This document shows positions 1 to 64,000 of a stretch of 64,000 bases of DNA, in pieces (within the stretch, counting starts at the first letter, position 1; each line of letters starts with the position of its first letter). The DNA comes from Cylindrospermum sp. NIES-4074 (lineage in GTDB: Bacteria; Cyanobacteriota; Cyanobacteriia; Cyanobacteriales; Nostocaceae). The stretch lies in NCBI GenBank assembly GCA_003994795.1, contig AP018269.1, positions 992,001 through 1,056,000 on the forward strand. Direction: 5' to 3'. The position numbers were made by a program, and so were the translations under genes. The notes beneath the pieces were generated by a model, which had not been told where the DNA came from, made no database searches, and saw nothing but the letters and a program-made list of their open reading frames with translations.

Positions 1-37
1 CTTTTCTAGAAATGTTTAATGGTAAAGCTATCAGACC

Positions 38-613
38 ATGACAACTGGAAAAATTGTCAAAACAAAATATAGCATAGCATTGCCGTGGTTTTTTGCCACC
101 TTTGGCGGTTTTTTGCTAAGTTTAATCTGGATTGAAGTTGGTGAAAGGCCAGATATTGGCTTGGTTGAAGCTACTGTTGGCGGATTAGCGATCGCACTTC
201 CTCAAAGCTATATACTTAGACACACCAGGTTTTCTGGGCGATGGGTGTTGGCAACGCTTTTAGGTTGGGCAATGATTGCTCTTACTGGTGTGGGTGCTGT
301 AGGTTGGATTGTCACCACAACCGAATCCCTTCCCATAAGACTCCTTTGGGGGGCGTTATCCGGGGCTATTGGCGGCTTAGGGATGGGATTAGCACAATGG
401 CGGTTAGCAATTCCTCCCTCTGTTCCTTACGCATGGCAATGGATCTTTGTCAGTTCGGCAAGTTGGGCAGTAGCAATACCCATCGGCTCCTGTATTGGCA
501 TCTTTTTACACCACCGCACTCAGTTATTTTTAGGCGAAGTCCTCGGTTTAGTGATTACTTGGCTGGTGGTAGCGATGCTCACAGGCATCAATGCTTACAG
601 ATTATGCAAATAA
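38..613 (+). CDS. Multi-pass membrane protein, function unknown
   Basis: The 191-residue product is almost entirely hydrophobic. Five or six membrane segments can be seen, at roughly residues 12-34, 42-58, 68-92, 98-120, 130-155 and 163-187. They are glycine- and alanine-rich, with short charged loops between them. No enzymatic motif or known domain is recognisable. The ATG at 38 is the first start in the window and has no strong ribosome binding site, so an upstream start beyond the window edge cannot be excluded. It stands alone, with about 330 nt before the next gene. It is a real coding region judged by length and composition, but I cannot name a function. Confidence 0.6.
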   Translation: MTTGKIVKTKYSIALPWFFATFGGFLLSLIWIEVGERPDIGLVEATVGGLAIALPQSYILRHTRFSGRWVLATLLGWAMIALTGVGAVGWIVTTTESLPIRLLWGALSGAIGGLGMGLAQWRLAIPPSVPYAWQWIFVSSASWAVAIPIGSCIGIFLHHRTQLFLGEVLGLVITWLVVAMLTGINAYRLCK

Positions 614-943
614 TTGCCAATATATGAAGAATTGTAACAAATATGAAACCCAGAGATGGTTTTTATTTCAGTATATGCAACAATTTTAAAACATTATTAA
701 TAAATGAATATCCGTAGCTTCTCACGAACCTGCAAATGCATTTTCGCCTTCAAAGAGCAGGATTTGTTAAGCTTACCTCTATTAGCTTTCCGAGATTTCT
801 GATAAGAAGTAGAGAAAGATACAAATATCCATGAGCAAAGGCTGACAACACTTAGCTTTAGGCGCTGGGGTTCATCTTCTACAAGCATCAAATACACAAG
901 AGCGCGTCTAAAAGAGTCAGCAACACAAAACAGGGACTCTCTC
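614..943. other. Intergenic region, no gene seen
   Basis: This 330-nt stretch separates the membrane protein from the kinase-like gene. A minus-strand open frame crosses it, but it has no plausible family and low-quality composition, so I treat it as chance. The region presumably holds the promoter and leader of the downstream gene. I see no RNA gene or clear terminator. Confidence 0.4.
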
Positions 944-3172
944 ATGACCATAAATCCAGTAGAAACTATCCTAGAGTTGAAAAAACCAGCAGCTCCTCAG
1001 ATTCTCTTCGGCACAGAAGTAGATGAAAAAAGCAGTAGTGAGCAATTCCTGCTGAGTATGTACGACTCTGTGCAAGCATCTATATTTGTAGTTGATGTTT
1101 TGGAAGATGGTGATTTCCGCTATCTAGCGCTTAATCCCACTCATGAACGGTGGCTTGGCATCCGCTCAGATGAACTCCGGGGCAAAAAACCAGAGGATAT
1201 TCTTTCTCCTGTGGATGCTGCCAGGGTGCGTCAGCATTATGCTGACTGTGTGCGTTTTGGCAAGACTATTTCTTATGAACAATGTTTGCAATTTCAGGGA
1301 AATTTTACTTGGTGGAGTACAACGTTAACGCCATTAAGGGATGCAAACTCGAGAATTTTCCGTCTGATTGGCACTAGCAGCAACATCACTCCTTCTAAAC
1401 AAGCAGAACAAGCGGGGGGAATGCAAGCTGAACGGGAAAGGTTGCTAGATGCGATCGCCAATCGGATTCGCCAATGTCAAGATTTAGACATAATTCTTCA
1501 GCAAACAGTCAAAGAAATTCGCCAGTTGCTAGATTGCGATCGCGTATTAATTTATCGCTTCCAGGCTGATAGCAGTGGCTTAATCATAGCCGAATCTACA
1601 ATCACAGCAGGTAGCGCCCTACTGGGGCAAAACATCCATGATCCTTGCTTTAGCAACTCACATCAAGAACGCTACAGACGTGGTTGTATTCAAGTTATTG
1701 AGGATATTTATGCAGCCGGATTACATCCTTGCCATAGAGATTTCCTCGCGGCTTTGCAGGTGCGAGCTAATCTTATTGTACCGATTTTGTTACAACAGGA
1801 TTTATGGGGGTTGTTGATTGCCCAACATTGCCATCAACCCCATCAATGGCAACAGCCAGAAATAGACTTACTCAAACAACTAGCAACCCAAATGGGGATT
1901 GCCGCCCAGCAAACAGAGTTACATTATCAGGTAAAATCTCTCCAAGCGCAACTGGAGTTACAAAAGCAGCAAGCGCGGAACTCTCAAGGTTTAGTGCGAC
2001 GCATTACCGAAAAAATCCGCGATCACCTCGATGAAACTCAGGCACTACAAACAGCCGCCCAGGAATTAGTACAATTACTAAAACTTGACCGTTGCCAAAT
2101 CGAAGTTTATAACAAAGACTGCACCCAAGCAATTGTTAATTGGGAATTTGCCACCAGTTTACCCCATTGCCAAGGATTAATTAGAGACATTGCAGACTTT
2201 CCCGAAGTTTATCAGCCACTCTTGCAAAAACAATCTTTGCAAACTTTGGAAATTATGCCGGGATGGCATCCAAATTTGCAGGTTGTGACTCAGATGGCTT
2301 GTCCAATTTTCGACGCTCTGGGAAATTTAGGCAATATTTGGCTAATTAGAGCAACAAGAGAAGAATTTGACGAAATAGAAGTAGCTTTAGTGCAGCAAAT
2401 AGCCAATGAATGTGCGATCGCCATTCGTCAATCTCAACTATACGCCAAAACCAAAGCACAGCAAGGAGAAATCGAAAAACGCGAACGCCTGAAAAACGAA
2501 TTTCTCAGAACCCTTTCCCAAGAATTGCGAACACCTGTCACCAGTATTAGCCTAGCCGCCCAAACTCTGGAAAGTGTGCTCTCACCCAACGGCAAATTAG
2601 ATACAGAACTAGTATCGCAACTTTTGCAGATTTTGCATAACGAATGTGGGCGAGAAAGCAAGTTAATCAACGATTTGCTCACACTCACATATCTCAAAAG
2701 TGAACCTGAACCACCCACCTTAATTGCGATCGACTTACAAACCTGGCTTACCCCCATTGTCGAGTCTTTTCGTGACCTCACCAGTTGCCAGCGACAAAAG
2801 TTAAACTTAGAGATTGAGCCAGCACTTCCGCCATTAGAAACAGACATCACCGATTTAGAGCGAATTGTCACCGAACTGCTCAACCACGCTTGCAAATGCA
2901 CCCCAGAGGGCGAATCAATCACCCTTTCTGCTAGCCTGACAGCAGATGCAGTGCAGCTAAGTCTCAGCAATTCCGGCGTAGAGATTTCCACCAATGAACT
3001 TTCGCGGATATTCCAGCCATTTTATCGCATCGCCAAAAATGACCCCTGGAAATCCAGCGACACCGGACTAGAACTGGCTTTGGTGCAAACAATGGTGAGA
3101 CATTTAGGCGGCTCAATTCAAGCCGAAAGTGCAGCCGGTCAAATCACCTTTACGCTTAAATTCCCCCTTTAG
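944..3172 (+). CDS. PAS-GAF-GAF histidine-kinase-like protein lacking the phospho-acceptor His
   Basis: This 742-residue protein has the layout of a soluble cyanobacterial sensor kinase: a PAS domain (about 36-155), two GAF domains (about 178-330 and 350-500), a HisKA-like helix pair (about 515-580) and a HATPase-like end (about 630-742). GAF1 carries a Cys-His pair (HPCHRDF) where bilin-binding GAF domains attach chromophore. The H-box reads SQELRTP, with Gln526 in place of the phosphorylated His. The N-box reads LLNHACKCTP, with His648 where the Mg-binding Asn normally sits, and the glycine-rich box reads DTGLEL rather than GTGLGL. I infer a pseudokinase or an allosteric partner. The start is ATG at 944, near a GGGA stretch. 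No response regulator lies next to it. Confidence 0.85.
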   Translation: MTINPVETILELKKPAAPQILFGTEVDEKSSSEQFLLSMYDSVQASIFVVDVLEDGDFRYLALNPTHERWLGIRSDELRGKKPEDILSPVDAARVRQHYADCVRFGKTISYEQCLQFQGNFTWWSTTLTPLRDANSRIFRLIGTSSNITPSKQAEQAGGMQAERERLLDAIANRIRQCQDLDIILQQTVKEIRQLLDCDRVLIYRFQADSSGLIIAESTITAGSALLGQNIHDPCFSNSHQERYRRGCIQVIEDIYAAGLHPCHRDFLAALQVRANLIVPILLQQDLWGLLIAQHCHQPHQWQQPEIDLLKQLATQMGIAAQQTELHYQVKSLQAQLELQKQQARNSQGLVRRITEKIRDHLDETQALQTAAQELVQLLKLDRCQIEVYNKDCTQAIVNWEFATSLPHCQGLIRDIADFPEVYQPLLQKQSLQTLEIMPGWHPNLQVVTQMACPIFDALGNLGNIWLIRATREEFDEIEVALVQQIANECAIAIRQSQLYAKTKAQQGEIEKRERLKNEFLRTLSQELRTPVTSISLAAQTLESVLSPNGKLDTELVSQLLQILHNECGRESKLINDLLTLTYLKSEPEPPTLIAIDLQTWLTPIVESFRDLTSCQRQKLNLEIEPALPPLETDITDLERIVTELLNHACKCTPEGESITLSASLTADAVQLSLSNSGVEISTNELSRIFQPFYRIAKNDPWKSSDTGLELALVQTMVRHLGGSIQAESAAGQITFTLKFPL

Positions 3173-3234
3173 CCAATTTTTCAACTGCAACACTGGCGCA
3201 AGCGGCAAAAGTTTGCTATGATTAGCTCAAGTGT

Positions 3235-4046
<812 letters not shown>

Positions 4047-4709
4047 ATGTTCAACAATAGTTCAAAGCCGGCATCTCAAACATATCCAATTACCTGTAAA
4101 CGTTGTAAAGCAAAAGTCTTCTACTATATAAATGATTTTGGCAGCAAGGTTGTATTTAATGAGTTGGGTAAACCTTGGGGAAAGCATGAATACGGATGTC
4201 CGGCTGATACAGCTACTGAGAAATCTAGGGGACATAATCAGTCGGGTTTTTCAGGTATGAGAAGGACTAAGCAGAAACAGAGTTCGGTAACTACTGGATT
4301 ACCTCCTCATGTAAGCGAATCTTTTAAACTACCTAGTTGCAAAAATTCTTTACGGTTACGGGTTTCATTTAATATGATTATTCTAGATGAATACGTCAAC
4401 CAAGCGTTTAAGCCACTAGAAAGACTTGGTACAGTAATTAGATACGAAAGAATCATAGAGGAGAATAAAATTAAATTTCACTGGGAATTTCATCAGCCCC
4501 TTATCAACCATAATCATTATATAAGATTAGATAAAAAGATAGAAAAATTATTAAACTCTCCCAATAGAGAGAAAAGTTTTGTTAATGAGCTAGTGAAAGA
4601 GCTAAACCGCCGTGAAAGGGAGACAGTAGACATTAATGAAGAGAAAGTAATACCAAAAAGAATATACCCATTTAGGGGGAAAAAGAATAACCAACAGAAA
4701 ATAAAATAG
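4047..4709 (+). CDS. Zinc-ribbon-like hypothetical protein
   Basis: This 220-residue basic protein has an N-terminal module with Cys17, Cys20, His47 and Cys51 spaced like zinc ligands. The segment between them (FYYINDFGSKVVFNELGKPW) resembles a short module I recall from hypothetical proteins of several bacteria, with the pattern VFFDELGxPWxxHxC. The rest is lysine-rich and poorly ordered, without catalytic motifs. The gene lies in AT-rich DNA next to tRNA-Lys and is followed by a hairpin terminator, so it is probably an accessory gene transcribed alone. The start is ATG with no obvious Shine-Dalgarno. Function is unknown; nucleic-acid binding is only a guess from the zinc ribbon and basic charge. 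Confidence 0.6.
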   Translation: MFNNSSKPASQTYPITCKRCKAKVFYYINDFGSKVVFNELGKPWGKHEYGCPADTATEKSRGHNQSGFSGMRRTKQKQSSVTTGLPPHVSESFKLPSCKNSLRLRVSFNMIILDEYVNQAFKPLERLGTVIRYERIIEENKIKFHWEFHQPLINHNHYIRLDKKIEKLLNSPNREKSFVNELVKELNRRERETVDINEEKVIPKRIYPFRGKKNNQQKIK

Positions 4710-4729
4710 TAAATGTAACCGATTTCAAT

Positions 4730-4762
4730 ACACCTTTAATTATACTTATAGAGGTGTTTTTT
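4730..4762 (+). terminator. Rho-independent terminator
   Basis: ACACCT (4730-4735) pairs with AGGTGT (4752-4757) across a 16-nt AT-rich loop and is followed by a run of T. It lies 20 nt after the stop codon of the zinc-ribbon-like gene. Confidence 0.6.
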
Positions 4763-5177
4763 ATATTAACTAAACTAGTGAAAATGAAAATAAATTAGTT
4801 AGAAAACAAGTATTATACAATGCAGCTATAACAGCCTTTACACAAGCTCTAATCTACTACCAAATATAAATATATCTTACATACTTACGACTTGAATTAC
4901 TGATACTCTAAGAACTTGCATACTCACTCGCTATAATGTACTTCATTCTGACTGCTCAACCTACATTGGATATAAAACTTACATAGTTCCGACTTTAAAA
5001 GCGATAGATGACTAAAAGTTCTAAAAATCCTCAGTTTACTTGAGTAAACTTTGGCTATTAGCCCGGAAATTCATTTCTGGGCGGGTGTGGAAGCCCACAA
5101 ATAAGCCATCTGTAGCTTAAGTTGACACTAATGTACGCTGTCGCTAACATACCCTAAATAAATCGGTAGTAACCATA
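4763..5177. other. Gene-poor AT-rich region with a REP-like hairpin
   Basis: No reading frame of substance is seen over about 415 nt. The only structure noted is the hairpin at 5061-5082, described separately. The stretch continues the AT-rich accessory patch. Confidence 0.4.
5061..5082. repeat. REP-like hairpin repeat
   Basis: GCCCGGAAA and TTTCTGGGC form a nine-pair stem (one G-T) around a TTCA loop. A related palindrome with the core GGAAATTCATT occurs at 30408-30433, so this looks like a dispersed palindromic repeat. Confidence 0.5.
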
Positions 5178-5510
5178 TTACAAATACTCTAAATGATTTT
5201 CCATATCTTCAATATCAAGTAACTCCCAAATTAATATTAACCCTTGTAAAATCTCTCCAATAGACTTGCTTTGTTGTGGACAGTAAACGATGCCACTATG
5301 ACTAAAACTAGCATCATGTAATCTCAAAAAATCTGTATCTTGAGTGAAAATAACTCTATTTTCAGATAGAGCAAACTCTAACTATTGCTCATCGGATTTA
5401 CCTATCATTTCTTGCTCTGGAGTGCTAGTAACATCAATTCCCCTTCTTTTTAACCCATTAGCAATTGCCAGGGTTACATTTTCATCTAGATGGAATTTAA
5501 TCTTGTTCAT
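5178..5510 (-). pseudogene. DUF5615 PIN-like protein interrupted by an in-frame amber codon
   Basis: Read on the minus strand from ATG at 5510, the frame gives an N-terminal half typical of DUF5615 (MNKIKFHLDENV, then PEQEMIGKSDEQ). It reaches TAG at codon 43 (5384-5382) and then continues in the same frame with a normal DUF5615 C-terminal half (FALSENRVIFTQDTDFLRL, later IGEILQGLILIWE) to TAA at 5178. The full frame would be 110 residues, the usual size. It overlaps the upstream DUF433 gene by 14 nt, the common arrangement for this toxin-antitoxin-like pair. A single point change therefore separates it from an intact gene. I read it as an inactivated toxin-like partner; amber readthrough is a less likely alternative. 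Confidence 0.75.
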
Positions 5511-5820
5511 GATGACGGTCTTTTAACCTTTGTTGAACAAGAGATTGTGTTTTAGCTTTCATCTTTCGGGCAAACTCTTCATCTGCTTGCATTTGCTGAC
5601 GGATTTCGTCTCGATGATCATAATAATAAGCTAAGGCAGCATAAACATCAGATAGAGTAATGCTAGGGTAATGATGGAGAATTTCATCGGCTGACATTCC
5701 CATTTGTTCGTGCCAAATGACTATATCCTGAACTCGAATGCGATGTCCGGCAATGCGGGGTTTTCCTCCACAAACTCCGGGGGTAATTTCAATATGTTCT
5801 TTGATGACAGATAAAGACAT
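5497..5820 (-). CDS. DUF433 domain protein (antitoxin-like)
   Basis: This 107-residue protein opens with the signature of DUF433 (IEITPGVCGGKPRIAGHRI), followed by a helix-turn-helix-like segment (MSADEILHHYPSITLSDVYAALAYYY). Members of this family are often encoded directly before a DUF5615 PIN-like protein and are thought to act as the antitoxin and DNA-binding half. That layout is seen here: the downstream frame starts 14 nt before this gene ends. Because the partner carries an amber codon, this may now be an orphan antitoxin. The charged C-terminal tail would be the toxin-binding part, by inference. Confidence 0.8.
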   Translation of the reverse strand: MSLSVIKEHIEITPGVCGGKPRIAGHRIRVQDIVIWHEQMGMSADEILHHYPSITLSDVYAALAYYYDHRDEIRQQMQADEEFARKMKAKTQSLVQQRLKDRHHEQD

Positions 5821-5890
5821 AATGTTTAACCTGATGTTTTGAGAAAAGTACTAATCTCAGATGAGGTAAATTTTAACATTTTACAGTCAG

Positions 5891-5958
5891 GTAGGGTGTG
5901 TTAGCGACCATTAAAATTACTCAAAACGGTGCGTTAGGCAAGCCGTAACGCACCCTAC
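5891..5958. repeat. Dispersed palindromic repeat
   Basis: An outer near-palindrome (GTAGGGTGTGTTAGCG at 5891-5906 against CGTAACGCACCCTAC at 5944-5958) encloses an inner perfect hairpin, GGTGCGTTA (5928-5936) with TAACGCACC (5946-5954). Such GTAGGGTGCGTTA palindromes are, from memory, common between genes in Nostoc genomes. No coding capacity. Confidence 0.65.
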
Positions 5959-5964
5959 TAGCTA

Positions 5965-6633
5965 CTAATCTAAACTCAATTCTACAAAATCTGGTTGTCC
6001 GGGATATATCATATTACGGTCGAAGGCAGACAAGACTTTATTATTTGTACGGTCAGAATTTAAACTGCGTCCAACTAACTGAGCAACATCTGCACGATGT
6101 ATAGTGCCAACAACGCGCGGATCTTCAGTTAAAATACCATTACCAGTTGCTGGTTCTGACTTTAGCCCACCAGGACGAATAATCGTGTAGGTAAGTCCGC
6201 TAGCAATTAAGTGTTGTTCGGCTTTTTCTTTTTCGATTAAAACTGGTTTGAGTGCTTCCAAAGCTTGGGGAGGCAAAGCAACAACACTATTACCCGCACC
6301 AATAGAAGAAACCAGAATAAACTTGTTTACCCCAGCTTTCACTGCGGCATCAATCAGATTTTTATTACCTAGATAATCTGCTCTTACACCATCTTGGGGT
6401 AAACCGCCAATGGTACTGATAACGGCGTGTATGGGTTCATCTGCTAAAATTGCGCTTTCAATATCGCCTACATTCAAAGCATCTCCTAGAACTACCTGAG
6501 TACCCATTGCTTTTAGTTCAGCAGCAGCAGTTTCTGTTCTGAGGAGCGCTTTTACTTTTAGCTGTTGTGCTGTTAGATATTTAGCAATTTCTAGACCAAC
6601 GCCGCGACTGGCCCCAGCGAGAAAAATAGTCAT
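5965..6633 (-). CDS. Atypical short-chain NAD(P)-binding protein (SDR family)
   Basis: The 222-residue protein begins with a Rossmann nucleotide-binding fold: MTIFLAGASRGVG contains the GxxGxxG-type glycine pattern. It continues with features of the NmrA/atypical SDR group, namely a GDALNVGDIESA segment, VSSIGAG, and an IIRPGGL motif near residue 155. There is no canonical YxxxK catalytic pair, so it may act as a redox sensor or epimerase-like protein rather than a classical dehydrogenase. The start is ATG at 6633. It is probably monocistronic, since a palindromic repeat separates it from DUF433 downstream. Substrate is unknown. Confidence 0.8.
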   Translation of the reverse strand: MTIFLAGASRGVGLEIAKYLTAQQLKVKALLRTETAAAELKAMGTQVVLGDALNVGDIESAILADEPIHAVISTIGGLPQDGVRADYLGNKNLIDAAVKAGVNKFILVSSIGAGNSVVALPPQALEALKPVLIEKEKAEQHLIASGLTYTIIRPGGLKSEPATGNGILTEDPRVVGTIHRADVAQLVGRSLNSDRTNNKVLSAFDRNMIYPGQPDFVELSLD

Positions 6634-7042
6634 GGATATTTTCTTAAATAGATATGGTGGTTACACAAATAATTACTATATCTTGATTTGCTCAATCTGG
6701 AGAAAGGAAAATAGTAGCAGGTAGAACTATTAACCAATTTTGCTCTGTTTATTTCTGCCAAGTTGAGATAGTCATCCCTCGAAAATTACACACCTGATTA
6801 CCGCCAAAAATGTTTCTCTAGAAACAGCATCTTGTTTTTCCAGTTCGCTACAATTGACAAACCTCATTTAAATTCTTATGGGCTGAACTCATCAACTGTG
6901 CAAATGTCTGGATATTATCTTTCTCGATTATTGTGTTCTATTAGACTGCTAAGATTACTGAATTTTTCCTAAACTAAAGGTTATGACTTGAGGAATTGCA
7001 TTGGTATAGCTTACCGTATGTATGCAATAGTGTGCCGCGCTC
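6634..7042. other. Divergent intergenic region
   Basis: About 409 nt between a minus-strand and a plus-strand gene. It must hold promoters for both, but I cannot pick out reliable -10 or -35 boxes. No RNA gene or repeat was recognised. Confidence 0.35.
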
Positions 7043-8836
7043 ATGCAGATGGATTGGATTAGCTTACTTAAAGCTCAACAAGCTGATTTCCTTCAACGTG
7101 TGAAGAAACCCAAGACTCATGACTTATCTTTATTGTCAAGTCAAGTCAAAGGTTGCCACAGTGAAATTATGGCATTTTGGGGGGAACCATTGGCAAAAAT
7201 ATTGGAATATTCTTGCCAACAAGCCGAAATTCTCGCCCAAAATCCGCCACCCATACCGCCTGAATATCCTGAATTTCCCGACTGGACGATACCCTTTCCC
7301 AAATACTTCCAGCGACAAGCAGAAGATTATCTTTTGCGAGAGCAAATTGTTGAGCGGGTGATGACGGAACGTCTGGGCAAGTTAGTGAAAAAAGTGCCGC
7401 ATAACACTGTGGAAAACATGGTGTTAGATGATGAGGGAAATTTGCGCGGCGAAAGTAAATTTCTCTATTTGCTCGCAAATAACCCCCGGCTGAGTGTTCA
7501 AGTTTATGTCGCTGATGGAGAAAGTTTTAACAGTATTAAAAAAGACAAAGTTAAGTGGACTGTTACCCAAGAAGATTTGCAAAATCACCAAGTATTAATT
7601 TTTCTGTGTCTGTTCTATCCCTTTACGGGGCAATTAGGATACGAGAAACGAGCGATAATAACTGGTTTTTTACCTACAAATCAACTAGAGTTGACTGAAT
7701 CAAAACTGTATATTACTCCGAGTAAATTATTGTATGGGGGAGGTTTAAATTGGTATTTAGAATCACTAACAACCATAAAAGATACTTCCTTTGCAGTTGA
7801 TGAAAGGATGATAACAGAAACAATTCAGACTTTGCCACCAGAACATCCCCAAAAGAGCATTATTGGTGATTGGGAATGTTGGCAGACTTTGAAAGGGCAC
7901 ACCAGAGGAATTAACTGTTTAGCCTATGCTTCAAGAACGCTGACGGCGGCTAGTTCAGGGTGTAAACATGGCAAAACTGTACCTATATTGGCAAGTGGTA
8001 GTCGGGGAGAAACGAAATTATGGGATTTAGCCAAGGGTGAATTAATAGAGACATTATCAGAATATCCTTGGGTATTATCTGGGCTAGTAGATGAAGTTAA
8101 TTCCTTGGCTTTTAGTGCAGATGGACAAACGTTAGTTAGTGGCGGTGCAGACTCGACAATTAAGATTTGGCATACTGGCGCACTAGATTTAATTGATATC
8201 TTGCACAAGCATAATGGGGTAGTGCGATGCGTTGCTTTTACCCCAGATGGCAGTATGTTAGCAACTGGTGGGGATGATAGAAAAATTCTGTTTTGGGATT
8301 TGCGGCAACGTCAGGTTGAGATTGCTCTATCTTTAGATGATACGGCTGCTCATTCTATGGTGTTGAGTCAAGATGGGCAAATTCTGATTACAGGTAGCTA
8401 CCGCAAAATTAAAGTTTGGCGCACCTCATGGCAAGAGGGAAATACAACTTTGAAGGATATGCAACTGCTACATTCTCTCATAGGGCATTCCCATATTGTT
8501 AATTCCCTGGCAATTAGTGCTGATGCTAAATTACTTGTTAGTGGCAGCCGGGATCAGACAATTAAAATTTGGCAGTTGGAGACTGGGGAATTAATTCGCA
8601 CTTTGAAGGGACATAGAGATAGTATACATGCGATCGCACTCAGCCCTGATGAGCAAATTATCGCCAGTGGCAGTGCTGATAAGACTATCAAGCTGTGGCA
8701 TCTACAAACAGGGGAACTGCTGGGTACTTTTACAGGTCATGCCAACACAGTCACAGCCTTGGCTTTCACGGCATCCGGTGAAATGTTGGTGAGTGGGAGT
8801 TTGGATAAGACAATTAAGATTTGGCAGAAGAGTTAA
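7043..8836 (+). CDS. WD40 repeat protein with a cyanobacterial N-terminal domain
   Basis: The 597-residue protein has two parts. Residues 1 to about 270 form an N-terminal domain I do not recognise, rich in aromatic and charged residues, with no kinase or TIR motif. From about residue 278 there are seven WD40 repeats with the usual GH...IKIW pattern (for example GHSHIVNS...IKIWQL and GHRDSIHA...IKLWHL), enough for one closed seven-bladed propeller. Repeats 3 and 4 are degenerate in the GH dipeptide. A scaffold role in protein-protein contacts is likely. The start is ATG at 7043 (MQMDW), and the second Met is an equally possible start. A terminator hairpin follows. Confidence 0.88.
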   Translation: MQMDWISLLKAQQADFLQRVKKPKTHDLSLLSSQVKGCHSEIMAFWGEPLAKILEYSCQQAEILAQNPPPIPPEYPEFPDWTIPFPKYFQRQAEDYLLREQIVERVMTERLGKLVKKVPHNTVENMVLDDEGNLRGESKFLYLLANNPRLSVQVYVADGESFNSIKKDKVKWTVTQEDLQNHQVLIFLCLFYPFTGQLGYEKRAIITGFLPTNQLELTESKLYITPSKLLYGGGLNWYLESLTTIKDTSFAVDERMITETIQTLPPEHPQKSIIGDWECWQTLKGHTRGINCLAYASRTLTAASSGCKHGKTVPILASGSRGETKLWDLAKGELIETLSEYPWVLSGLVDEVNSLAFSADGQTLVSGGADSTIKIWHTGALDLIDILHKHNGVVRCVAFTPDGSMLATGGDDRKILFWDLRQRQVEIALSLDDTAAHSMVLSQDGQILITGSYRKIKVWRTSWQEGNTTLKDMQLLHSLIGHSHIVNSLAISADAKLLVSGSRDQTIKIWQLETGELIRTLKGHRDSIHAIALSPDEQIIASGSADKTIKLWHLQTGELLGTFTGHANTVTALAFTASGEMLVSGSLDKTIKIWQKS

Positions 8837-8843
8837 AAAACCC

Positions 8844-8890
8844 CAAAGACGCAAAGGACGCTGAGAGTAGTTCTCTTGGCGTCTTTGTTT
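8844..8890 (+). terminator. Hairpin terminator after the WD40 gene
   Basis: CAAAGACGC (8844-8852) pairs with GCGTCTTTG (8879-8887) and is followed by further T residues. An inner pairing (CTGAGAG with CTCTTGG) extends the stem. It starts 7 nt after the stop codon. Confidence 0.6.
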
Positions 8891-8950
8891 GTGCGATCGC
8901 ATCACCGATAATAAAATTAGCCTGCATAACTGTCACTGGATAAAGAACCT

Positions 8951-9511
8951 ATGACTGTAGCTATTCAACCCCAACTCACTTTAGAAGATTTTCTTAAACA
9001 GCCAGAAACTAAGCCAGCCTCAGAATTTATTAATGGTGAAATTACCCAGAAACCTATGCCACAGGGAGAACATGGTTTAATTCAGACTACTTTTATTGAA
9101 GTTATCAATGGAGTAGCCAGAAGTAAAAAAACGGCGATCGCTATCTCAGAACTACGCTGCACCTTTGGTGGTGCTTCTATTGTTCCCGATGTGGCTGTGT
9201 TTCGTTGGGAAAGAGTCCCAAAAACACCATCAGGAAGAATTGCTAACCGCTTTGAAATTCATCCCGACTGGGCAATTGAGATTCTTTCCCCAGGACAGAA
9301 GTTAAAGAAAGTTCTTGGTAACTTGTTGCATTGTTCCCGAAATGGCACTGAGTTGGGTTGGTTGATTAATCCAGAAGAGGAAATTATTCTGGCTGTGTTT
9401 CCTGATCAACGAATTGAATTATATGAGGGTGCTGATAAATTACCAATTCTTGAGGGTATTGAGTTGGAACTGACGGTAGAACAGGTTTTTGGTTGGTTGA
9501 GTTTTGGCTAG
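8951..9511 (+). CDS. Uma2 family putative endonuclease (DUF820)
   Basis: The 186-residue protein matches the Uma2/DUF820 family, which is greatly expanded in filamentous cyanobacteria and has a PD-(D/E)XK nuclease fold. Recognisable pieces are LTLEDFLKQPE at the start, FINGEI, the metal-binding PDVAVF segment, and an EILSPGQ segment followed by lysines. The family usually has EVLSPSD at that place, so the Asp after the Ser is replaced. Actual cleavage activity has rarely been shown for the family. It is a single gene, convergent with ftsH. Start is ATG at 8951. Confidence 0.88.
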   Translation: MTVAIQPQLTLEDFLKQPETKPASEFINGEITQKPMPQGEHGLIQTTFIEVINGVARSKKTAIAISELRCTFGGASIVPDVAVFRWERVPKTPSGRIANRFEIHPDWAIEILSPGQKLKKVLGNLLHCSRNGTELGWLINPEEEIILAVFPDQRIELYEGADKLPILEGIELELTVEQVFGWLSFG

Positions 9512-9587
9512 GATGACAAAATTTGATGAGAATGAAACCACAGATAAACACAGATAATTGATTGATTAATCTGTTTGCTCTACATTA

Positions 9588-11531
9588 TTAGACCAAAAGT
9601 GTTTGCATTAGCGGTTGATCTGTTAATAACTCACCGGTTCGCAACCATTCTGCGGTTTCTGCTGGTGCTTTTGCTTGGTTAAGGCGATCGCGCAATTGGG
9701 AACCTTCGAGTATTTCTGATTGCAATAATTTCTGTGCGGTTTCTTCTAACAAGTTGCGGTTATAGTGCAAAATACTCAAGGCGATATGGTGAGCATGATC
9801 CAAAATTTGCTTCACTTCCCGGTCAATTTCCTCCGCTACTTTGGGACTGATGGCGCGACGGGGATTAGGATAACCTTCGAGAAACTGCTGTTGGATTTTT
9901 TCAAAGGCTACGGGCCCGAGGCGATCGCTCATTCCATAAATTGTAATCGCTCGTTCTGCTAAATCGGTGGCTTTTTGGATATCGTCAGCAGCACCGGTGG
10001 AAACTTTACCAAAAACGAGTTCTTCAGCGGAACGTCCACCCAATAAAGTCGCAATCCTGCCGCGAATTTCGTCTTCTACCATCAAAAAGCGGTCTTCTTC
10101 TGGCATCTGAATTGTATAACCTAAAGCTCCCACACCACGGGGCACAACAGATATTTTTTCGACTTTACCAGCACCAGGCATCAAAGCCGCGATAATGGCG
10201 TGACCAACTTCGTGATAGGCTACCGTCTTTTTCTCGGTTTCATTCAACACGCGAGAACGTTTTTCTAAACCAGCGACTAAGCGCTCAATCGCTTCGTTGA
10301 AATCTGCCATGTGTACCGCTTGGCGATTTTGCCGAGCTGCTAGCAGTGCGGCTTCATTTACCAGGTTAGCTAAATCTGCCCCAGCAAAGCCAGGTGTCCG
10401 AGTCGCAATAATCCCTAAGTTGACATCATCAGCCAATTTAACGTTTTTGGCATGAACTTTGAGAATTGCCTCTCGACCGATTTTATCAGGGCGATCGAGT
10501 ACAACTTGACGGTCAAAGCGGCCAGGACGGCGTAAAGCGGGGTCTAGGACTTCAGGACGGTTGGTGGCGGCGATAATTATCACCCCTGTATTGGCATCAA
10601 AACCATCCATTTCTGTGAGTAACTGGTTGAGGGTTTGTTCTCGTTCATCGTTACCGCCCATAATTGGCCCAGCACCACCGCGAGATTTACCCAGTGCGTC
10701 TAATTCGTCGATAAAGACGATACAGGGCGCTTGTTGTTTAGCTTGTTCAAACAAATCGCGGACTCTTGCAGCACCGACCCCAACAAACAATTCGATAAAT
10801 TCTGAACCGGAGATGCTGAAGAAGGGAACACTAGCTTCACCTGCGATCGCTTTTGCTAAAAGTGTTTTCCCGGTTCCGGGAGGCCCTACTAACAGCACAC
10901 CTTTGGGAATTTTCGCCCCTAAATTGGTGTATTTGGTGGCATTTTTGAGAAAATCGACAATTTCTTCTAATTCAGCTTTGCCTTCATCAACACCAGCTAC
11001 ATCTGTAAATTTAACGCCAGTGCTGCCTTCTGAGTAAATGCGGGCTTTGCTTTTACCTACCGTCAGCGCTGCTGGGCCACCACCTTGACGACTCAGTAAA
11101 AATCCCCAAATCCCAAAGAAAATTATCGGTGGGGCTACCCAGCTAATTAAAGTCCCAATCCAGCCATTTTGATTTGGTGGTGGTGCGGTAAACTCTACAT
11201 TATGTTGGCGGAGAATCTTTGGTAAATCTAAATCAAGGGCTACAGGTGTTGTGGTGTATACCTTTTCAATAGTTTTGCCATCTGGGGTTTGGGTTTTGAT
11301 GGCATATTGAATGCGATCGCTACCCACAATCGCCCGCACCACTTCACCCGCTTCTACCTGAGTCAAAAAAGTGCTGTAGGGAACTTGTGGTAATCGAGTC
11401 CCCAAAAAATTACTAACAATCAAGTTAAGCAGTAACAACAGAGTTAACAAAAACAGAAAGCTGCCCCCAAATTGCTGAACTTTCGGCGGCTTAATCGGTT
11501 TATTATTATTAGTTTCAACAGGCATTTGCAT
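9588..11531 (-). CDS. ftsH: ATP-dependent zinc metalloprotease FtsH
   Basis: This 647-residue membrane protease degrades damaged and unassembled membrane proteins. Membrane segments lie near residues 22-46 and 124-146 with the periplasmic/lumenal domain between them. The AAA module has Walker A GPPGTGKT (216-223), Walker [10 protein letters not shown] (about 271-279) and an arginine-finger region RRPGRFD. The protease site is HEVGH (440-444), with an Asp ligand near residue 516. The Val in the HExxH motif and the C-terminal tail resemble the FtsH1-type paralogue of cyanobacteria, but the paralogue assignment is inference. It lies alone between the convergent Uma2 gene and DUF1614, on the same strand as the latter. 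Start is ATG at 11531; an internal Met at residue 3 is also possible. Confidence 0.97.
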
Positions 11532-11605
11532 CTACCTCAATTCAATTTTATTACTAGTTAGCCCTCAGTTAATTTTTACTTTTGACAACTGACCACTGAC
11601 AGTTA

Positions 11606-12274
11606 TTAACTTAATAACAAAGCAAATAAACCACACAAAGCAATACCATCAAACACACCAGCACCACCAATACTTAATACCCCTGCACTCATAGCTTGAA
11701 TATCTTTGAGGTGTAGCAAATCAGCCCCAATTACAGTGCCAAGAACGCCACCCGCAAAGGCCACAGGAGCAGCATGGGGTGAGGCAATTAACATAGCAGA
11801 TAAAGCCGCAGTTACCGGAGCTAGTAACGGATTCATTTGGATACCTATTCCCGGCACCACCCGCGCCGCAAAATAGCTGATGATAGTTACAATGACAGTA
11901 ACTAGCAAAATTGCCAGGGCATTTCCCTGAGAAAATTGGTAGAGTGCCAACAATACTGGAATTAAGCCCCCACCAACATTGAGAGCTATCACTGTAGAGC
12001 GCTCCACTTTCCTTAAAGGAATACCCCAAAATTCCCTTACCCATAAAGAGGCAAAATTACCAGCCAGCTGCGCCGGAGCTTCTAGGCGGTATAGGGGTAT
12101 ATTAATTGTGCTAGTGCAAATTATTAATACCAGCAAAAAAAAGGCAATATTAGGAGAAAACCCTAATTTAGCAACGGCTATTTCTACCACATCTACTGCC
12201 ACAGCAAACCAGATGAATGGTAATAGCAGTAACAACATTAAAAATAACAGTAATGAAACTGGTAGATAGATCAT
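11606..12274 (-). CDS. DUF1614 family membrane protein
   Basis: The 222-residue integral membrane protein has about six hydrophobic segments. It also has the conserved pieces of DUF1614: NIPLYRLE in the second third, NVGGGLIPVLLALYQ, and a glycine-rich IGADLLHL ... SIGGAGVFDGI ending. The polar residues inside predicted membrane segments suggest a transport or binding role, but no function is established for the family. It is encoded directly upstream of ftsH in the same direction with about 74 nt between, so the two may be co-transcribed. Start is ATG at 12274. Confidence 0.85.
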   Translation of the reverse strand: MIYLPVSLLLFLMLLLLLPFIWFAVAVDVVEIAVAKLGFSPNIAFFLLVLIICTSTINIPLYRLEAPAQLAGNFASLWVREFWGIPLRKVERSTVIALNVGGGLIPVLLALYQFSQGNALAILLVTVIVTIISYFAARVVPGIGIQMNPLLAPVTAALSAMLIASPHAAPVAFAGGVLGTVIGADLLHLKDIQAMSAGVLSIGGAGVFDGIALCGLFALLLS

Positions 12275-12555
12275 GGTGATTGGGAAATAGAATTATTTAG
12301 TTACTCACCCAAACGCACCTATAAGGTTTATATCCAGTCTTGATGAACGAGTCTAAAAAACTAAAGAATTTGTGGTTTACTTAAGTAACAAAGTTAACAA
12401 TTGCTAAAGTAGTGATGATGTTATTAGCGATTGTGGTAGTTGTAGGTGCAGGATGTGGGTAGGTAAAGGTGGCCTTTAAGCTCTATTGTAGATACTGGAT
12501 AGTACAGCCTAGATTCGTGTATACCCCACAGAAAAATGTGTATTGCCGTACTTTA

Positions 12556-12747
12556 ATGGAAAATCAACTGCGATTTGTTCTGAAACTACTGCTACTCTCA
12601 GCTTTATTATCGCTATTAATTAAGTATGTCGCACCAAGTGTATTGATTCCGGCGACAGCGATAAATGCACTAATTATAGTTTTGTTACCAACTGTAATTG
12701 TTACAGGAGCTTTATTATGGCGATTATCAGCACAAAAAGAAAACTAA
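12556..12747 (+). CDS. Small two-helix membrane protein
   Basis: The conserved-looking part starts at ATG 12556 (MENQLRFVLKLLLLSALLS), giving 63 residues. A longer upstream extension is possible but its sequence looks non-coding. There are two hydrophobic segments (about 8-27 and 31-54) joined by a short VAPS turn, and a charged C-terminal tail (RLSAQKEN). The next gene begins 90 nt downstream on the same strand, so it may form a small operon with the AI-2E-type transporter. Function unknown. Confidence 0.6.
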   Translation: MENQLRFVLKLLLLSALLSLLIKYVAPSVLIPATAINALIIVLLPTVIVTGALLWRLSAQKEN

Positions 12748-12837
12748 CTGCAATCATCTAGGTAGAAGTTGGTAAAATCAGCTAACCTAGCAGCATTGCC
12801 AGAAAATTGCATCTTGCCAAGCTTTGGGAGTCAGCCT

Positions 12838-13971
12838 GTGAACCTCGGTCAATGGATCGGTTTAATCGCCTTAGTTCTATCTCTATACATATTGTGGCAA
12901 ATAAAGGAAGTCTTGTTGCTGTTATTTGCCGCCGTTGTATTAGCCACCACCTTAAATCGATTGGCACGCCGTTTCAAAGCCTTAGGAATAAGCCGTGGAT
13001 TAGCCGTTGCTCTGTCGGTGGCGCTCTTTTTTGCAGGCGTCATCGGTTTTTTCTGGCTGATTGTGCCACCTTTCACCCAGCAATTTCAAGAACTAACTTA
13101 TCGGGTTCCCCAAGGGTTTGGGCGATTTAATAGTTGGCTTGACGAACTGAGAACTCATATTCCTGCCCAACTGCTACCCTACATTCCCGATTTTAACAGC
13201 CTCGTCGAACAAGCACAGCCTTTAATCAATCGCGCATTAGGAAATTCTTTTGCCTTTGTCTCCGGCTCTTTAGAAATTGTCCTCAAAGTTTTACTAGTAT
13301 TAGTTTTAACAGGGATGTTTCTAGCTAACCCCGACGCTTACCGGAAAGTATTTATCAGGCTGTTTCCATCATTTTATCGGCGGCGGGTGGATGGAATTTT
13401 AGATCAATGCGAAGTTTCATTAGAGGGATGGATCACAGGCGCATCTATTGGTGTTTCTGTGGTGGGATTGATGAGTGTGATTGGCTTGTCAATTTTGCGT
13501 GTGAAAGCAGCGCTAGCACTAGGGGTGTTGGCGGGATTTATGAACTTGATTCCCAACTTGGGGCCAACCATAAGTATGATACCAGCAATGGCGATCGCAC
13601 TTTTGGATGCTCCCTGGAAAGTCCTTGCTGTCTTTATTCTCTACTTCTTCATTCAACAGGCTGAGAGCAACTTCATCACACCCATCGTTATGGAGAAGCA
13701 AGTTTCTCTACTACCAGCAGTTACATTAATTTCTCAGTTATTTTTCGTTACTTTCTTTGGCTTTTTAGGATTATTTCTCGCCTTACCCTTAACTGTAGTT
13801 GCTAAGATTTGGGTGCAAGAAGTATTGATCAAAGATGTGTTAGATCAATGGAAGGATAATACTCAACCAAATACCGAATTGGTGATAGTTTCCGAAACTT
13901 CAAGAGTAAATTTATCCCCAGAAAATGACAGCCGAGAGGCAGAAATACCCGCCAGTGACGAAGATTTATAG
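12838..13971 (+). CDS. AI-2E family transporter (PerM/DUF20 type)
   Basis: From the GTG at 12838 the product has 377 residues. This start is chosen because GGGAG lies 7 nt upstream and the sequence (NLGQWIGLIALVLSLYILWQI) begins the conserved first membrane helix. A TTG at 12769 would only add a poorly hydrophobic stretch. Hydrophobic segments follow the family pattern: two pairs near the start, a soluble loop rich in Pro and aromatic residues (about 75-135), then four or five helices. The signature NLIPNLGPTISMIPA and the late HFIQQ-like segment FIQQAESNFITPIVM are present. Members are implicated in export of signals or in sodium/proton exchange; the substrate here is unknown. Confidence 0.88.
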   Translation: MNLGQWIGLIALVLSLYILWQIKEVLLLLFAAVVLATTLNRLARRFKALGISRGLAVALSVALFFAGVIGFFWLIVPPFTQQFQELTYRVPQGFGRFNSWLDELRTHIPAQLLPYIPDFNSLVEQAQPLINRALGNSFAFVSGSLEIVLKVLLVLVLTGMFLANPDAYRKVFIRLFPSFYRRRVDGILDQCEVSLEGWITGASIGVSVVGLMSVIGLSILRVKAALALGVLAGFMNLIPNLGPTISMIPAMAIALLDAPWKVLAVFILYFFIQQAESNFITPIVMEKQVSLLPAVTLISQLFFVTFFGFLGLFLALPLTVVAKIWVQEVLIKDVLDQWKDNTQPNTELVIVSETSRVNLSPENDSREAEIPASDEDL

Positions 13972-14203
13972 ATCAATGACGTTGTTGTAAGTCCTGGTTG
14001 TGCCTACTTGGCATTTTTTGTATTATATTGTAGTATGTGTACATTACGCATCAAAGCTTCTCTCCTTTTAGGGGAGAGGTTAAAATGTATTGCACCCTAT
14101 AGAGAAGCTCTATACATTAATTTGTCACACATCCCAGTAGACGCTGCTAAAGTAGCCAATAATGGGACGCAAGAATTCACTTATATATTAGGAGGGTATA
14201 AAG

Positions 14204-14950
14204 TTGAAACTCAATCAAGTTATAGCAGTTTTACAAACCGTTAAATCTAATTCTGCCAAAGCCAAAACTGCTGTTTATCATCTAATTCAAAAAACTCCCA
14301 TGTTTCAGGGAATTTCCCGCACATTTCAGCCAGTAGCTGAAGATGGCTTTGTCTATCCCCCAGAAAATCAAACACTGCAAATAAAAGCGGAAGATTTGCT
14401 GAGTCAATTTGAGCAAGCTTGTGCAGAGTTGTTTAATTTATGTGCAACTCAAGATTGGTCTAACGCCCAAGCCAAAGCTGATATAGTAGTTGATGGCACC
14501 ACAATTTTACGGGAAGTTCCTGTTTCTTACTTGCTGTTTTTAGAAAAGCAGTTAGCTGACATTAAAACCTTCATTTCCACGCTACCTATTTTGGACACTA
14601 GCGAATCTTGGGTTTATGATCAGCAACAAGAATGCTTTGCTACGGAAGCGAAACACACCACCAAAACCAAAAGAATAGTTAAGCCGGTGGTGCTGTATGA
14701 AGCCACAAAAGAACATCCGGCGCAGGTGAAAGAATTATCTGAAGATGTACCAGAAGGAACTTGGCGGACAGTTAAGTTTTCTGGCGCGATTTCCCAAGCC
14801 AGACAAAATGAATTGCTACGCCGAGTAGACAGACTGACGCAAGAAGTGATTTTTGCCAGAGAACAGGCTAACAGTTTAGAAGTTACCCAACAAAATCAAG
14901 TTGCTAGATCAATTTTCGGCTACTTGTTTGCACCGTCAAATTTCAGGTAG
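14204..14950 (+). CDS. Uncharacterised 248-aa protein encoded directly before a tRNA-like RNA
   Basis: The start is a TTG at 14204, preceded at good distance by a full AGGAGG ribosome binding site. The product is soluble and mixed alpha/beta, with no membrane segment or known catalytic motif. I recall clear relatives in actinobacteria and cyanobacteria (possibly the family now called DUF7873), sharing the opening KLNQVIAV, a GISRTFQP-like motif, the ADIVVDG segment, the PVSYLLFLEKQL motif, and the ending TVKFSG...NELLRRVDRL...FAREQAN. This is memory, not a search. The stop codon lies 6 nt before the first helix of the structured RNA region, so protein and RNA are probably on one transcript. 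A role in binding or handling that RNA is inference from position only. Confidence 0.75.
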   Translation: MKLNQVIAVLQTVKSNSAKAKTAVYHLIQKTPMFQGISRTFQPVAEDGFVYPPENQTLQIKAEDLLSQFEQACAELFNLCATQDWSNAQAKADIVVDGTTILREVPVSYLLFLEKQLADIKTFISTLPILDTSESWVYDQQQECFATEAKHTTKTKRIVKPVVLYEATKEHPAQVKELSEDVPEGTWRTVKFSGAISQARQNELLRRVDRLTQEVIFAREQANSLEVTQQNQVARSIFGYLFAPSNFR

Positions 14951-14979
14951 AATAATATTGGAGCATAAGTTTAGTTTCA

Positions 14980-15073
14980 GTGTCTAGAGGAGAATTTGTA
15001 GGTTCGATTCCTACTCCCCCGATTTAATTATTTACAACGGGGGATAGCCAAATGGTAAAGGCACTCCTGACAC
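14980..15073 (+). ncRNA. Circularly permuted tRNA-like module 1
   Basis: The 3' half of a tRNA comes first: AGGAG (14988-14992), variable AATTT, T-stem GTAGG/CCTAC around TTCGATT, acceptor TCCCCCG (15015-15021), then A. After a 15-nt linker comes the 5' half: acceptor CGGGGGA (15038-15044), TA, D-arm GCC/GGC with GG in the loop, A, CTCCT (15064-15068). The acceptor stem pairs 7 of 7 and the anticodon-position stem 5 of 5, so the halves belong together. The helix continues past the stem: GACAC (15069-15073) pairs with GTGTC (14980-14984), leaving a TAG bulge. No loop with U33 can be built. The elbow residues (T54, T55, C56, G18, G19, U8) are kept. Confidence 0.8.
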
Positions 15074-15159
15074 AATAAGTCTCATAAATTAGTTTTAGGC
15101 TATTGCTCCAATCTAAGATTAAAAATTCACCTTCTGCATCAACCTCTGTAGATTAACGT

Positions 15160-15234
15160 TAGTGGGACACGAGTTCAAATCTCGTCCGGGGATTTAAAAT
15201 CATTCCCCGGTAGTTTAGCGGTTAAACACCACTA
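15160..15234 (+). ncRNA. Circularly permuted tRNA-like module 2
   Basis: The same order as module 1, with different sequence. TAGTGG (15160-15165), a short variable GAC, T-stem ACGAG/CTCGT around TTCAAAT, acceptor CCGGGGA (15186-15192). An 11-nt linker follows, then acceptor TCCCCGG (15204-15210), TA, D-arm GTTT/AAAC with GG in the loop, A, CCACTA (15229-15234). The acceptor stem pairs 7 of 7 and the anticodon-position stem 6 of 6. A normal tRNA would have the D-arm half first. The variable region is only 3 nt and no standard anticodon loop is obvious, which argues for a mimic or a precursor needing unusual processing. Confidence 0.8.
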
Positions 15235-15530
15235 CTTAAAGATTAAATGTAAGGATTCAGGTGTTTGAAACCCAGTCACAGAGTCAGTTTCAAAATTGAA
15301 TTTGGGTTATTAACATACCTTTAGTCGCAATAAGAAACGAAAATATAGGCGTTACGTAATTCTTATTGAGAATAAAAATTTGTGTTTAATTCCCAGAAAC
15401 CCTTGTCAGGAAATGATTGTAGAGATTTTGATATGACCTGAATCCTTACGATTAAATTTACAGACACCGGAAATTAACTCGGCAGAAATTGTGAAACAAG
15501 CACCTAAAAGCTGATAACTTTTAGTTACCA

Positions 15531-15562
15531 CCCCCAGGCAAGGAAAGCGCCTGGGGGATTTT
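15531..15562 (+). terminator. Strong Rho-independent terminator of the RNA locus
   Basis: CCCCCAGGC (15531-15539) pairs perfectly with GCCTGGGGG (15549-15557) around a 9-nt loop, followed by ATTTT. It marks the 3' end of the structured RNA region and makes a defined transcript plausible. Confidence 0.85.
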
Positions 15563-15598
15563 AAATTACAGCCATTTTCAGCTAAATAAACTCGCGGG

Positions 15599-15627
15599 GT
15601 AGGGACACAGCAATGCTGTGTCCCTAC
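15599..15627. repeat. Perfect 14-bp palindromic repeat
   Basis: GTAGGGACACAGCA (15599-15612) and its exact reverse complement (15614-15627) are separated by one base. This matches, from memory, a dispersed palindrome common in Nostoc intergenic DNA. It may also serve as a terminator for the minus-strand gene that ends at 15660. Confidence 0.7.
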
Positions 15628-15659
15628 GACAGATGTGGTTCAGATAAATGAAAACTGCT

Positions 15660-15911
15660 TTATTTAGCTTTCTCAGCACGTTTAGCGATGTACTCCTCAA
15701 TAGTTAAATAATCTCCTGTATAATATTCGTTTCGAGCCTCCTGTATCTCTGCTTGAACAGTAGGATCTTGCTCTAATAAATCTTCTTCAGCTTGCTCAAG
15801 TTCTTCTTCTAGCAGGTGCCAAATTTGACGTTTTTCTTCTACTCCTAGTGAGCTAATAGCATTCAATAATGAGTCAAAGGGTATTTGTCGTTTTACGGTT
15901 TCTTCGGTCAT
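15660..15911 (-). CDS. Small acidic protein, possible antitoxin-like
   Basis: The 83-residue protein is strongly acidic and helical. It has an N-terminal segment, FDSLLNAISSLGVEEKRQIWHLLEEELEQAEED, and a C-terminal YLTIEEYIAKR. Similar small proteins in cyanobacteria are often annotated as antitoxin components of type II systems. No toxin-sized gene follows it: the palindromic repeat and the RNA locus terminator lie downstream. ATG at 15911 is the only reasonable start. Function is unproven. Confidence 0.55.
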   Translation of the reverse strand: MTEETVKRQIPFDSLLNAISSLGVEEKRQIWHLLEEELEQAEEDLLEQDPTVQAEIQEARNEYYTGDYLTIEEYIAKRAEKAK

Positions 15912-15971
15912 AGAATGTTTTCAACTTTTCCTAATTTCCTATGCTCTATAAAATAGTCCCTATCTTTCTTT

Positions 15972-16178
15972 TTAACTAAAAGTAACATCTAGCGCCTTGA
16001 AAAAGTCCATAATACTCATATCCTTAACACAAGGTGCGCCTATTTGTTTGATTTCTCTGAGTAACTGAGTACATTTCTCTTTATTTATTGTGCTTAGATT
16101 TTTATTTTTATTTACTTTATTTAATATTTGCATAACACCAAAAAGTACAACTTGGTTATTTTTTTGCTCCCTTATCAA
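15972..16178 (-). CDS. Doubtful small ORF, 68 aa
   Basis: The frame starts at TTG 16178, with an AGAGG sequence immediately upstream (too close to be ideal). It encodes a lysine- and asparagine-rich peptide with no recognised domain. It follows the HEPN-like gene by 27 nt on the same strand and shares its AT-rich composition, so it could be a small co-transcribed gene or a decayed remnant. I would not defend it strongly. Confidence 0.3.
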   Translation of the reverse strand: MIREQKNNQVVLFGVMQILNKVNKNKNLSTINKEKCTQLLREIKQIGAPCVKDMSIMDFFKALDVTFS

Positions 16179-16205
16179 TTCCTCTAAATACTCAAAAAAT
16201 CTATT

Positions 16206-17516
16206 TTACAGACAAATTATTTCTACAGTATTAATGGTAGTTTGAAGATTGTAAAAATCTGGAATTTTTATATCTTTTAAGATTGCATATATTATTTTTA
16301 TAATATCATTATTAATAATATAATTACTCTTATTGCAATTCTTTTGAATAAGCTTTACTATTTTATTCACAGGTGTATCTTGCTCTGAAACAATATGGTC
16401 ACAGACATAATATAAATCTAATATCATAAGAGATGACAGGTTAATAGATTCTTCAGCACTGATTAACTTACCGTGTGCAACTTTATTTCTAATAAGAGGA
16501 AATTTAAACTTAAAATATTCAAAATTATATAAAATTTTGTTAGAAGCAGCAATTTTATCTAACTTTTCACCAATACTAGCAGATCTTAAATTTTTTTCAG
16601 AAATCCCAATATCTAAACAGTAATCATAGAATATACCTTCTATTTGTAGCGGTATTAAATTCAGAAAAAGCACTTTATCCTTTTCATATAAATCTAATGC
16701 TGGAGCAAGAACATCCCTACGTGCGTTTAAACGATGATGGCTTTTAATCCATTCTCGTATTACCTCAGGAATTTTATGAGTAGTTATATATTCTTGTGTA
16801 CGACGCCAGAAAACTGTTCTATCATTTATATACAATTGTTCTAATTCATCAAGTTCTACAGGAGAAAGGTTAAACTTATGTTTAAATTCCGAGAATTTAT
16901 CAACATCATATCTATCGTATATGGTATTATGCTGTCTAAAGGAATAAGTATAATTAAGTATTTCTAAAAAGTATAAGTATCCAAATTTAGAAGATTTTCT
17001 AAAAGCCAAATTTTTGATTTTATTAGAGGTAATAAAATTTATTATTTCAGCCTTAGCATTTTGATTTATCTCTATAAAATATTCAAACATTGGTATTCTG
17101 TAAGCATCTTCATCTTCAATATTGTCTCTTTTTTGTCTTTGTTCTTTGATGTATTTATGACACTTATTAATATTCTCTTCAACTTTTTTTAAGTCATCTG
17201 ATGCGTTTTGATAGAGTTCAAGTAAGTGAAAACGTGGCTCTGTTTCCAGCAGAAGATACGTTTTGCAAATATAAATAAAGAAATCTTGCTCTTGTTTTGG
17301 GATAGATTCCTCGTTGTCAATAATAAATTGATTTCTAATATCCTCAACAGACAATTCAGAAAAGATATCATCACCTATAAGTTCTTTAGCTACTAATTTA
17401 CCAATATCCTCAAAAGGAGAAGTATAGATTTCATTATTTCTCTTTATCTTTGAAGCAAGCTCGTCTAATTGCCTACCTGACATACTTTTTAAAGAAATTT
17501 TTTCCATATTCTTCAA
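16206..17516 (-). CDS. Large AT-rich protein with an Rx4H HEPN-like motif
   Basis: The 436-residue protein is rich in Lys, Ile and Asn and far more AT-rich than the surrounding genes, suggesting transfer. Most of it is helical with no named domain. Near residue 345 it has FPLIRNKVAHGKL, an R-x4-H motif within a helical segment, which is the catalytic signature of HEPN ribonucleases and of many toxin or abortive-infection proteins. It is encoded 28 nt downstream of a HigA-like antitoxin gene on the same strand, consistent with an antitoxin-toxin or defence operon. The start at ATG 17516 could shift three codons to the second Met. The HEPN reading rests on one motif and is provisional. Confidence 0.65.
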   Translation of the reverse strand: MKNMEKISLKSMSGRQLDELASKIKRNNEIYTSPFEDIGKLVAKELIGDDIFSELSVEDIRNQFIIDNEESIPKQEQDFFIYICKTYLLLETEPRFHLLELYQNASDDLKKVEENINKCHKYIKEQRQKRDNIEDEDAYRIPMFEYFIEINQNAKAEIINFITSNKIKNLAFRKSSKFGYLYFLEILNYTYSFRQHNTIYDRYDVDKFSEFKHKFNLSPVELDELEQLYINDRTVFWRRTQEYITTHKIPEVIREWIKSHHRLNARRDVLAPALDLYEKDKVLFLNLIPLQIEGIFYDYCLDIGISEKNLRSASIGEKLDKIAASNKILYNFEYFKFKFPLIRNKVAHGKLISAEESINLSSLMILDLYYVCDHIVSEQDTPVNKIVKLIQKNCNKSNYIINNDIIKIIYAILKDIKIPDFYNLQTTINTVEIICL

Positions 17517-17544
17517 CTCCTACACATAATTTGCAAATGTACCA

Positions 17545-17943
17545 TTAAATAAACAAACTAGGTGAAACCTTGAAATACTCACCCAGTGCTTTAGCTTGTG
17601 CTTTACTAATTGCACGCTTACCGTTTACAACCTCAGATACCACACCGCTAGAACCAATCAAACCAACTAAATCGGCTTGACGGGTTCCGCTAGATTCCAT
17701 GATGTGTTGCAATATCTCATGAGGTGTAGATTTATCCATTGGATAATTTTCTTCCTCATATGCTTCAATTAGTCTGACGAGCAATTTGTATAAAACTCGC
17801 TCCTCTGGAGTACGATTTTTCTTAAAAGTAAGAGATTCTGCCACTTTTAAAAGACGTTTATACTCTGTCTCATTTTCAATTACTTGAGGAGCTATTTCTG
17901 CTAGTAATTGACTGTAAGCATTTTGGTCAAAAGTAAGGGTCAT
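17545..17943 (-). CDS. HigA-type antitoxin with XRE helix-turn-helix
   Basis: Starting from ATG 17943 (MTLTFDQNAYSQLLAEIAP) the product has 132 residues. An upstream extension to 18024 exists but does not fit the family. The N-terminal part (APQVIENETEYKRLL ... TPEERVLYKLLVRLIEAYEE) and the C-terminal HTH (TPHEILQHIMESSGTRQADL, then GSSGVVSEVVNGKRAISKAQA) match the COG5499 group of HigA-like antitoxins. These usually follow a HigB/RelE toxin gene, but no such gene lies upstream here. Instead the next gene downstream encodes the HEPN-like protein. It probably binds its own promoter, which would lie in the 134 nt upstream. Confidence 0.8.
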   Translation of the reverse strand: MTLTFDQNAYSQLLAEIAPQVIENETEYKRLLKVAESLTFKKNRTPEERVLYKLLVRLIEAYEEENYPMDKSTPHEILQHIMESSGTRQADLVGLIGSSGVVSEVVNGKRAISKAQAKALGEYFKVSPSLFI

Positions 17944-18077
17944 TTTTCCATTTATATGTTTTAGAGAGTTCTTGCGTAAGTCCTGTCTATGCCTAATACT
18001 CTCAAAATGAGAGCATATTGTCAAGCGTCAATTTCCTTGACTCCTATCTAGAACAGATGTATGATTTACGTTACATA

Positions 18078-18258
18078 GAAGGGGAGTAGCTGCTGGCACT
18101 AGACAAAAAGTTCAAAGCCAGCGCATCTGAGTCAACATACTGGCGATAAGCCTGGTTCAGATGGCAGATAATAAATATTTGAAAGCGAGACCTTCACTAA
18201 GTTCACACCAAAAAAGTGTGAGCCTGGTGAAGTTTAGCGGCTTTCATCAAGCTCACAC
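18078..18258 (+). promoter_or_regulatory. yybP-ykoY manganese riboswitch with alternative hairpins
   Basis: The aptamer runs from GAAGGGGAGTAGC (18078) to CGAGACCTTC (ending 18195). GAAGG and CCTTC close P1, and GTCAACATACTGG and CCTGGTTCAGATGGCAG match the conserved internal loops of the yybP-ykoY class, which senses Mn2+. Downstream, TCACAC pairs with GTGTGA across an A-rich loop, while GTGTGAGC (18216-18223) can instead pair with GCTCACAC (18251-18258). These are mutually exclusive forms suited to an expression platform. It sits directly before a manganese exporter gene, as expected for the class. Confidence 0.88.
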
Positions 18259-18288
18259 AGGTAAAAAATCCTTCAGGAGCTTGAGAAA

Positions 18289-18909
18289 GTGTTAACAGCC
18301 TTTACAGCAGGTTTATTACTGATTTCGGTTTCAGAGCTGGGCGATAAAACTTTTTTTATCGCTGTAATTTTGGCAATGCGTCACTCGCGGCGATTGGTAT
18401 TCATCGGCGTGACAGCGGCTTTAGCAGCGATGACAATACTTTCGGTGATATTTGGCAGAATGGTGTCGTTGTTGCCAAACGACTGGATTCATTACGCCGA
18501 AATAGCTTTGTTTCTTGGCTTTGGTATTAAGCTGCTGTATGACGCTAGTCGAATGTCTGCCGCTGCTAATGGTAAAGAAGTTTTAGAAGAAGCCAAAGAA
18601 GCAGTAGAAGAAGCAGATTCACACTTGAAGCAAAGGAGCGACTGGGCAATTTTGCTAGAAGCCTTTATTTTAACCTTTATGGCTGAGTGGGGCGATCGCA
18701 CACAATTTGCTACCATCGCCCTAGCCGCAAGCAGTAAATATCCCCTTGGCGTCACAGTTGGTGCGATTTTGGGACACGCTATTTGTGCTGCGATCGCCGT
18801 TATCGGTGGTAGATTAATTGCTGGACGTATATCTGAACGTCAAATCACCTTCATTGGCGGATGTCTGTTTCTCCTCTTTGGAATCATCGCCGCTGTAGAA
18901 GGAGCATGA
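18289..18909 (+). CDS. mnx: Manganese exporter of the UPF0016/GDT1 family
   Basis: The 206-residue membrane protein has two similar halves, each with the family motif: ELGDKT (16-21) and EWGDRT (133-138). The acidic residues form the cation path. About six or seven membrane helices are visible, with an acidic linker (about 95-115) between the halves. Cyanobacterial members export Mn2+ from cytoplasm to thylakoid lumen or periplasm (Mnx of Synechocystis), protecting against excess and supplying photosystem II. The start is GTG at 18289 with CAGGAG upstream. The Mn riboswitch in front supports the assignment strongly. The symbol follows the Synechocystis name and the orthology is inferred. Confidence 0.92.
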   Translation: MLTAFTAGLLLISVSELGDKTFFIAVILAMRHSRRLVFIGVTAALAAMTILSVIFGRMVSLLPNDWIHYAEIALFLGFGIKLLYDASRMSAAANGKEVLEEAKEAVEEADSHLKQRSDWAILLEAFILTFMAEWGDRTQFATIALAASSKYPLGVTVGAILGHAICAAIAVIGGRLIAGRISERQITFIGGCLFLLFGIIAAVEGA

Positions 18910-18958
18910 GGAAAAAAATTCAAAATTCAAAATTCTTTCCTCACTCTTCTTCTCCTGA

Positions 18959-19870
18959 TCATGGACTAGGTGTACTTTCTGGTGTGGGTGTACTTTGTGG
19001 CGAAGGTGTAGGAGCAGTAGCAGGGGTGGGAATGGGAGATGCTGCTACCTTGTTGATTTCGTCTTTGTACTGAGCAGGTGCTAAAGCCGAAGCACTATCA
19101 AACAAAGGTTTTGCTTCATCAGCCTTGCCTTGTTCCTTTAAAACCATTGCCTTTGCCAAAACTGGGCGGAAATCCTTGGCATCTTTCTTAATTGCTTGAT
19201 CGTATACAGAGATAGACTGAGTATAATTTTTCTGAGTGGCGTACACACTACCCAACAGCACCTGCACGGCTACAGTATCTACACTTCCAGGCTGAATTGT
19301 ATTTGCCTGGGTGGCATTAGATAGGGTATCTTGCAGCAAACCAATAGCTGCTTCGGGGCGTTTTTCATTGATCTGGAGAGTCACCATCCCTTGCAGAGCT
19401 TTCAAATCACCCGGTTTTGTAGTTAAGATCGAGCGGTAAGCTTGGGCTGCTCCTTCCTTATCACCAATTTGTTGTTTGGCTTGTGCCAGTAGCACAGCAT
19501 ATTCTGACTGTTCTGGATTCAGCTTGGCTAGCTTTTCTAGGGGTTCAATTACAGCTTGAATATCTGCTGGTTTAATCTCACCGTTGCTTTTTTGCCTCAG
19601 CAGGTTTAGCCGTGCCTGTAACAGTCCCTTGAGTGCTGTGGGATTTTCTGGTTCCCGTTGCAAAACCAGTTCATAACCCCGGACTTCATCTTCCAGTCTT
19701 GATTTTTCGTTAGATGAAGGCACACTACTGCTACTGCTGGTGGGACTCGGTGTTGGGGTTGGGGTATTATTAAATGCTCCAATTATAGGCATAATCGAAA
19801 CCCCGATAAAAGCAACAACTGCCAAAGCCAACACGACTTGAACTATCCAGCGATTGCGTGGTTGAGACAC
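18959..19870 (-). CDS. Membrane-anchored TPR protein
   Basis: The 303-residue protein has one N-terminal membrane helix (about 9-31) followed by a Thr/Pro/Ser-rich linker and then a helical array with TPR character. Examples are PENPTALKGLLQARLNLL, NPEQSEYAVLLAQAKQQIGDKEGAAQAYRSIL, KPGDLKALQGMVTL and YTQSISVYDQAIKKD. The tail is Pro/Thr/Ser-rich. It is probably anchored in a membrane with the repeats exposed as a scaffold, and similar proteins are widespread in cyanobacteria. No partner is indicated by context; it converges with the Mn exporter gene, 49 nt apart. Start is ATG at 19870. Confidence 0.82.
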   Translation of the reverse strand: MSQPRNRWIVQVVLALAVVAFIGVSIMPIIGAFNNTPTPTPSPTSSSSSVPSSNEKSRLEDEVRGYELVLQREPENPTALKGLLQARLNLLRQKSNGEIKPADIQAVIEPLEKLAKLNPEQSEYAVLLAQAKQQIGDKEGAAQAYRSILTTKPGDLKALQGMVTLQINEKRPEAAIGLLQDTLSNATQANTIQPGSVDTVAVQVLLGSVYATQKNYTQSISVYDQAIKKDAKDFRPVLAKAMVLKEQGKADEAKPLFDSASALAPAQYKDEINKVAASPIPTPATAPTPSPQSTPTPESTPSP

Positions 19871-20248
19871 AATTTTGACCTTCTCCTGAACTCTAATGAG
19901 ATTATCATTTACTCAAATGGCAAAGTTAAAAATTTCCAAAACTTTGCGGAATACCGTCCGTTAACTGTGAATTTTATAACAAATAACTATCTACACTGCT
20001 AAAGTAAGTGATGACTTTAGGAGGAGCCAACAAAATTGTAGCTATGATATGCTTCCGAAACTAGTGTAAAGACGTTGAGTTACACATTTAGTGTATAAAT
20101 GCAAAATTTTGCGTCTTTAAGTTCACACAGAGCGCTCTGATGTGGCTTCCTTAAAAGGAAATATACTTTTATCAGCCCCACAAACGCTATTTCCACCTGC
20201 CTTTGTAAAATCCCATAATGGGATGTGTCTCCGCCGCAAGGAGTTTTT
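19871..20248. other. Divergent promoter region
   Basis: About 378 nt separate the minus-strand TPR gene from a plus-strand gene. Short self-complementary bits exist, but nothing strong enough to name. A minus-strand frame overlapping the region looks like a shadow of the downstream gene. Confidence 0.35.
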
Positions 20249-21289
20249 ATGAATTCCGACCTGATGCCGTCTCCTGAATCCGCTAATTCTTCTGCCCCTA
20301 AACCGGGCCCAATTAAAATTGAGGCAACTGCCAATGTTGATATAGCAGCAGCCCAAACCCCTAAACCTGAGAATTCGTCCGTTAACCCTAGCGAGACTGA
20401 CTCAAATGGGCACTTCGCAAATCGGCAGCAACCGATTCCGCCTCCCAGTGAACCGATGCAGTACCGAGCCATCGGGTTAGTGCGGGGTCGCTACCATGCC
20501 AGCAGCGAACAGTTTACCCAAGGTACGCTGCTGACTACAGATGGTGTAGAACTCAATGCCGTCCTCCTCGGTCGGATTATGAGTTTAGTCAAGAATCACT
20601 TGGATCTAGATACAGAACATCTGTGGGTAGTTTATCCTCGGACAAGACAAGAAAATGATGCGTTGCACCTCCAAATTGTTGGAGTTTGGGAGCCAGAAAA
20701 TCTGGCGAAACATCCCATAGATGATGACGATGAAGATTCGGAATCACAAGAGTTGCAGACGCCTGATGATAATTTAGCCGAGAACTCTATTCGGGGAACG
20801 TCTCGAAAAGAAGAAAATACTGACCCTACACCCTCGTCAGACATTCCCGATGGTGGTTTTTCCGTGCGTGGCGAGGTAGTTTACCAGTCTTTTGATGATA
20901 AGAGCTTGGTGGTCAAAATTAAGCAGGCTCCACGTAAACCAACTGATAAACCTAAGTATTTTAAGTTGAAATTGAGGGGGGTGCTGACCACCAAAGCTGT
21001 AGGGAAGTTCTGGGACTTTAAAGTCAAGCGGGAAGCTGATGCATTAGTAGTAGAAAATGCGGAAGCGATCGCTGATTTGCCCAAAAAACGCAGACCACCA
21101 TTCAAAGGTGGCCCTCGTGCTGGTGGCGGTGGTGGTGCTGGAAGAAGACCATTCCCCCCCAGACGCAATGGGGAAGCACCTCCACGCCCCATCAAGAAAA
21201 TAGGCGGCGACTCCTCAGCGGTGTCAAAACCTGTACCAAAACCACCTGCTCCCAAACCAATCAAGCGACCAAAACCAACTCAGGAGTAG
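20249..21289 (+). CDS. Conserved cyanobacterial protein with disordered Pro/Gly-rich tail
   Basis: The start is ATG at 20249, chosen for the AAGGAG site 8 nt upstream, which gives 346 residues. Residues 1-70 are Ser/Pro/Asn-rich and disordered. A conserved core follows (QYRAIGLVRGRYHASSEQF, LLGRIMSLVKNHLDL, HLWVVYPRTRQ), then an acidic insert. A second folded segment (FSVRGEVVYQSFDDKSLVVKI ... FWDFKVKREADALVV) resembles an OB-like or RNA-binding beta domain. The C-terminus is Arg/Pro/Gly-rich, as in RNA-binding proteins. I recognise it as a protein conserved in cyanobacteria but know no assigned function. A link to RNA is inference from the tail composition. Confidence 0.78.
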   Translation: MNSDLMPSPESANSSAPKPGPIKIEATANVDIAAAQTPKPENSSVNPSETDSNGHFANRQQPIPPPSEPMQYRAIGLVRGRYHASSEQFTQGTLLTTDGVELNAVLLGRIMSLVKNHLDLDTEHLWVVYPRTRQENDALHLQIVGVWEPENLAKHPIDDDDEDSESQELQTPDDNLAENSIRGTSRKEENTDPTPSSDIPDGGFSVRGEVVYQSFDDKSLVVKIKQAPRKPTDKPKYFKLKLRGVLTTKAVGKFWDFKVKREADALVVENAEAIADLPKKRRPPFKGGPRAGGGGGAGRRPFPPRRNGEAPPRPIKKIGGDSSAVSKPVPKPPAPKPIKRPKPTQE

Positions 21290-21353
21290 GTATTGAGGAT
21301 TGAGTCAAACAGGTTATTGGTCAGAGTTTCACTAATTACCTGTTTGACCAAGC

Positions 21354-22523
21354 TCAAAAATCCGTCCTGCGGTCTTGGGGTAAAAAAGAACGCTCCATAG
21401 GAATTTGAGCAACTGGTTCTGTGAGGGTAAACGTACCTGCTTCAATCCATTGTTTCAACTCTAGAGCGACTTGCCTGGAAAAAAACAAACTGGCTAAAGG
21501 AGCAACTCGTACTGTCTTACCCTCAATGGTGATCCGCCCAGACTTGAGTTGGGCGTAACTCACCAAACCAAATGTAGGACGAACGCGCCGGGGAATAGAA
21601 AAGTCTACTATCGGTGCAACTAAGTCTTTATCTTGCACTGCACAGCGCTCAACTACAGTTTCGTTTAATACGGGGAGTGGTACACCTACACCCAACATTA
21701 ACGAAGGCCCGTAACTTTTAAAGTAACAACCCCGCACCCATCGAGCGTCCATTTGCTTGGCATCGCCAATTAAAGCTAAAGTTGCAGCCGGGCCTATTGG
21801 TGTATGGTTCGCTAATCGTTTTTGTAAGGGGAAGTGCTGCGTACCTTCCCAAGCGACATAACCAATACCACCACCTAAAAAAATCCGCGTACCAATGCCG
21901 ATGAGTTGCAAATCGGGGTCATTGAATAGGGGAGAAATCGCACCAGGATTAGAGTAAACCGCATTCCCCAAACGGGGTTGTAAAGGGCCAAGATAAGTGA
22001 AAAGTGGGCGATCGCCACCATTCACCCCCACAATAAAATTTTGATAAAGATTGCGCGGATTAAATAAATAAAACTGATTGATAGATTCACGGGTGACGCT
22101 AGTTTCAAAAGTTGCCCGTGGATAACAATCTGTAACTTGCCCTAAGGCTCGTACTTGTATAGGCTTACCTGCAATCAAATCTTCTATTACATGACCACCG
22201 CCGCGTTCCCGGACTTCTTCCCCGTCCATTACTTCTACAGCACAACTTGCTCCCAAGTATAAATCTACCGCCCCAAAACCTGGGTAGGCAGGTACACCAT
22301 CTAACCAGCAGCGGCGGATTTTAATTGGTGGGTCAGTGTGTCCCAGATTAATAATTGCTCCACTTGATTCCATTGGCTCAAAAGTGCCAGTGGTAATCAC
22401 ATCAACTTCTTTAGCAGCTTTAGTAACACCGATTTCTGTAACTCGTGCTTTTAATTCTTCAGATGTCAACACTACCGCACGTTTGCGGCTGATTTTTTCA
22501 TTAATTTCCGCAATAGTTCGCAT
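21354..22523 (-). CDS. Homocysteine biosynthesis (HcyBio, DUF39) family protein
   Basis: The 389-residue protein fits the HcyBio/DUF39 family. Recognisable segments are MRTIAEINEKI at the start, the DVITTGTFEPMESSGA motif, the FGAVDLYLGASC segment containing a conserved Cys, and GIGTRIFLGGGIGYVAWEGTQH. In archaea and some anaerobes the family takes part in forming homocysteine from aspartate semialdehyde with a sulfur source. The role in cyanobacteria is not settled. The full length and conserved Cys suggest an active enzyme. No ferredoxin or CBS partner gene is adjacent. Start is ATG at 22523. Confidence 0.85.
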   Translation of the reverse strand: MRTIAEINEKISRKRAVVLTSEELKARVTEIGVTKAAKEVDVITTGTFEPMESSGAIINLGHTDPPIKIRRCWLDGVPAYPGFGAVDLYLGASCAVEVMDGEEVRERGGGHVIEDLIAGKPIQVRALGQVTDCYPRATFETSVTRESINQFYLFNPRNLYQNFIVGVNGGDRPLFTYLGPLQPRLGNAVYSNPGAISPLFNDPDLQLIGIGTRIFLGGGIGYVAWEGTQHFPLQKRLANHTPIGPAATLALIGDAKQMDARWVRGCYFKSYGPSLMLGVGVPLPVLNETVVERCAVQDKDLVAPIVDFSIPRRVRPTFGLVSYAQLKSGRITIEGKTVRVAPLASLFFSRQVALELKQWIEAGTFTLTEPVAQIPMERSFLPQDRRTDF

Positions 22524-22752
22524 TTTAAATGAAGCGGATTGATATATTAATTATCGGGTGAGATGGTTGCCAAGTAATCGCTCCATTAAAAATCTAGCAA
22601 TCCCAGCTAGAGCATCCTCAGCAACACCATACTCAGGATGTTACCATTTCTAGGTAGCCTTTAATCCTAGCACAATATTGTTTTTAATTACATCAAAAAT
22701 TTGCTGTAGCAACTTCACTAATATGCTGTTCGCTGATAGCTGAATGCTTACA

Positions 22753-25488
22753 TTAGTGTTGACACAGATTACCTAAGAATTTGAGGGGAATCTCAATCCA
22801 GAACTCTGTACCTTGGTCTGGTTCTGATATACACTCCATCAATCCACCATGTCTTTCTACAATAATCTGATAGCTGATTGCTAGTCCCAAGCCTGTACCT
22901 TTGCCAACAGGTTTAGTAGTGAAAAATGGGTCAAAAATCCGCTTTTTCACATCTTCACTCATTCCTGGCCCATTGTCGGCAATACTGATGAGCACATGGG
23001 TGTTATCTGCTGAAACTCTCGTAGAAATCCTAATAGTAGGTGGGGGATTGATATCTTGTTCCTGCCCTATTTTCTCTGTGAGGACATCAATGGCATTGTT
23101 GATAATATTCATAAATACCTGATTCATCTGTCCGGCATAGCATTCCACCTTTGGTAAGTCGCCGTAGTCTTTGATGATCTCAATCCCAGGAAAATCGGCA
23201 TTTGATTTCAGCCGATGTTGCAAAATCAATAAAGTATTATTGATGCCTTCATGCAGGTCAACAGGCTTGTTTTCGGCTTCATCAAGGCGCGAAAAATTGC
23301 GTAATGAAAGAACTATTGAGCGGATGCGATCTGCGCCTACTCTCATTGATGACATGATTTTTGGTAGGTCTTGTACCAAAAAGTCAAAATCTATGGTTTC
23401 GATGATTGAACGAATTTTACTATCGGGGTGAGGATAGCGGGACTGGTAGAGTTGTAAAAGGTCTAGCAATTGTTCGGTGTAGTCACTGGCATGGCAGAGG
23501 TTACCGTAGATAAAGTTAACGGGGTTGTTGATTTCGTGGGCTACACCCGCCACTAACTGTCCTAAACTGGACATTTTTTCAGTGTGAATTAATTTTGCCT
23601 GTGTTTCTTGCAGTTGATGGATTGTCTGCTCTAATTCACTGGCTTTATGTGTGGCTTTAGTTTCTGCGTCACAACTTTGCTGGTAGAGTTGTGCTTGTTG
23701 AATGGCGATCGCAGCTTGATCTGCCAGCTGTTGTAGCAAGTCGATTTCTGCCTCCTGCCAATTTCTGGGGGCCTCGCAGTGGTGGGCAATAAGTAATCCC
23801 CATAGTTGCGTACCCATGTTGATAGGTACAATTAAATTGGCTTGGACTTGCATACTCTCCAAGAAGTCTCGGTGACAGGCGCTTAAGGTTTCACTGGATA
23901 CATTATTTACCGCCCGTACTCTGCCCCGTAAGTAAAGGCGTGCAGACTCATCAGGAAAGCATTCTGCTGGCGTTCTCATTCCCAAAACCGATCGCCAATT
24001 ACCATTGACTTCTTCGACAATCACCTCGCCCCCAGATTCATCTAGTAACTGATAAATCAGCACCCGGTCTGAATTTAGCAGGGGGCGGACTTCTCTGACG
24101 ATGGTTTGCAGAGTTGTGTTTAAATCTAAGGTACTGCGGATCTGGTCAGTGACTTGCTTGAGTGCTTGAGTAAGTAGTAGTGATTTTTCCAGTTCAGAAG
24201 TTTGCTGATGCACCCGCAGTTCTAGGTTGGTATTCAGCATTTGGATCTGTTGATATGTTTGTTGCTGCTGAATTGCCGTTGTAAAGTTATAGGACAAAGC
24301 CTGGGCTAGTGAGATTTCTTCGGGTTTCCATTCCGGTGCTTGTCCTTTTTTTTGCTCTCGCCAAGTTTCAAAGGAAAGGGACGGGAGCTGTTGTCGCTGA
24401 TTTTGGTTGCACTTTCCTGCCCAGAGGATTTCTGTATCATATTCTGGGCGAAAAATGCTAATGGCACCGATAAAAGTATCACGATAATGTAGGGGAATTA
24501 CCATCATCCCCCGAATCTGAGTAGACTGGAATGCCTGCGCTAAAACTCGCAAACGTGGTTCTTTGTAAAGGTCAGCGATTACCCAAATATGACCTGGCTT
24601 GTACTCAGCCATCCAGTTTTGCCACATGGGATGTTGTTCGATCGCACTATTTTCTAATTCGTAAGGTAAGACCGGCTGCTCACCCCAGGTGTATAGTTCT
24701 CCACTCTGTTCAACATAAAGTCTGCCACCTATGCCTTTGAAGGCAGCGATTGTGGCTTCCAAGGCTTCCTGTAGTTGGATTGTGGGTAGTTCATGCAACA
24801 GGGTGGTGACTTGGTTGATGATGGCTTCTCGCTGTTGCTGGGCCCTGGCTTCGCTGAGTAGGTTACTTTGGGAAATGGCGATCGCTACTTGATCGGCAAT
24901 TTGCTGTATTACTTTCAGTTCTCGCTTTAAAACTGTTCGTGGTTGGCTGTTGTGGGATACTAGCAATCCCCACAATTCAGGCTTGGTTGATGGTTTTTTG
25001 GGGTCGTAATGTAAGATGGGTACTACCAAGGAAGACTGTACGCCCATAGCCCTTAAATATTGAATATGGCAGGGGTCAACTGGCCGATATTGGATATTTT
25101 GAGTTGGTAAGGATTTGCCCGTTTCTTTTGACCGTAGCGGCGATAACCCGATTTTGCCACTAGCCACATCCACAATTGAACGTTGACGCGCCAACAAAAA
25201 CATTTCTTTAGCCGTTTGGGGAATATCATGTGCCGGAAAGCGCAACCCCAATAAAGATGGCAAACACTGCTCATGGATAGATTCGGCAATGACTTCACCA
25301 CTACCATCGGGGGCAAACCGATATACCTTCACCCGGTCTGTACCCAAGAATGAACGAACTTCATTTACCGTCGTCGTTAATATTTCTTGGAGATCAAGCG
25401 ATCGTCTAATTTGTTTTGTCATCCGGTGCAGTAGACTTTCTTGCTCTGAGCCTTGCTGCAAACCGTTTGCTTTATCGGTAAATGTCAT
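22753..25488 (-). CDS. Three-GAF hybrid-free sensor histidine kinase, possible bilin-binding GAF
   Basis: The 911-residue soluble kinase has three GAF domains (about 20-205, 225-410 and 455-610), a coiled coil, then a kinase core. GAF1 is phytochrome-like: it has a PAHDIP motif and Cys140 followed by His in DPCHIQYL, the usual bilin attachment site. The third GAF also has a Cys-His pair (SACHRDFL). The kinase is intact: His651 in [10 protein letters not shown]-box [17 protein letters not shown] and GKGTGLGL. No PHY domain or response regulator is attached. It is probably a light- or redox-responsive two-component sensor with its partner elsewhere. A start at ATG 25488 fits; an AT-rich leader precedes it. 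Confidence 0.9.
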
Positions 25489-25847
25489 TGCTTATCTTCA
25501 CCCGAACATAAGTATAAATTTTTTTAAAGAACTGCCCCTGATAAAAATGTGTAACTTACACTATTACTTTTTGCTTAAGAAAAATTTATTTTCGTAAACA
25601 TAATTTATTTTATCTCTGCGAAAAATAAATTTTTACAGTCAAAATAGTTAAACTATTATCTTAATAATAGGATATTTATCAATAAAATTCTTTCTTTATT
25701 AATTTATATCTCAGTTAATTTAAGAAAGTTAATAAAATAATTAGAAAAAATGATTAATTACTGCCAACCTGTTTCCAACTTTTAGGTCGGGGAATTCTGC
25801 CATTCCCCTTACGTAGAGAATATTTACATTAGGTAAACATTTAGACT
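25489..25847. other. AT-rich intergenic region with a hairpin
   Basis: About 359 nt, very AT-rich upstream of the kinase gene. Near the NADAR gene end, GGGGAAT (25789-25795) pairs with ATTCCCC (25802-25808). This may terminate the minus-strand NADAR transcript, although no long U-run follows. Nothing else seen. Confidence 0.45.
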
Positions 25848-26321
25848 TTATTCCTCAAAAATTGCGCTTAAAGTCCGTAATTTACGGATTTGTTCCCGCA
25901 CATTCATCAGAATCTTGCCGAGTTGATTATGACCAGTTTGATCCGCACCACAACCCCAAAAATAATCTGTTGGGGAATTTTCCACCAGAATTTCATCGCC
26001 CGTAAATAAGAGTACTTCTCTAATATCAGTATGAGTGAGAAACTTTTGGAGTACAGCTTCTCGCATCACTTGAGTTTTGACTAATTCCCAGTCTTGACGA
26101 AGTTTGCGTGTACAACAACGTCCCAAAGCGGCTGCTGCTTCAGGAGTCGGGGCGGCATGAATTACGGGTATAATTACCGCATCTACACTACCTACAAACT
26201 TTTGGGCTTGGTAATAATGCTCAACTGTTGGCCAGTAAGTACCCCGAATTTGGATTCCGTGGGGAGAAAAGTTAGAAAAACAGCCATAAGGCTGCCAAAC
26301 CTTGTAAAAGTAAATGGTCAT
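25848..26321 (-). CDS. NADAR family N-glycosidase (YbiA-like, DUF1768)
   Basis: The 157-residue protein matches the NADAR family. It has CFSNFSPHGIQIRGTYWPTVEHYYQAQKF at the start (family hallmark: FSNF then W-x-(T/S)-x-EH-Y-x-Q), a central TRKLRQDWELVKTQVMREAVLQKF, and the ending YFWGCGADQTGHNQLGKILMNVR. Members hydrolyse damaged or side-product intermediates of riboflavin synthesis (YbiA, COG3236), and some relatives remove ADP-ribose from nucleic acid. Full length and all signature residues are present, so activity is likely. It is a single gene, divergent from the DUF2243 gene. Start is ATG at 26321. Confidence 0.92.
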   Translation of the reverse strand: MTIYFYKVWQPYGCFSNFSPHGIQIRGTYWPTVEHYYQAQKFVGSVDAVIIPVIHAAPTPEAAAALGRCCTRKLRQDWELVKTQVMREAVLQKFLTHTDIREVLLFTGDEILVENSPTDYFWGCGADQTGHNQLGKILMNVREQIRKLRTLSAIFEE

Positions 26322-26480
26322 TTGAAAATTGCTCTTTTATATATCAAATTCTACAATGCCTGGAAATGCTAACAGGAAATTATCTACCAGATAATGACCG
26401 CTAGCACTAGCCTCAAGACAGAAGATATCGGTCATAAAACACTTCTACTGTGGTAGAAATGTTTGTCTATGAGGTTGACG

Positions 26481-26969
26481 ATGAAGGCGAAGAGTGAGAC
26501 GATCAACGGACAAGCGCCACTAATTGCTGCGGGAATTTTCCTGGGTATGGGTCTGGGAGGGTTTGCTGATGGCATCTTGCTACATCAAATTCTTCAATGG
26601 CATCATATGCTCAGTAATATTCGACCTTTGACAACTGTCCCAAACATAGATTTAAATATGCTTTGGGATGGACTATTTCATGCCTTAGACTGGGTGCTGA
26701 CTGTGGTTGGAGTTACCTTGCTGTGGTATGCATCTGGACGTGAAAATGTTTCTTTGTCAACACAGACCTTGGTTGGGTCAATACTGGTCGGTGTTGGCTT
26801 ATTCAACTTGGTGGAAGGAATAATTGACCATGAAATTCTCGGTATCCATCATGTAAAACCAGGCCCGAATCAGCTAGCTTGGGACTTGGGATTTCTAGTG
26901 TTCGGTGCTTTGCTTGTACTCGTCGGTTGGATAATGATAAAAAAGAATAAACTAGTCATTGGTCATTAG
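26481..26969 (+). CDS. DUF2243 family membrane protein
   Basis: Starting at ATG 26481, which has GAGG 6 nt upstream, the product has 162 residues; ATG 26469 is an alternative. Four membrane segments are visible, and conserved His and Asp residues lie at their ends: FADGILLHQILQWHHM, LFHALDWVLTVVG, LFNLVEGIIDHEILGIHHV. This is the DUF2243 pattern, reminiscent of metal- or haem-binding membrane proteins. The His-rich motifs make metal or quinone binding plausible, but function is unknown. It is monocistronic, followed by a heptamer repeat array. Confidence 0.85.
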   Translation: MKAKSETINGQAPLIAAGIFLGMGLGGFADGILLHQILQWHHMLSNIRPLTTVPNIDLNMLWDGLFHALDWVLTVVGVTLLWYASGRENVSLSTQTLVGSILVGVGLFNLVEGIIDHEILGIHHVKPGPNQLAWDLGFLVFGALLVLVGWIMIKKNKLVIGH

Positions 26970-27009
26970 TCATTAGTCATTGGTCATTAGTCATTAGTCA
27001 TTAGTCATT
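26954..27009. repeat. Heptameric short tandem repeat (STRR type)
   Basis: Eight tandem copies of the heptamer (A/G)GTCATT run from 26954 to 27009, starting inside the last codons of the DUF2243 gene. Such STRR heptamers are characteristic of heterocystous cyanobacteria. No function is known; copy number often varies by slippage. Confidence 0.9.
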
Positions 27010-27156
27010 GGTTAGTGCTTTTTTTATAAGCTGTTGATGTTGAATTTGGATAAAGTTCTCAGCCAAGAAACTTGGCAATACTAGTTTTTCTTTTGGTTGC
27101 ATTTTGAATGAAATAATTTTGAATTGCTGATTAACCACTCTCCCCGCTGCTACTTT

Positions 27157-27762
27157 ATGTCTACAGATGCTTTTGAAAAAACAAACTGGGGTTGGCAGTT
27201 TTCTCAATTCCAACAACAAGTGGGGGAATGGGTAGAATACCAGTTTTCTCGATTCCAAAAAGCTTTACCAGAATTACCAGAATGGTCAATTAATCCTTGG
27301 CTAGGTGAGTTCCTTAAAATCCTGTTTTGGCTGGTACTAGGTTTATTGGTGACTTGGATAGTTTGGCGGTTATGGCAAGAATTTAGTCCCTTTGTCTATT
27401 CTTGGCTAGCTGGTGTCAGGAATCCTACTGATACAGGAGCCAAAAACCCCTCCCGTGAGTTATCCATCAACCTGTTGTTAACGCAAGCGCAGGAATTTTC
27501 CCGTCAGGGGAACTATCGAGAGGCTTGCCGTTGTGTATATTTAGCTTTGTTGCAGCAGTTACATGAAAAGGCGATCGCACTTCAGCAACCCAGTCGCACA
27601 GATGGTGAATATCTGCAATTGCTAGGTTTAACGGTAACTCCCATGCAGCCCTATGAAACTTTAATTACCACTCACGAAAAATTGTGTTTTGGCAATACTG
27701 AGATTTTACCAGAAAATTACCAGCAGTGTCGGCAAGCTTATCAGGAGCTTTTTAATGCCTAA
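27157..27762 (+). CDS. DUF4129 domain membrane protein
   Basis: From ATG 27157 the product has 201 residues. It has one central membrane helix (about 50-72: FLKILFWLVLGLLVTWIVW) and a C-terminal cytosolic DUF4129 domain recognisable by SRQGNYREACRCVYLALLQQLHEKAI and the ending CRQAYQELF. The family is found in gene clusters with MoxR ATPases and DUF58 proteins and may link the complex to the membrane. Here it opens such a cluster, 60 nt before the DUF4350 gene. The upstream extension of the frame to 27124 lacks conservation and a ribosome site. Confidence 0.85.
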   Translation: MSTDAFEKTNWGWQFSQFQQQVGEWVEYQFSRFQKALPELPEWSINPWLGEFLKILFWLVLGLLVTWIVWRLWQEFSPFVYSWLAGVRNPTDTGAKNPSRELSINLLLTQAQEFSRQGNYREACRCVYLALLQQLHEKAIALQQPSRTDGEYLQLLGLTVTPMQPYETLITTHEKLCFGNTEILPENYQQCRQAYQELFNA

Positions 27763-27822
27763 TGCTATAAATAGCTTATTACTAAACAATACAAACAACC
27801 TAAATATTAACACCTATAGTAA

Positions 27823-28914
27823 ATGAAACGTTCAAACCGCGTTGCTTGGCTAGGTGCGATCGCCCTAGCGGCGATCATTTCACTCACCTTGATAGCAGCT
27901 CCTAGCAGCAAAATCAATGCTGGTTCTACGTATAATCGCGCCCCTGATGGCTATGGTGCTTGGTATGCTTTTATGCAAAAACAGGGTACTTCTATTCAGC
28001 GCTGGCAAAAACCTATTAGTAAAATCGAGACTCAAGGCCCTGTCACCCTCCTTCAGGTAAATAGCAAACTCAGTTCACCAAATCTCTATGGTGAAGACCA
28101 AGAATGGCTAGAGAAGGGCAATACTTTGGTAATTTTGGGTGTGGCTGAGGATGTATCAGCGGCAGATTTTAGCACCAAGCAAAAATCGTCTTTTGGGGAT
28201 GTTAAGATTGACACACGCCGCCGGAATGACAAAGCTAAACCGCAAGAAGTTCTTTTAGGCGATCGCTTTGGTGCAATTGTCTGGGAAGAAAAGCACAAGC
28301 AGGGAAAAGTGATTTTTGCTACTACTCCCCATTTAGCCGCCAATGCCTACCAAGATGATTTAAGCAATTTCCAATTTCTCGCCAACTTAGTTACCAAAAA
28401 AGGTAATACAGTATTTGTGGATGAGTATATCCACGGTTACAAAGATGCTGACGTGAAAGAGGAAGAAGGCAAAGAAGATTTATTTAGTTACTTTGCTAAA
28501 ACTCCTTTATTACCAGTAACAGTGCAATTAGGAATCTTATTATTGGTGCTGATTTGGGCGCAAAATCGCCGCTTTGGCAAACCAGTTACTTTAGAGACAC
28601 CAACCATAGACAACAGTCAAGCATATATCCAAGCATTAGCAGGCGTCTTACAAAAAGCTGAATCTAGCGACTTTGTGGTAGAAATGGTTGGTAAACAAGA
28701 ACAACTGCAACTACAACAAGCCTTGGGATTAGGGCAAATACCCCTAGAACGCCAAGCTTTAATTAATGTCTGGGTAGAAAAAACAGGTGTCAGTGCAGTA
28801 GAACTAGAGGATGTATTAAAAATCCATTTACGAAAACGAGCCATAAGTGAACGAGACCTGTTAAGCTGGTTGGGGAAATGGCAAATCCTACGGCAAATTC
28901 AAAATTCAAAATAG
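27823..28914 (+). CDS. DUF4350 domain membrane protein
   Basis: The 363-residue protein starts with a membrane anchor (about 8-27) and an external domain with the DUF4350 feature YNRAPDGYGAWYAFMQKQG. It then has a GATase-like fold (LVILGVAEDVS, VIFATTPHLAAN) and a second membrane helix near residue 230 (LLPVTVQLGILLLVLIWAQNRRFG), followed by a cytosolic tail. Proteins of this type occur between DUF4129 and MoxR genes, as here. The order DUF4129-DUF4350-MoxR-DUF58 is conserved in many bacteria, and the system is thought to assemble or activate cell-envelope or metal-binding proteins. Confidence 0.85.
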   Translation: MKRSNRVAWLGAIALAAIISLTLIAAPSSKINAGSTYNRAPDGYGAWYAFMQKQGTSIQRWQKPISKIETQGPVTLLQVNSKLSSPNLYGEDQEWLEKGNTLVILGVAEDVSAADFSTKQKSSFGDVKIDTRRRNDKAKPQEVLLGDRFGAIVWEEKHKQGKVIFATTPHLAANAYQDDLSNFQFLANLVTKKGNTVFVDEYIHGYKDADVKEEEGKEDLFSYFAKTPLLPVTVQLGILLLVLIWAQNRRFGKPVTLETPTIDNSQAYIQALAGVLQKAESSDFVVEMVGKQEQLQLQQALGLGQIPLERQALINVWVEKTGVSAVELEDVLKIHLRKRAISERDLLSWLGKWQILRQIQNSK

Positions 28915-29065
28915 CCTCCGGCAAGGCTTGCGCCAACAAAATTCAAAAATAATTTATGGGAATTTTGTATGATCAATTCATCAGCATTCCCATTCCACAA
29001 AAGTCATAATTTAAATGTGCAACCACTTTTTTACGCATGAGCGTAAATTTATTAGTAAATCAAAT

Positions 29066-30016
29066 ATGAATGAAACTCATCCTATCTTAATTCGCCTTGG
29101 ACAAGGGCTTAACCAAGTAGTCGTAGGACAATCCCACCTGATCAAACAGTTGCTTGTAGCATTGCTAGCAGGTGGACATATAATTTTGGAAGGCGTACCA
29201 GGAACAGGTAAAACACTCCTGGTAAAAGTGTTAGCGCAGTTAATCCAAGCTGATTTTCGCCGAATTCAATTAACACCAGATGTCTTACCATCAGATATTA
29301 CTGGTACAAATATTTTTGATTTAAATAGCCGCAATTTCACCCTGAAAAAAGGCCCAGTATTTACTGAGGTGCTGCTAGCAGACGAAATTAACCGCACTCC
29401 ACCCAAGACACAAGCGGCGCTACTGGAATCAATGGAAGAAATGCAGGTAACGCTAGATGGTGAAAGTTTGCCTTTGCCAGATTTATTTTGGGTGATTGCG
29501 ACACAAAATCCCCTAGAATTTGAGGGAACTTATCCCTTACCAGAAGCGCAGTTAGATCGGTTTTTATTCAAGTTAGTAGTTGATTATCCAGATCAAGCTG
29601 CTGAAAAGCAAATGTTACTCAATCGTCAAGCCGGATTTTCAGCACGACGCCGGGATATTACCCAACTAAAACCAATAGCCACAGTAGCCGATATTTTGGC
29701 AGCACGACAAGCGGTTAAAGAAATTAAAGTATCTGAGGCATTAATTGATTATCTTTTGGGGTTGGTAAGAACATCTCGTCAATATCCAGATTTAGCTTTG
29801 GGTGCATCCCCTCGTGCTGCTGGTGCATGGTTGCAGACTTCTCAAGCTGCGGCGTGGTTAGCTGGGAGAGATTTTGTGACACCAGATGATATTAAAGCAG
29901 TTGCATCACCGCTGTTACGTCATCGCTTATTATTAAAGCCAGAAGCGATGCTGGATGGTTTACAAATTGATGCGGTAATTGCTTCGATAATTAATCAAGT
30001 TCCTGTTCCCAGGTAA
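29066..30016 (+). CDS. MoxR-type AAA+ ATPase
   Basis: From ATG 29066 (MNETHPILIRLGQGLNQVVVG) the product has 316 residues. An upstream start at 29015 is less likely because the added residues lack conservation. It has Walker A EGVPGTGKT, the RIQLTPDVLPSDITG loop typical of MoxR, Walker B VLLADEINRTPPKTQAALLESMEE, sensor 1 IATQNPLEFEGTYPLPEAQLDRF, and an ending GASPRAAGAWL. MoxR proteins act as chaperone-like ATPases with DUF58/VWA partners. Neighbours on both sides (DUF4350 and DUF58) support this. Confidence 0.93.
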   Translation: MNETHPILIRLGQGLNQVVVGQSHLIKQLLVALLAGGHIILEGVPGTGKTLLVKVLAQLIQADFRRIQLTPDVLPSDITGTNIFDLNSRNFTLKKGPVFTEVLLADEINRTPPKTQAALLESMEEMQVTLDGESLPLPDLFWVIATQNPLEFEGTYPLPEAQLDRFLFKLVVDYPDQAAEKQMLLNRQAGFSARRRDITQLKPIATVADILAARQAVKEIKVSEALIDYLLGLVRTSRQYPDLALGASPRAAGAWLQTSQAAAWLAGRDFVTPDDIKAVASPLLRHRLLLKPEAMLDGLQIDAVIASIINQVPVPR

Positions 30017-30135
30017 TCAATTCTGATGAATTAGAATTTACAGTAAAACAGTCAATCGGTCTGGGAACCTAGTCGAGGTGGTTGATACTAAGGCAGAGGT
30101 TTTACCAATAATTTGTATTTTTGAGGGCTACCCAG

Positions 30136-30378
30136 ATGAGTGAAACAGCACTTTCCATATCAGTTAGTGAATTAATCCCAATGCTGACCGCCATAGTAGA
30201 TCGCAATTGGGAAAGCTTTAAGGAAGTTGAAAAACAATTTGTGACGCGACACGGCATAGAAGCTTGGGAAGAATTTTTTGCTTTCCGCCTCAAGCCATCA
30301 CTAGATAAGGATTCTGACCGTTGGCTTTTGATTCAATGGTGTAACACAGGTATCAACTCAGTTAAGAAGGTAAACTGA
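30136..30378 (+). CDS. Small conserved hypothetical protein
   Basis: From ATG 30136 (MSETALSISVSELIPMLTAIVDRNW) the product has 80 residues, soluble and helical, with an aromatic-rich middle (GIEAWEEFFAFRLKPSL) and the ending RWLLIQWCNTGI. I do not recognise a family. It lies inside the MoxR cluster between the ATPase and DUF58 genes, but a REP-like palindrome follows and spacing is wide, so it may be an independent gene. Confidence 0.5.
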   Translation: MSETALSISVSELIPMLTAIVDRNWESFKEVEKQFVTRHGIEAWEEFFAFRLKPSLDKDSDRWLLIQWCNTGINSVKKVN

Positions 30379-30407
30379 TATCCTGCACCATTAGTTACCC
30401 TCCTAAC

Positions 30408-30433
30408 CCGCCTGGAAATTCATTCTGAGGCGG
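30408..30433. repeat. REP-like palindrome
   Basis: CCGCCT (30408-30413) pairs with AGGCGG (30428-30433) around a GGAAATTCATTCTG core. The core resembles that of the hairpin at 5061-5082, suggesting one repeat family. It may also act as a terminator for the small gene just upstream. Confidence 0.5.
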
Positions 30434-30554
30434 ATATGTAGAGTTGGATAATTTTATACGCATAATTTTTAGGGCACAATCTTGAGAAAGTCGCGCAGAC
30501 TTCATTCACAAATATTATCTGTGCTAAAAAGAATCAGCACTCATCCTTGAAAAT

Positions 30555-31880
30555 ATGGTTCCTGCTAAAAGAGTTTATTATTTATTACTTTCGGCAATAG
30601 CGATCGCACCAATTATATCCCTTTTCATCGGCATTCCCGCCAGCATCGCCCTGATTTTGCTATTTGATATCCTGGTTTTAGGATTGATGATTGTGGATGG
30701 TTTGCGGGTGCGGCGTTATCCTGTGGAGATTTCCCGCGAATTACCGTCGCGCTTGTCCATTGGGCGAGATAATCCAGTTGTGGTGAAGGTAACATCAGGG
30801 AAAGCTAACGCTGTCATTCAAATCCGTGATTTCTACCCCACAGGGTTTGATGTCTCTACACCAGAACTTAAAGCCACCGTTCCCCCAAATACCACCCAGG
30901 AATTGACGTATACAGTCAACCCCAAACAGCGAGGAGAGTTTCCTTGGGGAAATCTGCAAGTTAGACAGTTGGGAGTGTGGGGATTAGCCTGGCATGATTG
31001 GCAGATCAAGCAAAGTTTACAGGTAAAAGTTTATCCAGATTTGTTAGGATTGCGATCGCTCTCCATTCGTCTCACATTGCAATCATCAGGTTCAATCCGC
31101 AAAGTGCGCCAAATGGGTATCGGTACAGAGTTTGCTGAACTGCGGAACTATCGCACTGGTGACGATTTGCGGTTTATTGATTGGAAAGCTACAGCCCGTC
31201 GGGTAGGCGCTTATGGCAATACAGGGCCTTTGGTAAGAGTTTTAGAACCAGAACAAGAGCAAACTTTATTGATTTTGCTAGATCGCGGCAGGTTAATGAC
31301 AGCAAAAGTCCAGGGTTTGCAGCGATTTGACTGGGGTTTAAATGCAACATTATCCTTAGCTTTAGCGGGATTGCATCGAGGCGATCGCGTGGGAGTTGGT
31401 GTATTTGACCGCCAGTTGCTTACGTGGATACCCCCAGAACGCGGACAACATCACTTGAATAAGCTTGTTGATCGTCTAACTCCCATTCAACCAGTGTTAT
31501 TGGAATCTGATTATTTGGGTGCCGTGACTCACGTAGTACAGCAGCAAACCCGCAGGGCCCTTGTGGTAGTAATTACCGATTTAGTCGATGTCACCGCCTC
31601 CACAGAACTCCTCGCTGCCCTCTCCAAGCTAGCACCCCGTTATCTACCGTTTTGCGTAACTTTGCGAGATCCCCAAGTTGATCATCTAGCATCCACCTTT
31701 ACCGGAGATGTGACAGATGCTTATATTCGTGCAGTCGCACTAGATTTATTAGCACAACGGCAAGTTGCTTTTGCCCAGTTAAAACAAAAAGGTGTATTGG
31801 TACTTGATGCACCAGCAAATCAGATTACAGACCAGTTAGTTGACCGATATTTGCAACTCAAAGCGCGAAATCAACTCTGA
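30555..31880 (+). CDS. DUF58 (VWA-like) protein of the MoxR system
   Basis: The 441-residue protein has two N-terminal membrane helices (about 6-27 and 30-47) and a beta-rich segment. The DUF58 signature follows at about residues 190-225 (GTEFAELRNYRTGDDLRFIDWKATAR). Next comes a VWA-like domain starting TLLILLDRGRLM with LALAGLHRGDRVGVGVFD. The MIDAS-like residues are only partly kept (DRGR instead of DxSxS), as is common in DUF58. It is the usual partner of the MoxR ATPase encoded upstream. ATG 30555 is the start. Confidence 0.92.
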   Translation: MVPAKRVYYLLLSAIAIAPIISLFIGIPASIALILLFDILVLGLMIVDGLRVRRYPVEISRELPSRLSIGRDNPVVVKVTSGKANAVIQIRDFYPTGFDVSTPELKATVPPNTTQELTYTVNPKQRGEFPWGNLQVRQLGVWGLAWHDWQIKQSLQVKVYPDLLGLRSLSIRLTLQSSGSIRKVRQMGIGTEFAELRNYRTGDDLRFIDWKATARRVGAYGNTGPLVRVLEPEQEQTLLILLDRGRLMTAKVQGLQRFDWGLNATLSLALAGLHRGDRVGVGVFDRQLLTWIPPERGQHHLNKLVDRLTPIQPVLLESDYLGAVTHVVQQQTRRALVVVITDLVDVTASTELLAALSKLAPRYLPFCVTLRDPQVDHLASTFTGDVTDAYIRAVALDLLAQRQVAFAQLKQKGVLVLDAPANQITDQLVDRYLQLKARNQL

Positions 31881-31970
31881 TAGCCTGTGGTATATTGACA
31901 ATTATCACCCTTCTTAAATCTTAAGTTTTGCATCGGAGTTTTAGCACAGTCAATCAGCAGGATTTTGCTT

Positions 31971-32858
31971 ATGTCTGAAAACTCAAATCCTCAGTATTCC
32001 CTACAGCAAATTAGTGTTGGTAACATAGTCAACCTGGGGGTTAATCTTTATCGCGCTCACCTAAAACAGTATTTTAAGCTCTCATTAATTGCTCATTTGT
32101 GGTTGTTGGTTCCTATTTATGGCTATGCTAAATTTTATGCTCTAGCTGCGTTGATATCACGTTTAGCTTTTTGCGAATTGATTGGTCAGCCAGAAAGCCC
32201 TAAGATAGCTAGAAGCAAAATTAAAAATCAGCTCTTAAAATTTCTATTGACAGGTATCTTTGTAACGCTAATACCTCTAATTCAAACATTCGGTGTATTA
32301 GTTCTATTCTCAGTTATTTATGCTTTATTAAATTTAATCTTTGATTTGCGAAATTTAACATTACCGGGAAATATAGATTATTTAATTTTCATACGGATCG
32401 GTTACTTCCTTATATTTATAGTTGTATATATTTTACTTCCTTTGTGGTTTTATTCACCATTATTTTTGACTGATTTACCTTTAGTAATAGAAGATAATGT
32501 GAGTTTATCTCAAACCATTAAACAGAGCCGACAGCTTATCAAAAAATCAAGAAAGCGTATTATCTCTATTATTTTAGTATCATTTTTAATAACTTTGCCA
32601 ACAATAATTATAATTTGGATTGTTGTGAGGTTATTTCTAACGTTAGTATTACCAATATTTCCTAAATTAATTTTAAGCAATAGCCTCTTGTTTGGCACAT
32701 TATTTCCAATATTTTTAAGCTTCATCAATGGAGTAATTTTTATGCCAATGTGGCAAGCTATCAAAGCTGTTGTTTACTTTGATTTTATTTCTCAGCGTGA
32801 GGGCTGGGGTTTAAACTTACGCAGTCCCAATATAATTGAGACAAACAATGAATCATGA
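31971..32858 (+). CDS. Multi-pass membrane protein, paralogue of the one at 33964
   Basis: From ATG 31971 the product has 295 residues. It has a conserved N-terminal motif (LQQISVGNIVNLGVNLYRAHLKQYFKLS) and then about six membrane helices. An amphipathic segment, LVIEDNVSLSQTIKQSRQLIKKS, precedes the last helices, and the ending is MPMWQAIKAVVYFDFISQREGWGL. The same motifs occur in the protein encoded at 33964 (LGDVVTAGFRLYRSHPKSYF, AIEDNLDPTTTISRSWDLSK, FWQTIKAVIYYDLRSRREGLGL). This pattern recalls the glycerophosphodiester phosphodiesterase membrane domain/YciC-like family. It belongs to the MoxR-SpoIIM-RDD cluster by position. AT-rich codon use compared with its paralogue. Confidence 0.75.
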   Translation: MSENSNPQYSLQQISVGNIVNLGVNLYRAHLKQYFKLSLIAHLWLLVPIYGYAKFYALAALISRLAFCELIGQPESPKIARSKIKNQLLKFLLTGIFVTLIPLIQTFGVLVLFSVIYALLNLIFDLRNLTLPGNIDYLIFIRIGYFLIFIVVYILLPLWFYSPLFLTDLPLVIEDNVSLSQTIKQSRQLIKKSRKRIISIILVSFLITLPTIIIIWIVVRLFLTLVLPIFPKLILSNSLLFGTLFPIFLSFINGVIFMPMWQAIKAVVYFDFISQREGWGLNLRSPNIIETNNES

Positions 32859-32927
32859 TAATTTTTGGGATATTTCCTGCCTATTCTCAGAATTGAGCTT
32901 ATTCAAATAAATTGTAAATACAGATTT

Positions 32928-33884
32928 TTATTTAATTTTCTTGCGGCTGCAATACATAACTAAAAGTACAAATAATCCTATACCAGCCAAATATTTAATC
33001 GGGTCTGGGATGCTGGGATTGGGAGAGAAAAAACCTTCAATAGTACCAGCAATAATCAACATTGGCACAATCCCAAATACTAATTGCACTGCTAGAGAAC
33101 CATAGAATTTTAGTGCATCCCGGCGGCGATATTTACCAGGAAATAAAATTGCTTTTCCTAGTAAAAATCCTGCACCACCAGCAAAAAAGATAGCGGGTAA
33201 TTCCAAAGAACCGTGGGGAAACACAAACGCCCAAAAGGGATAAGCCAAATTATTCTGACCAACTAAAGTGCCCACAGCACCAATTAATAAGCCATTAATG
33301 ACCATCATATAGGCTGTGTATGCCCCTGCTGTCATCCCCCCAGCCACAGCAGCAAAGGACACAGACAGGTTGTTGATCATAATCCCGCTAGATGCTAGGG
33401 GTTCAATACCAACAATTGACCCCATCCACAATTTATGCTCATCTCGCACTTGAGAAATCAAGTTTTCAGGCACTACCAGCGACATGAAGGTTGGGTCTTG
33501 CCAAGCATACCACCAAGCGATGAGGGCCCCAAGTAGAAACACAGCGGTGGCAGTAGCGATGTATGCAAATGTTTGCTGGACTACAGATGGTAATCCCCAG
33601 CGGTAAAATTCTAAAGCTGCCTGCCATTCCTGACGCCGTGAACCTTGGTAAATTTGGGTATAGGCACGAGTCGTCAGAGATTGTAAACTGTGGGTTAAAG
33701 TGTTGCCCACTTTTTGGGTACGGGCCCTAGCTAAATCTGCCGCCACAGAACGGTACAAGCTGGCTAACTCGCGTATTTCTGCTGACCGTTGCGACTTTAA
33801 CCCTTTTTGTTCTACTTTCTTTAACAATGCGTCCAAACGCTGCCAATTTGTTTCTCGTCGCGCTATCCAACGTTGAATATTCAT
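32928..33884 (-). CDS. SpoIIM-like (stage II sporulation protein M family) membrane protein
   Basis: The 318-residue protein has a cytosolic helical N-terminus (MNIQRWIARRETNWQRLDALL) followed by about five membrane segments. It shows the SpoIIM/DUF95 features IMINNLSVSFAAVAGGMTAG and FVFPHGSLELPAIFFAGGAGFLLG. Outside sporulating bacteria this family occurs in clusters with MoxR, DUF58 and RDD genes, as here. It is transcribed divergently from the second membrane paralogue (79 nt between). Start is ATG at 33884. Confidence 0.9.
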   Translation of the reverse strand: MNIQRWIARRETNWQRLDALLKKVEQKGLKSQRSAEIRELASLYRSVAADLARARTQKVGNTLTHSLQSLTTRAYTQIYQGSRRQEWQAALEFYRWGLPSVVQQTFAYIATATAVFLLGALIAWWYAWQDPTFMSLVVPENLISQVRDEHKLWMGSIVGIEPLASSGIMINNLSVSFAAVAGGMTAGAYTAYMMVINGLLIGAVGTLVGQNNLAYPFWAFVFPHGSLELPAIFFAGGAGFLLGKAILFPGKYRRRDALKFYGSLAVQLVFGIVPMLIIAGTIEGFFSPNPSIPDPIKYLAGIGLFVLLVMYCSRKKIK

Positions 33885-33963
33885 AAGTTTTGGGAATACT
33901 TAGTTTAACTTAGCTTAAGATAGCCTCAAATTCCGCAGCGTATTTGAAGGAAAATTTGACACC

Positions 33964-34875
33964 ATGTCCGCCAATTTCGCACCTCAAAATCCTATGCAGC
34001 CCCTCAGTCTGGGTGATGTAGTTACTGCCGGATTCCGACTTTATCGATCGCATCCCAAATCCTATTTTTTTCTGTCTTTAAGGGTTGCGTTGTGGTCTCT
34101 ACTGCCGATTCTGTTTTTCGTCCCTGCTGGAGTATTACTTTACTTGAATGCTATTTCTAATAATAATTCACCTTTAGCTTGGCTAATTGTAGTTGTGATT
34201 GGACTAGGCTTATATTTTTATGCCTTGGGAAAAAGTTTAGTTAATGCTGCGACTATCTCACGTTTAGCATTTGGTGAGTTGGTAAATCAACCGGAAACAG
34301 TTAAAGCTGCCCATCGTCAAGTTGCACCTCGATTGTGGAATTTTGTACTTACTGTAGTCCTGCTATTTGTGATTTTCCTGTGTCTCTTCATTGCCTTTTT
34401 TGTTTTGATGATTATACCACTGTTGAATATTCTGCTCTTTTTTCCTGCTATTGCTAGTTTACAATGGCTGGCTGCACGATTTTTTATAGTCGATGCCCTG
34501 CTAGCAATTGAAGATAATCTTGATCCAACTACAACTATTAGCCGTAGTTGGGATTTGAGCAAAGGATATGGATGGCGGATTGTTTTGATCTTAATTGTTG
34601 CCTTATTAATTACAATACCAATCCAAATAGTAGTGCAGTTAATTAGCAGGGGTATTCTGCAACCAGTAATACAACCACTAATCTTAGAACCTAATAATGT
34701 TTCTACAAATACAATAGTTTCTTTTGTTATAGTTTACATACTTGTCTTAGGACTAGGTTTATTAGTCAACGCAGTAGTTTTACCGTTTTGGCAAACCATC
34801 AAAGCTGTAATTTACTATGATCTGCGAAGTCGCCGTGAGGGTTTAGGTTTGCAGTTACGCGATCGCGAAATTTAA
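33964..34875 (+). CDS. Multi-pass membrane protein, paralogue of the one at 31971
   Basis: The 303-residue protein shares order and motifs with the protein at 31971 (LSLGDVVTAGFRLYRSHPKSYFFLS near the start, LLAIEDNLDPTTTISRSWDLSKGYGW before the last helices, FWQTIKAVIYYDL at the end). Six or more membrane helices are visible. It ends 3 nt before the RDD gene starts, so the two are translationally linked. Function unknown; a role with RDD and SpoIIM in the membrane arm of the MoxR cluster is inferred from context. Start is ATG at 33964. Confidence 0.8.
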   Translation: MSANFAPQNPMQPLSLGDVVTAGFRLYRSHPKSYFFLSLRVALWSLLPILFFVPAGVLLYLNAISNNNSPLAWLIVVVIGLGLYFYALGKSLVNAATISRLAFGELVNQPETVKAAHRQVAPRLWNFVLTVVLLFVIFLCLFIAFFVLMIIPLLNILLFFPAIASLQWLAARFFIVDALLAIEDNLDPTTTISRSWDLSKGYGWRIVLILIVALLITIPIQIVVQLISRGILQPVIQPLILEPNNVSTNTIVSFVIVYILVLGLGLLVNAVVLPFWQTIKAVIYYDLRSRREGLGLQLRDREI

Positions 34876-34878
34876 AAT

Positions 34879-35658
34879 ATGCATATCTTCAATCGTGTTA
34901 AATTTGATACCCCCGAAAGTGTAGAATTAGAATTTACCCTTGCTGGTATCGGTAATCGCGCCTACGCTTTAATGATTGATTATCTCATTTTAGCTGCGAC
35001 CTTTGTCGTATATTTATTAGTCTGGGCCAGCATTTTTGGGCAGTTAATAGATTTTGGGAATAGGATTGTTGGTGCTGAAGTTGCTTTGTGGTTAACTGCG
35101 ATCGCATTCTTGCTGGCTTTCTTTATTTACGCAGGTTATTTTGTCTTCTTTGAAACCCTCTGGCAGGGACAAACCCCCGGTAAACGCATTGCGAAGATTC
35201 GCGTTGTTCGCGATGACGGTAGACTAGTCGGTCTGCAACAAGCATCTCTCCGGGCCTTACTGCGTCCTGTTGACGAGTTTTTATTCCTTGGCGCTTTTTT
35301 AATTATGTTTAGTCGCAAGGAAAAGCGCTTGGGTGATTTGGCAGGTGGTACAATTGTAATTCAAGCGCAAACAACCAATAAATCGGCAGGTTTTACCGTT
35401 TCTGAACAAGCAAAGTCACTTCATGCGCGGTTGCTAGAAATTGCTGATTTATCACAATTGTTGCCCGATGATTTTGCTATTGTGCGTGAGTATTTATTGC
35501 GCCGGAGTTCAATGACACCAAAGGCAAGAGCATTGCTTTCTTTAAAATTAGCCCAGCAGTTACAAGCTATTATCAACCTAGAAACTTTGCCAGATGATGT
35601 GACAGCTGACGCGTTTTTAGAAGCTGTTTATCTTGCCTATCAACAACCAGAATTCTAA
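34879..35658 (+). CDS. RDD family membrane protein
   Basis: The 259-residue protein has the RDD signature (NRAYALMIDYLILAA near residue 27), two or three membrane helices, and the second family motif GQTPGKRIAKIRVVRDDG near residue 97. This is followed by LRALLRPVDEFLFLGAF and a soluble helical C-terminal domain. RDD proteins are implicated in ion exchange or in membrane anchoring of MoxR clusters. It begins 3 nt after the preceding gene, so co-translation is likely. Confidence 0.92.
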   Translation: MHIFNRVKFDTPESVELEFTLAGIGNRAYALMIDYLILAATFVVYLLVWASIFGQLIDFGNRIVGAEVALWLTAIAFLLAFFIYAGYFVFFETLWQGQTPGKRIAKIRVVRDDGRLVGLQQASLRALLRPVDEFLFLGAFLIMFSRKEKRLGDLAGGTIVIQAQTTNKSAGFTVSEQAKSLHARLLEIADLSQLLPDDFAIVREYLLRRSSMTPKARALLSLKLAQQLQAIINLETLPDDVTADAFLEAVYLAYQQPEF

Positions 35659-35690
35659 ATTGGTAGAAAGCAATGGGTAATGCTTTAATC

Positions 35691-35724
35691 ATTACCCATT
35701 ACCCATTACCCGTTACCCATTACT
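35691..35724. repeat. Heptameric short tandem repeat
   Basis: About five copies of (A/G)TTACCC run between the convergent RDD and phosphoesterase genes. This is another STRR-type array, like those at 26954 and 60054. Confidence 0.8.
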
Positions 35725-35726
35725 AA

Positions 35727-36515
35727 TCAAAAGTCTAAACTCGGCCAGTCTGGTTGACGATAATAGTAAGTCATGTCGTCAAACTTCCGTAGTTCAACAC
35801 GGTGGATCAAAAATTCTGGTAAACTCAAAAGCCATTGTTGATTCAACTGAGAAAGCAGATTACTGAAATTTATCCGGTCGAAATCAGGCAAAACCTCCCC
35901 AAAATAGCCTAATGTAATATGGGCTGTAAAATGATAATGCTGCTCAATACCCAAAGCAATTAACTTGGGATTTTGATAAATTCTCCGGCGAAATTGAATT
36001 ATCTCTTCGTAGCAGCGTTCATCCTGGGGCACTAAACAAACAGCTACAGCTCTTGGCATCAGTATCAATCCCAACATTTGCCATTGAATCGGATGACTCC
36101 TGTTTGTCATCGATTCTTGATACTGCTGAAACAATTCGCTTAAACAATTTTGCAAATCCTCTGCAAATTTGGGATTTTTTTCACTAGCGTGAAGGTAAGC
36201 ACTGTCCCAAATCAAGTCCGCTAACGTCAGATGAAAGCTAGCAGGAGGTACAGGCACAATCAAATCACTATTTACAGGTAGCTGCAAAAGTTCCTGTTGA
36301 AAAGCCTGTAACTTGGCGTAGAAAGCCGAATTTGGTGCATCTTCTGACCCTGGCGGAGTAATCAGCGTATAGCCAGGAAAAGGAGCTGGTTGTCTTTGTC
36401 CGGAATCCGGCTGAAACTTAGAAGATTCCTGGATATGTTGGACTTGGAACCTGTAAGCTTCTGGTAGCGTTAGTCGAGCTACCCGATTTAAGTAAGTTTG
36501 ATAGTTATCGTCCAA
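35727..36515 (-). CDS. 2H phosphoesterase-like protein (DUF1868)
   Basis: The 262-residue protein has the two H-x-T motifs of the 2H phosphoesterase/2'-5' RNA ligase fold: SFHLTLAD (about residue 93) and AHITLGYF (about residue 197). It also has the DUF1868 context GYTLITPPGS. Such enzymes act on cyclic or 2'-5' phosphodiesters in RNA or nucleotides; the substrate here is unknown. It is a single minus-strand gene between convergent RDD and divergent holA. Start is ATG at 36515. Confidence 0.85.
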   Translation of the reverse strand: MDDNYQTYLNRVARLTLPEAYRFQVQHIQESSKFQPDSGQRQPAPFPGYTLITPPGSEDAPNSAFYAKLQAFQQELLQLPVNSDLIVPVPPASFHLTLADLIWDSAYLHASEKNPKFAEDLQNCLSELFQQYQESMTNRSHPIQWQMLGLILMPRAVAVCLVPQDERCYEEIIQFRRRIYQNPKLIALGIEQHYHFTAHITLGYFGEVLPDFDRINFSNLLSQLNQQWLLSLPEFLIHRVELRKFDDMTYYYRQPDWPSLDF

Positions 36516-36693
36516 TCTTTATAGCCTCGCGCTCTCACTTGATAGATTTTAGGGAAAATTACCCAGATTGACAGAGTGATTTTAAAAAAAGTATTTAGTT
36601 TTTTTTCGTTTAATGGCAGGAGAAAATGGGAATAGGGTAATTTTCCCTTCGTCTGCTCTCCAAGTCTCCCCTGCGTGTTCTCGGAGTTTTTCT

Positions 36694-37683
36694 ATGCCAA
36701 TCTATGTTTACTGGGGCGAGGATGATTTTGCCATAGAAAAAGCGGTGGCTCTTTTGCGCGATCGCATCCTCGATCCCCTATGGACAAGCTTTAACTATAC
36801 TGCATTACCCCCTGATCAACCTGATGCGGCAATTCAGGGGTTAAATCAAGTGATGACACCAACTTTTGGCGCAGGCGGACGCTTGGTATGGTTAATTAAT
36901 GCTACCATCTGCCAACACTGTCCTGAGAATGTATTAGCAGAATTACAACGAACCTTATCAGTAATTCCCGAAAACTCATTTTTATTACTTACCAGCCGCA
37001 ACAAACCAGATGAACGCCTCAAATCTACAAAATTGTTGAAACAATTGGCCACCGAATTCCGGGAATTTCCCCTAATTCCACCCTGGAAAACGGATTTGTT
37101 GGTGCAATCTGTTAATCAAGTTGCTCAAAGTATGGGTGTGAAGCTAACTCCCAAGACTGCGGAACTGTTGGCTGAGTCTGTGGGTAATGATACACGACTT
37201 CTTTATAATGAAATCGAGAAATTGCAACTGTACACTCAAAATAGTAACCAGCCAATTGACGTAAATACAGTTACTCTTTTAGTACGAAATACTACGCAAA
37301 ATAGTTTACAATTAGCGGCAGCAATTAGAATGGGAGACACAGCCAAGGCTTTAGGGACTGTGGCTGATCTCATCAATGCTTCTGAGCCTGGGTTGCGGAT
37401 AGTTGCCACATTGATTGGCCAATTTCGCACTTGGCTGTGGGTAAAGATTATGATCGAAAGTGGTGAGCGCAATCAACAAGCGATCGCCCAAGCTGCTGAT
37501 ATAGGTAATCCTAAACGGATCTATTTTTTACAGCAAGAAGTCAAATCTCTTTCTGTACAGCAACTAATATCCTCTTTGCCCCTGTTACTGGAGTTAGAAG
37601 TTAGCCTCAAGCAAGGAACAGCAGAAATGTCAGCACTTCAAACTAAAGTGATAGAACTTTGCCAAGTATGCCGGGGAAGTTGA
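36694..37683 (+). CDS. holA: DNA polymerase III subunit delta
   Basis: The start at ATG 36694 has GGAG upstream and gives the conserved opening MPIYVYWGEDDFAIEKAV; the longer frame to 36613 is not conserved. The product has 329 residues, the usual size. Conserved pieces include LVWLINATI, FLLLTSRNKPDERLKSTKLL, a central AELLAESVGNDTRLLYNEIEKL, and a helical C-terminus ending in TAEMSALQTKVIELCQ. HolA is the clamp-loader subunit that opens the sliding clamp during replication. Housekeeping gene. Confidence 0.92.
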   Translation: MPIYVYWGEDDFAIEKAVALLRDRILDPLWTSFNYTALPPDQPDAAIQGLNQVMTPTFGAGGRLVWLINATICQHCPENVLAELQRTLSVIPENSFLLLTSRNKPDERLKSTKLLKQLATEFREFPLIPPWKTDLLVQSVNQVAQSMGVKLTPKTAELLAESVGNDTRLLYNEIEKLQLYTQNSNQPIDVNTVTLLVRNTTQNSLQLAAAIRMGDTAKALGTVADLINASEPGLRIVATLIGQFRTWLWVKIMIESGERNQQAIAQAADIGNPKRIYFLQQEVKSLSVQQLISSLPLLLELEVSLKQGTAEMSALQTKVIELCQVCRGS

Positions 37684-37792
37684 CAACAAATATAAAAGTT
37701 TGATGTCCTGCGAGTTTTCTGGAACTTCTCACTCCTAAAATAATTCAGAGCCATTATCATATCCCTACTTTAATTCTGTGCCAGTTTTCATA

Positions 37793-38269
37793 ATGAAGCA
37801 AATTTACTATTTATTTTTCCCAGCGAATCTCCAGAGAATGGTTACCCAATCACTGCTACTTGCTACGCTCACCACCGTGGGTGTAATTTCTATTAATATG
37901 GGCTTGAGTTCTAAAGTTTATGCTCAAACTCCAGCAGTCAATAATAAAGAAGTTACCAACTATGCTCAAGCTGTATTAGCAATGGAACCAGCCCGCCGGA
38001 AAGCCTTTGAAGAAATTAAACAAATTATTGGTGGCGGAGAAATTCCCAAGATAGTTTGTAACGACGCCAAGAGTATGAATAGTTTACCAGGCAAAGCTAA
38101 AGATATTGCTGTTAACTACTGTAATAGCTCCCAAAAAATAGTCGAAGATAACGGTTTAAGCATTGATCGTTTCAACAAAATTACGATAGAAATACAAAGT
38201 AACAATAACTTAAAACGCCAGATTTATAATACATTATTACGTTTGCAAAAAGAGCCGGGATCTCGCTAG
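37793..38269 (+). CDS. DUF4168 family exported protein
   Basis: From ATG 37793 (MKQIYYLFFPANLQRM) the product has 158 residues. It has a hydrophobic export segment ending near SSKVYAQTP, consistent with a signal peptide cut after AQA-like residues. The mature part is helical with YAQAVLAMEPARRKAFEEIKQII and an ending FNKITIEIQSNNNLKRQIYNTLLRLQ, which is the DUF4168 pattern. It is probably periplasmic. Family function is unknown. An upstream GTG at 37778 is possible but adds no conserved residues. Confidence 0.82.
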   Translation: MKQIYYLFFPANLQRMVTQSLLLATLTTVGVISINMGLSSKVYAQTPAVNNKEVTNYAQAVLAMEPARRKAFEEIKQIIGGGEIPKIVCNDAKSMNSLPGKAKDIAVNYCNSSQKIVEDNGLSIDRFNKITIEIQSNNNLKRQIYNTLLRLQKEPGSR

Positions 38270-38399
38270 ATAACTATTGGCTAAAGATTAAAAAAAACAC
38301 GCATGAAGAAATTATTATTCTTTAGTGAATTACAAAGCGAGAATAAATATTAAGCATTATTTGCTATTAACGTAAATTGCTAATTAGGAAGAGGCAGGC

Positions 38400-38418
38400 G
38401 GCAAGAGTTTCTCTTGCC
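38400..38418. terminator. Bidirectional hairpin terminator
   Basis: GGCAAGAG (38400-38407) pairs exactly with CTCTTGCC (38411-38418) around a TTT loop, between two convergent genes. It overlaps no coding sequence. Confidence 0.65.
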
Positions 38419-38420
38419 TA

Positions 38421-39023
38421 TTAAACCAAAACTTGCCGCTTGGCGTGAATATTTTTCATATGCTTTTTCACGGTGTTTAAGGTAATAAAAAGCTTGGTAG
38501 CAATATCTTTGTAACTGTAGTTGCTACGATAAAGCACCCAAATTTCAGCTTCTCTCTGCGTCAGTCCGAACTTTTTAGCTTCAGTGAGAACTGAGTGTTT
38601 CAAAGACTCATATTGGTTTTCTATAGTCACTAATAAACAGGGAACTTGAAAGCGCTCTGAATCCAGTAATCTCACCCGGACACGAAAAATATTTGACTCA
38701 TCCAGTGCAATTTCTTCCGACAAAATGATGCTTTTATCAGCCAATAAACTACTACTTTTAAGTAAAAATTCACAAAGCTGCGAGATTACCGACGGTACAA
38801 AATTATGGTTTAAATTTCCTTGATTTAATTGGCAACAAAAGCGATACGCTGATGCATTAGCATGGACTAGTTCACCTGTTTCAGATAAAATTAAGATTCC
38901 ATCATTTAAACCTTCAAGCACTTCTTGCAAAAAATAAGCTGGCTCCGAGTCACGAAAGTTAATACTATCTAGCTGTTGTGCTGCAATTACTATTTTTGCC
39001 GTTGTGTTTGTTAGGGTCATCAT
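38421..39023 (-). CDS. PAS-like / LuxR-type transcriptional regulator
   Basis: The 200-residue protein has an N-terminal PAS-like fold (FLQEVLEGLNDGILILSETGELVHANASAYRFC) and a C-terminal LuxR helix-turn-helix (FGLTQREAEIWVLYRSNYSYKDIATKLFITLNTVKKHMKNIHAK). No receiver domain is present. This architecture occurs in small cyanobacterial regulators that sense a ligand or redox state through PAS. It is alone on its strand next to the methyltransferase gene, its possible target or neighbour only. Start at ATG 39023 or the adjacent Met. Confidence 0.85.
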   Translation of the reverse strand: MMTLTNTTAKIVIAAQQLDSINFRDSEPAYFLQEVLEGLNDGILILSETGELVHANASAYRFCCQLNQGNLNHNFVPSVISQLCEFLLKSSSLLADKSIILSEEIALDESNIFRVRVRLLDSERFQVPCLLVTIENQYESLKHSVLTEAKKFGLTQREAEIWVLYRSNYSYKDIATKLFITLNTVKKHMKNIHAKRQVLV

Positions 39024-39225
39024 ACTAAGTGATTAGAGCCATTTTTGACAATATTAAGAAACTGGGACTGATTGTATTAATTTGTAGGTAGTCAAGTTTC
39101 CTAGCTGTAAGAATTTACAACTAGGATTCCATTAGAAAGCAATGTATGTCTTAACTTATCGCCCTGATTGCTGGCTTTTATGCAATAAATAAAATAAAAA
39201 TTGAATTACGTAATCAATAGCAAAT

Positions 39226-39969
39226 TTAAGCTGGCTTTTCAAACACAATTAAATGCTGTTGCGGTAACAAATTTTTAGTTTCACACCAAACTAAACCCAC
39301 AGCTTGCATTTCTTGACGGACTTGTTTTTGAGTCATTTTATGCAGTTTTTTAATCATGATAAAGGGATTTTCACCACGGTACTCAACCAGCACTACCCTA
39401 CCACCAGGTTTCAGCGCTTTGACAATTTCTTGCATTACTTCTTGGGGATATGCAAATTCATGATAAGCATCTACCATCAACGCTAAATCCACACTTGCAG
39501 ATGGAAGATTAGGGTTAGTGAGGGTTGCTAAAATTGGTTCAATATTGGTAATATTTTTCTCTTGTTTGAAAAGCTCAATAATCTCCAACATTTCTGGCTG
39601 AATATCTACAGCCAATACTTTGCCTTTTGGTAATAATGGCGCAATGCGAAAACTTAAATAGCCTGTACCAGCACCAATATCTGCTACCACATCATCAGGT
39701 TGCAAATTCAGGAGACTTACCACTTTACTTGGCTGTTCTTCCGTCTCGCGGCTAGGTCTTTCTAACCACCCAGCGCCAGTATGTCCCATAACTTTGGCAA
39801 TTTCCCGCTTCATGTAATATTTACCAATACCATCGGGACTATGAATCTGTCGCTGTTCGTAAACTGTGGCGGCTATTGCTTTGGTTGTTGGTTCAAAAAA
39901 TAAACTTCCCAATAGCACTAGGATAATTAATATGAAACGTAGAAGAAAAGATTTTTGGTTATGACTCAT
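39226..39969 (-). CDS. Membrane-anchored or exported class I SAM methyltransferase
   Basis: The 247-residue protein has an N-terminal hydrophobic segment (about 10-32: FILIILVLLGSLFFEPTTKAIA) that may be a signal or anchor. A class I methyltransferase domain follows: DVVADIGAGTGYLSFRIAPLL is motif I, VLAVDIQPEMLEII binds the ribose, and ALMVDAYHEF and VVLVEYRG complete the fold. The conserved segment MGHTGAGWLERPSRE before the domain is shared with related cyanobacterial proteins. Substrate unknown; an extracytoplasmic methyltransferase would be unusual, so the N-terminus is more likely an anchor. Start is ATG at 39969. Confidence 0.85.
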   Translation of the reverse strand: MSHNQKSFLLRFILIILVLLGSLFFEPTTKAIAATVYEQRQIHSPDGIGKYYMKREIAKVMGHTGAGWLERPSRETEEQPSKVVSLLNLQPDDVVADIGAGTGYLSFRIAPLLPKGKVLAVDIQPEMLEIIELFKQEKNITNIEPILATLTNPNLPSASVDLALMVDAYHEFAYPQEVMQEIVKALKPGGRVVLVEYRGENPFIMIKKLHKMTQKQVRQEMQAVGLVWCETKNLLPQQHLIVFEKPA

Positions 39970-40002
39970 GCTGTTAATGAAAATCTGGTTTTAATATCTT
40001 TG

Positions 40003-40137
40003 AAACCACAGATGTAGACGCAAAGCGGTGAACCAGCGCGGTCTTCTCTACGAGACGCTGCGCGAAGGGGGTTTCCCCCATGAGCGACTGGTGAACCCGT
40101 AGGGCTTGCCGAAGGCTACACAGATGAACACAGATAA
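40003..40137. repeat. Copy 1 of a 135-bp repeat, inverted relative to 42069-42202
   Basis: The segment begins AAACCACAGATGTAGACGCA and ends GATGAACACAGATAA. Its reverse complement appears at 42069-42202 with only one indel (an extra C in a run). Inside are the subrepeats TTCTCTACGAGACGCT and GGGTTTCCCCCATG, typical of Nostoc dispersed repeats. The two copies flank the metallophosphoesterase gene. Confidence 0.85.
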
Positions 40138-40159
40138 TTTTATGATTTAGCGATCGCCT

Positions 40160-41731
40160 TTACATCACCAACGATTCCATCTGGTACTCATACCATTGTT
40201 CCCCAACTCGTTCTGCAATCAGTGGTCTGACGATAAACTTAGGTGGGGAACCTTGTTGAACATCAATCCGCACACATGAGTAAGGTAGCCGCTTTTGGAC
40301 ACCGTAGCCATTGCGACCAACATAAAGCAGGGAATCTGCAACTTTCCGCGTCGGACTACCCGCAATATTCCCGAAAGTCTCCATCAGTCCAGATCCATCT
40401 CGTCGTTGACGCCGGGGATAATGACCACTACCACCAGAAATAATACAGTTGATGTAGGAGTCAGCGTATCCTGTATCAACTGTGCGGAGATATTCTAAAC
40501 AGTGGGCGTGTCCGTTTAAAATTAAATCAACTATGGGGCGTTCTTTGATGAGATTACCTAAAGATTCCGCCACTGATTCAAATACCCAGCGTAGACGGTG
40601 ACGCACTGCTAAAGTTTGTGCTTGATGCCATTTATTTGACTCAGTGACGTAGGGGGGATGGTGAAAAAATATTATCCTTCCCCGCACCTCGGAAGTATGC
40701 CAAGATTCAATCAGCCGATTTCGCAGCCAGTCGAGTTGTTCAAAGTCAATATCAGATGTGGTGTGAGATGCTAACTGTTTTTCGATGTCGATTTTGATTT
40801 CGTTGATTTGGTCTAATTTGGCGTTGAGGTCGTCGAGTTGTTCAGCTTCGGTGGGTATATTTGAGTTTAGGCGATCGCACTTTGCCAAAATCTGCAATTC
40901 TGTTTGTGCTATTTCCTGACGCTGTTGTTGCAATTGGTGGCGGTAAGTTTCCCCTGCTTGAGTTGTCGGTAAGGGAGATGGTGTATTAAAGGTATTGGAA
41001 TCTAAAGCAAAAAAATCAATTCCGCCATAACGAAAGGTGTAATAGCGGTTGGGTACACGGGTAAAGTTTCCCGGTTGGTAACGTAAACACCGTCCGGTGC
41101 TGCTTTTGGCGGTGTAATGTTGATCTAAATGGCGTTCTAACTCTTGAGGTGAAGCGATCGCCCCCATATAATCTAAAAAGGCTCTGGCATAAGCATCACC
41201 TTGATTTGAGCCATGCCAGCCAATTTCAATATCTTTGTAGCGTAATAGGCGACGTAGAGGCAAGGTGCTGCCTGTAACCAAGCGATACATCAAAGGTACA
41301 TCATAATAATCATGATTCCCCAAGACCGGTAAGAATGGTAGATTAAAAATCATGCGATCGTAGGAAATACTTTTCGGGTTGTCGCCACCTAAAAGAAATT
41401 CCCGATAAGGCTCGATAAAATTTGCTGGATAATATTCTTTGGAACCCACCGTATAAATAACATCGCCAGTATGCAACACAAAACGGCAGCCATTCCCGTG
41501 TTCTAGCATTAATTCAGCAACTTTTCGCTGGGGGTGTTGTCCATAATACGATTTAGTGCCAGTATCACCAATCACCATAAACGAAAAGTCTGGACTATCC
41601 TCCTTGCCATCATCTAAAACCATGCAGGTTTGGTCAATTCCCCGCTGCATAATACTGGGATGCATCCACCGCACCCGTTGCTTCATCTTTTGGATTTTTA
41701 CAGGAATTGGTGGTTCTGTAATCAATTTCAT
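40160..41731 (-). CDS. Calcineurin-like metallophosphoesterase with coiled-coil insert
   Basis: The 523-residue protein has the metallophosphatase motifs in order: VIGDTGTKS (about 53), HTGDVIY (about 87), LGNHDYYD (about 135), a later FFHHPPY and NGHAHCLEY. It therefore has a dinuclear metal site. Between about residues 265 and 325 is an inserted coiled coil (HQLQQQRQEIAQTELQIL ...). Substrate unknown; similar cyanobacterial proteins are annotated as phosphohydrolases. It is flanked by the two inverted 135-bp repeats, so it may have moved as a unit. Start is ATG at 41731. Confidence 0.85.
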   Translation of the reverse strand: MKLITEPPIPVKIQKMKQRVRWMHPSIMQRGIDQTCMVLDDGKEDSPDFSFMVIGDTGTKSYYGQHPQRKVAELMLEHGNGCRFVLHTGDVIYTVGSKEYYPANFIEPYREFLLGGDNPKSISYDRMIFNLPFLPVLGNHDYYDVPLMYRLVTGSTLPLRRLLRYKDIEIGWHGSNQGDAYARAFLDYMGAIASPQELERHLDQHYTAKSSTGRCLRYQPGNFTRVPNRYYTFRYGGIDFFALDSNTFNTPSPLPTTQAGETYRHQLQQQRQEIAQTELQILAKCDRLNSNIPTEAEQLDDLNAKLDQINEIKIDIEKQLASHTTSDIDFEQLDWLRNRLIESWHTSEVRGRIIFFHHPPYVTESNKWHQAQTLAVRHRLRWVFESVAESLGNLIKERPIVDLILNGHAHCLEYLRTVDTGYADSYINCIISGGSGHYPRRQRRDGSGLMETFGNIAGSPTRKVADSLLYVGRNGYGVQKRLPYSCVRIDVQQGSPPKFIVRPLIAERVGEQWYEYQMESLVM

Positions 41732-41870
41732 GGCTGGAGTTGAGCTAGTACCTAAGCTGATTGTAACGAGCTTCAGGTGAATATTCCCGCTGATTGAAAA
41801 TGCTCGTTTGCTGTTACGGCTTCTGTAATGCCATTATATCCGCTGCTATTTTTTTAGCATTCTTCTCCAA

Positions 41871-42000
41871 GACTTACGCATAAGCTTCTATTTCTTGGCG
41901 TTCTTCTCTTCGAGACGCTTCGCGTTGGCGGAAGCCTCTCGTAGAGAAGGCGTCTTGGCGGTTGGATAAATTAAGCTTTTTGGCGATTTTTGCGTAAGTC
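41871..42000. repeat. 130-bp MITE-like element
   Basis: GACTTACGCA (41871-41880) and TGCGTAAGTC (41991-42000) are perfect 10-bp terminal inverted repeats. The interior contains another palindrome around TTCTCTTCGAGACGCTTCGCG. No coding capacity. It is probably a non-autonomous transposable element. Confidence 0.7.
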
Positions 42001-42068
42001 CTGTTCTCAAAAATCGCTCTATTTCCGTCCTCAGCTAGATATGTAGCCGTTATTTAGAGTCTAATAAT

Positions 42069-42202
42069 TTATCTGTGTTCATCTGTGTAGCCTTCGGCAA
42101 GCCCTACGGGTTCACCAGTCGCTCATGGGGAAACCCCCTTCGCGCAGCGTCTCGTAGAGAAGACCGCGCTGGTTCACCGCTTTGCGTCTACATCTGTGGT
42201 TT
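42069..42202. repeat. Copy 2 of the 135-bp repeat, inverted relative to 40003-40137
   Basis: This is the reverse complement of copy 1, about 1.9 kb away, with a single-base indel. The pair can form a long stem around the metallophosphoesterase gene and could allow inversion of the interval by homologous recombination. Confidence 0.85.
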
Positions 42203-42253
42203 AAACATCATAAAATTAGCCTTTACAAAAGGGTTATTAATTTTTCAGATACC

Positions 42254-43483
42254 TTAAGCCACAAATTGGATAACACCCCATTGTCCATTTGTCAACCAAG
42301 AAGCATCAGATTTTGCCACTTCCTCTACAACTGACAATTTCAGACCAGCAGCGACTTCTGACTTCAGGGTGCGTAAGGCTACCATTGGCGCAGGTAAGTA
42401 AGAAACTATATCTGCGATGTTCGTGGTAATATCCCAATGGCGATCGCCTAATAACCGACGATAATTAGCATCTCCTTTAACGACAATTAAATTCGACTCG
42501 GCTAATTCACCTTTCAGCGATGGGGGTATTTCCCAAAAAGGTAACGGTGATGTCCAAAAGAAATCTTCAGTTAAAACTAACCTTCCTGAAGTGAGATTTG
42601 CTTGCAATCTTTGAGTAAAAGATTTAACTTGGGGATGGCTACCCCCAGCCAAAAAATCTGCTGTATAATGCACATCCTTAATCATGGCATCAGATACAAA
42701 AGTTGGATGTGGCTTTAAGTGTAAATAAACCTGATTAGCAATTCCACTACCTAAGAGAAAATCCACCAAACATAAATCGCTAATCAATTCAAAACCTGCA
42801 TTATCGATAATAAAATCAATCCGTCCCCCCTGCAACTTACTCAACAAATCGCTGACTAAAAACACATCATCTACTAAAATATGAGTTAGCTGGCTATGAA
42901 TATCAAACTGGCTCCGGTCATCTTCAAAAGCCGACCATAAACTCAAATCTACTCGATTTCCCCACAGCGCAAAATATAAAAGAGCAATCACAGACGCTTG
43001 ATTTGGTTTACCTGCTCTTTTTGATTCATCCAACCATTTATCAACTTGAATACACAGAGAAATAATTGAATCAATAGCTGCTTCTAAACCTTGAGATTTT
43101 TGTAACTCAAAGGGGTCAATTCCTGGTAATTCACCAGGACGGAAATAATCAGTAATTTCCAGAATTAGACGATAAAAATAAGTTTCCGCAAAGAACCAAG
43201 GGACATCTATCCACCGCTGATTTTTGTAAGGTTCCAAATATTTATCCCAAGCGGAAAAATCTACACCTCTATCATTTAATAAAGGCTGCAAATATCCAGT
43301 TGGTAGTTCTGCCGCGAGTCTCTCCAAGCTTTGATTAACTTGGCTGGGAAACTTATTTTCTGCTATAACTCGGCGTGCGATCGCAGGCATCCGTTGAGTT
43401 ACTGTATACTCAGTAAAAGAGCCAACCTCAGACCCTACGAGTGCTGGTGGTAGAGGTAATTTCGGGATCTGGGAATTCACCAC
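42254..43483 (-). CDS. DUF89/ARMT1-like damage-control phosphatase
   Basis: The 409-residue protein matches the DUF89 family of metal-dependent phosphatases that remove damaged or side-product sugar phosphates. Motifs seen: a central IDFIIDNAGFELISDLCLVDFLL with the metal-binding D-N pair, KPHPTFVSDAM, and the late IVVKGDANYRRLLGD that completes the site. The length and the ARMT1-like N-terminus (VGSEVGSFTEYTVTQRMPAIARRVI) suggest the ARMT1 subgroup. Substrate unknown. Start is ATG at 43483. Confidence 0.88.
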   Translation of the reverse strand: MVNSQIPKLPLPPALVGSEVGSFTEYTVTQRMPAIARRVIAENKFPSQVNQSLERLAAELPTGYLQPLLNDRGVDFSAWDKYLEPYKNQRWIDVPWFFAETYFYRLILEITDYFRPGELPGIDPFELQKSQGLEAAIDSIISLCIQVDKWLDESKRAGKPNQASVIALLYFALWGNRVDLSLWSAFEDDRSQFDIHSQLTHILVDDVFLVSDLLSKLQGGRIDFIIDNAGFELISDLCLVDFLLGSGIANQVYLHLKPHPTFVSDAMIKDVHYTADFLAGGSHPQVKSFTQRLQANLTSGRLVLTEDFFWTSPLPFWEIPPSLKGELAESNLIVVKGDANYRRLLGDRHWDITTNIADIVSYLPAPMVALRTLKSEVAAGLKLSVVEEVAKSDASWLTNGQWGVIQFVA

Positions 43484-43570
43484 AAAGTTTGCTATTCCTT
43501 GAATTTTTAGTTATTTTAACCCGATTTTCCGGTTAACAGATAACCTTGTGGTTAGTAGTGAGGTAGTCTG

Positions 43571-44626
43571 TTATTCAGCAGGTCGGATACGGTCACTTGA
43601 CACCCATTCCATCCAATAGGATGGATAATCGTCATAGCTGATAAAATGCAGACCAAACCAGGCTTTTTTGACTGTAGCTGGATACCATTCCTCGTCAAAC
43701 TCCACCTCTACTGAGTCACCAACTGCAAACATATCTGGATTGTAGGGGCGAATTCGCTCATTTTCCACCCATTCCTCTGAGTTATCTACAATATACTGAA
43801 TTTTAACTTGACCGTTATTTCTTTCTAAAGTCTTGGCTTTATACAAATCACCTTCATACTCTACCATCACCCGCTTGCCTTCCACAGATTCAATGTCATC
43901 TGACACCCTAGCTAACTGCATTTGTGGGTCAAAATCGTTGGTAGTAATAAACATGGATTTCTGTTCCTCGATAAAAGCCATTTCCAATTCAGCGTATCGA
44001 GAAAAATCATACAGAGTTATAACTTGATCACCATCTAAATCCACAGATGGATCGCCCAATAAACCTTTATACAAAGACTCTGTAAAAGTCCAGTTACCTG
44101 TTGAAGAATTGTGAGAGTAAGCTGAACTAACACAAGCATAAGAAATTTCTGAGTCTCGATTTTTAACTTCATCAATCAAAGCACCTGAATAGCAACAGTC
44201 AGCTAAAAGCAAGGCTTTAGACCCATAAAAATTACTCTCAATATCGTCAAAAATCGAAGACACAGACCAATAGTTATCTCTGTCTTCTGCATTAGCATCA
44301 TAATTTATAAAATAGTGTGTATTCGTTTCAGAATCCCAATCTCCATGACCAGCGAAATAAAAAATTAGTAAATCATCCTCGCTGGTATTAGACAAAAATT
44401 CTGGAAGTTGTTGAATTTGCTCAAGAGTAGCTTCTTGATCCTGCAAATAGATGATTTGTTCATCTGGAACTCCCTGCGAGCGAAAAAAGTTAACTAATTT
44501 TTCATCAAAACGCCCAGGTACAGCATCCGGGAAAGATGAAAAGACTTCAGAATTCTCCCATTCGAGAATTCCTACAGCAAAAACCCAAGTTTTTTGAGCA
44601 TCCCAATCTTGTTGATGTTGTTTCAC
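43571..44626 (-). CDS. Caspase-like protease with C-terminal Tudor/Agenet-like repeats
   Basis: The 351-residue protein has a peptidase C14 (metacaspase-type) domain in residues 1 to about 230: FYFAGHGDWD with catalytic His94, and ADCCYSG with catalytic Cys145. From about 235 to the end are two similar beta modules, KRVMVEYEGDLYKAKTLERN...EEWVENERIRPY and DSVEVEFDEEWYPATVKKAW...MEWVSSDRIRP. These resemble Tudor or Agenet repeats that bind methylated or charged peptides. This fusion suggests substrate recruitment by the repeats. Start is ATG at 44626. No obvious partner; the neighbour across the promoter is an antitoxin. Confidence 0.82.
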   Translation of the reverse strand: MKQHQQDWDAQKTWVFAVGILEWENSEVFSSFPDAVPGRFDEKLVNFFRSQGVPDEQIIYLQDQEATLEQIQQLPEFLSNTSEDDLLIFYFAGHGDWDSETNTHYFINYDANAEDRDNYWSVSSIFDDIESNFYGSKALLLADCCYSGALIDEVKNRDSEISYACVSSAYSHNSSTGNWTFTESLYKGLLGDPSVDLDGDQVITLYDFSRYAELEMAFIEEQKSMFITTNDFDPQMQLARVSDDIESVEGKRVMVEYEGDLYKAKTLERNNGQVKIQYIVDNSEEWVENERIRPYNPDMFAVGDSVEVEFDEEWYPATVKKAWFGLHFISYDDYPSYWMEWVSSDRIRPAE

Positions 44627-44785
44627 TTTTAATATAGTATCTGCATTTAGCTTTTTAGATAATACCCTGTAAGATGCGATCGCTTCTAGTAGCCATCACT
44701 TTTCCAAAGATTTAGCCATTGTCATAATTTGGTTGACAAACTCAGCAAATACTCATTAGCATTGAATGAGAGGCTAATTAAATTT

Positions 44786-45082
44786 ATGGCTATGATAAAC
44801 CTTTCCAGAGATATACATTCCCTCACCGAATTTAAGCATAATACCACTGAGTTCTTGCAGCAGATTAAGCAAACAAAACAGCCCTTAGTTCTAACTGTGA
44901 ATGGAAAAGCAGAGTTGATTGTTCAAGATGCAGAATCTTATCAGGAACTTTTAGATGCTGCTGAGTTAGTAGAGACTCTAAAAGGCATTAAGCTTGGCTT
45001 GGAACAAATGCAGCAAGGAAAAGGAAAAAAGGCAGAAGATTTTTTTAATGAACTGTTTGATAAATTAGACAGTTCCCAATGA
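44786..45082 (+). CDS. Phd/YefM-type antitoxin, apparently orphan
   Basis: From ATG 44786 or 44792 (MINLSRDIHSLTEFKHNTTEFL) the product has about 97 residues, with the Phd/YefM fold: TEFKHNTTEFLQQIKQTKQPLVLTVNGKAELIVQDAESYQELLD. It is normally followed by a RelE/ParE toxin gene. Here the next frame, beginning ATG at the stop codon, ends after five codons (MNQKY). The toxin gene is therefore missing or reduced to its first codons. The C-terminal acidic tail would be its toxin-neutralising part. Confidence 0.82.
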   Translation: MAMINLSRDIHSLTEFKHNTTEFLQQIKQTKQPLVLTVNGKAELIVQDAESYQELLDAAELVETLKGIKLGLEQMQQGKGKKAEDFFNELFDKLDSSQ

Positions 45083-45180
45083 ATCAGAAATATTAAATCA
45101 TCATACAACCCGCATGAAAAAGGAAAAAAATAACACCATAAATCCTACCAAACTAACCCCTAAGGGCACTCACTAAGTCG

Positions 45181-45984
45181 TCATTTTTCTAAATGCAAAC
45201 TCCAGTAGGTTGGGTATATCTCTGATGTGAAGGTATTTACACCCTTAGAAAGATTACATCTACGGCATAATAGTTGGAAGTTACCAGGATCGTTTGTACC
45301 CCCAACAGCCAACGGTACAATATGATCATAATGAACCTCCTCCCCTGTCACTATAACGCCTGTCAAGTCTCTACTACACTGAATGCATCTTCCTTTATCT
45401 CGATAAAAAATGCCACGCTTTGCCCACCCGGGGAGAGTTTTTCTATATAAAACACCGTCTCGTTTCAGAATATCTGGATACTCAGATTTTTTTAAATACC
45501 GTATATATCCAGCTACTAATTGGTTAAATTTTTTGAGAAATTTTCGATTACTAAATAGCAATTGAAATGTCTCATGTGCTATTTGCTCAATTGGGATAAG
45601 TTCTCGTAATTGATTCACTAACTCCTGCATTTCATTTTCTTCGTAATTGTTGAAGTCGGATGCATCAATATTAATTTTTGGGAAACCATGATTGATTCCA
45701 TAACCTTCTAAAATGGTTTGGTATTCAACTGCTACAAGATCGAGCATATCTTTTCGATGGTGTTCAAATCCCCAAATTCTACGCTCTAAGTATCTATCTT
45801 TAATAAATTGATGTAGTAAAGTCCAGCGCAAAGGAGCTTTCAGTATAGCTTTTATTTCTGCTCTAGATGGCATAAAGTATTTTTCAAATGATTCTTTTTC
45901 TGGGTTCTCCTCAATATCTAAACGAATATCTTCAGCAACGCTATAAGCATCCCAAAACCTGATAGCTTCATAATCTATGCCCAA
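45181..45984 (-). CDS. HNH endonuclease family protein
   Basis: The 267-residue protein has a C-terminal HNH nuclease domain, with GRCIQCSRDLTG providing one Cys pair, EVHYDHIVPLAVGGTNDPGNFQLLC the catalytic HNH region, and CRRCNLSKG the second Cys pair. The N-terminal 185 residues are helical and unassigned, and may be a specificity domain. Such genes are common in accessory DNA as restriction-like or homing-like nucleases, and this one lies beside the antitoxin and caspase-like genes. Start is ATG at 45984. Confidence 0.85.
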   Translation of the reverse strand: MGIDYEAIRFWDAYSVAEDIRLDIEENPEKESFEKYFMPSRAEIKAILKAPLRWTLLHQFIKDRYLERRIWGFEHHRKDMLDLVAVEYQTILEGYGINHGFPKINIDASDFNNYEENEMQELVNQLRELIPIEQIAHETFQLLFSNRKFLKKFNQLVAGYIRYLKKSEYPDILKRDGVLYRKTLPGWAKRGIFYRDKGRCIQCSRDLTGVIVTGEEVHYDHIVPLAVGGTNDPGNFQLLCRRCNLSKGVNTFTSEIYPTYWSLHLEK

Positions 45985-46156
45985 TTTAAAATTCTCCTAA
46001 TTCGTAAATCTAAAATCGTAGTTTTTGAAATTTTTGTTACTCATATAGCCCCATTAATAATAAATTATAGGACAGCAGATAGTATATTGCATTAGTTGAG
46101 TTACACCTGCAATAAGGATCTGTAAATAAGCGATAATACTAGATACTTAAGTAAAT

Positions 46157-47761
46157 CTACCTTTTCAAAAACTTTTGGCGCATCTTGGAAACAAACATAT
46201 TCACTTCTGGTATTTTCATCCAAGAAGCAATAAGTGCAAATACACCAATTCCCACCAAGCCAGATATAGACAACTCAACTAGCAAAATCACCAAATTGGC
46301 TTTACCTAAAACCTGCTGACAACCCACTAAAGTACCATAACTTGCTACCCCAGCGACAACACTACCAGCAGTCAAACCTAAAATGGGCAAACTCCACTCT
46401 CTCCAAGGTAAACCGTTGAGTTTACGATTAAGTAAAAATAATAGCATCAACATCGAGCTACAATTTACCCCCACTGTAGCTAAAACCAAACCAGGTGCGC
46501 CAAAAGGTTCGACGAAAACCGCATCTAATATGATATTAAGGAAAATATTAAAAATACTAATTTTAAAAGGTGTTTGCCCATCACCTAAAGCATAAAACAC
46601 CCGCACCAAAACATCACGCCCTAAATAGGCAAACATACCAACACCATAAGCTACTAACAGAGAAGATACTAATTGTGTAGCTTCTTGTTTAAATGCACCC
46701 CGTTCATACACTACCTGCACAATGGGAACAGATAAAGCCACCATTAGCGCTCCTAACGGTAGCATGGTGACAGCAGTTAGCAGCAGTCCTTGACGAATGC
46801 GTAATTTTAATTCTTGCCAATTTTCGGGAGCGGCAAGTTTAGCAAACATTGGTAATAGAGGCAGCAATATAATATTAGAAATAATCCCCAAGGGAGTTTG
46901 TACTAATAGAGTGGCATAGCTAAAACCCGCAGCAGCACCAGCAATTGGACTAGCAAAATAGAGGTCAGTAGCGACATTAATGGGCATCATCCCCGAAGAA
47001 ATTGTCGCCGGAGTCATGATTTTAATTACTTCTTGGACAGCGGGAGATTTAAAATCAAACCGTAGGCGTAATGTGCCAAGTCCTAAACGCCACTGCACAA
47101 TTAGCTGCACTAACCATTGAAGAATTGCCCCGGCTAATGTTCCCCAAGCTAATACTATGCCGCCGGTAAAAGCATATTCTGGCTTAATAATGTCTTTGCC
47201 ATATTGCAGGGTCAAAATCCCAATGCCTGCAATCAAGGTAATACTGGATAATAAAGGGCTAAGAGAGAGCAACCAATATTGATTTGCGGCGTTGAGAGTA
47301 CCGAAACCAATCCCAATTAATCCGGCAAATAAAGCCATTGGTGCCATAATGCGGATTTGTTGAATGGCGATCGCTCTCGTTGTCGCTTCCAACCCATGAC
47401 CAACTATATCAACGATCGCCTCCGCACAGAAAATTTGAGCAAATGTCACCAGCAACAATAACCCACCCACCAAGGTTGTCACCGTTTCCACCAAGGGTGC
47501 AGCTTCTTCTTGTTTGCGCTTGGCTAAAACGCTAACGATCGCACTATGTAACGGCCCATTCACACCGCCTAGAAGGATCAACAGAAATCCTGGTATAATA
47601 TAAGCATAACTATAGGCAGTAGCGGCAGCACCTACACCAAAAGCAGCTGCGATCGCTTGTTGCCGTACTAAACCAAACACTTTACTAATTAACGTTGCTG
47701 CGGCAACAATGCCAGCAATGCTAGCGAAAGAACGAGAGGGTTTTTGGTCTTTTTGTGTCAC
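46157..47761 (-). CDS. murJ: Lipid II flippase MurJ
   Basis: The 534-residue protein has about 13-14 membrane helices and MurJ/MviN motifs: IAGIVAAATLISKVFGLVRQQAIAAAFG near the start, GGVNGPLHSAIVSVLAKRKQE, IRIMAPMALFAGLIG, ERGAFKQEATQLVSSLLVAYGVG, and DVLVRVFYALGDGQTPFKIS near the end. MurJ moves lipid-linked peptidoglycan precursor across the membrane. Some cyanobacterial members act with exopolysaccharide export, and an LCP gene follows soon downstream. Start is ATG/GTG at 47761. Confidence 0.93.
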   Translation of the reverse strand: MTQKDQKPSRSFASIAGIVAAATLISKVFGLVRQQAIAAAFGVGAAATAYSYAYIIPGFLLILLGGVNGPLHSAIVSVLAKRKQEEAAPLVETVTTLVGGLLLLVTFAQIFCAEAIVDIVGHGLEATTRAIAIQQIRIMAPMALFAGLIGIGFGTLNAANQYWLLSLSPLLSSITLIAGIGILTLQYGKDIIKPEYAFTGGIVLAWGTLAGAILQWLVQLIVQWRLGLGTLRLRFDFKSPAVQEVIKIMTPATISSGMMPINVATDLYFASPIAGAAAGFSYATLLVQTPLGIISNIILLPLLPMFAKLAAPENWQELKLRIRQGLLLTAVTMLPLGALMVALSVPIVQVVYERGAFKQEATQLVSSLLVAYGVGMFAYLGRDVLVRVFYALGDGQTPFKISIFNIFLNIILDAVFVEPFGAPGLVLATVGVNCSSMLMLLFLLNRKLNGLPWREWSLPILGLTAGSVVAGVASYGTLVGCQQVLGKANLVILLVELSISGLVGIGVFALIASWMKIPEVNMFVSKMRQKFLKR

Positions 47762-47797
47762 GAATCTTCAATTGTCTGTATGTCTGTTGTCTTTTGC

Positions 47798-48304
47798 CTA
47801 ACGACAACCTAAACTTTCTCTTGTAGAAATGCCTGTCACAGGATTTACGCCATCAGCTCTTTTGCATAATAGCGCCACTTGATAGCGGTCAATCAAAGCA
47901 TCTGTAAAATCAGCGCCAGTCACATCAGCATCAAAAAAGCGGCTACGTGTCAAAGTTGCTTCTGTGAAAATAGCATTCTTGAGGTTAGCACCATCCAAAG
48001 TCACCCGGTCAACCAAAGCACCCGCAAGGTTTGCGCCTTCGAGATTTGCTTTTAACAAAACGCCTTTAGTGAGAATTGCGTTAGTTAAATTAGCACCTTG
48101 GAAATTTGTCCCCCGCATTTCCGCCGCTACAAAAGTCACGCCTACTAAATCTGTGTGAGAAAAGTCACGATTTTCGAGACTGGCATTGTTGTAGTTAATT
48201 GTATTGATTTGAGCAAAAGCTGGTTGGGGATTGAGCATTACCCAAATAAATGCCAAAATCAAAATCAAAATTAAAGTAAAAAGCCGAAGTAAAATCTTTT
48301 TCAT
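47798..48304 (-). CDS. Exported pentapeptide repeat protein
   Basis: The 168-residue protein has an N-terminal hydrophobic export segment (about 4-28, ending near AFA). After this come pentapeptide repeats of the A(D/N)LxX type ([55 protein letters not shown]), about 16-18 in all, which form a right-handed beta helix. Many cyanobacterial members are periplasmic or lumenal with unknown function. It is encoded 37 nt upstream of murJ in the same direction, so co-expression is plausible. Start is ATG at 48304. Confidence 0.85.
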
Positions 48305-48510
48305 AAATTTGTTAATTATTCAGTGGTCAATAGCCTAATGATGTAAGCATTCAGCACTTCAGCGGTCAGCAGTCAGCTAAAACGACTTTTTAGACTGAGT
48401 TTAAGGGTTTTGCGTTGGGGAAACTTACACCAAACGTAATTAGTAATCCCTTTGTCAGAATGCTCATAAATTCTTGAAAATTGCTGATAGCTGATAGCTG
48501 ACGGCTGAAT

Positions 48511-48545
48511 GCTTACCTAATGACTAATGACCAGTGACTAATGAC
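48511..48545. repeat. Short heptamer repeat (STRR-type)
   Basis: Tandem copies based on TAATGAC/CAGTGAC run from 48511 to 48545, close to the end of the LCP gene. Upstream, 48480-48510 holds another degenerate set based on GCTGATA. No other feature is seen in the 240-nt gap. Confidence 0.65.
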
Positions 48546-50071
48546 TATTTCCAATCTTTCCCAATACGGATGGTCAGATCAGATTCAAATTCTCCGCTGG
48601 CCGCCACCTCAATTTGACCCAAGCCTAAAACTTGTTGAAGGTCAACTCCTGGTTGCCGATTCCCTTTCTCGACAAAAATCTGAGTTTGTCGTTGGGTATC
48701 TGGCCAATCGGGCACTGTGTAAATATTAGTAAAGCCTTTCTGTTTGAGATAGGCAATAACTTTTTCAGTTAACTGAGGTTGATTGGAAGCATTTTGAATA
48801 GCAATTTTGAGGCGAGAAACCGATCGCGTATCTGGAACAAGACCAGGTACATTCACCCCAACATAATCATTCAACAGGCTCTGTTGTCCAGCCATATTCA
48901 GCCAATAGCTATTGGGATCTTTGCTAAAACGGCTAAATGTACCAGGTAACACTGTCATTTGGAAATTATCCCGTTCCACGTTGACGGAAAAATTCGCCAA
49001 CGCCATCATTTCATCCATCTTCAGGTTGGTATCAAAATATTTTCGCATAATGCGAGTTAATTGAGGCAACCGGGGTAAGACAGTGGGACTATTGAGGCGT
49101 TGCAGTAAAGCCGTCATAAGTGCTTGCTGGCGCTGCACTCTTGGTAGATCCCCTAGACCTGATTCGCGGAATCTGGCAAAATGTTGTGCTTGTTCGCCAT
49201 TGAGAGTTTGCCACCCGCTGACCAAATTCATCGACAACTTACCAGCAGTGTCTTGATATGCCATCGATTTGGGGACGAAAACCTCGACCCCACCCAACTG
49301 ATCAACTAATTGCTGCAAACCGCTGGTGGAGATGCGAATATAGCGATCGATAGGGGCATTATTTAAAGTCCGGCTAACTACCCGTGCGGCTAACACTGGC
49401 CCACCTTGAGCATTGGCATCAGATACTTTAGTTAATCCTTTGTCTGGAATAGCCGTTACCGTATCTCTGGGAATTGACATCACCCGAATAGATTTGTCGC
49501 TGGGGTTGAGCCTCACCAGCAACATGGTATCACTTGTACCAGCAAAACTTTCTGGTGAGCCGTCAACAGTACCTTTGACTGGTTCAATACCCATAATTAA
49601 AATATTCATGGGTCTTGATAGCTGGTACTGGGAGAGTTTGCGCCATAAATCCCCAGGTAGTGGAATTTTTGCCTGATCTTTACCTGCAAACCCTAAATCT
49701 TCATCTGTTTGATCCAGATTGCTCCACAAGGGAGTCCACAGGGCTAAAGTTGACATCAGCAATCCGGATAAAATTATCCCTAAAACAGCTGTTAATGTCC
49801 ACAATAGCCATCGCGGCATGGTTAAACCCAAGCGCTCATAAAGCTCGTTGGGGATTGCACCCACTGTCTCGACGACTTTACGGTTCGTATAGGCTGGCTG
49901 TTTTGGTCTTTCCTCTGGCTCCGGAGTGGGTATTGGTTGAGGCGTTACCTGATTTTCCGCCCATTTTATCTGTTGCTGTCTCAGATCAATATCTGAGGCT
50001 GGTACTTGTTGAGATGTGAACTGATTTTCCGACCATTCGACTTGTTTAATCACAATTATCTCCCCACTCAA
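48545..50071 (-). CDS. LytR-CpsA-Psr (LCP) family glycopolymer transferase
   Basis: The 508-residue protein has a cytosolic N-terminus, one membrane helix (about 88-112) and an extracytoplasmic LCP domain with MNILIMGIEPV (about 155), DTMLLVRLNPSDKSIRVMSIPRDT (about 183-206), and a conserved-Arg segment, RFRESGLGDLPRVQRQQ. The C-terminal part (about 415-508) resembles the LytR_C domain. LCP enzymes transfer lipid-linked polymers to peptidoglycan, here probably cell-wall polysaccharide. It lies divergent from the nucleotide-sugar gene at 50169, consistent with an envelope role. Start is ATG at 50071. Confidence 0.92.
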   Translation of the reverse strand: MSGEIIVIKQVEWSENQFTSQQVPASDIDLRQQQIKWAENQVTPQPIPTPEPEERPKQPAYTNRKVVETVGAIPNELYERLGLTMPRWLLWTLTAVLGIILSGLLMSTLALWTPLWSNLDQTDEDLGFAGKDQAKIPLPGDLWRKLSQYQLSRPMNILIMGIEPVKGTVDGSPESFAGTSDTMLLVRLNPSDKSIRVMSIPRDTVTAIPDKGLTKVSDANAQGGPVLAARVVSRTLNNAPIDRYIRISTSGLQQLVDQLGGVEVFVPKSMAYQDTAGKLSMNLVSGWQTLNGEQAQHFARFRESGLGDLPRVQRQQALMTALLQRLNSPTVLPRLPQLTRIMRKYFDTNLKMDEMMALANFSVNVERDNFQMTVLPGTFSRFSKDPNSYWLNMAGQQSLLNDYVGVNVPGLVPDTRSVSRLKIAIQNASNQPQLTEKVIAYLKQKGFTNIYTVPDWPDTQRQTQIFVEKGNRQPGVDLQQVLGLGQIEVAASGEFESDLTIRIGKDWK

Positions 50072-50168
50072 CCACTCCCTAAAGGTATGTTAATGCCAGC
50101 TACTAATCTTGCTAGTGAAAGAGGTAGCTGTACACTTGTATTGTTCTTCAGTTGCGGTGTATGACAAC

Positions 50169-51233
50169 ATGAATAGTTCATTGTTCCCCGTTATCCTTGC
50201 TGGCGGTAAAGGTGAACGTTTTTGGCCCCTGAGTCGCCAAAACCGACCCAAGCAATTTTTAAGTCTCGATGGTAGCTCTAGAAGCCTACTACAAGCAACC
50301 GCTGATCGACTGACAGCAATCACCGGCGGTTGGGATAACCTGTGGGTTGTAACTTCTCGTCAAATAGCTGAAGGGGTACAACAACAACTACCTGAGCTGC
50401 TATCTCAAAACTTGCTAATCGAGTCAGAGGGTAGGGACACCGCCGCCGCTGTTGCTTGGACAAGTTTGGAAATTAAAAAGCGTTACGGAGAAGACGCTAT
50501 TATTGGCTTTTTCCCGGCTGACCACTGGATTGCAGATCAAGAGGCCTTTGCACAGACCTTAAGTGCTGCTACCCAGCTGGCGGCTAGCACAGCAGCGATC
50601 GTCACTTTGGGGATCAAGCCTACTTTTCCATCAACTGGTTACGGCTACATTGAACAAGGTGAAAAGATTGGTAGCTTTAATGAGTTGCCAGCTTATCACG
50701 TCAACCGCTTTACTGAAAAGCCCAACCGCGAAACAGCAGAAACTTTTTTATCTACGGGACGATTTAGCTGGAATAGTGGCATGTTCGTTTTTCGAGCTGG
50801 GGTTGTTCTTGATGAACTACATACCCATGCGCCAGAAATTATCGAACCGCTGGTACAACAGGGACCTGATATATATCCTGAGTTACCTAAAAAAAGTATA
50901 GACTATGCCCTAATGGAAAAGACCACCTTAGCATATGTCTTGCCAGTTGGATTTGGTTGGGATGATTTAGGAGATTGGAATGCGATCGAACGCTTACTCA
51001 AGAAAGAAGGGACTCCCAATGTGGAACTCGCTACCCATGTGGGGCTGGATACGCAGGGGGCAATTGTTTATGCCGAAAATCCAGAAGATGTGATTGTCAC
51101 CATTGGTTTAGAGGATGTGGTGATTGTGCGCGATCGCAATGCTACCCTGATTGTCAAAAAAGACCGCACCCAAGACATCAAGCAAATCCTCAAAACCCTC
51201 CAAAACGATCCCCGATTCACCGACCTACTGTAA
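50169..51233 (+). CDS. Mannose-1-phosphate guanylyltransferase
   Basis: From ATG 50169 the product has 354 residues; the frame extends upstream but the conserved start is MNSSLFPVILAGGKGERFWPLSRQNRPKQFL. Key motifs are the GTP-binding AGGKGxRFWPLS, LIESEGRDTAAAVAW, FFPADHWI, GYGYIEQG, ENRF-like VNRFTEKPNRETA and NSGMFVFRAG. It makes GDP-mannose, precursor of mannosylated and fucosylated polysaccharides. It is full length with no isomerase domain, unlike bifunctional ManC. Shared promoter region with the divergent LCP gene. Confidence 0.92.
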   Translation: MNSSLFPVILAGGKGERFWPLSRQNRPKQFLSLDGSSRSLLQATADRLTAITGGWDNLWVVTSRQIAEGVQQQLPELLSQNLLIESEGRDTAAAVAWTSLEIKKRYGEDAIIGFFPADHWIADQEAFAQTLSAATQLAASTAAIVTLGIKPTFPSTGYGYIEQGEKIGSFNELPAYHVNRFTEKPNRETAETFLSTGRFSWNSGMFVFRAGVVLDELHTHAPEIIEPLVQQGPDIYPELPKKSIDYALMEKTTLAYVLPVGFGWDDLGDWNAIERLLKKEGTPNVELATHVGLDTQGAIVYAENPEDVIVTIGLEDVVIVRDRNATLIVKKDRTQDIKQILKTLQNDPRFTDLL

Positions 51234-51302
51234 AAGTTAAAACCCTTGGTAGAGGCTCTAAAGTGTTATTTTCGATTATAACTTGACTGTCTACTGTTTT
51301 GT

Positions 51303-51596
51303 GTGACAGTTATGCCAATTAATAGCTTTGAGCCTTTCACCAAGACTATGGCAATTAATTCAATTATTGCCTATCAAAGATATATTTCTGGCTTAAAAGG
51401 ATTTTCTTGCCCCCATCGCTTGGTAAATGGTGGGGATTCTTGCTCAGATTACATCAAACGAATGCTGAGGGAGCAAAGCCTCACAGCAGCCATAAAATCA
51501 TCCAGACAAAGATTTCAAGATTGCGCCGCAGCAAGTAAAACCTTAACAACCACTCGCTGCCGTTTTTTTATTATTCCCTGTTGCCTACCCCTTTGA
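51303..51596 (+). CDS. yidD: Membrane protein insertion efficiency factor YidD
   Basis: The 97-residue protein has the YidD pattern IIAYQRYISGLKGFSCPHRLVNGGDSCSDYIKRMLREQSL with conserved Cys residues, then a second Cys pair near the end (CRFFIIPCCLP). YidD is a small membrane-associated factor that helps insertion of membrane proteins with YidC. The start is uncertain: GTG 51303, ATG 51312, or ATG 51348, the last just before the conserved core. Here it is not beside rpmH-rnpA-yidC, as is usual for cyanobacterial side copies. Confidence 0.82.
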   Translation: MTVMPINSFEPFTKTMAINSIIAYQRYISGLKGFSCPHRLVNGGDSCSDYIKRMLREQSLTAAIKSSRQRFQDCAAASKTLTTTRCRFFIIPCCLPL

Positions 51597-51627
51597 GCTA
51601 TCTGCACCTTTGCAGTTACTGACAACA

Positions 51628-53271
51628 ATGTTCCTTACCCAAACTGTTCCCCGTCAACGAGAAATCATCGAAGTAGTCCTCCGTAATGGCTGGGACTATA
51701 TGCGAAGGCTACTTACTGGTGGTAAAGCTGATGAACCCCAGTTACCCACACCTGCGGTGTTAAAAAACATCTTAGTGGATTTGGGGCCTGTTTATGTTAA
51801 ACTCGGTCAGTTACTTTCTACCCGTCCAGATTTACTGAACGCGGCTTACATTGAGGAACTGTCTACTCTGCAAGATGAAGTTCCACCAGTTCCTTGGTTA
51901 GAGGTAGAAGTTGTCATCCGCAAACAGCTAAAACGCCCTTTAGAAGAAACCTTCCGCACTGTTAATCATATCCCAGTGGCGGCGGGATCAATTGCCCAAA
52001 CCCATCGAGCCACCTTGGTAGACGGACGAGAAGTTGCTCTTAAGGTACAACGTCCGGGGATCGATGTGACGATCGCTCAAGATATTGCTTTAATTCAAGG
52101 AATTGCCGATTTAGTAGCGCGTACAGAGTTTGGGCATAACTACGATATTAAAGCGATCGCCGAAGAATTTACCAAAGCTTTAGAAGCTGAGTTAGATTTT
52201 ACCCGAGAAGCTGGTTTTACAGACCAACTGCGGCGCAATTTATCCCGTAGTCGGTGGTTTGATTCCACACAATTAGTAGTAGCGGAAATTGACTGGCATT
52301 TAACCACAGAAAAACTACTGGTGATGGAATGGTTAGATGGCGTACCAATCCTGACAGCGAATTTGAACGGTGACAACGGTAAAGACCCCGCCGCAGAACG
52401 CAATGCAATTACTACTTTGCTATTTCGGGCATTTTTTCAACAGTTATATATAGACGGCTTTTTCCATGCTGATCCCCATCCCGGCAATTTGTTTTATCTC
52501 ACAGATGGTCGCATTGCCCTGTTGGACTGTGGGATGGTGGGCAGACTTGATCCCCGCACCCAACAAATATTAACAGAAATGTTGTTGGCAATTATTGATT
52601 TAGATGCTCAAAGGTGCGCTCAGTTAACTTTGCAACTATCAGATTCGGCTCAACCAGTGATTTTAGCCAGGTTAGAAAATGATTATGACCGAATGCTGCG
52701 AAAGTATTACAACGCCAGCTTGACTGATATCAATTTTAGTCAGGTATTTTATGAAATTCTCCAAGTTGCCCGCAACAATAAGATTCGCTTACCTAGCAAT
52801 ATGGGTTTGTATGCCAAAACCCTAGCCAACTTAGAAGGGGTAGCGCGTACCTTTAATCCAGAGGTGAATTTGTTTGATGAAATCAAGCCATTAATCACAG
52901 ACTTGTTTCGCCGTCAGCTATTGGGCGATAATCCAGTGCGATCGCTTTTAAGAACAGCCCTAGACCTCAAAAGCCTCTCCCTGCAATCTCCCCGGCAAAT
53001 TGAACTATTATTAGACCGTGTAACCTCAGAAACCTTACAGTGGAATTTATCGCTCCAAGGTTTAGATGGTGTCCGCCGCACAATGGACGATGCCGCCAAC
53101 CGACTTTCCTTTAGCATTTTGGTGGGTTCCCTGATTATGGGTGCAGCCATAATTTCCACTAGAGCAACAACATCTCAATTATCTTTTTTAAGCAGCACCT
53201 TATTTGCCGCCGCCAGCTTATTAGGATTGTGGTTAATTATCAGTATTTTGCGCTCAGGGCGTCTAAGATAA
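51628..53271 (+). CDS. ABC1 (UbiB/AarF) family atypical kinase
   Basis: From ATG 51628 the product has 547 residues. The ABC1 features are present: the KxGQ motif in YVKLGQLLSTRPDLL, AAGSIAQTHRATLVDGREVALKVQRPG (the Ala-rich loop and kinase Lys), HADPHPGNLFYLTDGRIALLDCG with metal-binding Asp residues, and C-terminal membrane helices (about 495-545). ABC1 kinases support quinone metabolism, here plastoquinone or tocopherol. A TTG 18 nt upstream is an alternative start. Same strand as YidD, 31 nt apart. Confidence 0.9.
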   Translation: MFLTQTVPRQREIIEVVLRNGWDYMRRLLTGGKADEPQLPTPAVLKNILVDLGPVYVKLGQLLSTRPDLLNAAYIEELSTLQDEVPPVPWLEVEVVIRKQLKRPLEETFRTVNHIPVAAGSIAQTHRATLVDGREVALKVQRPGIDVTIAQDIALIQGIADLVARTEFGHNYDIKAIAEEFTKALEAELDFTREAGFTDQLRRNLSRSRWFDSTQLVVAEIDWHLTTEKLLVMEWLDGVPILTANLNGDNGKDPAAERNAITTLLFRAFFQQLYIDGFFHADPHPGNLFYLTDGRIALLDCGMVGRLDPRTQQILTEMLLAIIDLDAQRCAQLTLQLSDSAQPVILARLENDYDRMLRKYYNASLTDINFSQVFYEILQVARNNKIRLPSNMGLYAKTLANLEGVARTFNPEVNLFDEIKPLITDLFRRQLLGDNPVRSLLRTALDLKSLSLQSPRQIELLLDRVTSETLQWNLSLQGLDGVRRTMDDAANRLSFSILVGSLIMGAAIISTRATTSQLSFLSSTLFAAASLLGLWLIISILRSGRLR

Positions 53272-53412
53272 AACTTAGATTTATTAGCCAGGTTAACTAC
53301 CACAGAAAACCATAATTTTTATGTGTTGTAAAAATCAGTCCTTGAGCCATTAGAACTACAGATAAAACCTAATAATTTATCTATGTTCATCTGTAGTTTT
53401 AATCTCAAATAT

Positions 53413-54393
53413 ATGTCAATCATCATCGCAGAAAATTTAAGCAAATCTTATCCAGTTGCAGTCAAACAACCGGGCATTCAAGGTACAATCGCCCACTTTT
53501 TTCGTCGTACCTATCGTTCAATTAACGCAGTTGAAAATATTTCCTTTGAAATTGCCCCTGGTGAAGTAGTGGGATTTTTAGGGCCAAATGGTGCCGGTAA
53601 AACCACCACTCTCAAAATGCTCACAGGGCTAATTCATCCTTCCAGCGGAAAAATCAAAGTAGCTGGACATATTCCCTTTCGTCGCCAAGAGGCATTTTTG
53701 CAAAAAATCACCTTAGTGATGGGACAAAAACAGCAGTTAATTTGGGACTTACCAGCAATAGATTCTTTGAAAATTAACGCCGCAGTCTACAACATTTCCG
53801 ATAAAGAATTTCAGCGGCGCGTCAGTGAATTAACTGAGATGCTATTTTTAGAAGGCAAGCTTACCCAACCAGTACGGAAGTTGTCTTTAGGTGAGCGGAT
53901 AAAAGCGGAACTTTTAGCAGCACTGTTGCACCGTCCCCACATCTTGTTTTTGGATGAACCAACCCTTGGACTAGATATCAATGCTCAAGTAGCAGTGCGC
54001 GACTTTTTGCGGGAGTATAATCAGCGCTATCAAGCTACAGTATTGTTGACTAGTCACTACATGGCTGACATTACAGCTTTATGTCAAAGGGTGTTACTAA
54101 TTCACCAAGGGAAGTTGATGTATGACGGCAGCTTAGATGGACTCTTAGAACGCTTCGCACCCTACCGAGAAATTTACGTAGAGTTAGCCCAACCACTACC
54201 AACAGAAAAACTTATGTCCTATGGTGAAGTGCAACTTTTAGAAGGGCGAGCCGTGCGGTTTCTAGTCCAGCGAGATGCACTTACCCGCACCGTATCTCAA
54301 ATTTTAGCTGACTTAGAGGTGGTAGATTTAACAGTAACTGAACCACCTGTAGAGGAAGTTATTGGCAGGGTTTTTCAGGCTGGGTTTGTATAG
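53413..54393 (+). CDS. ABC-2 type transporter ATP-binding protein
   Basis: From ATG 53413 (MSIIIAENLSKSYPVAVKQP) the product has 326 residues. Motifs are complete: Walker A FLGPNGAGKTTTLKML, Q-loop GQKQQ, signature LSLGERIKAELLAALLHRP, Walker B ILFLDEPTLGLD and switch TSHYM. An extra C-terminal domain follows. It energises an ABC-2 exporter whose permease is probably the gene at 54854. The intervening 460 nt holds a repeat element. Confidence 0.92.
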   Translation: MSIIIAENLSKSYPVAVKQPGIQGTIAHFFRRTYRSINAVENISFEIAPGEVVGFLGPNGAGKTTTLKMLTGLIHPSSGKIKVAGHIPFRRQEAFLQKITLVMGQKQQLIWDLPAIDSLKINAAVYNISDKEFQRRVSELTEMLFLEGKLTQPVRKLSLGERIKAELLAALLHRPHILFLDEPTLGLDINAQVAVRDFLREYNQRYQATVLLTSHYMADITALCQRVLLIHQGKLMYDGSLDGLLERFAPYREIYVELAQPLPTEKLMSYGEVQLLEGRAVRFLVQRDALTRTVSQILADLEVVDLTVTEPPVEEVIGRVFQAGFV

Positions 54394-54853
54394 TCAGTGA
54401 TGAATAATAGAATAAATACTAAGAGCATGTTTGTAAAGTATCAAGTCGTATCGAGATCCCCCCTAGCCCCCCTTAAAAAGGGGGGGATTGGAGTCAAAGT
54501 CCCCCTTTTTAAGGGAAGCCACTGCGGTGGGCGGCTCCGCCGACTTGTAGCAAGTGGCGTGGATTTAGGGGGATCTAAATATTTTTGATACATCACGAAG
54601 TACTTTTAAAACATCCTCTAATGTAGATTGTAGGTTGGGTTGAGGAACGAAACCCAACACCGCTTCATTAAATTTTCAAAACTATTTAACCTTGATTCCT
54701 AGTCTGTTGAGCTACGAATTTATCTGTGTTCATCTGTGTTTATCTGTGGTTAATTACTTCTTACAGTACCTCACTGGGTCGAGAAACGCTATATTACTAT
54801 AAAGATAAATAAGGAAATGCAAATGGCTCTGGGAAACTTAAAAACTAAACTAT
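54394..54853. other. Intergenic region split by a repeat element
   Basis: About 460 nt lie between the ABC ATPase and permease genes. A 123-nt element with inverted ends is at 54454-54576. The rest includes a TTATCTGTG-rich segment similar to the ends of the 135-bp repeats elsewhere. No gene is supported; the small frame at 54397 is a chance opening across the repeat. Confidence 0.5.
54454..54576. repeat. MITE-like repeat with inverted ends
   Basis: AGATCCCCCCTAG at the left and TAGGGGGATCT at the right are near-complementary ends of a 123-nt element. Inside, an inverted pair CCCCCTTAAAAAGGGGG-like strengthens the hairpin. This resembles, from memory, repeats common in Nostoc genomes. It appears to have separated the two halves of an ABC transporter locus. 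Confidence 0.65.
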
Positions 54854-55645
54854 ATGGGAAAACAGATGATCAGAAAATGCCTAACTTTCCTATCAGTATA
54901 CTATGCCTATACAGTTGAATATCGGGCAGAAATGATTTTATGGGTTTTATCTGGCTCTTTGCCTATTATTTTCATGGGTGTCTGGATGCAAGCTGCTCAA
55001 GGTGGACAATTTGGTTTTACTCCTGTGGATTTTGCCCGTTACTTTATCACGGTTTTTATTGTTAGACAATTCACTGCTGTGTGGGTAATTTGGGATTTTG
55101 AAAGAGAGATAGTGGAAGGTAAGCTTTCACCCAGATTATTACAACCGCTTGATCCTGTATGGCACTTTGTTTCGGCTCATGTTGCTGACAGAATTGCCCG
55201 GATGCAGTTTTCAATAATATTAATGGCATTGTTTTTTATGCTTTACCCCCAGGCTTTTTGGTTGCCGAATTTGGGTAATTTGTTGCTGTTTATATTGGCA
55301 TTAGTGCTGGGTTTTGCTTTACGGTTTGTAATTCAGTACACATTTGCTATGTTTGCTTTTTGGACAGAACGCGCTTCTGCTTTGGAAGAATTATGGGTGT
55401 TGTTTTATTTATTTTTATCTGGATTAATTGCCCCTTTAGATGTGTTTCCAGAATCTGTGCGGACAATAGTCATGTTCACACCTTTCCCCTATTTGGTTAA
55501 TTTCCCTGCAAGTATTTTAGTAGGGCTACCTGTAGATTTAGGGCGAGGGTTTTTATCAATTTTAGGTTGGATATTGGTGTTTCTGGGTGTTAATCGTTTG
55601 CTGTGGCGTGCAGGATTAAAGCGTTATTCTGGGATGGGAGCGTAA
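54854..55645 (+). CDS. ABC-2 type permease
   Basis: The 263-residue protein has six membrane helices and the cyanobacterial ABC-2 permease pattern (FLSVYYAYTVEYRAEMILWVLSGSLPIIFMGVW ... LSPRLLQPLDPVWHFV ... FPYLVNFPASILVG). It pairs with the ATPase encoded upstream. A second permease that usually completes such exporters is not in the window next to it, so the transporter may be a homodimer or need another locus. Start is ATG 54854, or 54866 (MIRKCL). Substrate unknown. Confidence 0.85.
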   Translation: MGKQMIRKCLTFLSVYYAYTVEYRAEMILWVLSGSLPIIFMGVWMQAAQGGQFGFTPVDFARYFITVFIVRQFTAVWVIWDFEREIVEGKLSPRLLQPLDPVWHFVSAHVADRIARMQFSIILMALFFMLYPQAFWLPNLGNLLLFILALVLGFALRFVIQYTFAMFAFWTERASALEELWVLFYLFLSGLIAPLDVFPESVRTIVMFTPFPYLVNFPASILVGLPVDLGRGFLSILGWILVFLGVNRLLWRAGLKRYSGMGA

Positions 55646-55724
55646 ATCATTCAAAATTCAAAATTAAGACTTTTTACAGTCAGGATACCGCGCTGAATTA
55701 CCTTTATGCCATCTCTGCATCTTT

Positions 55725-57941
55725 TCAAGGACTACCAGCATCGCGTAGTGCGTTAAGTAGTGCGATCGCCTTTGGGGGAATAGCTGTAAAGCGAATCAGA
55801 AAAACATCTTTGTCAACACTTAATTTTTCGACCACCTTAGCATAGATATCTTCGTCGTCTTTAGCCAATTCTTGTGCAGTCAATAACTTGAATTTGAGAT
55901 TACTTAAAAGTTTTAATGAATGGGCGGCTCGTAGTTGCGCCCCATGTTCTGATAAACTGATTAATTCACCCCGGAATACTGAGCCGTCAGCGTGTTTACC
56001 TTGCAAAACAATATACTCAATAGGTACTTCCTGGCTCAATTTCACCATATTCTCTTCATCTTTGGGCAAGAACAGGTGATAATCGCCGCCTATGCCACCA
56101 ATATCATATAAGGTAATGGGATATTTGATTCCCTTTGGTTCTACCTGCATTTGACCATCAATTCTCAAGTCAATTTGGGCATCTTTGTGGGTATACTCAG
56201 AAATTAAAATCTGTCCTCCCACAGTATAAGATTCGATCCGCGCTGCTAAATTCACATGACTGCCAATAACAGTATACTGGGCGCGTTTTTGAGAACCAAC
56301 ATTTCCTGCCACAACCTCACCTGTATTAATGCCAATTCCCATTTCTAGAATTGGTAAACCCATGATTTCATTTTGCTCATTCACCTTTTGCATTGCCAGT
56401 TGCATCCCAATAGCACAAGCGATCGCCCGCTGAGAATCATCTGGGCGGCTAATAGGCGCACCGAACATTACCAAGATGCCATCACCCATAAACTCATTAA
56501 TCGTACCTTTGTAATAGTTAATGACATCTGTCATCGCTTCTAGGTAAAGATTGAGAATCTTCACCACTTGTTCAGGTGGCAATTGTTCTGACATCGAGGA
56601 AAATCCTCTGACATCTGACAGGAGAATTGTCACTTTGCGCCGTTCTCCCCCCAGTTTTAAACCAGAAGGGGTTTCCAGCAAATTAGCAACTACTTCATCG
56701 GTCAGGTAGCGACCAAAGGTTTTTTGCATATCAGCAGCACTACGGGCGATATACTGGGCGATCGCGATCGCTGACCCTGTTAATGCCAAAAGTGGTGGGA
56801 CAACTGGAATCCACCAGCCAATAAGGAATGCGAGGAAGCTACCACCAACCAAACCACCACCTGCTAAAAAAACACTGACACCAATTAAGGAACTATTGCG
56901 GCGTTGCTGCCAACATAAGACACCACCAGTAATTGACCAAACTAAAATCCATAGCCATTCTAAAGGTTCAGGTAAAGATTGAATTAATGGACGCCCATCT
57001 ATAGCCGCACTCAAAATTTGACTAATTAAATTAGCATGAATTGCCACACCTGCCATGCGTTCTGGGTTAGCAAATACATTACTGGTGTAAGGCGTATAGA
57101 ATAGATCCCTTAAACTCTCTGCTGTGGGGCCAATTAATACTACCTTGCCCCGCATTAAATCTGGTGGGATAGTGTTTTCTAGAACTGCCGTTAGAGATAC
57201 TTTCGTAAACCTCTGGATCTTGCCTCGGTAATTCAGCAGTAGTTGGTAGCCCTTGGCATCTGCCCGGATGTAACTGCCATCATTGGCTTCAAAATTAGGG
57301 AAAACACTCCGTCCCAATTGCAAGTAATTCGGGTTTGTTTTAGCTGCCAGTGGAGTAATACCCTCAGGTTTAAGGTACAACAATGCCAGTTTCAGCCCAA
57401 AACTTTCTAAATTACCATCTTTTGAATTTAGGTATAGCAATCCTCTGCGGATTTTGCCATCGCCATCAGGAATTAGATCATTTGCCCCAATCTGTTGGAG
57501 TTTTTTTAAGGTTGGTGATGCTGCAACAGGAGAACTATCAATACTTCGAGCGACTTTTTGGACTCCAATTAAGTTAGGGGTAGATTCATATACCTTAAGC
57601 AGGTCTGAATAACCAGGATTTACTGGTAATTCCCGATAGAGGTCTAAACCGATCGCCTTTGGTTGTTGCCGCTTGATCTTCTCTAATAAGCTAGCCAGCA
57701 CTGCATCAGACATCGGCCACTGCATCTGTTTGCTGATATCTGCCTCATCAATCTCAACTATTACTATACGGGTATCGACTGGCTCTTGAGGGCGGAGGAT
57801 AAAAAACTGATCCAATGCTGCCAATTCTAGCAATTGTAAAAATCCAGTGAAGCGGAGTGCAATTACCAAGGCTGTGACATTGGGAACGGTGATTAATACT
57901 CCCCGCCATTGCCAGATTTGCTGTTTCAGCTTTTCCCACAT
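55725..57941 (-). CDS. CHASE2-class III nucleotide cyclase-PilZ protein
   Basis: The 738-residue protein starts with a membrane helix (about 17-35), then a CHASE2 extracytoplasmic domain (to about 310). Three membrane helices follow (about 325-395), then a class III cyclase domain (about 430-600) and a C-terminal PilZ-like domain (about 640-735: RGELISLSEHGAQLRAAHSLK). The first metal Asp lies in LLSDVRGFSS and the second is Asp487 in EFMGDGIL. The purine-selecting residue is Glu483 where adenylate cyclases carry Lys, with Thr in QYTVIG. It is probably an environmentally regulated cyclase; whether it makes cAMP or cGMP is open. PilZ suggests c-di-GMP input. Start is ATG at 57941. Confidence 0.88.
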   Translation of the reverse strand: MWEKLKQQIWQWRGVLITVPNVTALVIALRFTGFLQLLELAALDQFFILRPQEPVDTRIVIVEIDEADISKQMQWPMSDAVLASLLEKIKRQQPKAIGLDLYRELPVNPGYSDLLKVYESTPNLIGVQKVARSIDSSPVAASPTLKKLQQIGANDLIPDGDGKIRRGLLYLNSKDGNLESFGLKLALLYLKPEGITPLAAKTNPNYLQLGRSVFPNFEANDGSYIRADAKGYQLLLNYRGKIQRFTKVSLTAVLENTIPPDLMRGKVVLIGPTAESLRDLFYTPYTSNVFANPERMAGVAIHANLISQILSAAIDGRPLIQSLPEPLEWLWILVWSITGGVLCWQQRRNSSLIGVSVFLAGGGLVGGSFLAFLIGWWIPVVPPLLALTGSAIAIAQYIARSAADMQKTFGRYLTDEVVANLLETPSGLKLGGERRKVTILLSDVRGFSSMSEQLPPEQVVKILNLYLEAMTDVINYYKGTINEFMGDGILVMFGAPISRPDDSQRAIACAIGMQLAMQKVNEQNEIMGLPILEMGIGINTGEVVAGNVGSQKRAQYTVIGSHVNLAARIESYTVGGQILISEYTHKDAQIDLRIDGQMQVEPKGIKYPITLYDIGGIGGDYHLFLPKDEENMVKLSQEVPIEYIVLQGKHADGSVFRGELISLSEHGAQLRAAHSLKLLSNLKFKLLTAQELAKDDEDIYAKVVEKLSVDKDVFLIRFTAIPPKAIALLNALRDAGSP

Positions 57942-57963
57942 AATAATAGTGCTGAGTTACTGA

Positions 57964-58707
57964 CTAATTTTGGGGCTGACAACAATCAATCAATGGCTCA
58001 TTGGCGATCGCACTTAATCCCACTGAGTTGAAAAATTGTCTCCAATTTATCCTAGTTTTTACATTATTCGGTTGACTACGGCGTAACTGCACCAAACTAT
58101 CCAGCGCTTCATACCAAATCCCAGCTTCTGCATAAAGACTTGGTAGCTTTTGTAAGTCTGCTTTTGCTAGCTTTTCTAATAAAGGTGATTCTGGTTGGGT
58201 GCGTTCTACCCAGCCTTCTACGCGAGGATTATTACTGAAGTCTAGATCATCACAAACAAGGCTCAGATACCAGTGGTAAGTTTTACCTACTTCTAAGGGA
58301 GGTGCATCAGCAGGAATCGTGAAGCTAATAATTCCAGCTTGATTGGGAATTGTAAAAGTTGTTTCATAATGTACCTTCTTGTCCTGATCAGTGAAAAGAG
58401 TTAACTGGGCAGTTTTCACTGTGGTTGGAGGCACAGACCAATAAAAAGTAGGATGTTCAGCGAAGGTCAATCCTAATTTATTTTCAGGTATTAACCCCTT
58501 GAGTTCTTTTTTTTCTTTCAGGCAGGTAGATCCACGGCTAGCACCACCAATAGTTGTGGTAGGTGTTCCCCGTTCTGGTGGCTTAAAAGCCTGACTGATT
58601 TGCCAGGTTTTTGTGATTGGGTGTGATTGAGCTTGTACCTGTGCGCTTGCGGAAAATACTGGTAAAGAAAACGTTAGGAAACAGAGGGATGCGTTAATCC
58701 ATTTCAT
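57964..58707 (-). CDS. DUF928 exported protein
   Basis: The 247-residue protein has a signal peptide (MKWINASLCFLTFSLPVFSASAQVQAQ). The DUF928 core follows: FKPPERGTPTTTIGGASRGSTC, LIPENKLGLTFAEHPTFYWSVPPT, VGKTYHWYLSLVCD and WVERTQP. The family is often encoded next to CHASE2-domain cyclases or kinases in cyanobacteria. Here the stop codon is 23 nt before the cyclase start, in the same direction, so they form an operon. A periplasmic partner for the CHASE2 sensor is a natural guess. Start is ATG at 58707. Confidence 0.88.
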   Translation of the reverse strand: MKWINASLCFLTFSLPVFSASAQVQAQSHPITKTWQISQAFKPPERGTPTTTIGGASRGSTCLKEKKELKGLIPENKLGLTFAEHPTFYWSVPPTTVKTAQLTLFTDQDKKVHYETTFTIPNQAGIISFTIPADAPPLEVGKTYHWYLSLVCDDLDFSNNPRVEGWVERTQPESPLLEKLAKADLQKLPSLYAEAGIWYEALDSLVQLRRSQPNNVKTRINWRQFFNSVGLSAIANEPLIDCCQPQN

Positions 58708-58896
58708 TATCTAAATAACCTCTTGATTAGTTCCGTAAATATGAGGAGTGATTTGGCTAAAAATGCACTGAAACTGTTAACTTTTTGCTAATAAGGTAAT
58801 TATAAACTGTTAAAATTACTGACTAGCAAGAAGTGAGCCATCTACATCAACTATTCATAAAGGCATACTAAAATTACGCATTCAACCACGAAATAT

Positions 58897-60042
58897 TTAG
58901 TTACCTAATGCTATCACTGCATTCTGACCGCCAAAGCCAAAACTAAAACATAGCACCTGCCGAATTTTTCTTGCACTTGCCATCTTCACAAAATCTAAAT
59001 CAAACTCTGGTTGTTGCAATCCGACACAAGGGGGCAAAGTTTGATGCTGCAAAGCCATCAGCGAAAATGCCACACCTAAAGCTCCCGATGCTCCCAGAGT
59101 ATGTCCTGTGCTGCCTTTGGTGGAACTAACTGCTACCCCTTGGGGAAACATTCGCTGGATGATCATGCTCTCTATACGGTCATTGAGGAGTGTGCCTGTA
59201 CCATGAGCATGGATGTAATCTATGTCTGCTGGTGTGAGACCACTACGTTTTAGACATTGCTGAATAGCGGCGATCGCACTTCTACCTTCTGGTTCTGGTT
59301 GATTAGCATGATATGCGTCTGTAGTCAAGCCAAAACCAAGAATTTCTCCATAAACTTTTGCTTGTCTGAAGAGTGCTAACTCTGCCGATTCCAACACCAG
59401 TACAGCACCACCTTCACCTAATACCAAGCCTTCACGGTGCAAATCAAAGGGATAAGCCCCTGTTTTCGCCAAAGCACCCATTTGCTGAAATCCTGATAAA
59501 GTCAGGGGTGTAATCGGTGCTTCCACTGCGCCGGCGATCGCCTGTTGACATTGCCCAGTTTGCACCAAAAAAGCTGCTTGAGCGATCGCCCAAATTCCTG
59601 TAGCACAAGCTGCCATTGGTGCTAAAACTATACCCGTTGCCTCAATTTGTCGCGCTGCGGCGATCGCATTCATGTGAGGTAAGTAGGTCAACCAATTCCC
59701 TAAATTTAAGGAGGCAGGGCAGGAATCTTTCTCATACATCTGCCGTGCGAACATCTCCCAAGAAGCTTGATAACCGCGACTTGAGCCAATTACCACAGCG
59801 CAATCAGGCACAGGTGAAAGCAATTGGGCATCTTGTACAGCAGAGTTAACAACCATCTGAGTCAAGATATTCAATTCAACTGGTTTTTGATTAATCAACC
59901 CTAGAGGAAGTGTTTCTAGTTCGGGAAATGGTTGATGTAATTTAATGCCACTTTCACCTGCGAGTAACTGTTGCCAGCTATCCTGTAAGCTTTTGCCCAA
60001 AGCTGAAACTAGACCAATACCAGTGACAACAACTTTAACCAA
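58897..60042 (-). CDS. Beta-ketoacyl-ACP synthase (FabF/KAS II-like)
   Basis: The 381-residue protein has the thiolase-fold features of a condensing enzyme. The active-site Cys is in MAACATGIW (about 145), the first His in HAHGTGTLLND (about 273) and the second in STKGSTGHTLGASGA (about 308). It also has the C-terminal CFSFGFGGQNA. All three catalytic residues are present, so it is probably active. It is shorter and more divergent than housekeeping FabF, and no acyl carrier protein gene is adjacent. It may act in a special fatty-acid, glycolipid or polyketide pathway. Start is GTG/ATG at 60042. Confidence 0.9.
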   Translation of the reverse strand: MVKVVVTGIGLVSALGKSLQDSWQQLLAGESGIKLHQPFPELETLPLGLINQKPVELNILTQMVVNSAVQDAQLLSPVPDCAVVIGSSRGYQASWEMFARQMYEKDSCPASLNLGNWLTYLPHMNAIAAARQIEATGIVLAPMAACATGIWAIAQAAFLVQTGQCQQAIAGAVEAPITPLTLSGFQQMGALAKTGAYPFDLHREGLVLGEGGAVLVLESAELALFRQAKVYGEILGFGLTTDAYHANQPEPEGRSAIAAIQQCLKRSGLTPADIDYIHAHGTGTLLNDRIESMIIQRMFPQGVAVSSTKGSTGHTLGASGALGVAFSLMALQHQTLPPCVGLQQPEFDLDFVKMASARKIRQVLCFSFGFGGQNAVIALGN

Positions 60043-60053
60043 TTTGGGATTAA

Positions 60054-60142
60054 AAATAGGTAATTGGGCATTGGTAATAGGTAATAGGTAATTGGGGATT
60101 GATGTCTATGACCCATTACCCATTACCCATCACCCATTACCC
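60054..60142. repeat. Paired heptamer STRR arrays in opposite sense
   Basis: Copies of GGTAATA/GGTAATT (about 60058-60095) are followed by their complements CCCATTA (about 60111-60142). The two arrays can pair to form a long imperfect hairpin between the ketoacyl synthase and cyclophilin genes. STRR heptamers of this class mark heterocystous cyanobacteria. Confidence 0.8.
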
Positions 60143-60147
60143 ACCGA

Positions 60148-60942
60148 CTACTGACCAGTTTTCAAGTTTTCTGCACCTTGAGTGACTTTAGCCGAGTCAA
60201 TGCGATCGCCTTGCTGAATTTTGTTAACTACATCAAAGCCTTGAGTGACATTGCCAAATACGGCGTAGTTACCATCCAAAAATCCCAAATCTGCCAGAGC
60301 AAAGTAAAACTGGGAGGAAGCAGAATCAGGTTGTTGCGATCGCGCCATTGCTAATGCACCCTGCTTATGCTTCAAAATTGGCGGCTCAGTAATAGTCTTA
60401 CTGTAAATCGGCTGTTCAGCCCCTTTAGTCTTAATTTCTAGAGGTATATAGCGCTGATTCCCGGTTTTTGGGTCAATATAACCACCTGTTCCCAATCTAT
60501 TTGCTGGAAAACTTGGGTCTTTGCCTTGGGGGTCGCCCCCTTGAACTACAAAAGGCTGGGGATCGCGCACAACTCGATGGAAAACCAGCCCATCGTACAC
60601 ACCCTTTTGCACTAAATCAACAAAGTTGCCAGCTGTAATTGGGGCGTTAGTGCCGTCTACTTCGACAGTAATCGGTTGGCCCTTAACCGTAATCACCACA
60701 GTAGCCTTACCTTCGAGCCGTGGTAAATTGTTCATTCCTGGAACACTCTCACTAGTTGTTTGCGGTACAGATGTTGCTTCAGTGGTTGTCTTAATACTTG
60801 TCTCGGTTGCTTTAGAGGTAGCTGTTTTGGTTGGAGAAGAAGCTTGAGAAGAGTCTTGCTGTGTTGAACATCCTCCCAACATCAACGCCCCAACAATTAC
60901 AAAAGCAACCAAAAATTGTGGAAGTTTTAACTGCATTGCCAA
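60148..60942 (-). CDS. Cyclophilin-type peptidyl-prolyl isomerase lipoprotein
   Basis: The 264-residue protein has a lipoprotein signal peptide with lipobox LGGC near residue 25, a Thr/Ser-rich linker, and a cyclophilin domain: [34 protein letters not shown], then [36 protein letters not shown]. The catalytic Arg (FHRV) is present. It should be tethered to a membrane on the periplasmic or lumenal side and help fold exported proteins. Start is ATG at 60942 or 60936. Confidence 0.92.
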
Positions 60943-61237
60943 TTACTGATTTAACCAGAGTATCTTATCCTGCTCTACAAAACTTATACAATGCTGAACA
61001 TTGTTGTTTATTTCCCGCTTCCACCAAGGTAGATGGCTACTTCTTGTCAACGGGCGTAATTTCCGGACGAGCCAACCGTACACAGTCCATTGCTCTCATG
61101 CAATTTTCAGTCTGATTGCTTCTCCTGTCAGAGACGCTGGGCCTAGCTTGCTTCCCTTCACCCTTGGCGTCTCCCCTTCTCTACAAGATACTGTTCGCGT
61201 TGGCAGAAGACCGCACTGCTTCACCAAAATCCCAAAT

Positions 61238-61834
61238 TTAAAGTCCTTCCAAGGGTACTCCCAAAAAGCGTGCTAACTCAGCGCCTTGGGTTTCCAACTC
61301 TGTTAGGGATAACGGTTGACCTACCCTTGTTAAAGGAATGTCACGGCGTCCCTTGACACGTAGGTAGAGTGCGCGACGGGGATTTAAACCTTCTTTGAGG
61401 GTAATTCTCACAGATTGCACCTCTTGGATGCGGCTTTCAATTTCAATCTGGCGATTTTTGCCAGGAAATCCCCAGCGGAAGATTTTGAATTTACCAGTTT
61501 CCTGATTAAATTCGTTATAACCACCGCCCACGTCCCATAAAATTACTAGCCACAGGTATGTAGCTAATAGCAAGCCAGCTGACCCATATAACCCCATCAC
61601 CAAGCCTTGAGGCACGAAGATCAGTTGAGTTGGGTCGGTAACTAGGAGTAAATTAACCTTGAGGTAGCTGGATAGGCCAGCCAACAAAAAGCCCGTAGCT
61701 CCCAAGGTAACGATAGTTGCCCACCAGTAGTTGCTGAACCGACGAGAACCGAGAACATTTTGATGCAGGAGGCGTGAAGAGTCGCCACCGCCGCTTGGCG
61801 AATCGCCTTTGTTAATCGTTGTTGATGCCGTCAT
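61238..61834 (-). CDS. ycf4: Photosystem I assembly protein Ycf4
   Basis: The 198-residue protein matches Ycf4. It has two membrane helices (about 39-62 and 78-101) joined by the short lumenal [19 protein letters not shown]. Next comes [29 protein letters not shown], and a soluble ending that includes [34 protein letters not shown]. Ycf4 helps assemble photosystem I in the thylakoid membrane. It is transcribed divergently from psbD, with about 620 nt between. Confidence 0.95.
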
Positions 61835-62452
61835 TGAACTACCTTGGCCCGTGAGATATTCTCCTTATCAAGTCTGCCATTGGAGGCGGATGTCTTGCAA
61901 GTTCTGGTGTTGGTAAATCCTGCTCAAAAAGACTGCCATACCAAAAATATACTAATCTAACGGGTAAATTTTGGCGCAGTTTGACTGCTTCACCCAAATT
62001 TTTGGGGTCAAACTCTCTTGCTGGATGCCTTCAGGCTGTAACCACTGGGCAATTTTGACTGCGTAAGGGTGAAAAGGCTGGACTTTTGACGTTTCTGAGA
62101 AAAAGTGTGTCAGATTGTAAAAATTCTGATATTCATAATAGTTAATAGGTTTATTGTCGAGTACCTGATTTCCCTTGCGTACATCCGACGCAAAGCGGAA
62201 CTAATTGTGATAAGTTAAAAATCATTAAGTTACTACAAGCTAGATTACTAGCTAACGGTACGGGTAATACCATAACCCTGAGAAATGCCGACTTTACTAG
62301 ACGGCAAGTTCTCATAATCTCAGCAGCCCAAAAGCCGCTGGAAGTTTGAAAAACGTTCATTCCTCGCGGCAGTTGCCGTATTGTCGGGAAAACCGCTGAC
62401 AGCGCTGTCTCCAAAACGTTGCAATTTTAGTAAAAAAGAGGATTTTAGTTCA
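61835..62452. other. ycf4-psbD divergent intergenic region
   Basis: The 618-nt region holds promoters for both genes; light-responsive control of psbD is known in cyanobacteria, but exact sites cannot be read here. A Shine-Dalgarno AAGAGGA lies about 10 nt before psbD. A perfect palindrome upstream is listed separately. No ORF is supported; the minus-strand frame at 62151-62414 overlaps the psbD leader and looks like chance. Confidence 0.4.
62398..62409. promoter_or_regulatory. 12-bp perfect palindrome in the psbD leader
   Basis: GACAGCGCTGTC lies about 44 nt upstream of the psbD start. It could be a regulator site or a leader hairpin, but no factor can be named from sequence. Confidence 0.4.
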
Positions 62453-63511
62453 ATGACCATCGCAGTAGGACGCGCCCCCAGTTCTAGAGGGTGGTTTGAC
62501 GCTCTAGACGACTGGTTGAAGCGCGATCGCTTCGTATTCGTAGGTTGGTCAGGGATACTACTGTTCCCCTGCGCCTTCCTAGCACTAGGTGGTTGGCTCA
62601 CAGGCACAACCTTCGTCACCTCTTGGTACACCCACGGATTAGCCTCCTCCTACTTAGAAGGTGCTAACTTCCTGACCGTAGCAGTATCCACCCCCGCCGA
62701 CAGCATGGGACACTCCCTACTGTTGCTCTGGGGACCAGAAGCTCAAGGTGACTTCACCCGCTGGATTCAATTGGGTGGTTTGTGGCCCTTCGTCGCCCTC
62801 CACGGAGCCTTCGGATTAATCGGCTTCATGTTGCGCCAATTTGAAATCGCCCGCCTAGTAGGGATTCGTCCTTACAACGCCCTGGCTTTCTCCGGCCCCA
62901 TCGCCGTATTCGTCAGCGTCTTCCTGATGTACCCCTTGGGACAATCCAGCTGGTTCTTTGCACCCAGCTTTGGCGTAGCCGCAATCTTCCGCTTCCTCCT
63001 ATTCCTGCAAGGTTTCCATAACTGGACACTCAACCCCTTCCACATGATGGGTGTAGCCGGAATCTTAGGTGGTGCGCTACTTTGCGCTATTCACGGAGCC
63101 ACAGTCGAAAACACCCTGTTTGAAGATGGTGAAGGTTCTAACACCTTCCGCGCCTTCAACCCCACCCAATCAGAAGAAACCTACTCAATGGTGACAGCAA
63201 ACCGTTTCTGGTCACAGATTTTCGGGATTGCTTTCTCCAACAAACGTTGGTTACACTTCTTTATGTTGTTTGTCCCAGTCACAGGCTTGTGGATGAGCGC
63301 AGTGGGTATTGTCGGCTTGGCACTCAACCTACGGGCTTATGACTTCGTGTCCCAAGAATTGCGGGCAGCAGAAGACCCAGAGTTTGAAACTTTCTATACC
63401 AAAAACATTTTGCTGAACGAGGGTATCCGCGCTTGGATGGCTCCTCAAGATCAGCCCCACGAACAATTTGTATTCCCTGAGGAGGTATTGCCTCGTGGTA
63501 ACGCTCTCTAA
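62453..63511 (+). CDS. psbD: Photosystem II D2 protein
   Basis: The start at ATG 62453 gives the invariant opening [21 protein letters not shown] and 352 residues, the normal D2 length. Five membrane helices and the donor- and acceptor-side features are present, for example [41 protein letters not shown] (iron and quinone region) and the C-terminal [13 protein letters not shown]2 binds chlorophyll, pheophytin and QA in the reaction centre. It overlaps psbC by 17 nt, the usual operon arrangement. Confidence 0.98.
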
Positions 63512-64000
63512 TAGAACTGGCGTTTTAGGCGGTGGACGTGACCAAGAATCAAGCGGTTTTGCTTGGTGGTCTGGTAACGCTCGATTGATTAACCTATCTG
63601 GTAAACTGCTTGGTGCTCACGTTGCCCATGCTGGTTTGATTGTTTTCTGGGCTGGAGCGATGACTTTATTTGAAGTCGCTCACTTCATTCCCGAAAAGCC
63701 TATGTATGAACAAGGCTTGATTCTTCTACCTCACATCGCTACCTTGGGATGGGGCGTTGGTGCTGGTGGTGAAGTTATTGACACCTTCCCCTACTTTGTT
63801 GTAGGTGTACTGCACTTAATTTCTTCAGCCGTGCTGGGTTTTGGCGGTATCTATCATGCCGTCCGTGGCCCCGAAACCTTAGAAGAATATTCTTCCTTCT
63901 TTGGTTACGACTGGAAAGACAAGAACAAGATGACCAACATCATCGGGTTCCACCTGATTATTCTTGGATCTGGTGCGCTCCTGTTGGTGCTGAAGGCTAT
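63495..64000 (+). CDS. psbC: Photosystem II CP43 protein, 3'-truncated by window edge
   Basis: Translation from GTG 63495 gives [20 protein letters not shown], then the CP43 pattern [20 protein letters not shown], and [21 protein letters not shown], through to the window end (168 codons). The GAGGAGG ribosome site lies inside the end of psbD, and the genes overlap by 17 nt. This GTG start within psbD is well established in cyanobacteria and chloroplasts. CP43 is the inner antenna protein that also holds a ligand of the Mn cluster. Confidence 0.97.

Follow-up and report, generated by a model that had tools for sequence, protein, structure and literature searches.

What do two consecutive tRNA-like segments, each written with its 3' half before its 5' half, encode in a cyanobacterial chromosome? 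They lie on the forward strand of the window (the whole stretch of 64,000 nucleotides of Cylindrospermum sp. NIES-4074 DNA analyzed here), and the permuted order announced by the original prediction was seen directly, by a motif finder and in homologues. Module 1 (14980-15073) is made, in this order, of the 5' strand GTGTC of an extended stem (14980-14984), an anticodon-position strand AGGAG (14988-14992), a T arm (14998-15014), the acceptor 3' strand TCCCCCG (15015-15021), a 16-nt linker (15022-15037), the acceptor 5' strand CGGGGGA (15038-15044), a D arm (15047-15062), the anticodon-position strand CTCCT (15064-15068) and the 3' strand GACAC of the extended stem (15069-15073). Module 2 (15160-15234) comprises the anticodon-position strand TAGTGG (15160-15165), a T arm (15169-15185), the acceptor 3' strand CCGGGGA (15186-15192), an 11-nt linker (15193-15203), the acceptor 5' strand TCCCCGG (15204-15210), a D arm (15213-15227) and the anticodon-position strand CCACTA (15229-15234). 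All parts were both read directly and returned by the finder, except the two linkers, which were delimited by the finder. The halves were said to be cognate within each module, and they are: 7 of 7 acceptor pairs and 5 of 5 T-stem pairs form in each, AGGAG faces CTCCT and TAGTGG faces CCACTA. Linkers of 15 and 11 nt had been proposed; the second length holds, and the first is corrected to 16 nt.

To be counted by the motif finder, a stretch must have a T arm, a GG-containing D arm and a pair of complementary acceptor strands with a linker between them. At strict criteria it returned exactly two matches in the 64 kb, modules 1 and 2, and none in 60 dinucleotide-preserving shuffles searched on both strands. 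At looser criteria, one extra antisense match with 6 acceptor pairs appeared near a MITE-like insertion described below, and five shuffled windows gave 3 matches. Module 1 as a whole is further supported by covariation. ARAGORN made no call at either module, and no Rfam family reached its cut-off there, nor for the RNA in 12 + 20 further sources.

Both modules lack a 7-nt anticodon loop, as judged by sequence reading and by folding. In module 1, the anticodon stem has no terminal loop and continues into GTGTC/GACAC, then into a helix, P1, found by thermodynamic folding and by RNAalifold, whose forward-strand halves are ATTGGAGCA (14957-14965, about the 5' end of the RNA) and TGCTCCAAT (15104-15112). 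The RNA starts a few bases past the stop codon of a gene of the DUF7873 family (PF25283; 14204-14950, forward strand, 248 aa, Pfam E 5e-100), whose product is its proposed protein partner. A possible -10 element, TAGAAT (14948-14953, forward strand, by eye), overlaps this stop codon, and -10-like hexamers were noticed by eye just before P1 in several homologues; a promoter consensus scan of the region gave 3 sites against 2.1 in shuffles, which is not above chance. At the other end, a GC hairpin followed by ATTTT was read directly (15531-15557, forward strand). It was not called by a terminator consensus scan; in homologues as well, by eye, the unit ends with a GC hairpin and a short T run.

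Between module 2 and this hairpin lies the MITE-like insertion, 201 bp long (15249-15449, strand undefined), with inverted ends GTAAGGATTCAGGT/ACCTGAATCCTTAC and bordered by an 8-bp duplication, GATTAAAT (15241-15248 and 15450-15457). Further copies, several of them near-identical, are present elsewhere in the same genome, and blastn shows that the RNA of relatives is free of it. Judging from these sequences, the MITE is not an ancestral part of the RNA, and because of its insertion the window copy would reach about 600 nt rather than about 400. When the region was folded, the 621 nt, MITE included, gave z = -8.9 against 20 shuffles. Modules 1 and 2 are best described as two heads of one non-coding RNA of about 400 nt, and not as tRNA genes.

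Conservation of this RNA was followed with blastn and covariance models. Among 60 related genomes, blastn found uninterrupted homologues of the whole RNA in three (G001, G002, G024). A covariance model of module 1 built from four genomes, R1, reached E <= 0.01 in 58 of the 291 genomes of the order, a count that includes a second RNA group described further on. A second model, R2, derived from cyanobacteria alone (19 module-1 sequences), had matches at E <= 1e-4 in 26 of the 386 genomes of a phylum-wide draw, both RNA groups together. Of the 20 loci searched, 12 have a module 2 that is also matched by R1, and therefore both modules are of one architecture. In a separate scan of genome contigs, the carriers named among the matches listed are Limnofasciculus baicalensis, an Aliterella MAG, a Synechococcales MAG and an uncultured cyanobacterium.

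The homologues were searched for compensatory changes, and these were plentiful. In module 1 of 19 genomes, pairing of the acceptor cells is complete (100%), and double changes occur in each of the 7 acceptor pairs. Overall pairing in these 19 sequences, whose alignment was fitted to the structure, is 91.8%, and falls to 32-47% when partners are slid by 1-3 columns. Invariant stems, or a normal gene order in relatives, are thus both contradicted by the homologues. The helix just inside P1 is weak, with 71.8% of cells paired and no double change. Given 18 sequences and no structure, RNAalifold recovered P1 (six pairs), the T stem and six of the seven acceptor pairs in register; the D stem and the anticodon-position stem were not recovered from these sequences. 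Two variants were observed along the way. In L035 (genome G270), the module 2 linker carries a long GC-rich inverted-repeat insertion, suggestive of a further mobile element inserted into the acceptor loop. In one cyanobacterial subgroup (L223, L224, L225, L046), the module 2 T loop has changed by eye from TTCRANY to a CTCRT-like sequence, and the stems still pair.

We then asked how closely the RNA is linked to DUF7873, using 65 genomes hand-chosen as RNA-positive, second-group-positive or negative. DUF7873 was present in 31 of them, in one as fragments (G016). It was present in 27 of the 28 RNA-bearing genomes, or in 26 of 27 without G312, whose RNA was recognized only by inspection downstream of DUF7873. 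The sole RNA-bearing genome devoid of it, G274, has an RNA copy with a replaced 5' end. Conversely, among the 30 DUF7873 genomes other than the host of the window, 27 have modules by finder or model. In G238 these are on another contig than DUF7873; in G231 DUF7873 is a 175-aa frame spanning positions 70-242 of the profile. The remaining three are G137 and G154, where module 2 has by eye an altered T loop, and G078, where no RNA was found downstream of DUF7873. One DUF7873 genome belongs to a different order within the class (G362), and one to a different class within the phylum (G331). A DUF7873 match was also seen in a control genome of the Deinococcota, Deinobacterium chartae. In G183, genes for GNAT, weak AbiJ, hexapeptide and RibD proteins lie between the two RNA groups and give no functional hint.

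The protein itself is predicted with confidence by AlphaFold as a mixed helix and strand fold (mean pLDDT 91.4, pTM 0.67). A sequence search of the PDB gave two insignificant matches (E 0.34 and 0.99), and PHROGs gave no match for four DUF7873 proteins. When three DUF7873 proteins were submitted to PADLOC, a single weak match to KwaB of the Kiwa defence system was observed, for Vibrio phage D505 (L261; 17.6 bits, E 4.5e-4). The openly licensed PMC literature searched makes no mention of DUF7873.

Nor is the RNA confined to cyanobacterial chromosomes: it also follows DUF7873 in actinobacteria and in tailed phages. In tblastn searches, DUF7873 was found in 4 records of a plasmid collection (Streptomyces 3, Nonomuraea 1) and in 73 of 50,697 phage records, from phages of Vibrio (29), Gordonia (12), Rhizobium (12), Klebsiella (7), Serratia (6), Arthrobacter (3), Pseudanabaena (2), Rhodococcus (1) and Microcoleus (1). 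Ten of these 77 records were inspected in detail. Two modules with 7 of 7 acceptor pairs lie directly downstream of DUF7873 in six (L252-L257); the finder sees one module in three (L258, L260, L261), the model seeing two in L258; and neither finder nor model sees any in the Microcoleus phage (L259). Phage copies of the RNA are often near tRNA genes: of the 7 phages inspected that have modules, 6 (all but Pam2) have such genes at most 1.5 kb from DUF7873. The RNA occupies a stretch free of annotated genes in 5 of these 7 phages, and short hypothetical genes are annotated over it in the other two.

A larger set was taken from IMG/VR, where the best 80 of 356 stretches encoding DUF7873 relatives were used; 5 were too short and 9 were duplicates, which left 66 different loci extending 400 nt or more downstream of the gene. 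Although these were chosen by DUF7873 alone, 55 of the 66 had at least one 7/7 module within 700 nt downstream and 34 had two, compared to 1 of 132 control stretches. Of the 76 loci obtained by adding the 10 named ones to the 66 viral ones, 70 have a sense-strand match of the cyanobacterial model R2 in the 1 kb downstream, and 43 have two or more; 3 matches fell elsewhere. The six loci with no downstream R2 match were L259, L260, L268, L287, L327 and L335; in three of these, L260, L327 and L335, a module is seen by the finder. Once aligned, again by fitting to the structure, 116 phage and actinobacterial matches showed strong covariation as well, with 90.3% of their cells paired, against 55.6% when shuffled. 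The elbow residues that the original prediction had listed as kept are near-constant in this set as well: a TTCRA T-loop in 110, GG in the D-loop in 110 and U8 in 115 of the 116.

Parts of the RNA outside the tRNA-like heads are shared too. Downstream of module 2, 45 of 56 other RNAs have a hairpin with GGNUA in its loop, a feature present in 6 of 1120 shuffles, and the loop is GGAUA in 28 of the 56; the window copy and its nearest relatives (L002, L003) have GGAAA instead. Among 42 phage and actinobacterial RNAs with two modules, and counted with no control figure beside them, the P1 3' strand is present in 29, AUCGA before module 2 in 31 and UUAAA after it in 36. In a quick tree of DUF7873 (116 rows), cyanobacterial proteins are placed among those of viruses, and its well-supported branches cannot be reconciled with fewer than 3 label changes; rows from Rhizobium, Vibrio and Microcoleus phages are long branches. 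This placement suggests repeated movement of DUF7873 between phages and cells.

To our knowledge, few bacterial RNAs imitate tRNA, tmRNA and Y RNAs being those we can name. The recurrence of the present RNA with DUF7873 in bacteria and phages points to an RNA-protein system imitating tRNA that has remained undescribed. We consider it rather probable that it is a double tRNA-mimic RNA, partner of DUF7873 in a mobile two-gene cassette, and docking on the tRNA machinery. Structure, covariation, linkage and spread are shown by the data above, and transcription, DUF7873 binding, docking and purpose are deduced from them. In the RNA, each tRNA-elbow domain is inserted through its anticodon stem, with the acceptor stem closed by the linker. 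The T-loop/D-loop elbow and the 12-bp acceptor/T stack would dock on the ribosome, RNase P, or modification or degradation enzymes, and DUF7873 would bind the non-tRNA parts, namely P1, the motifs around module 2 and the GGNUA hairpin. The two genes would move between phages and bacteria as a cassette, and in phages the RNA might serve takeover or protection of translation. Such a particle would most likely be phage-derived. The linkage may instead reflect shared regulation rather than a complex. This RNA is found in two bacterial phyla, Cyanobacteriota and Actinomycetota, and in phages of several hosts; DUF7873 thereby gains a testable role, and phages may have a route to the tRNA machinery that is invisible to annotation. 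In the parts consulted of openly licensed PMC articles, including PMC5733544, PMC1242208, PMC3978253, PMC11472068, PMC8394870, PMC6340977, PMC10085705 and PMC7824862, neither twin permuted tRNA-like RNAs nor permuted tRNA genes in cyanobacteria are described.

The linkers are where the best of the alternatives applies. RNase P and 3' processing might excise them, giving a three-piece RNA with two CCA ends, charged with amino acids in the manner of a two-piece tmRNA, a possibility that we hold to be rather doubtful. Only linkers of modules whose acceptor (7/7) and T stem (5/5) pair completely were counted, related genomes not being independent. In phages, where they resemble the ends of pre-tRNAs, they start with NC[CT] in 73 of 91 cases and with NCCA in 38, with C at +2 in 76 and T at -1 in 61; in named actinobacterial and phage copies, NC[CT] is found in 13 of 15; and in cyanobacterial copies linked to DUF7873, NC[CT] is found in 29 of 45, NCCA in 12, C at +2 in 30 and T at -1 in 32. 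Closed, unprocessed acceptor loops are another candidate, though linkers of DUF7873-linked copies often begin with NC[CT]. Against excision, however, the two linkers of the window itself lack NC[CT], many linkers have NCT rather than NCC, T at -1 is found in only 5 of 15 named copies, and module 1 linkers measure just 5 nt in 13 other cyanobacterial copies. In the second cyanobacterial group, linkers have C at +2 in 13 of 34 cases and NCCA in 1 of 34, and UNCG-like tetraloops capping the acceptor occur in this different group of RNAs.

As for charging, a G3:U70 pair is the alanine signal of tmRNA. It is present in 16 of 45 cyanobacterial modules, any other position having at most 4 G-U pairs in either orientation, but in none of 91 phage copies and in 1 of 15 named copies; charging with alanine is therefore not general, and was set aside as a candidate, the pair being seen mainly in cyanobacterial copies. 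A fuller version, in which a phage-borne DUF7873-RNA particle of a new class has its linkers excised by the pre-tRNA machinery, and the resulting three-piece RNA, with two CCA-type ends, simultaneously fills two ribosomal tRNA sites (or two on a tRNA enzyme), cyanobacteria having acquired it from phages several times, seems to us unlikely.

In the permuted two-piece tmRNA, the 3' half of the tRNA-like domain comes first and there is no anticodon. In this tmRNA/SmpB system, as here, the 3' half is encoded before the 5' half (Prochlorococcus tmRNA, in the part of PMC1242208 consulted). In contrast to tmRNA, the present RNA has two tRNA-like domains and reaches the cut-off of no tmRNA model, RF04321 for permuted tmRNA giving 14.2 bits on homologue L033 where 47 are required. 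The host genome has an ordinary tmRNA elsewhere, and with no Rfam model at cut-off, identity with tmRNA was rejected.

The closest known fold, and a bacterial precedent, is that of YrlA, a Y RNA described in the sections consulted of PMC11472068 and PMC8394870 as a circularly permuted tRNA mimic. Rsr/Ro60 is held by the stem of YrlA, whose tRNA-like domain is a binding site for PNPase and a substrate of the modifying enzymes DusA and TruB (same part of PMC8394870). Both RNAs have D, T and acceptor arms in permuted order, a loop-closed acceptor stem and a module set on a long stem, and the modules do possess the permuted tRNA-like effector domain of a Y RNA. At relaxed settings and full length, the Rfam YrlA model (RF02553) scores module 1 at 29.8 bits (E 2.1e-4) and module 2 at 22.3 bits (E 0.031). 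These scores are nevertheless far under the cut-off of 69, which no sequence reached in the window or in the 12 + 20 further sources. The RNA has two modules in about 400 nt, where YrlA has one head; no ACUUG, part of the 3' strand consensus of YrlA, is seen by eye in its P1; and it has a GGNUA 3' hairpin and linkers often starting with NC[CT]. Membership among Y RNAs fails on the partner, because searches with a profile and with the host's own protein detected Ro60 in no more than 11 of the 28 genomes that carry the RNA (once as a fragment), against 27 of 28 for DUF7873, and its presence in the host's own genome does not show binding to the RNA. Ro60 is thus not correlated with the RNA, and was rejected as its partner. 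That the RNA is a bacterial Y RNA, whose stem binds Ro60 (Rsr) and whose heads tether PNPase or other enzymes, is in our opinion quite unlikely.

Still less probable, to the point of being barely tenable, are permuted tRNA genes proper, with halves rejoined into a translating tRNA as in red algae. Algal and archaeal permuted genes have their linker at the acceptor ends, 1-74 bp long (PMC3978253, in the part consulted), and this gene order, with cognate acceptor strands, is indeed that of the modules. An in silico test, in which the halves were put in standard order around made-up anticodon loops, ended in a tRNA call for module 1 in all 5 trials and for module 2 in none of 5. Whereas the algal and archaeal genes mature to translating tRNAs with anticodons, neither module has the anticodon loop of a decoding tRNA, the anticodon stem of module 1 extends into a longer stem, and the genome has 70 other tRNA-model matches; the kinship first proposed with these genes does not extend to two parts of a larger RNA. 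Finally, chance, a decayed tRNA operon or adjacent ordinary tRNAs read across a gap, with a negligible probability, are already contradicted: 78 of the 82 loose-pattern matches listed (80 loci listed, of at least 119 stretches) are indeed ordinary tandem tRNAs, with 2-6 of 7 acceptor pairs and 1-3 ordinary tRNAs, but the other four, all cyanobacterial, pair 7/7 and contain no ordinary tRNA, which ruled out adjacent tRNAs, and covariation (module 1 in 19 genomes, 116 phage and actinobacterial matches) and the 60 empty shuffles argue against chance.

Many weaker R1 and R2 matches belong to the second cyanobacterial RNA group, whose outer strand is ACTTGYGC. Its frame, GCGCCCTAAC.../...RACTTGYGC, encloses either a permuted tRNA with an anticodon hairpin or a tRNA-like unit in normal order. 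Members are L058 960-1260, in the host genome itself (G000:C1, about 2839560-2839860), L062, L061, L065 and L199; none was seen adjoining DUF7873, by inference they are perhaps Y RNAs, and they stand apart from the RNA described above. In the host genome, ARAGORN called a tRNA-Pyl(cta) at a normal-order unit of this group. Five tRNA-like units follow one another at locus L062 (G137); the finder shows four of them to be permuted, and Rfam one to be normal. Some units are capped by TTCG, TACG, CTCG or CTTG loops, and Leu-like permuted modules with an acceptor stem capped by TTCG, CTCG or TACG were seen in L199 (from 977), L061 (1725-1777) and L063 (665-717). Also in the host genome, L221 (1300-2170) is an array of normal-order tRNA-like units in which the anticodon arm is replaced by a stem CTTGCCT...AGGCCGACNAATTGAGGGTTATC, directly upstream of a Ro60 (TROVE) gene (L221, 2174-3775). 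At the edge of the window (63912-64000), Rfam reports a match to the antisense RNA IsrR.
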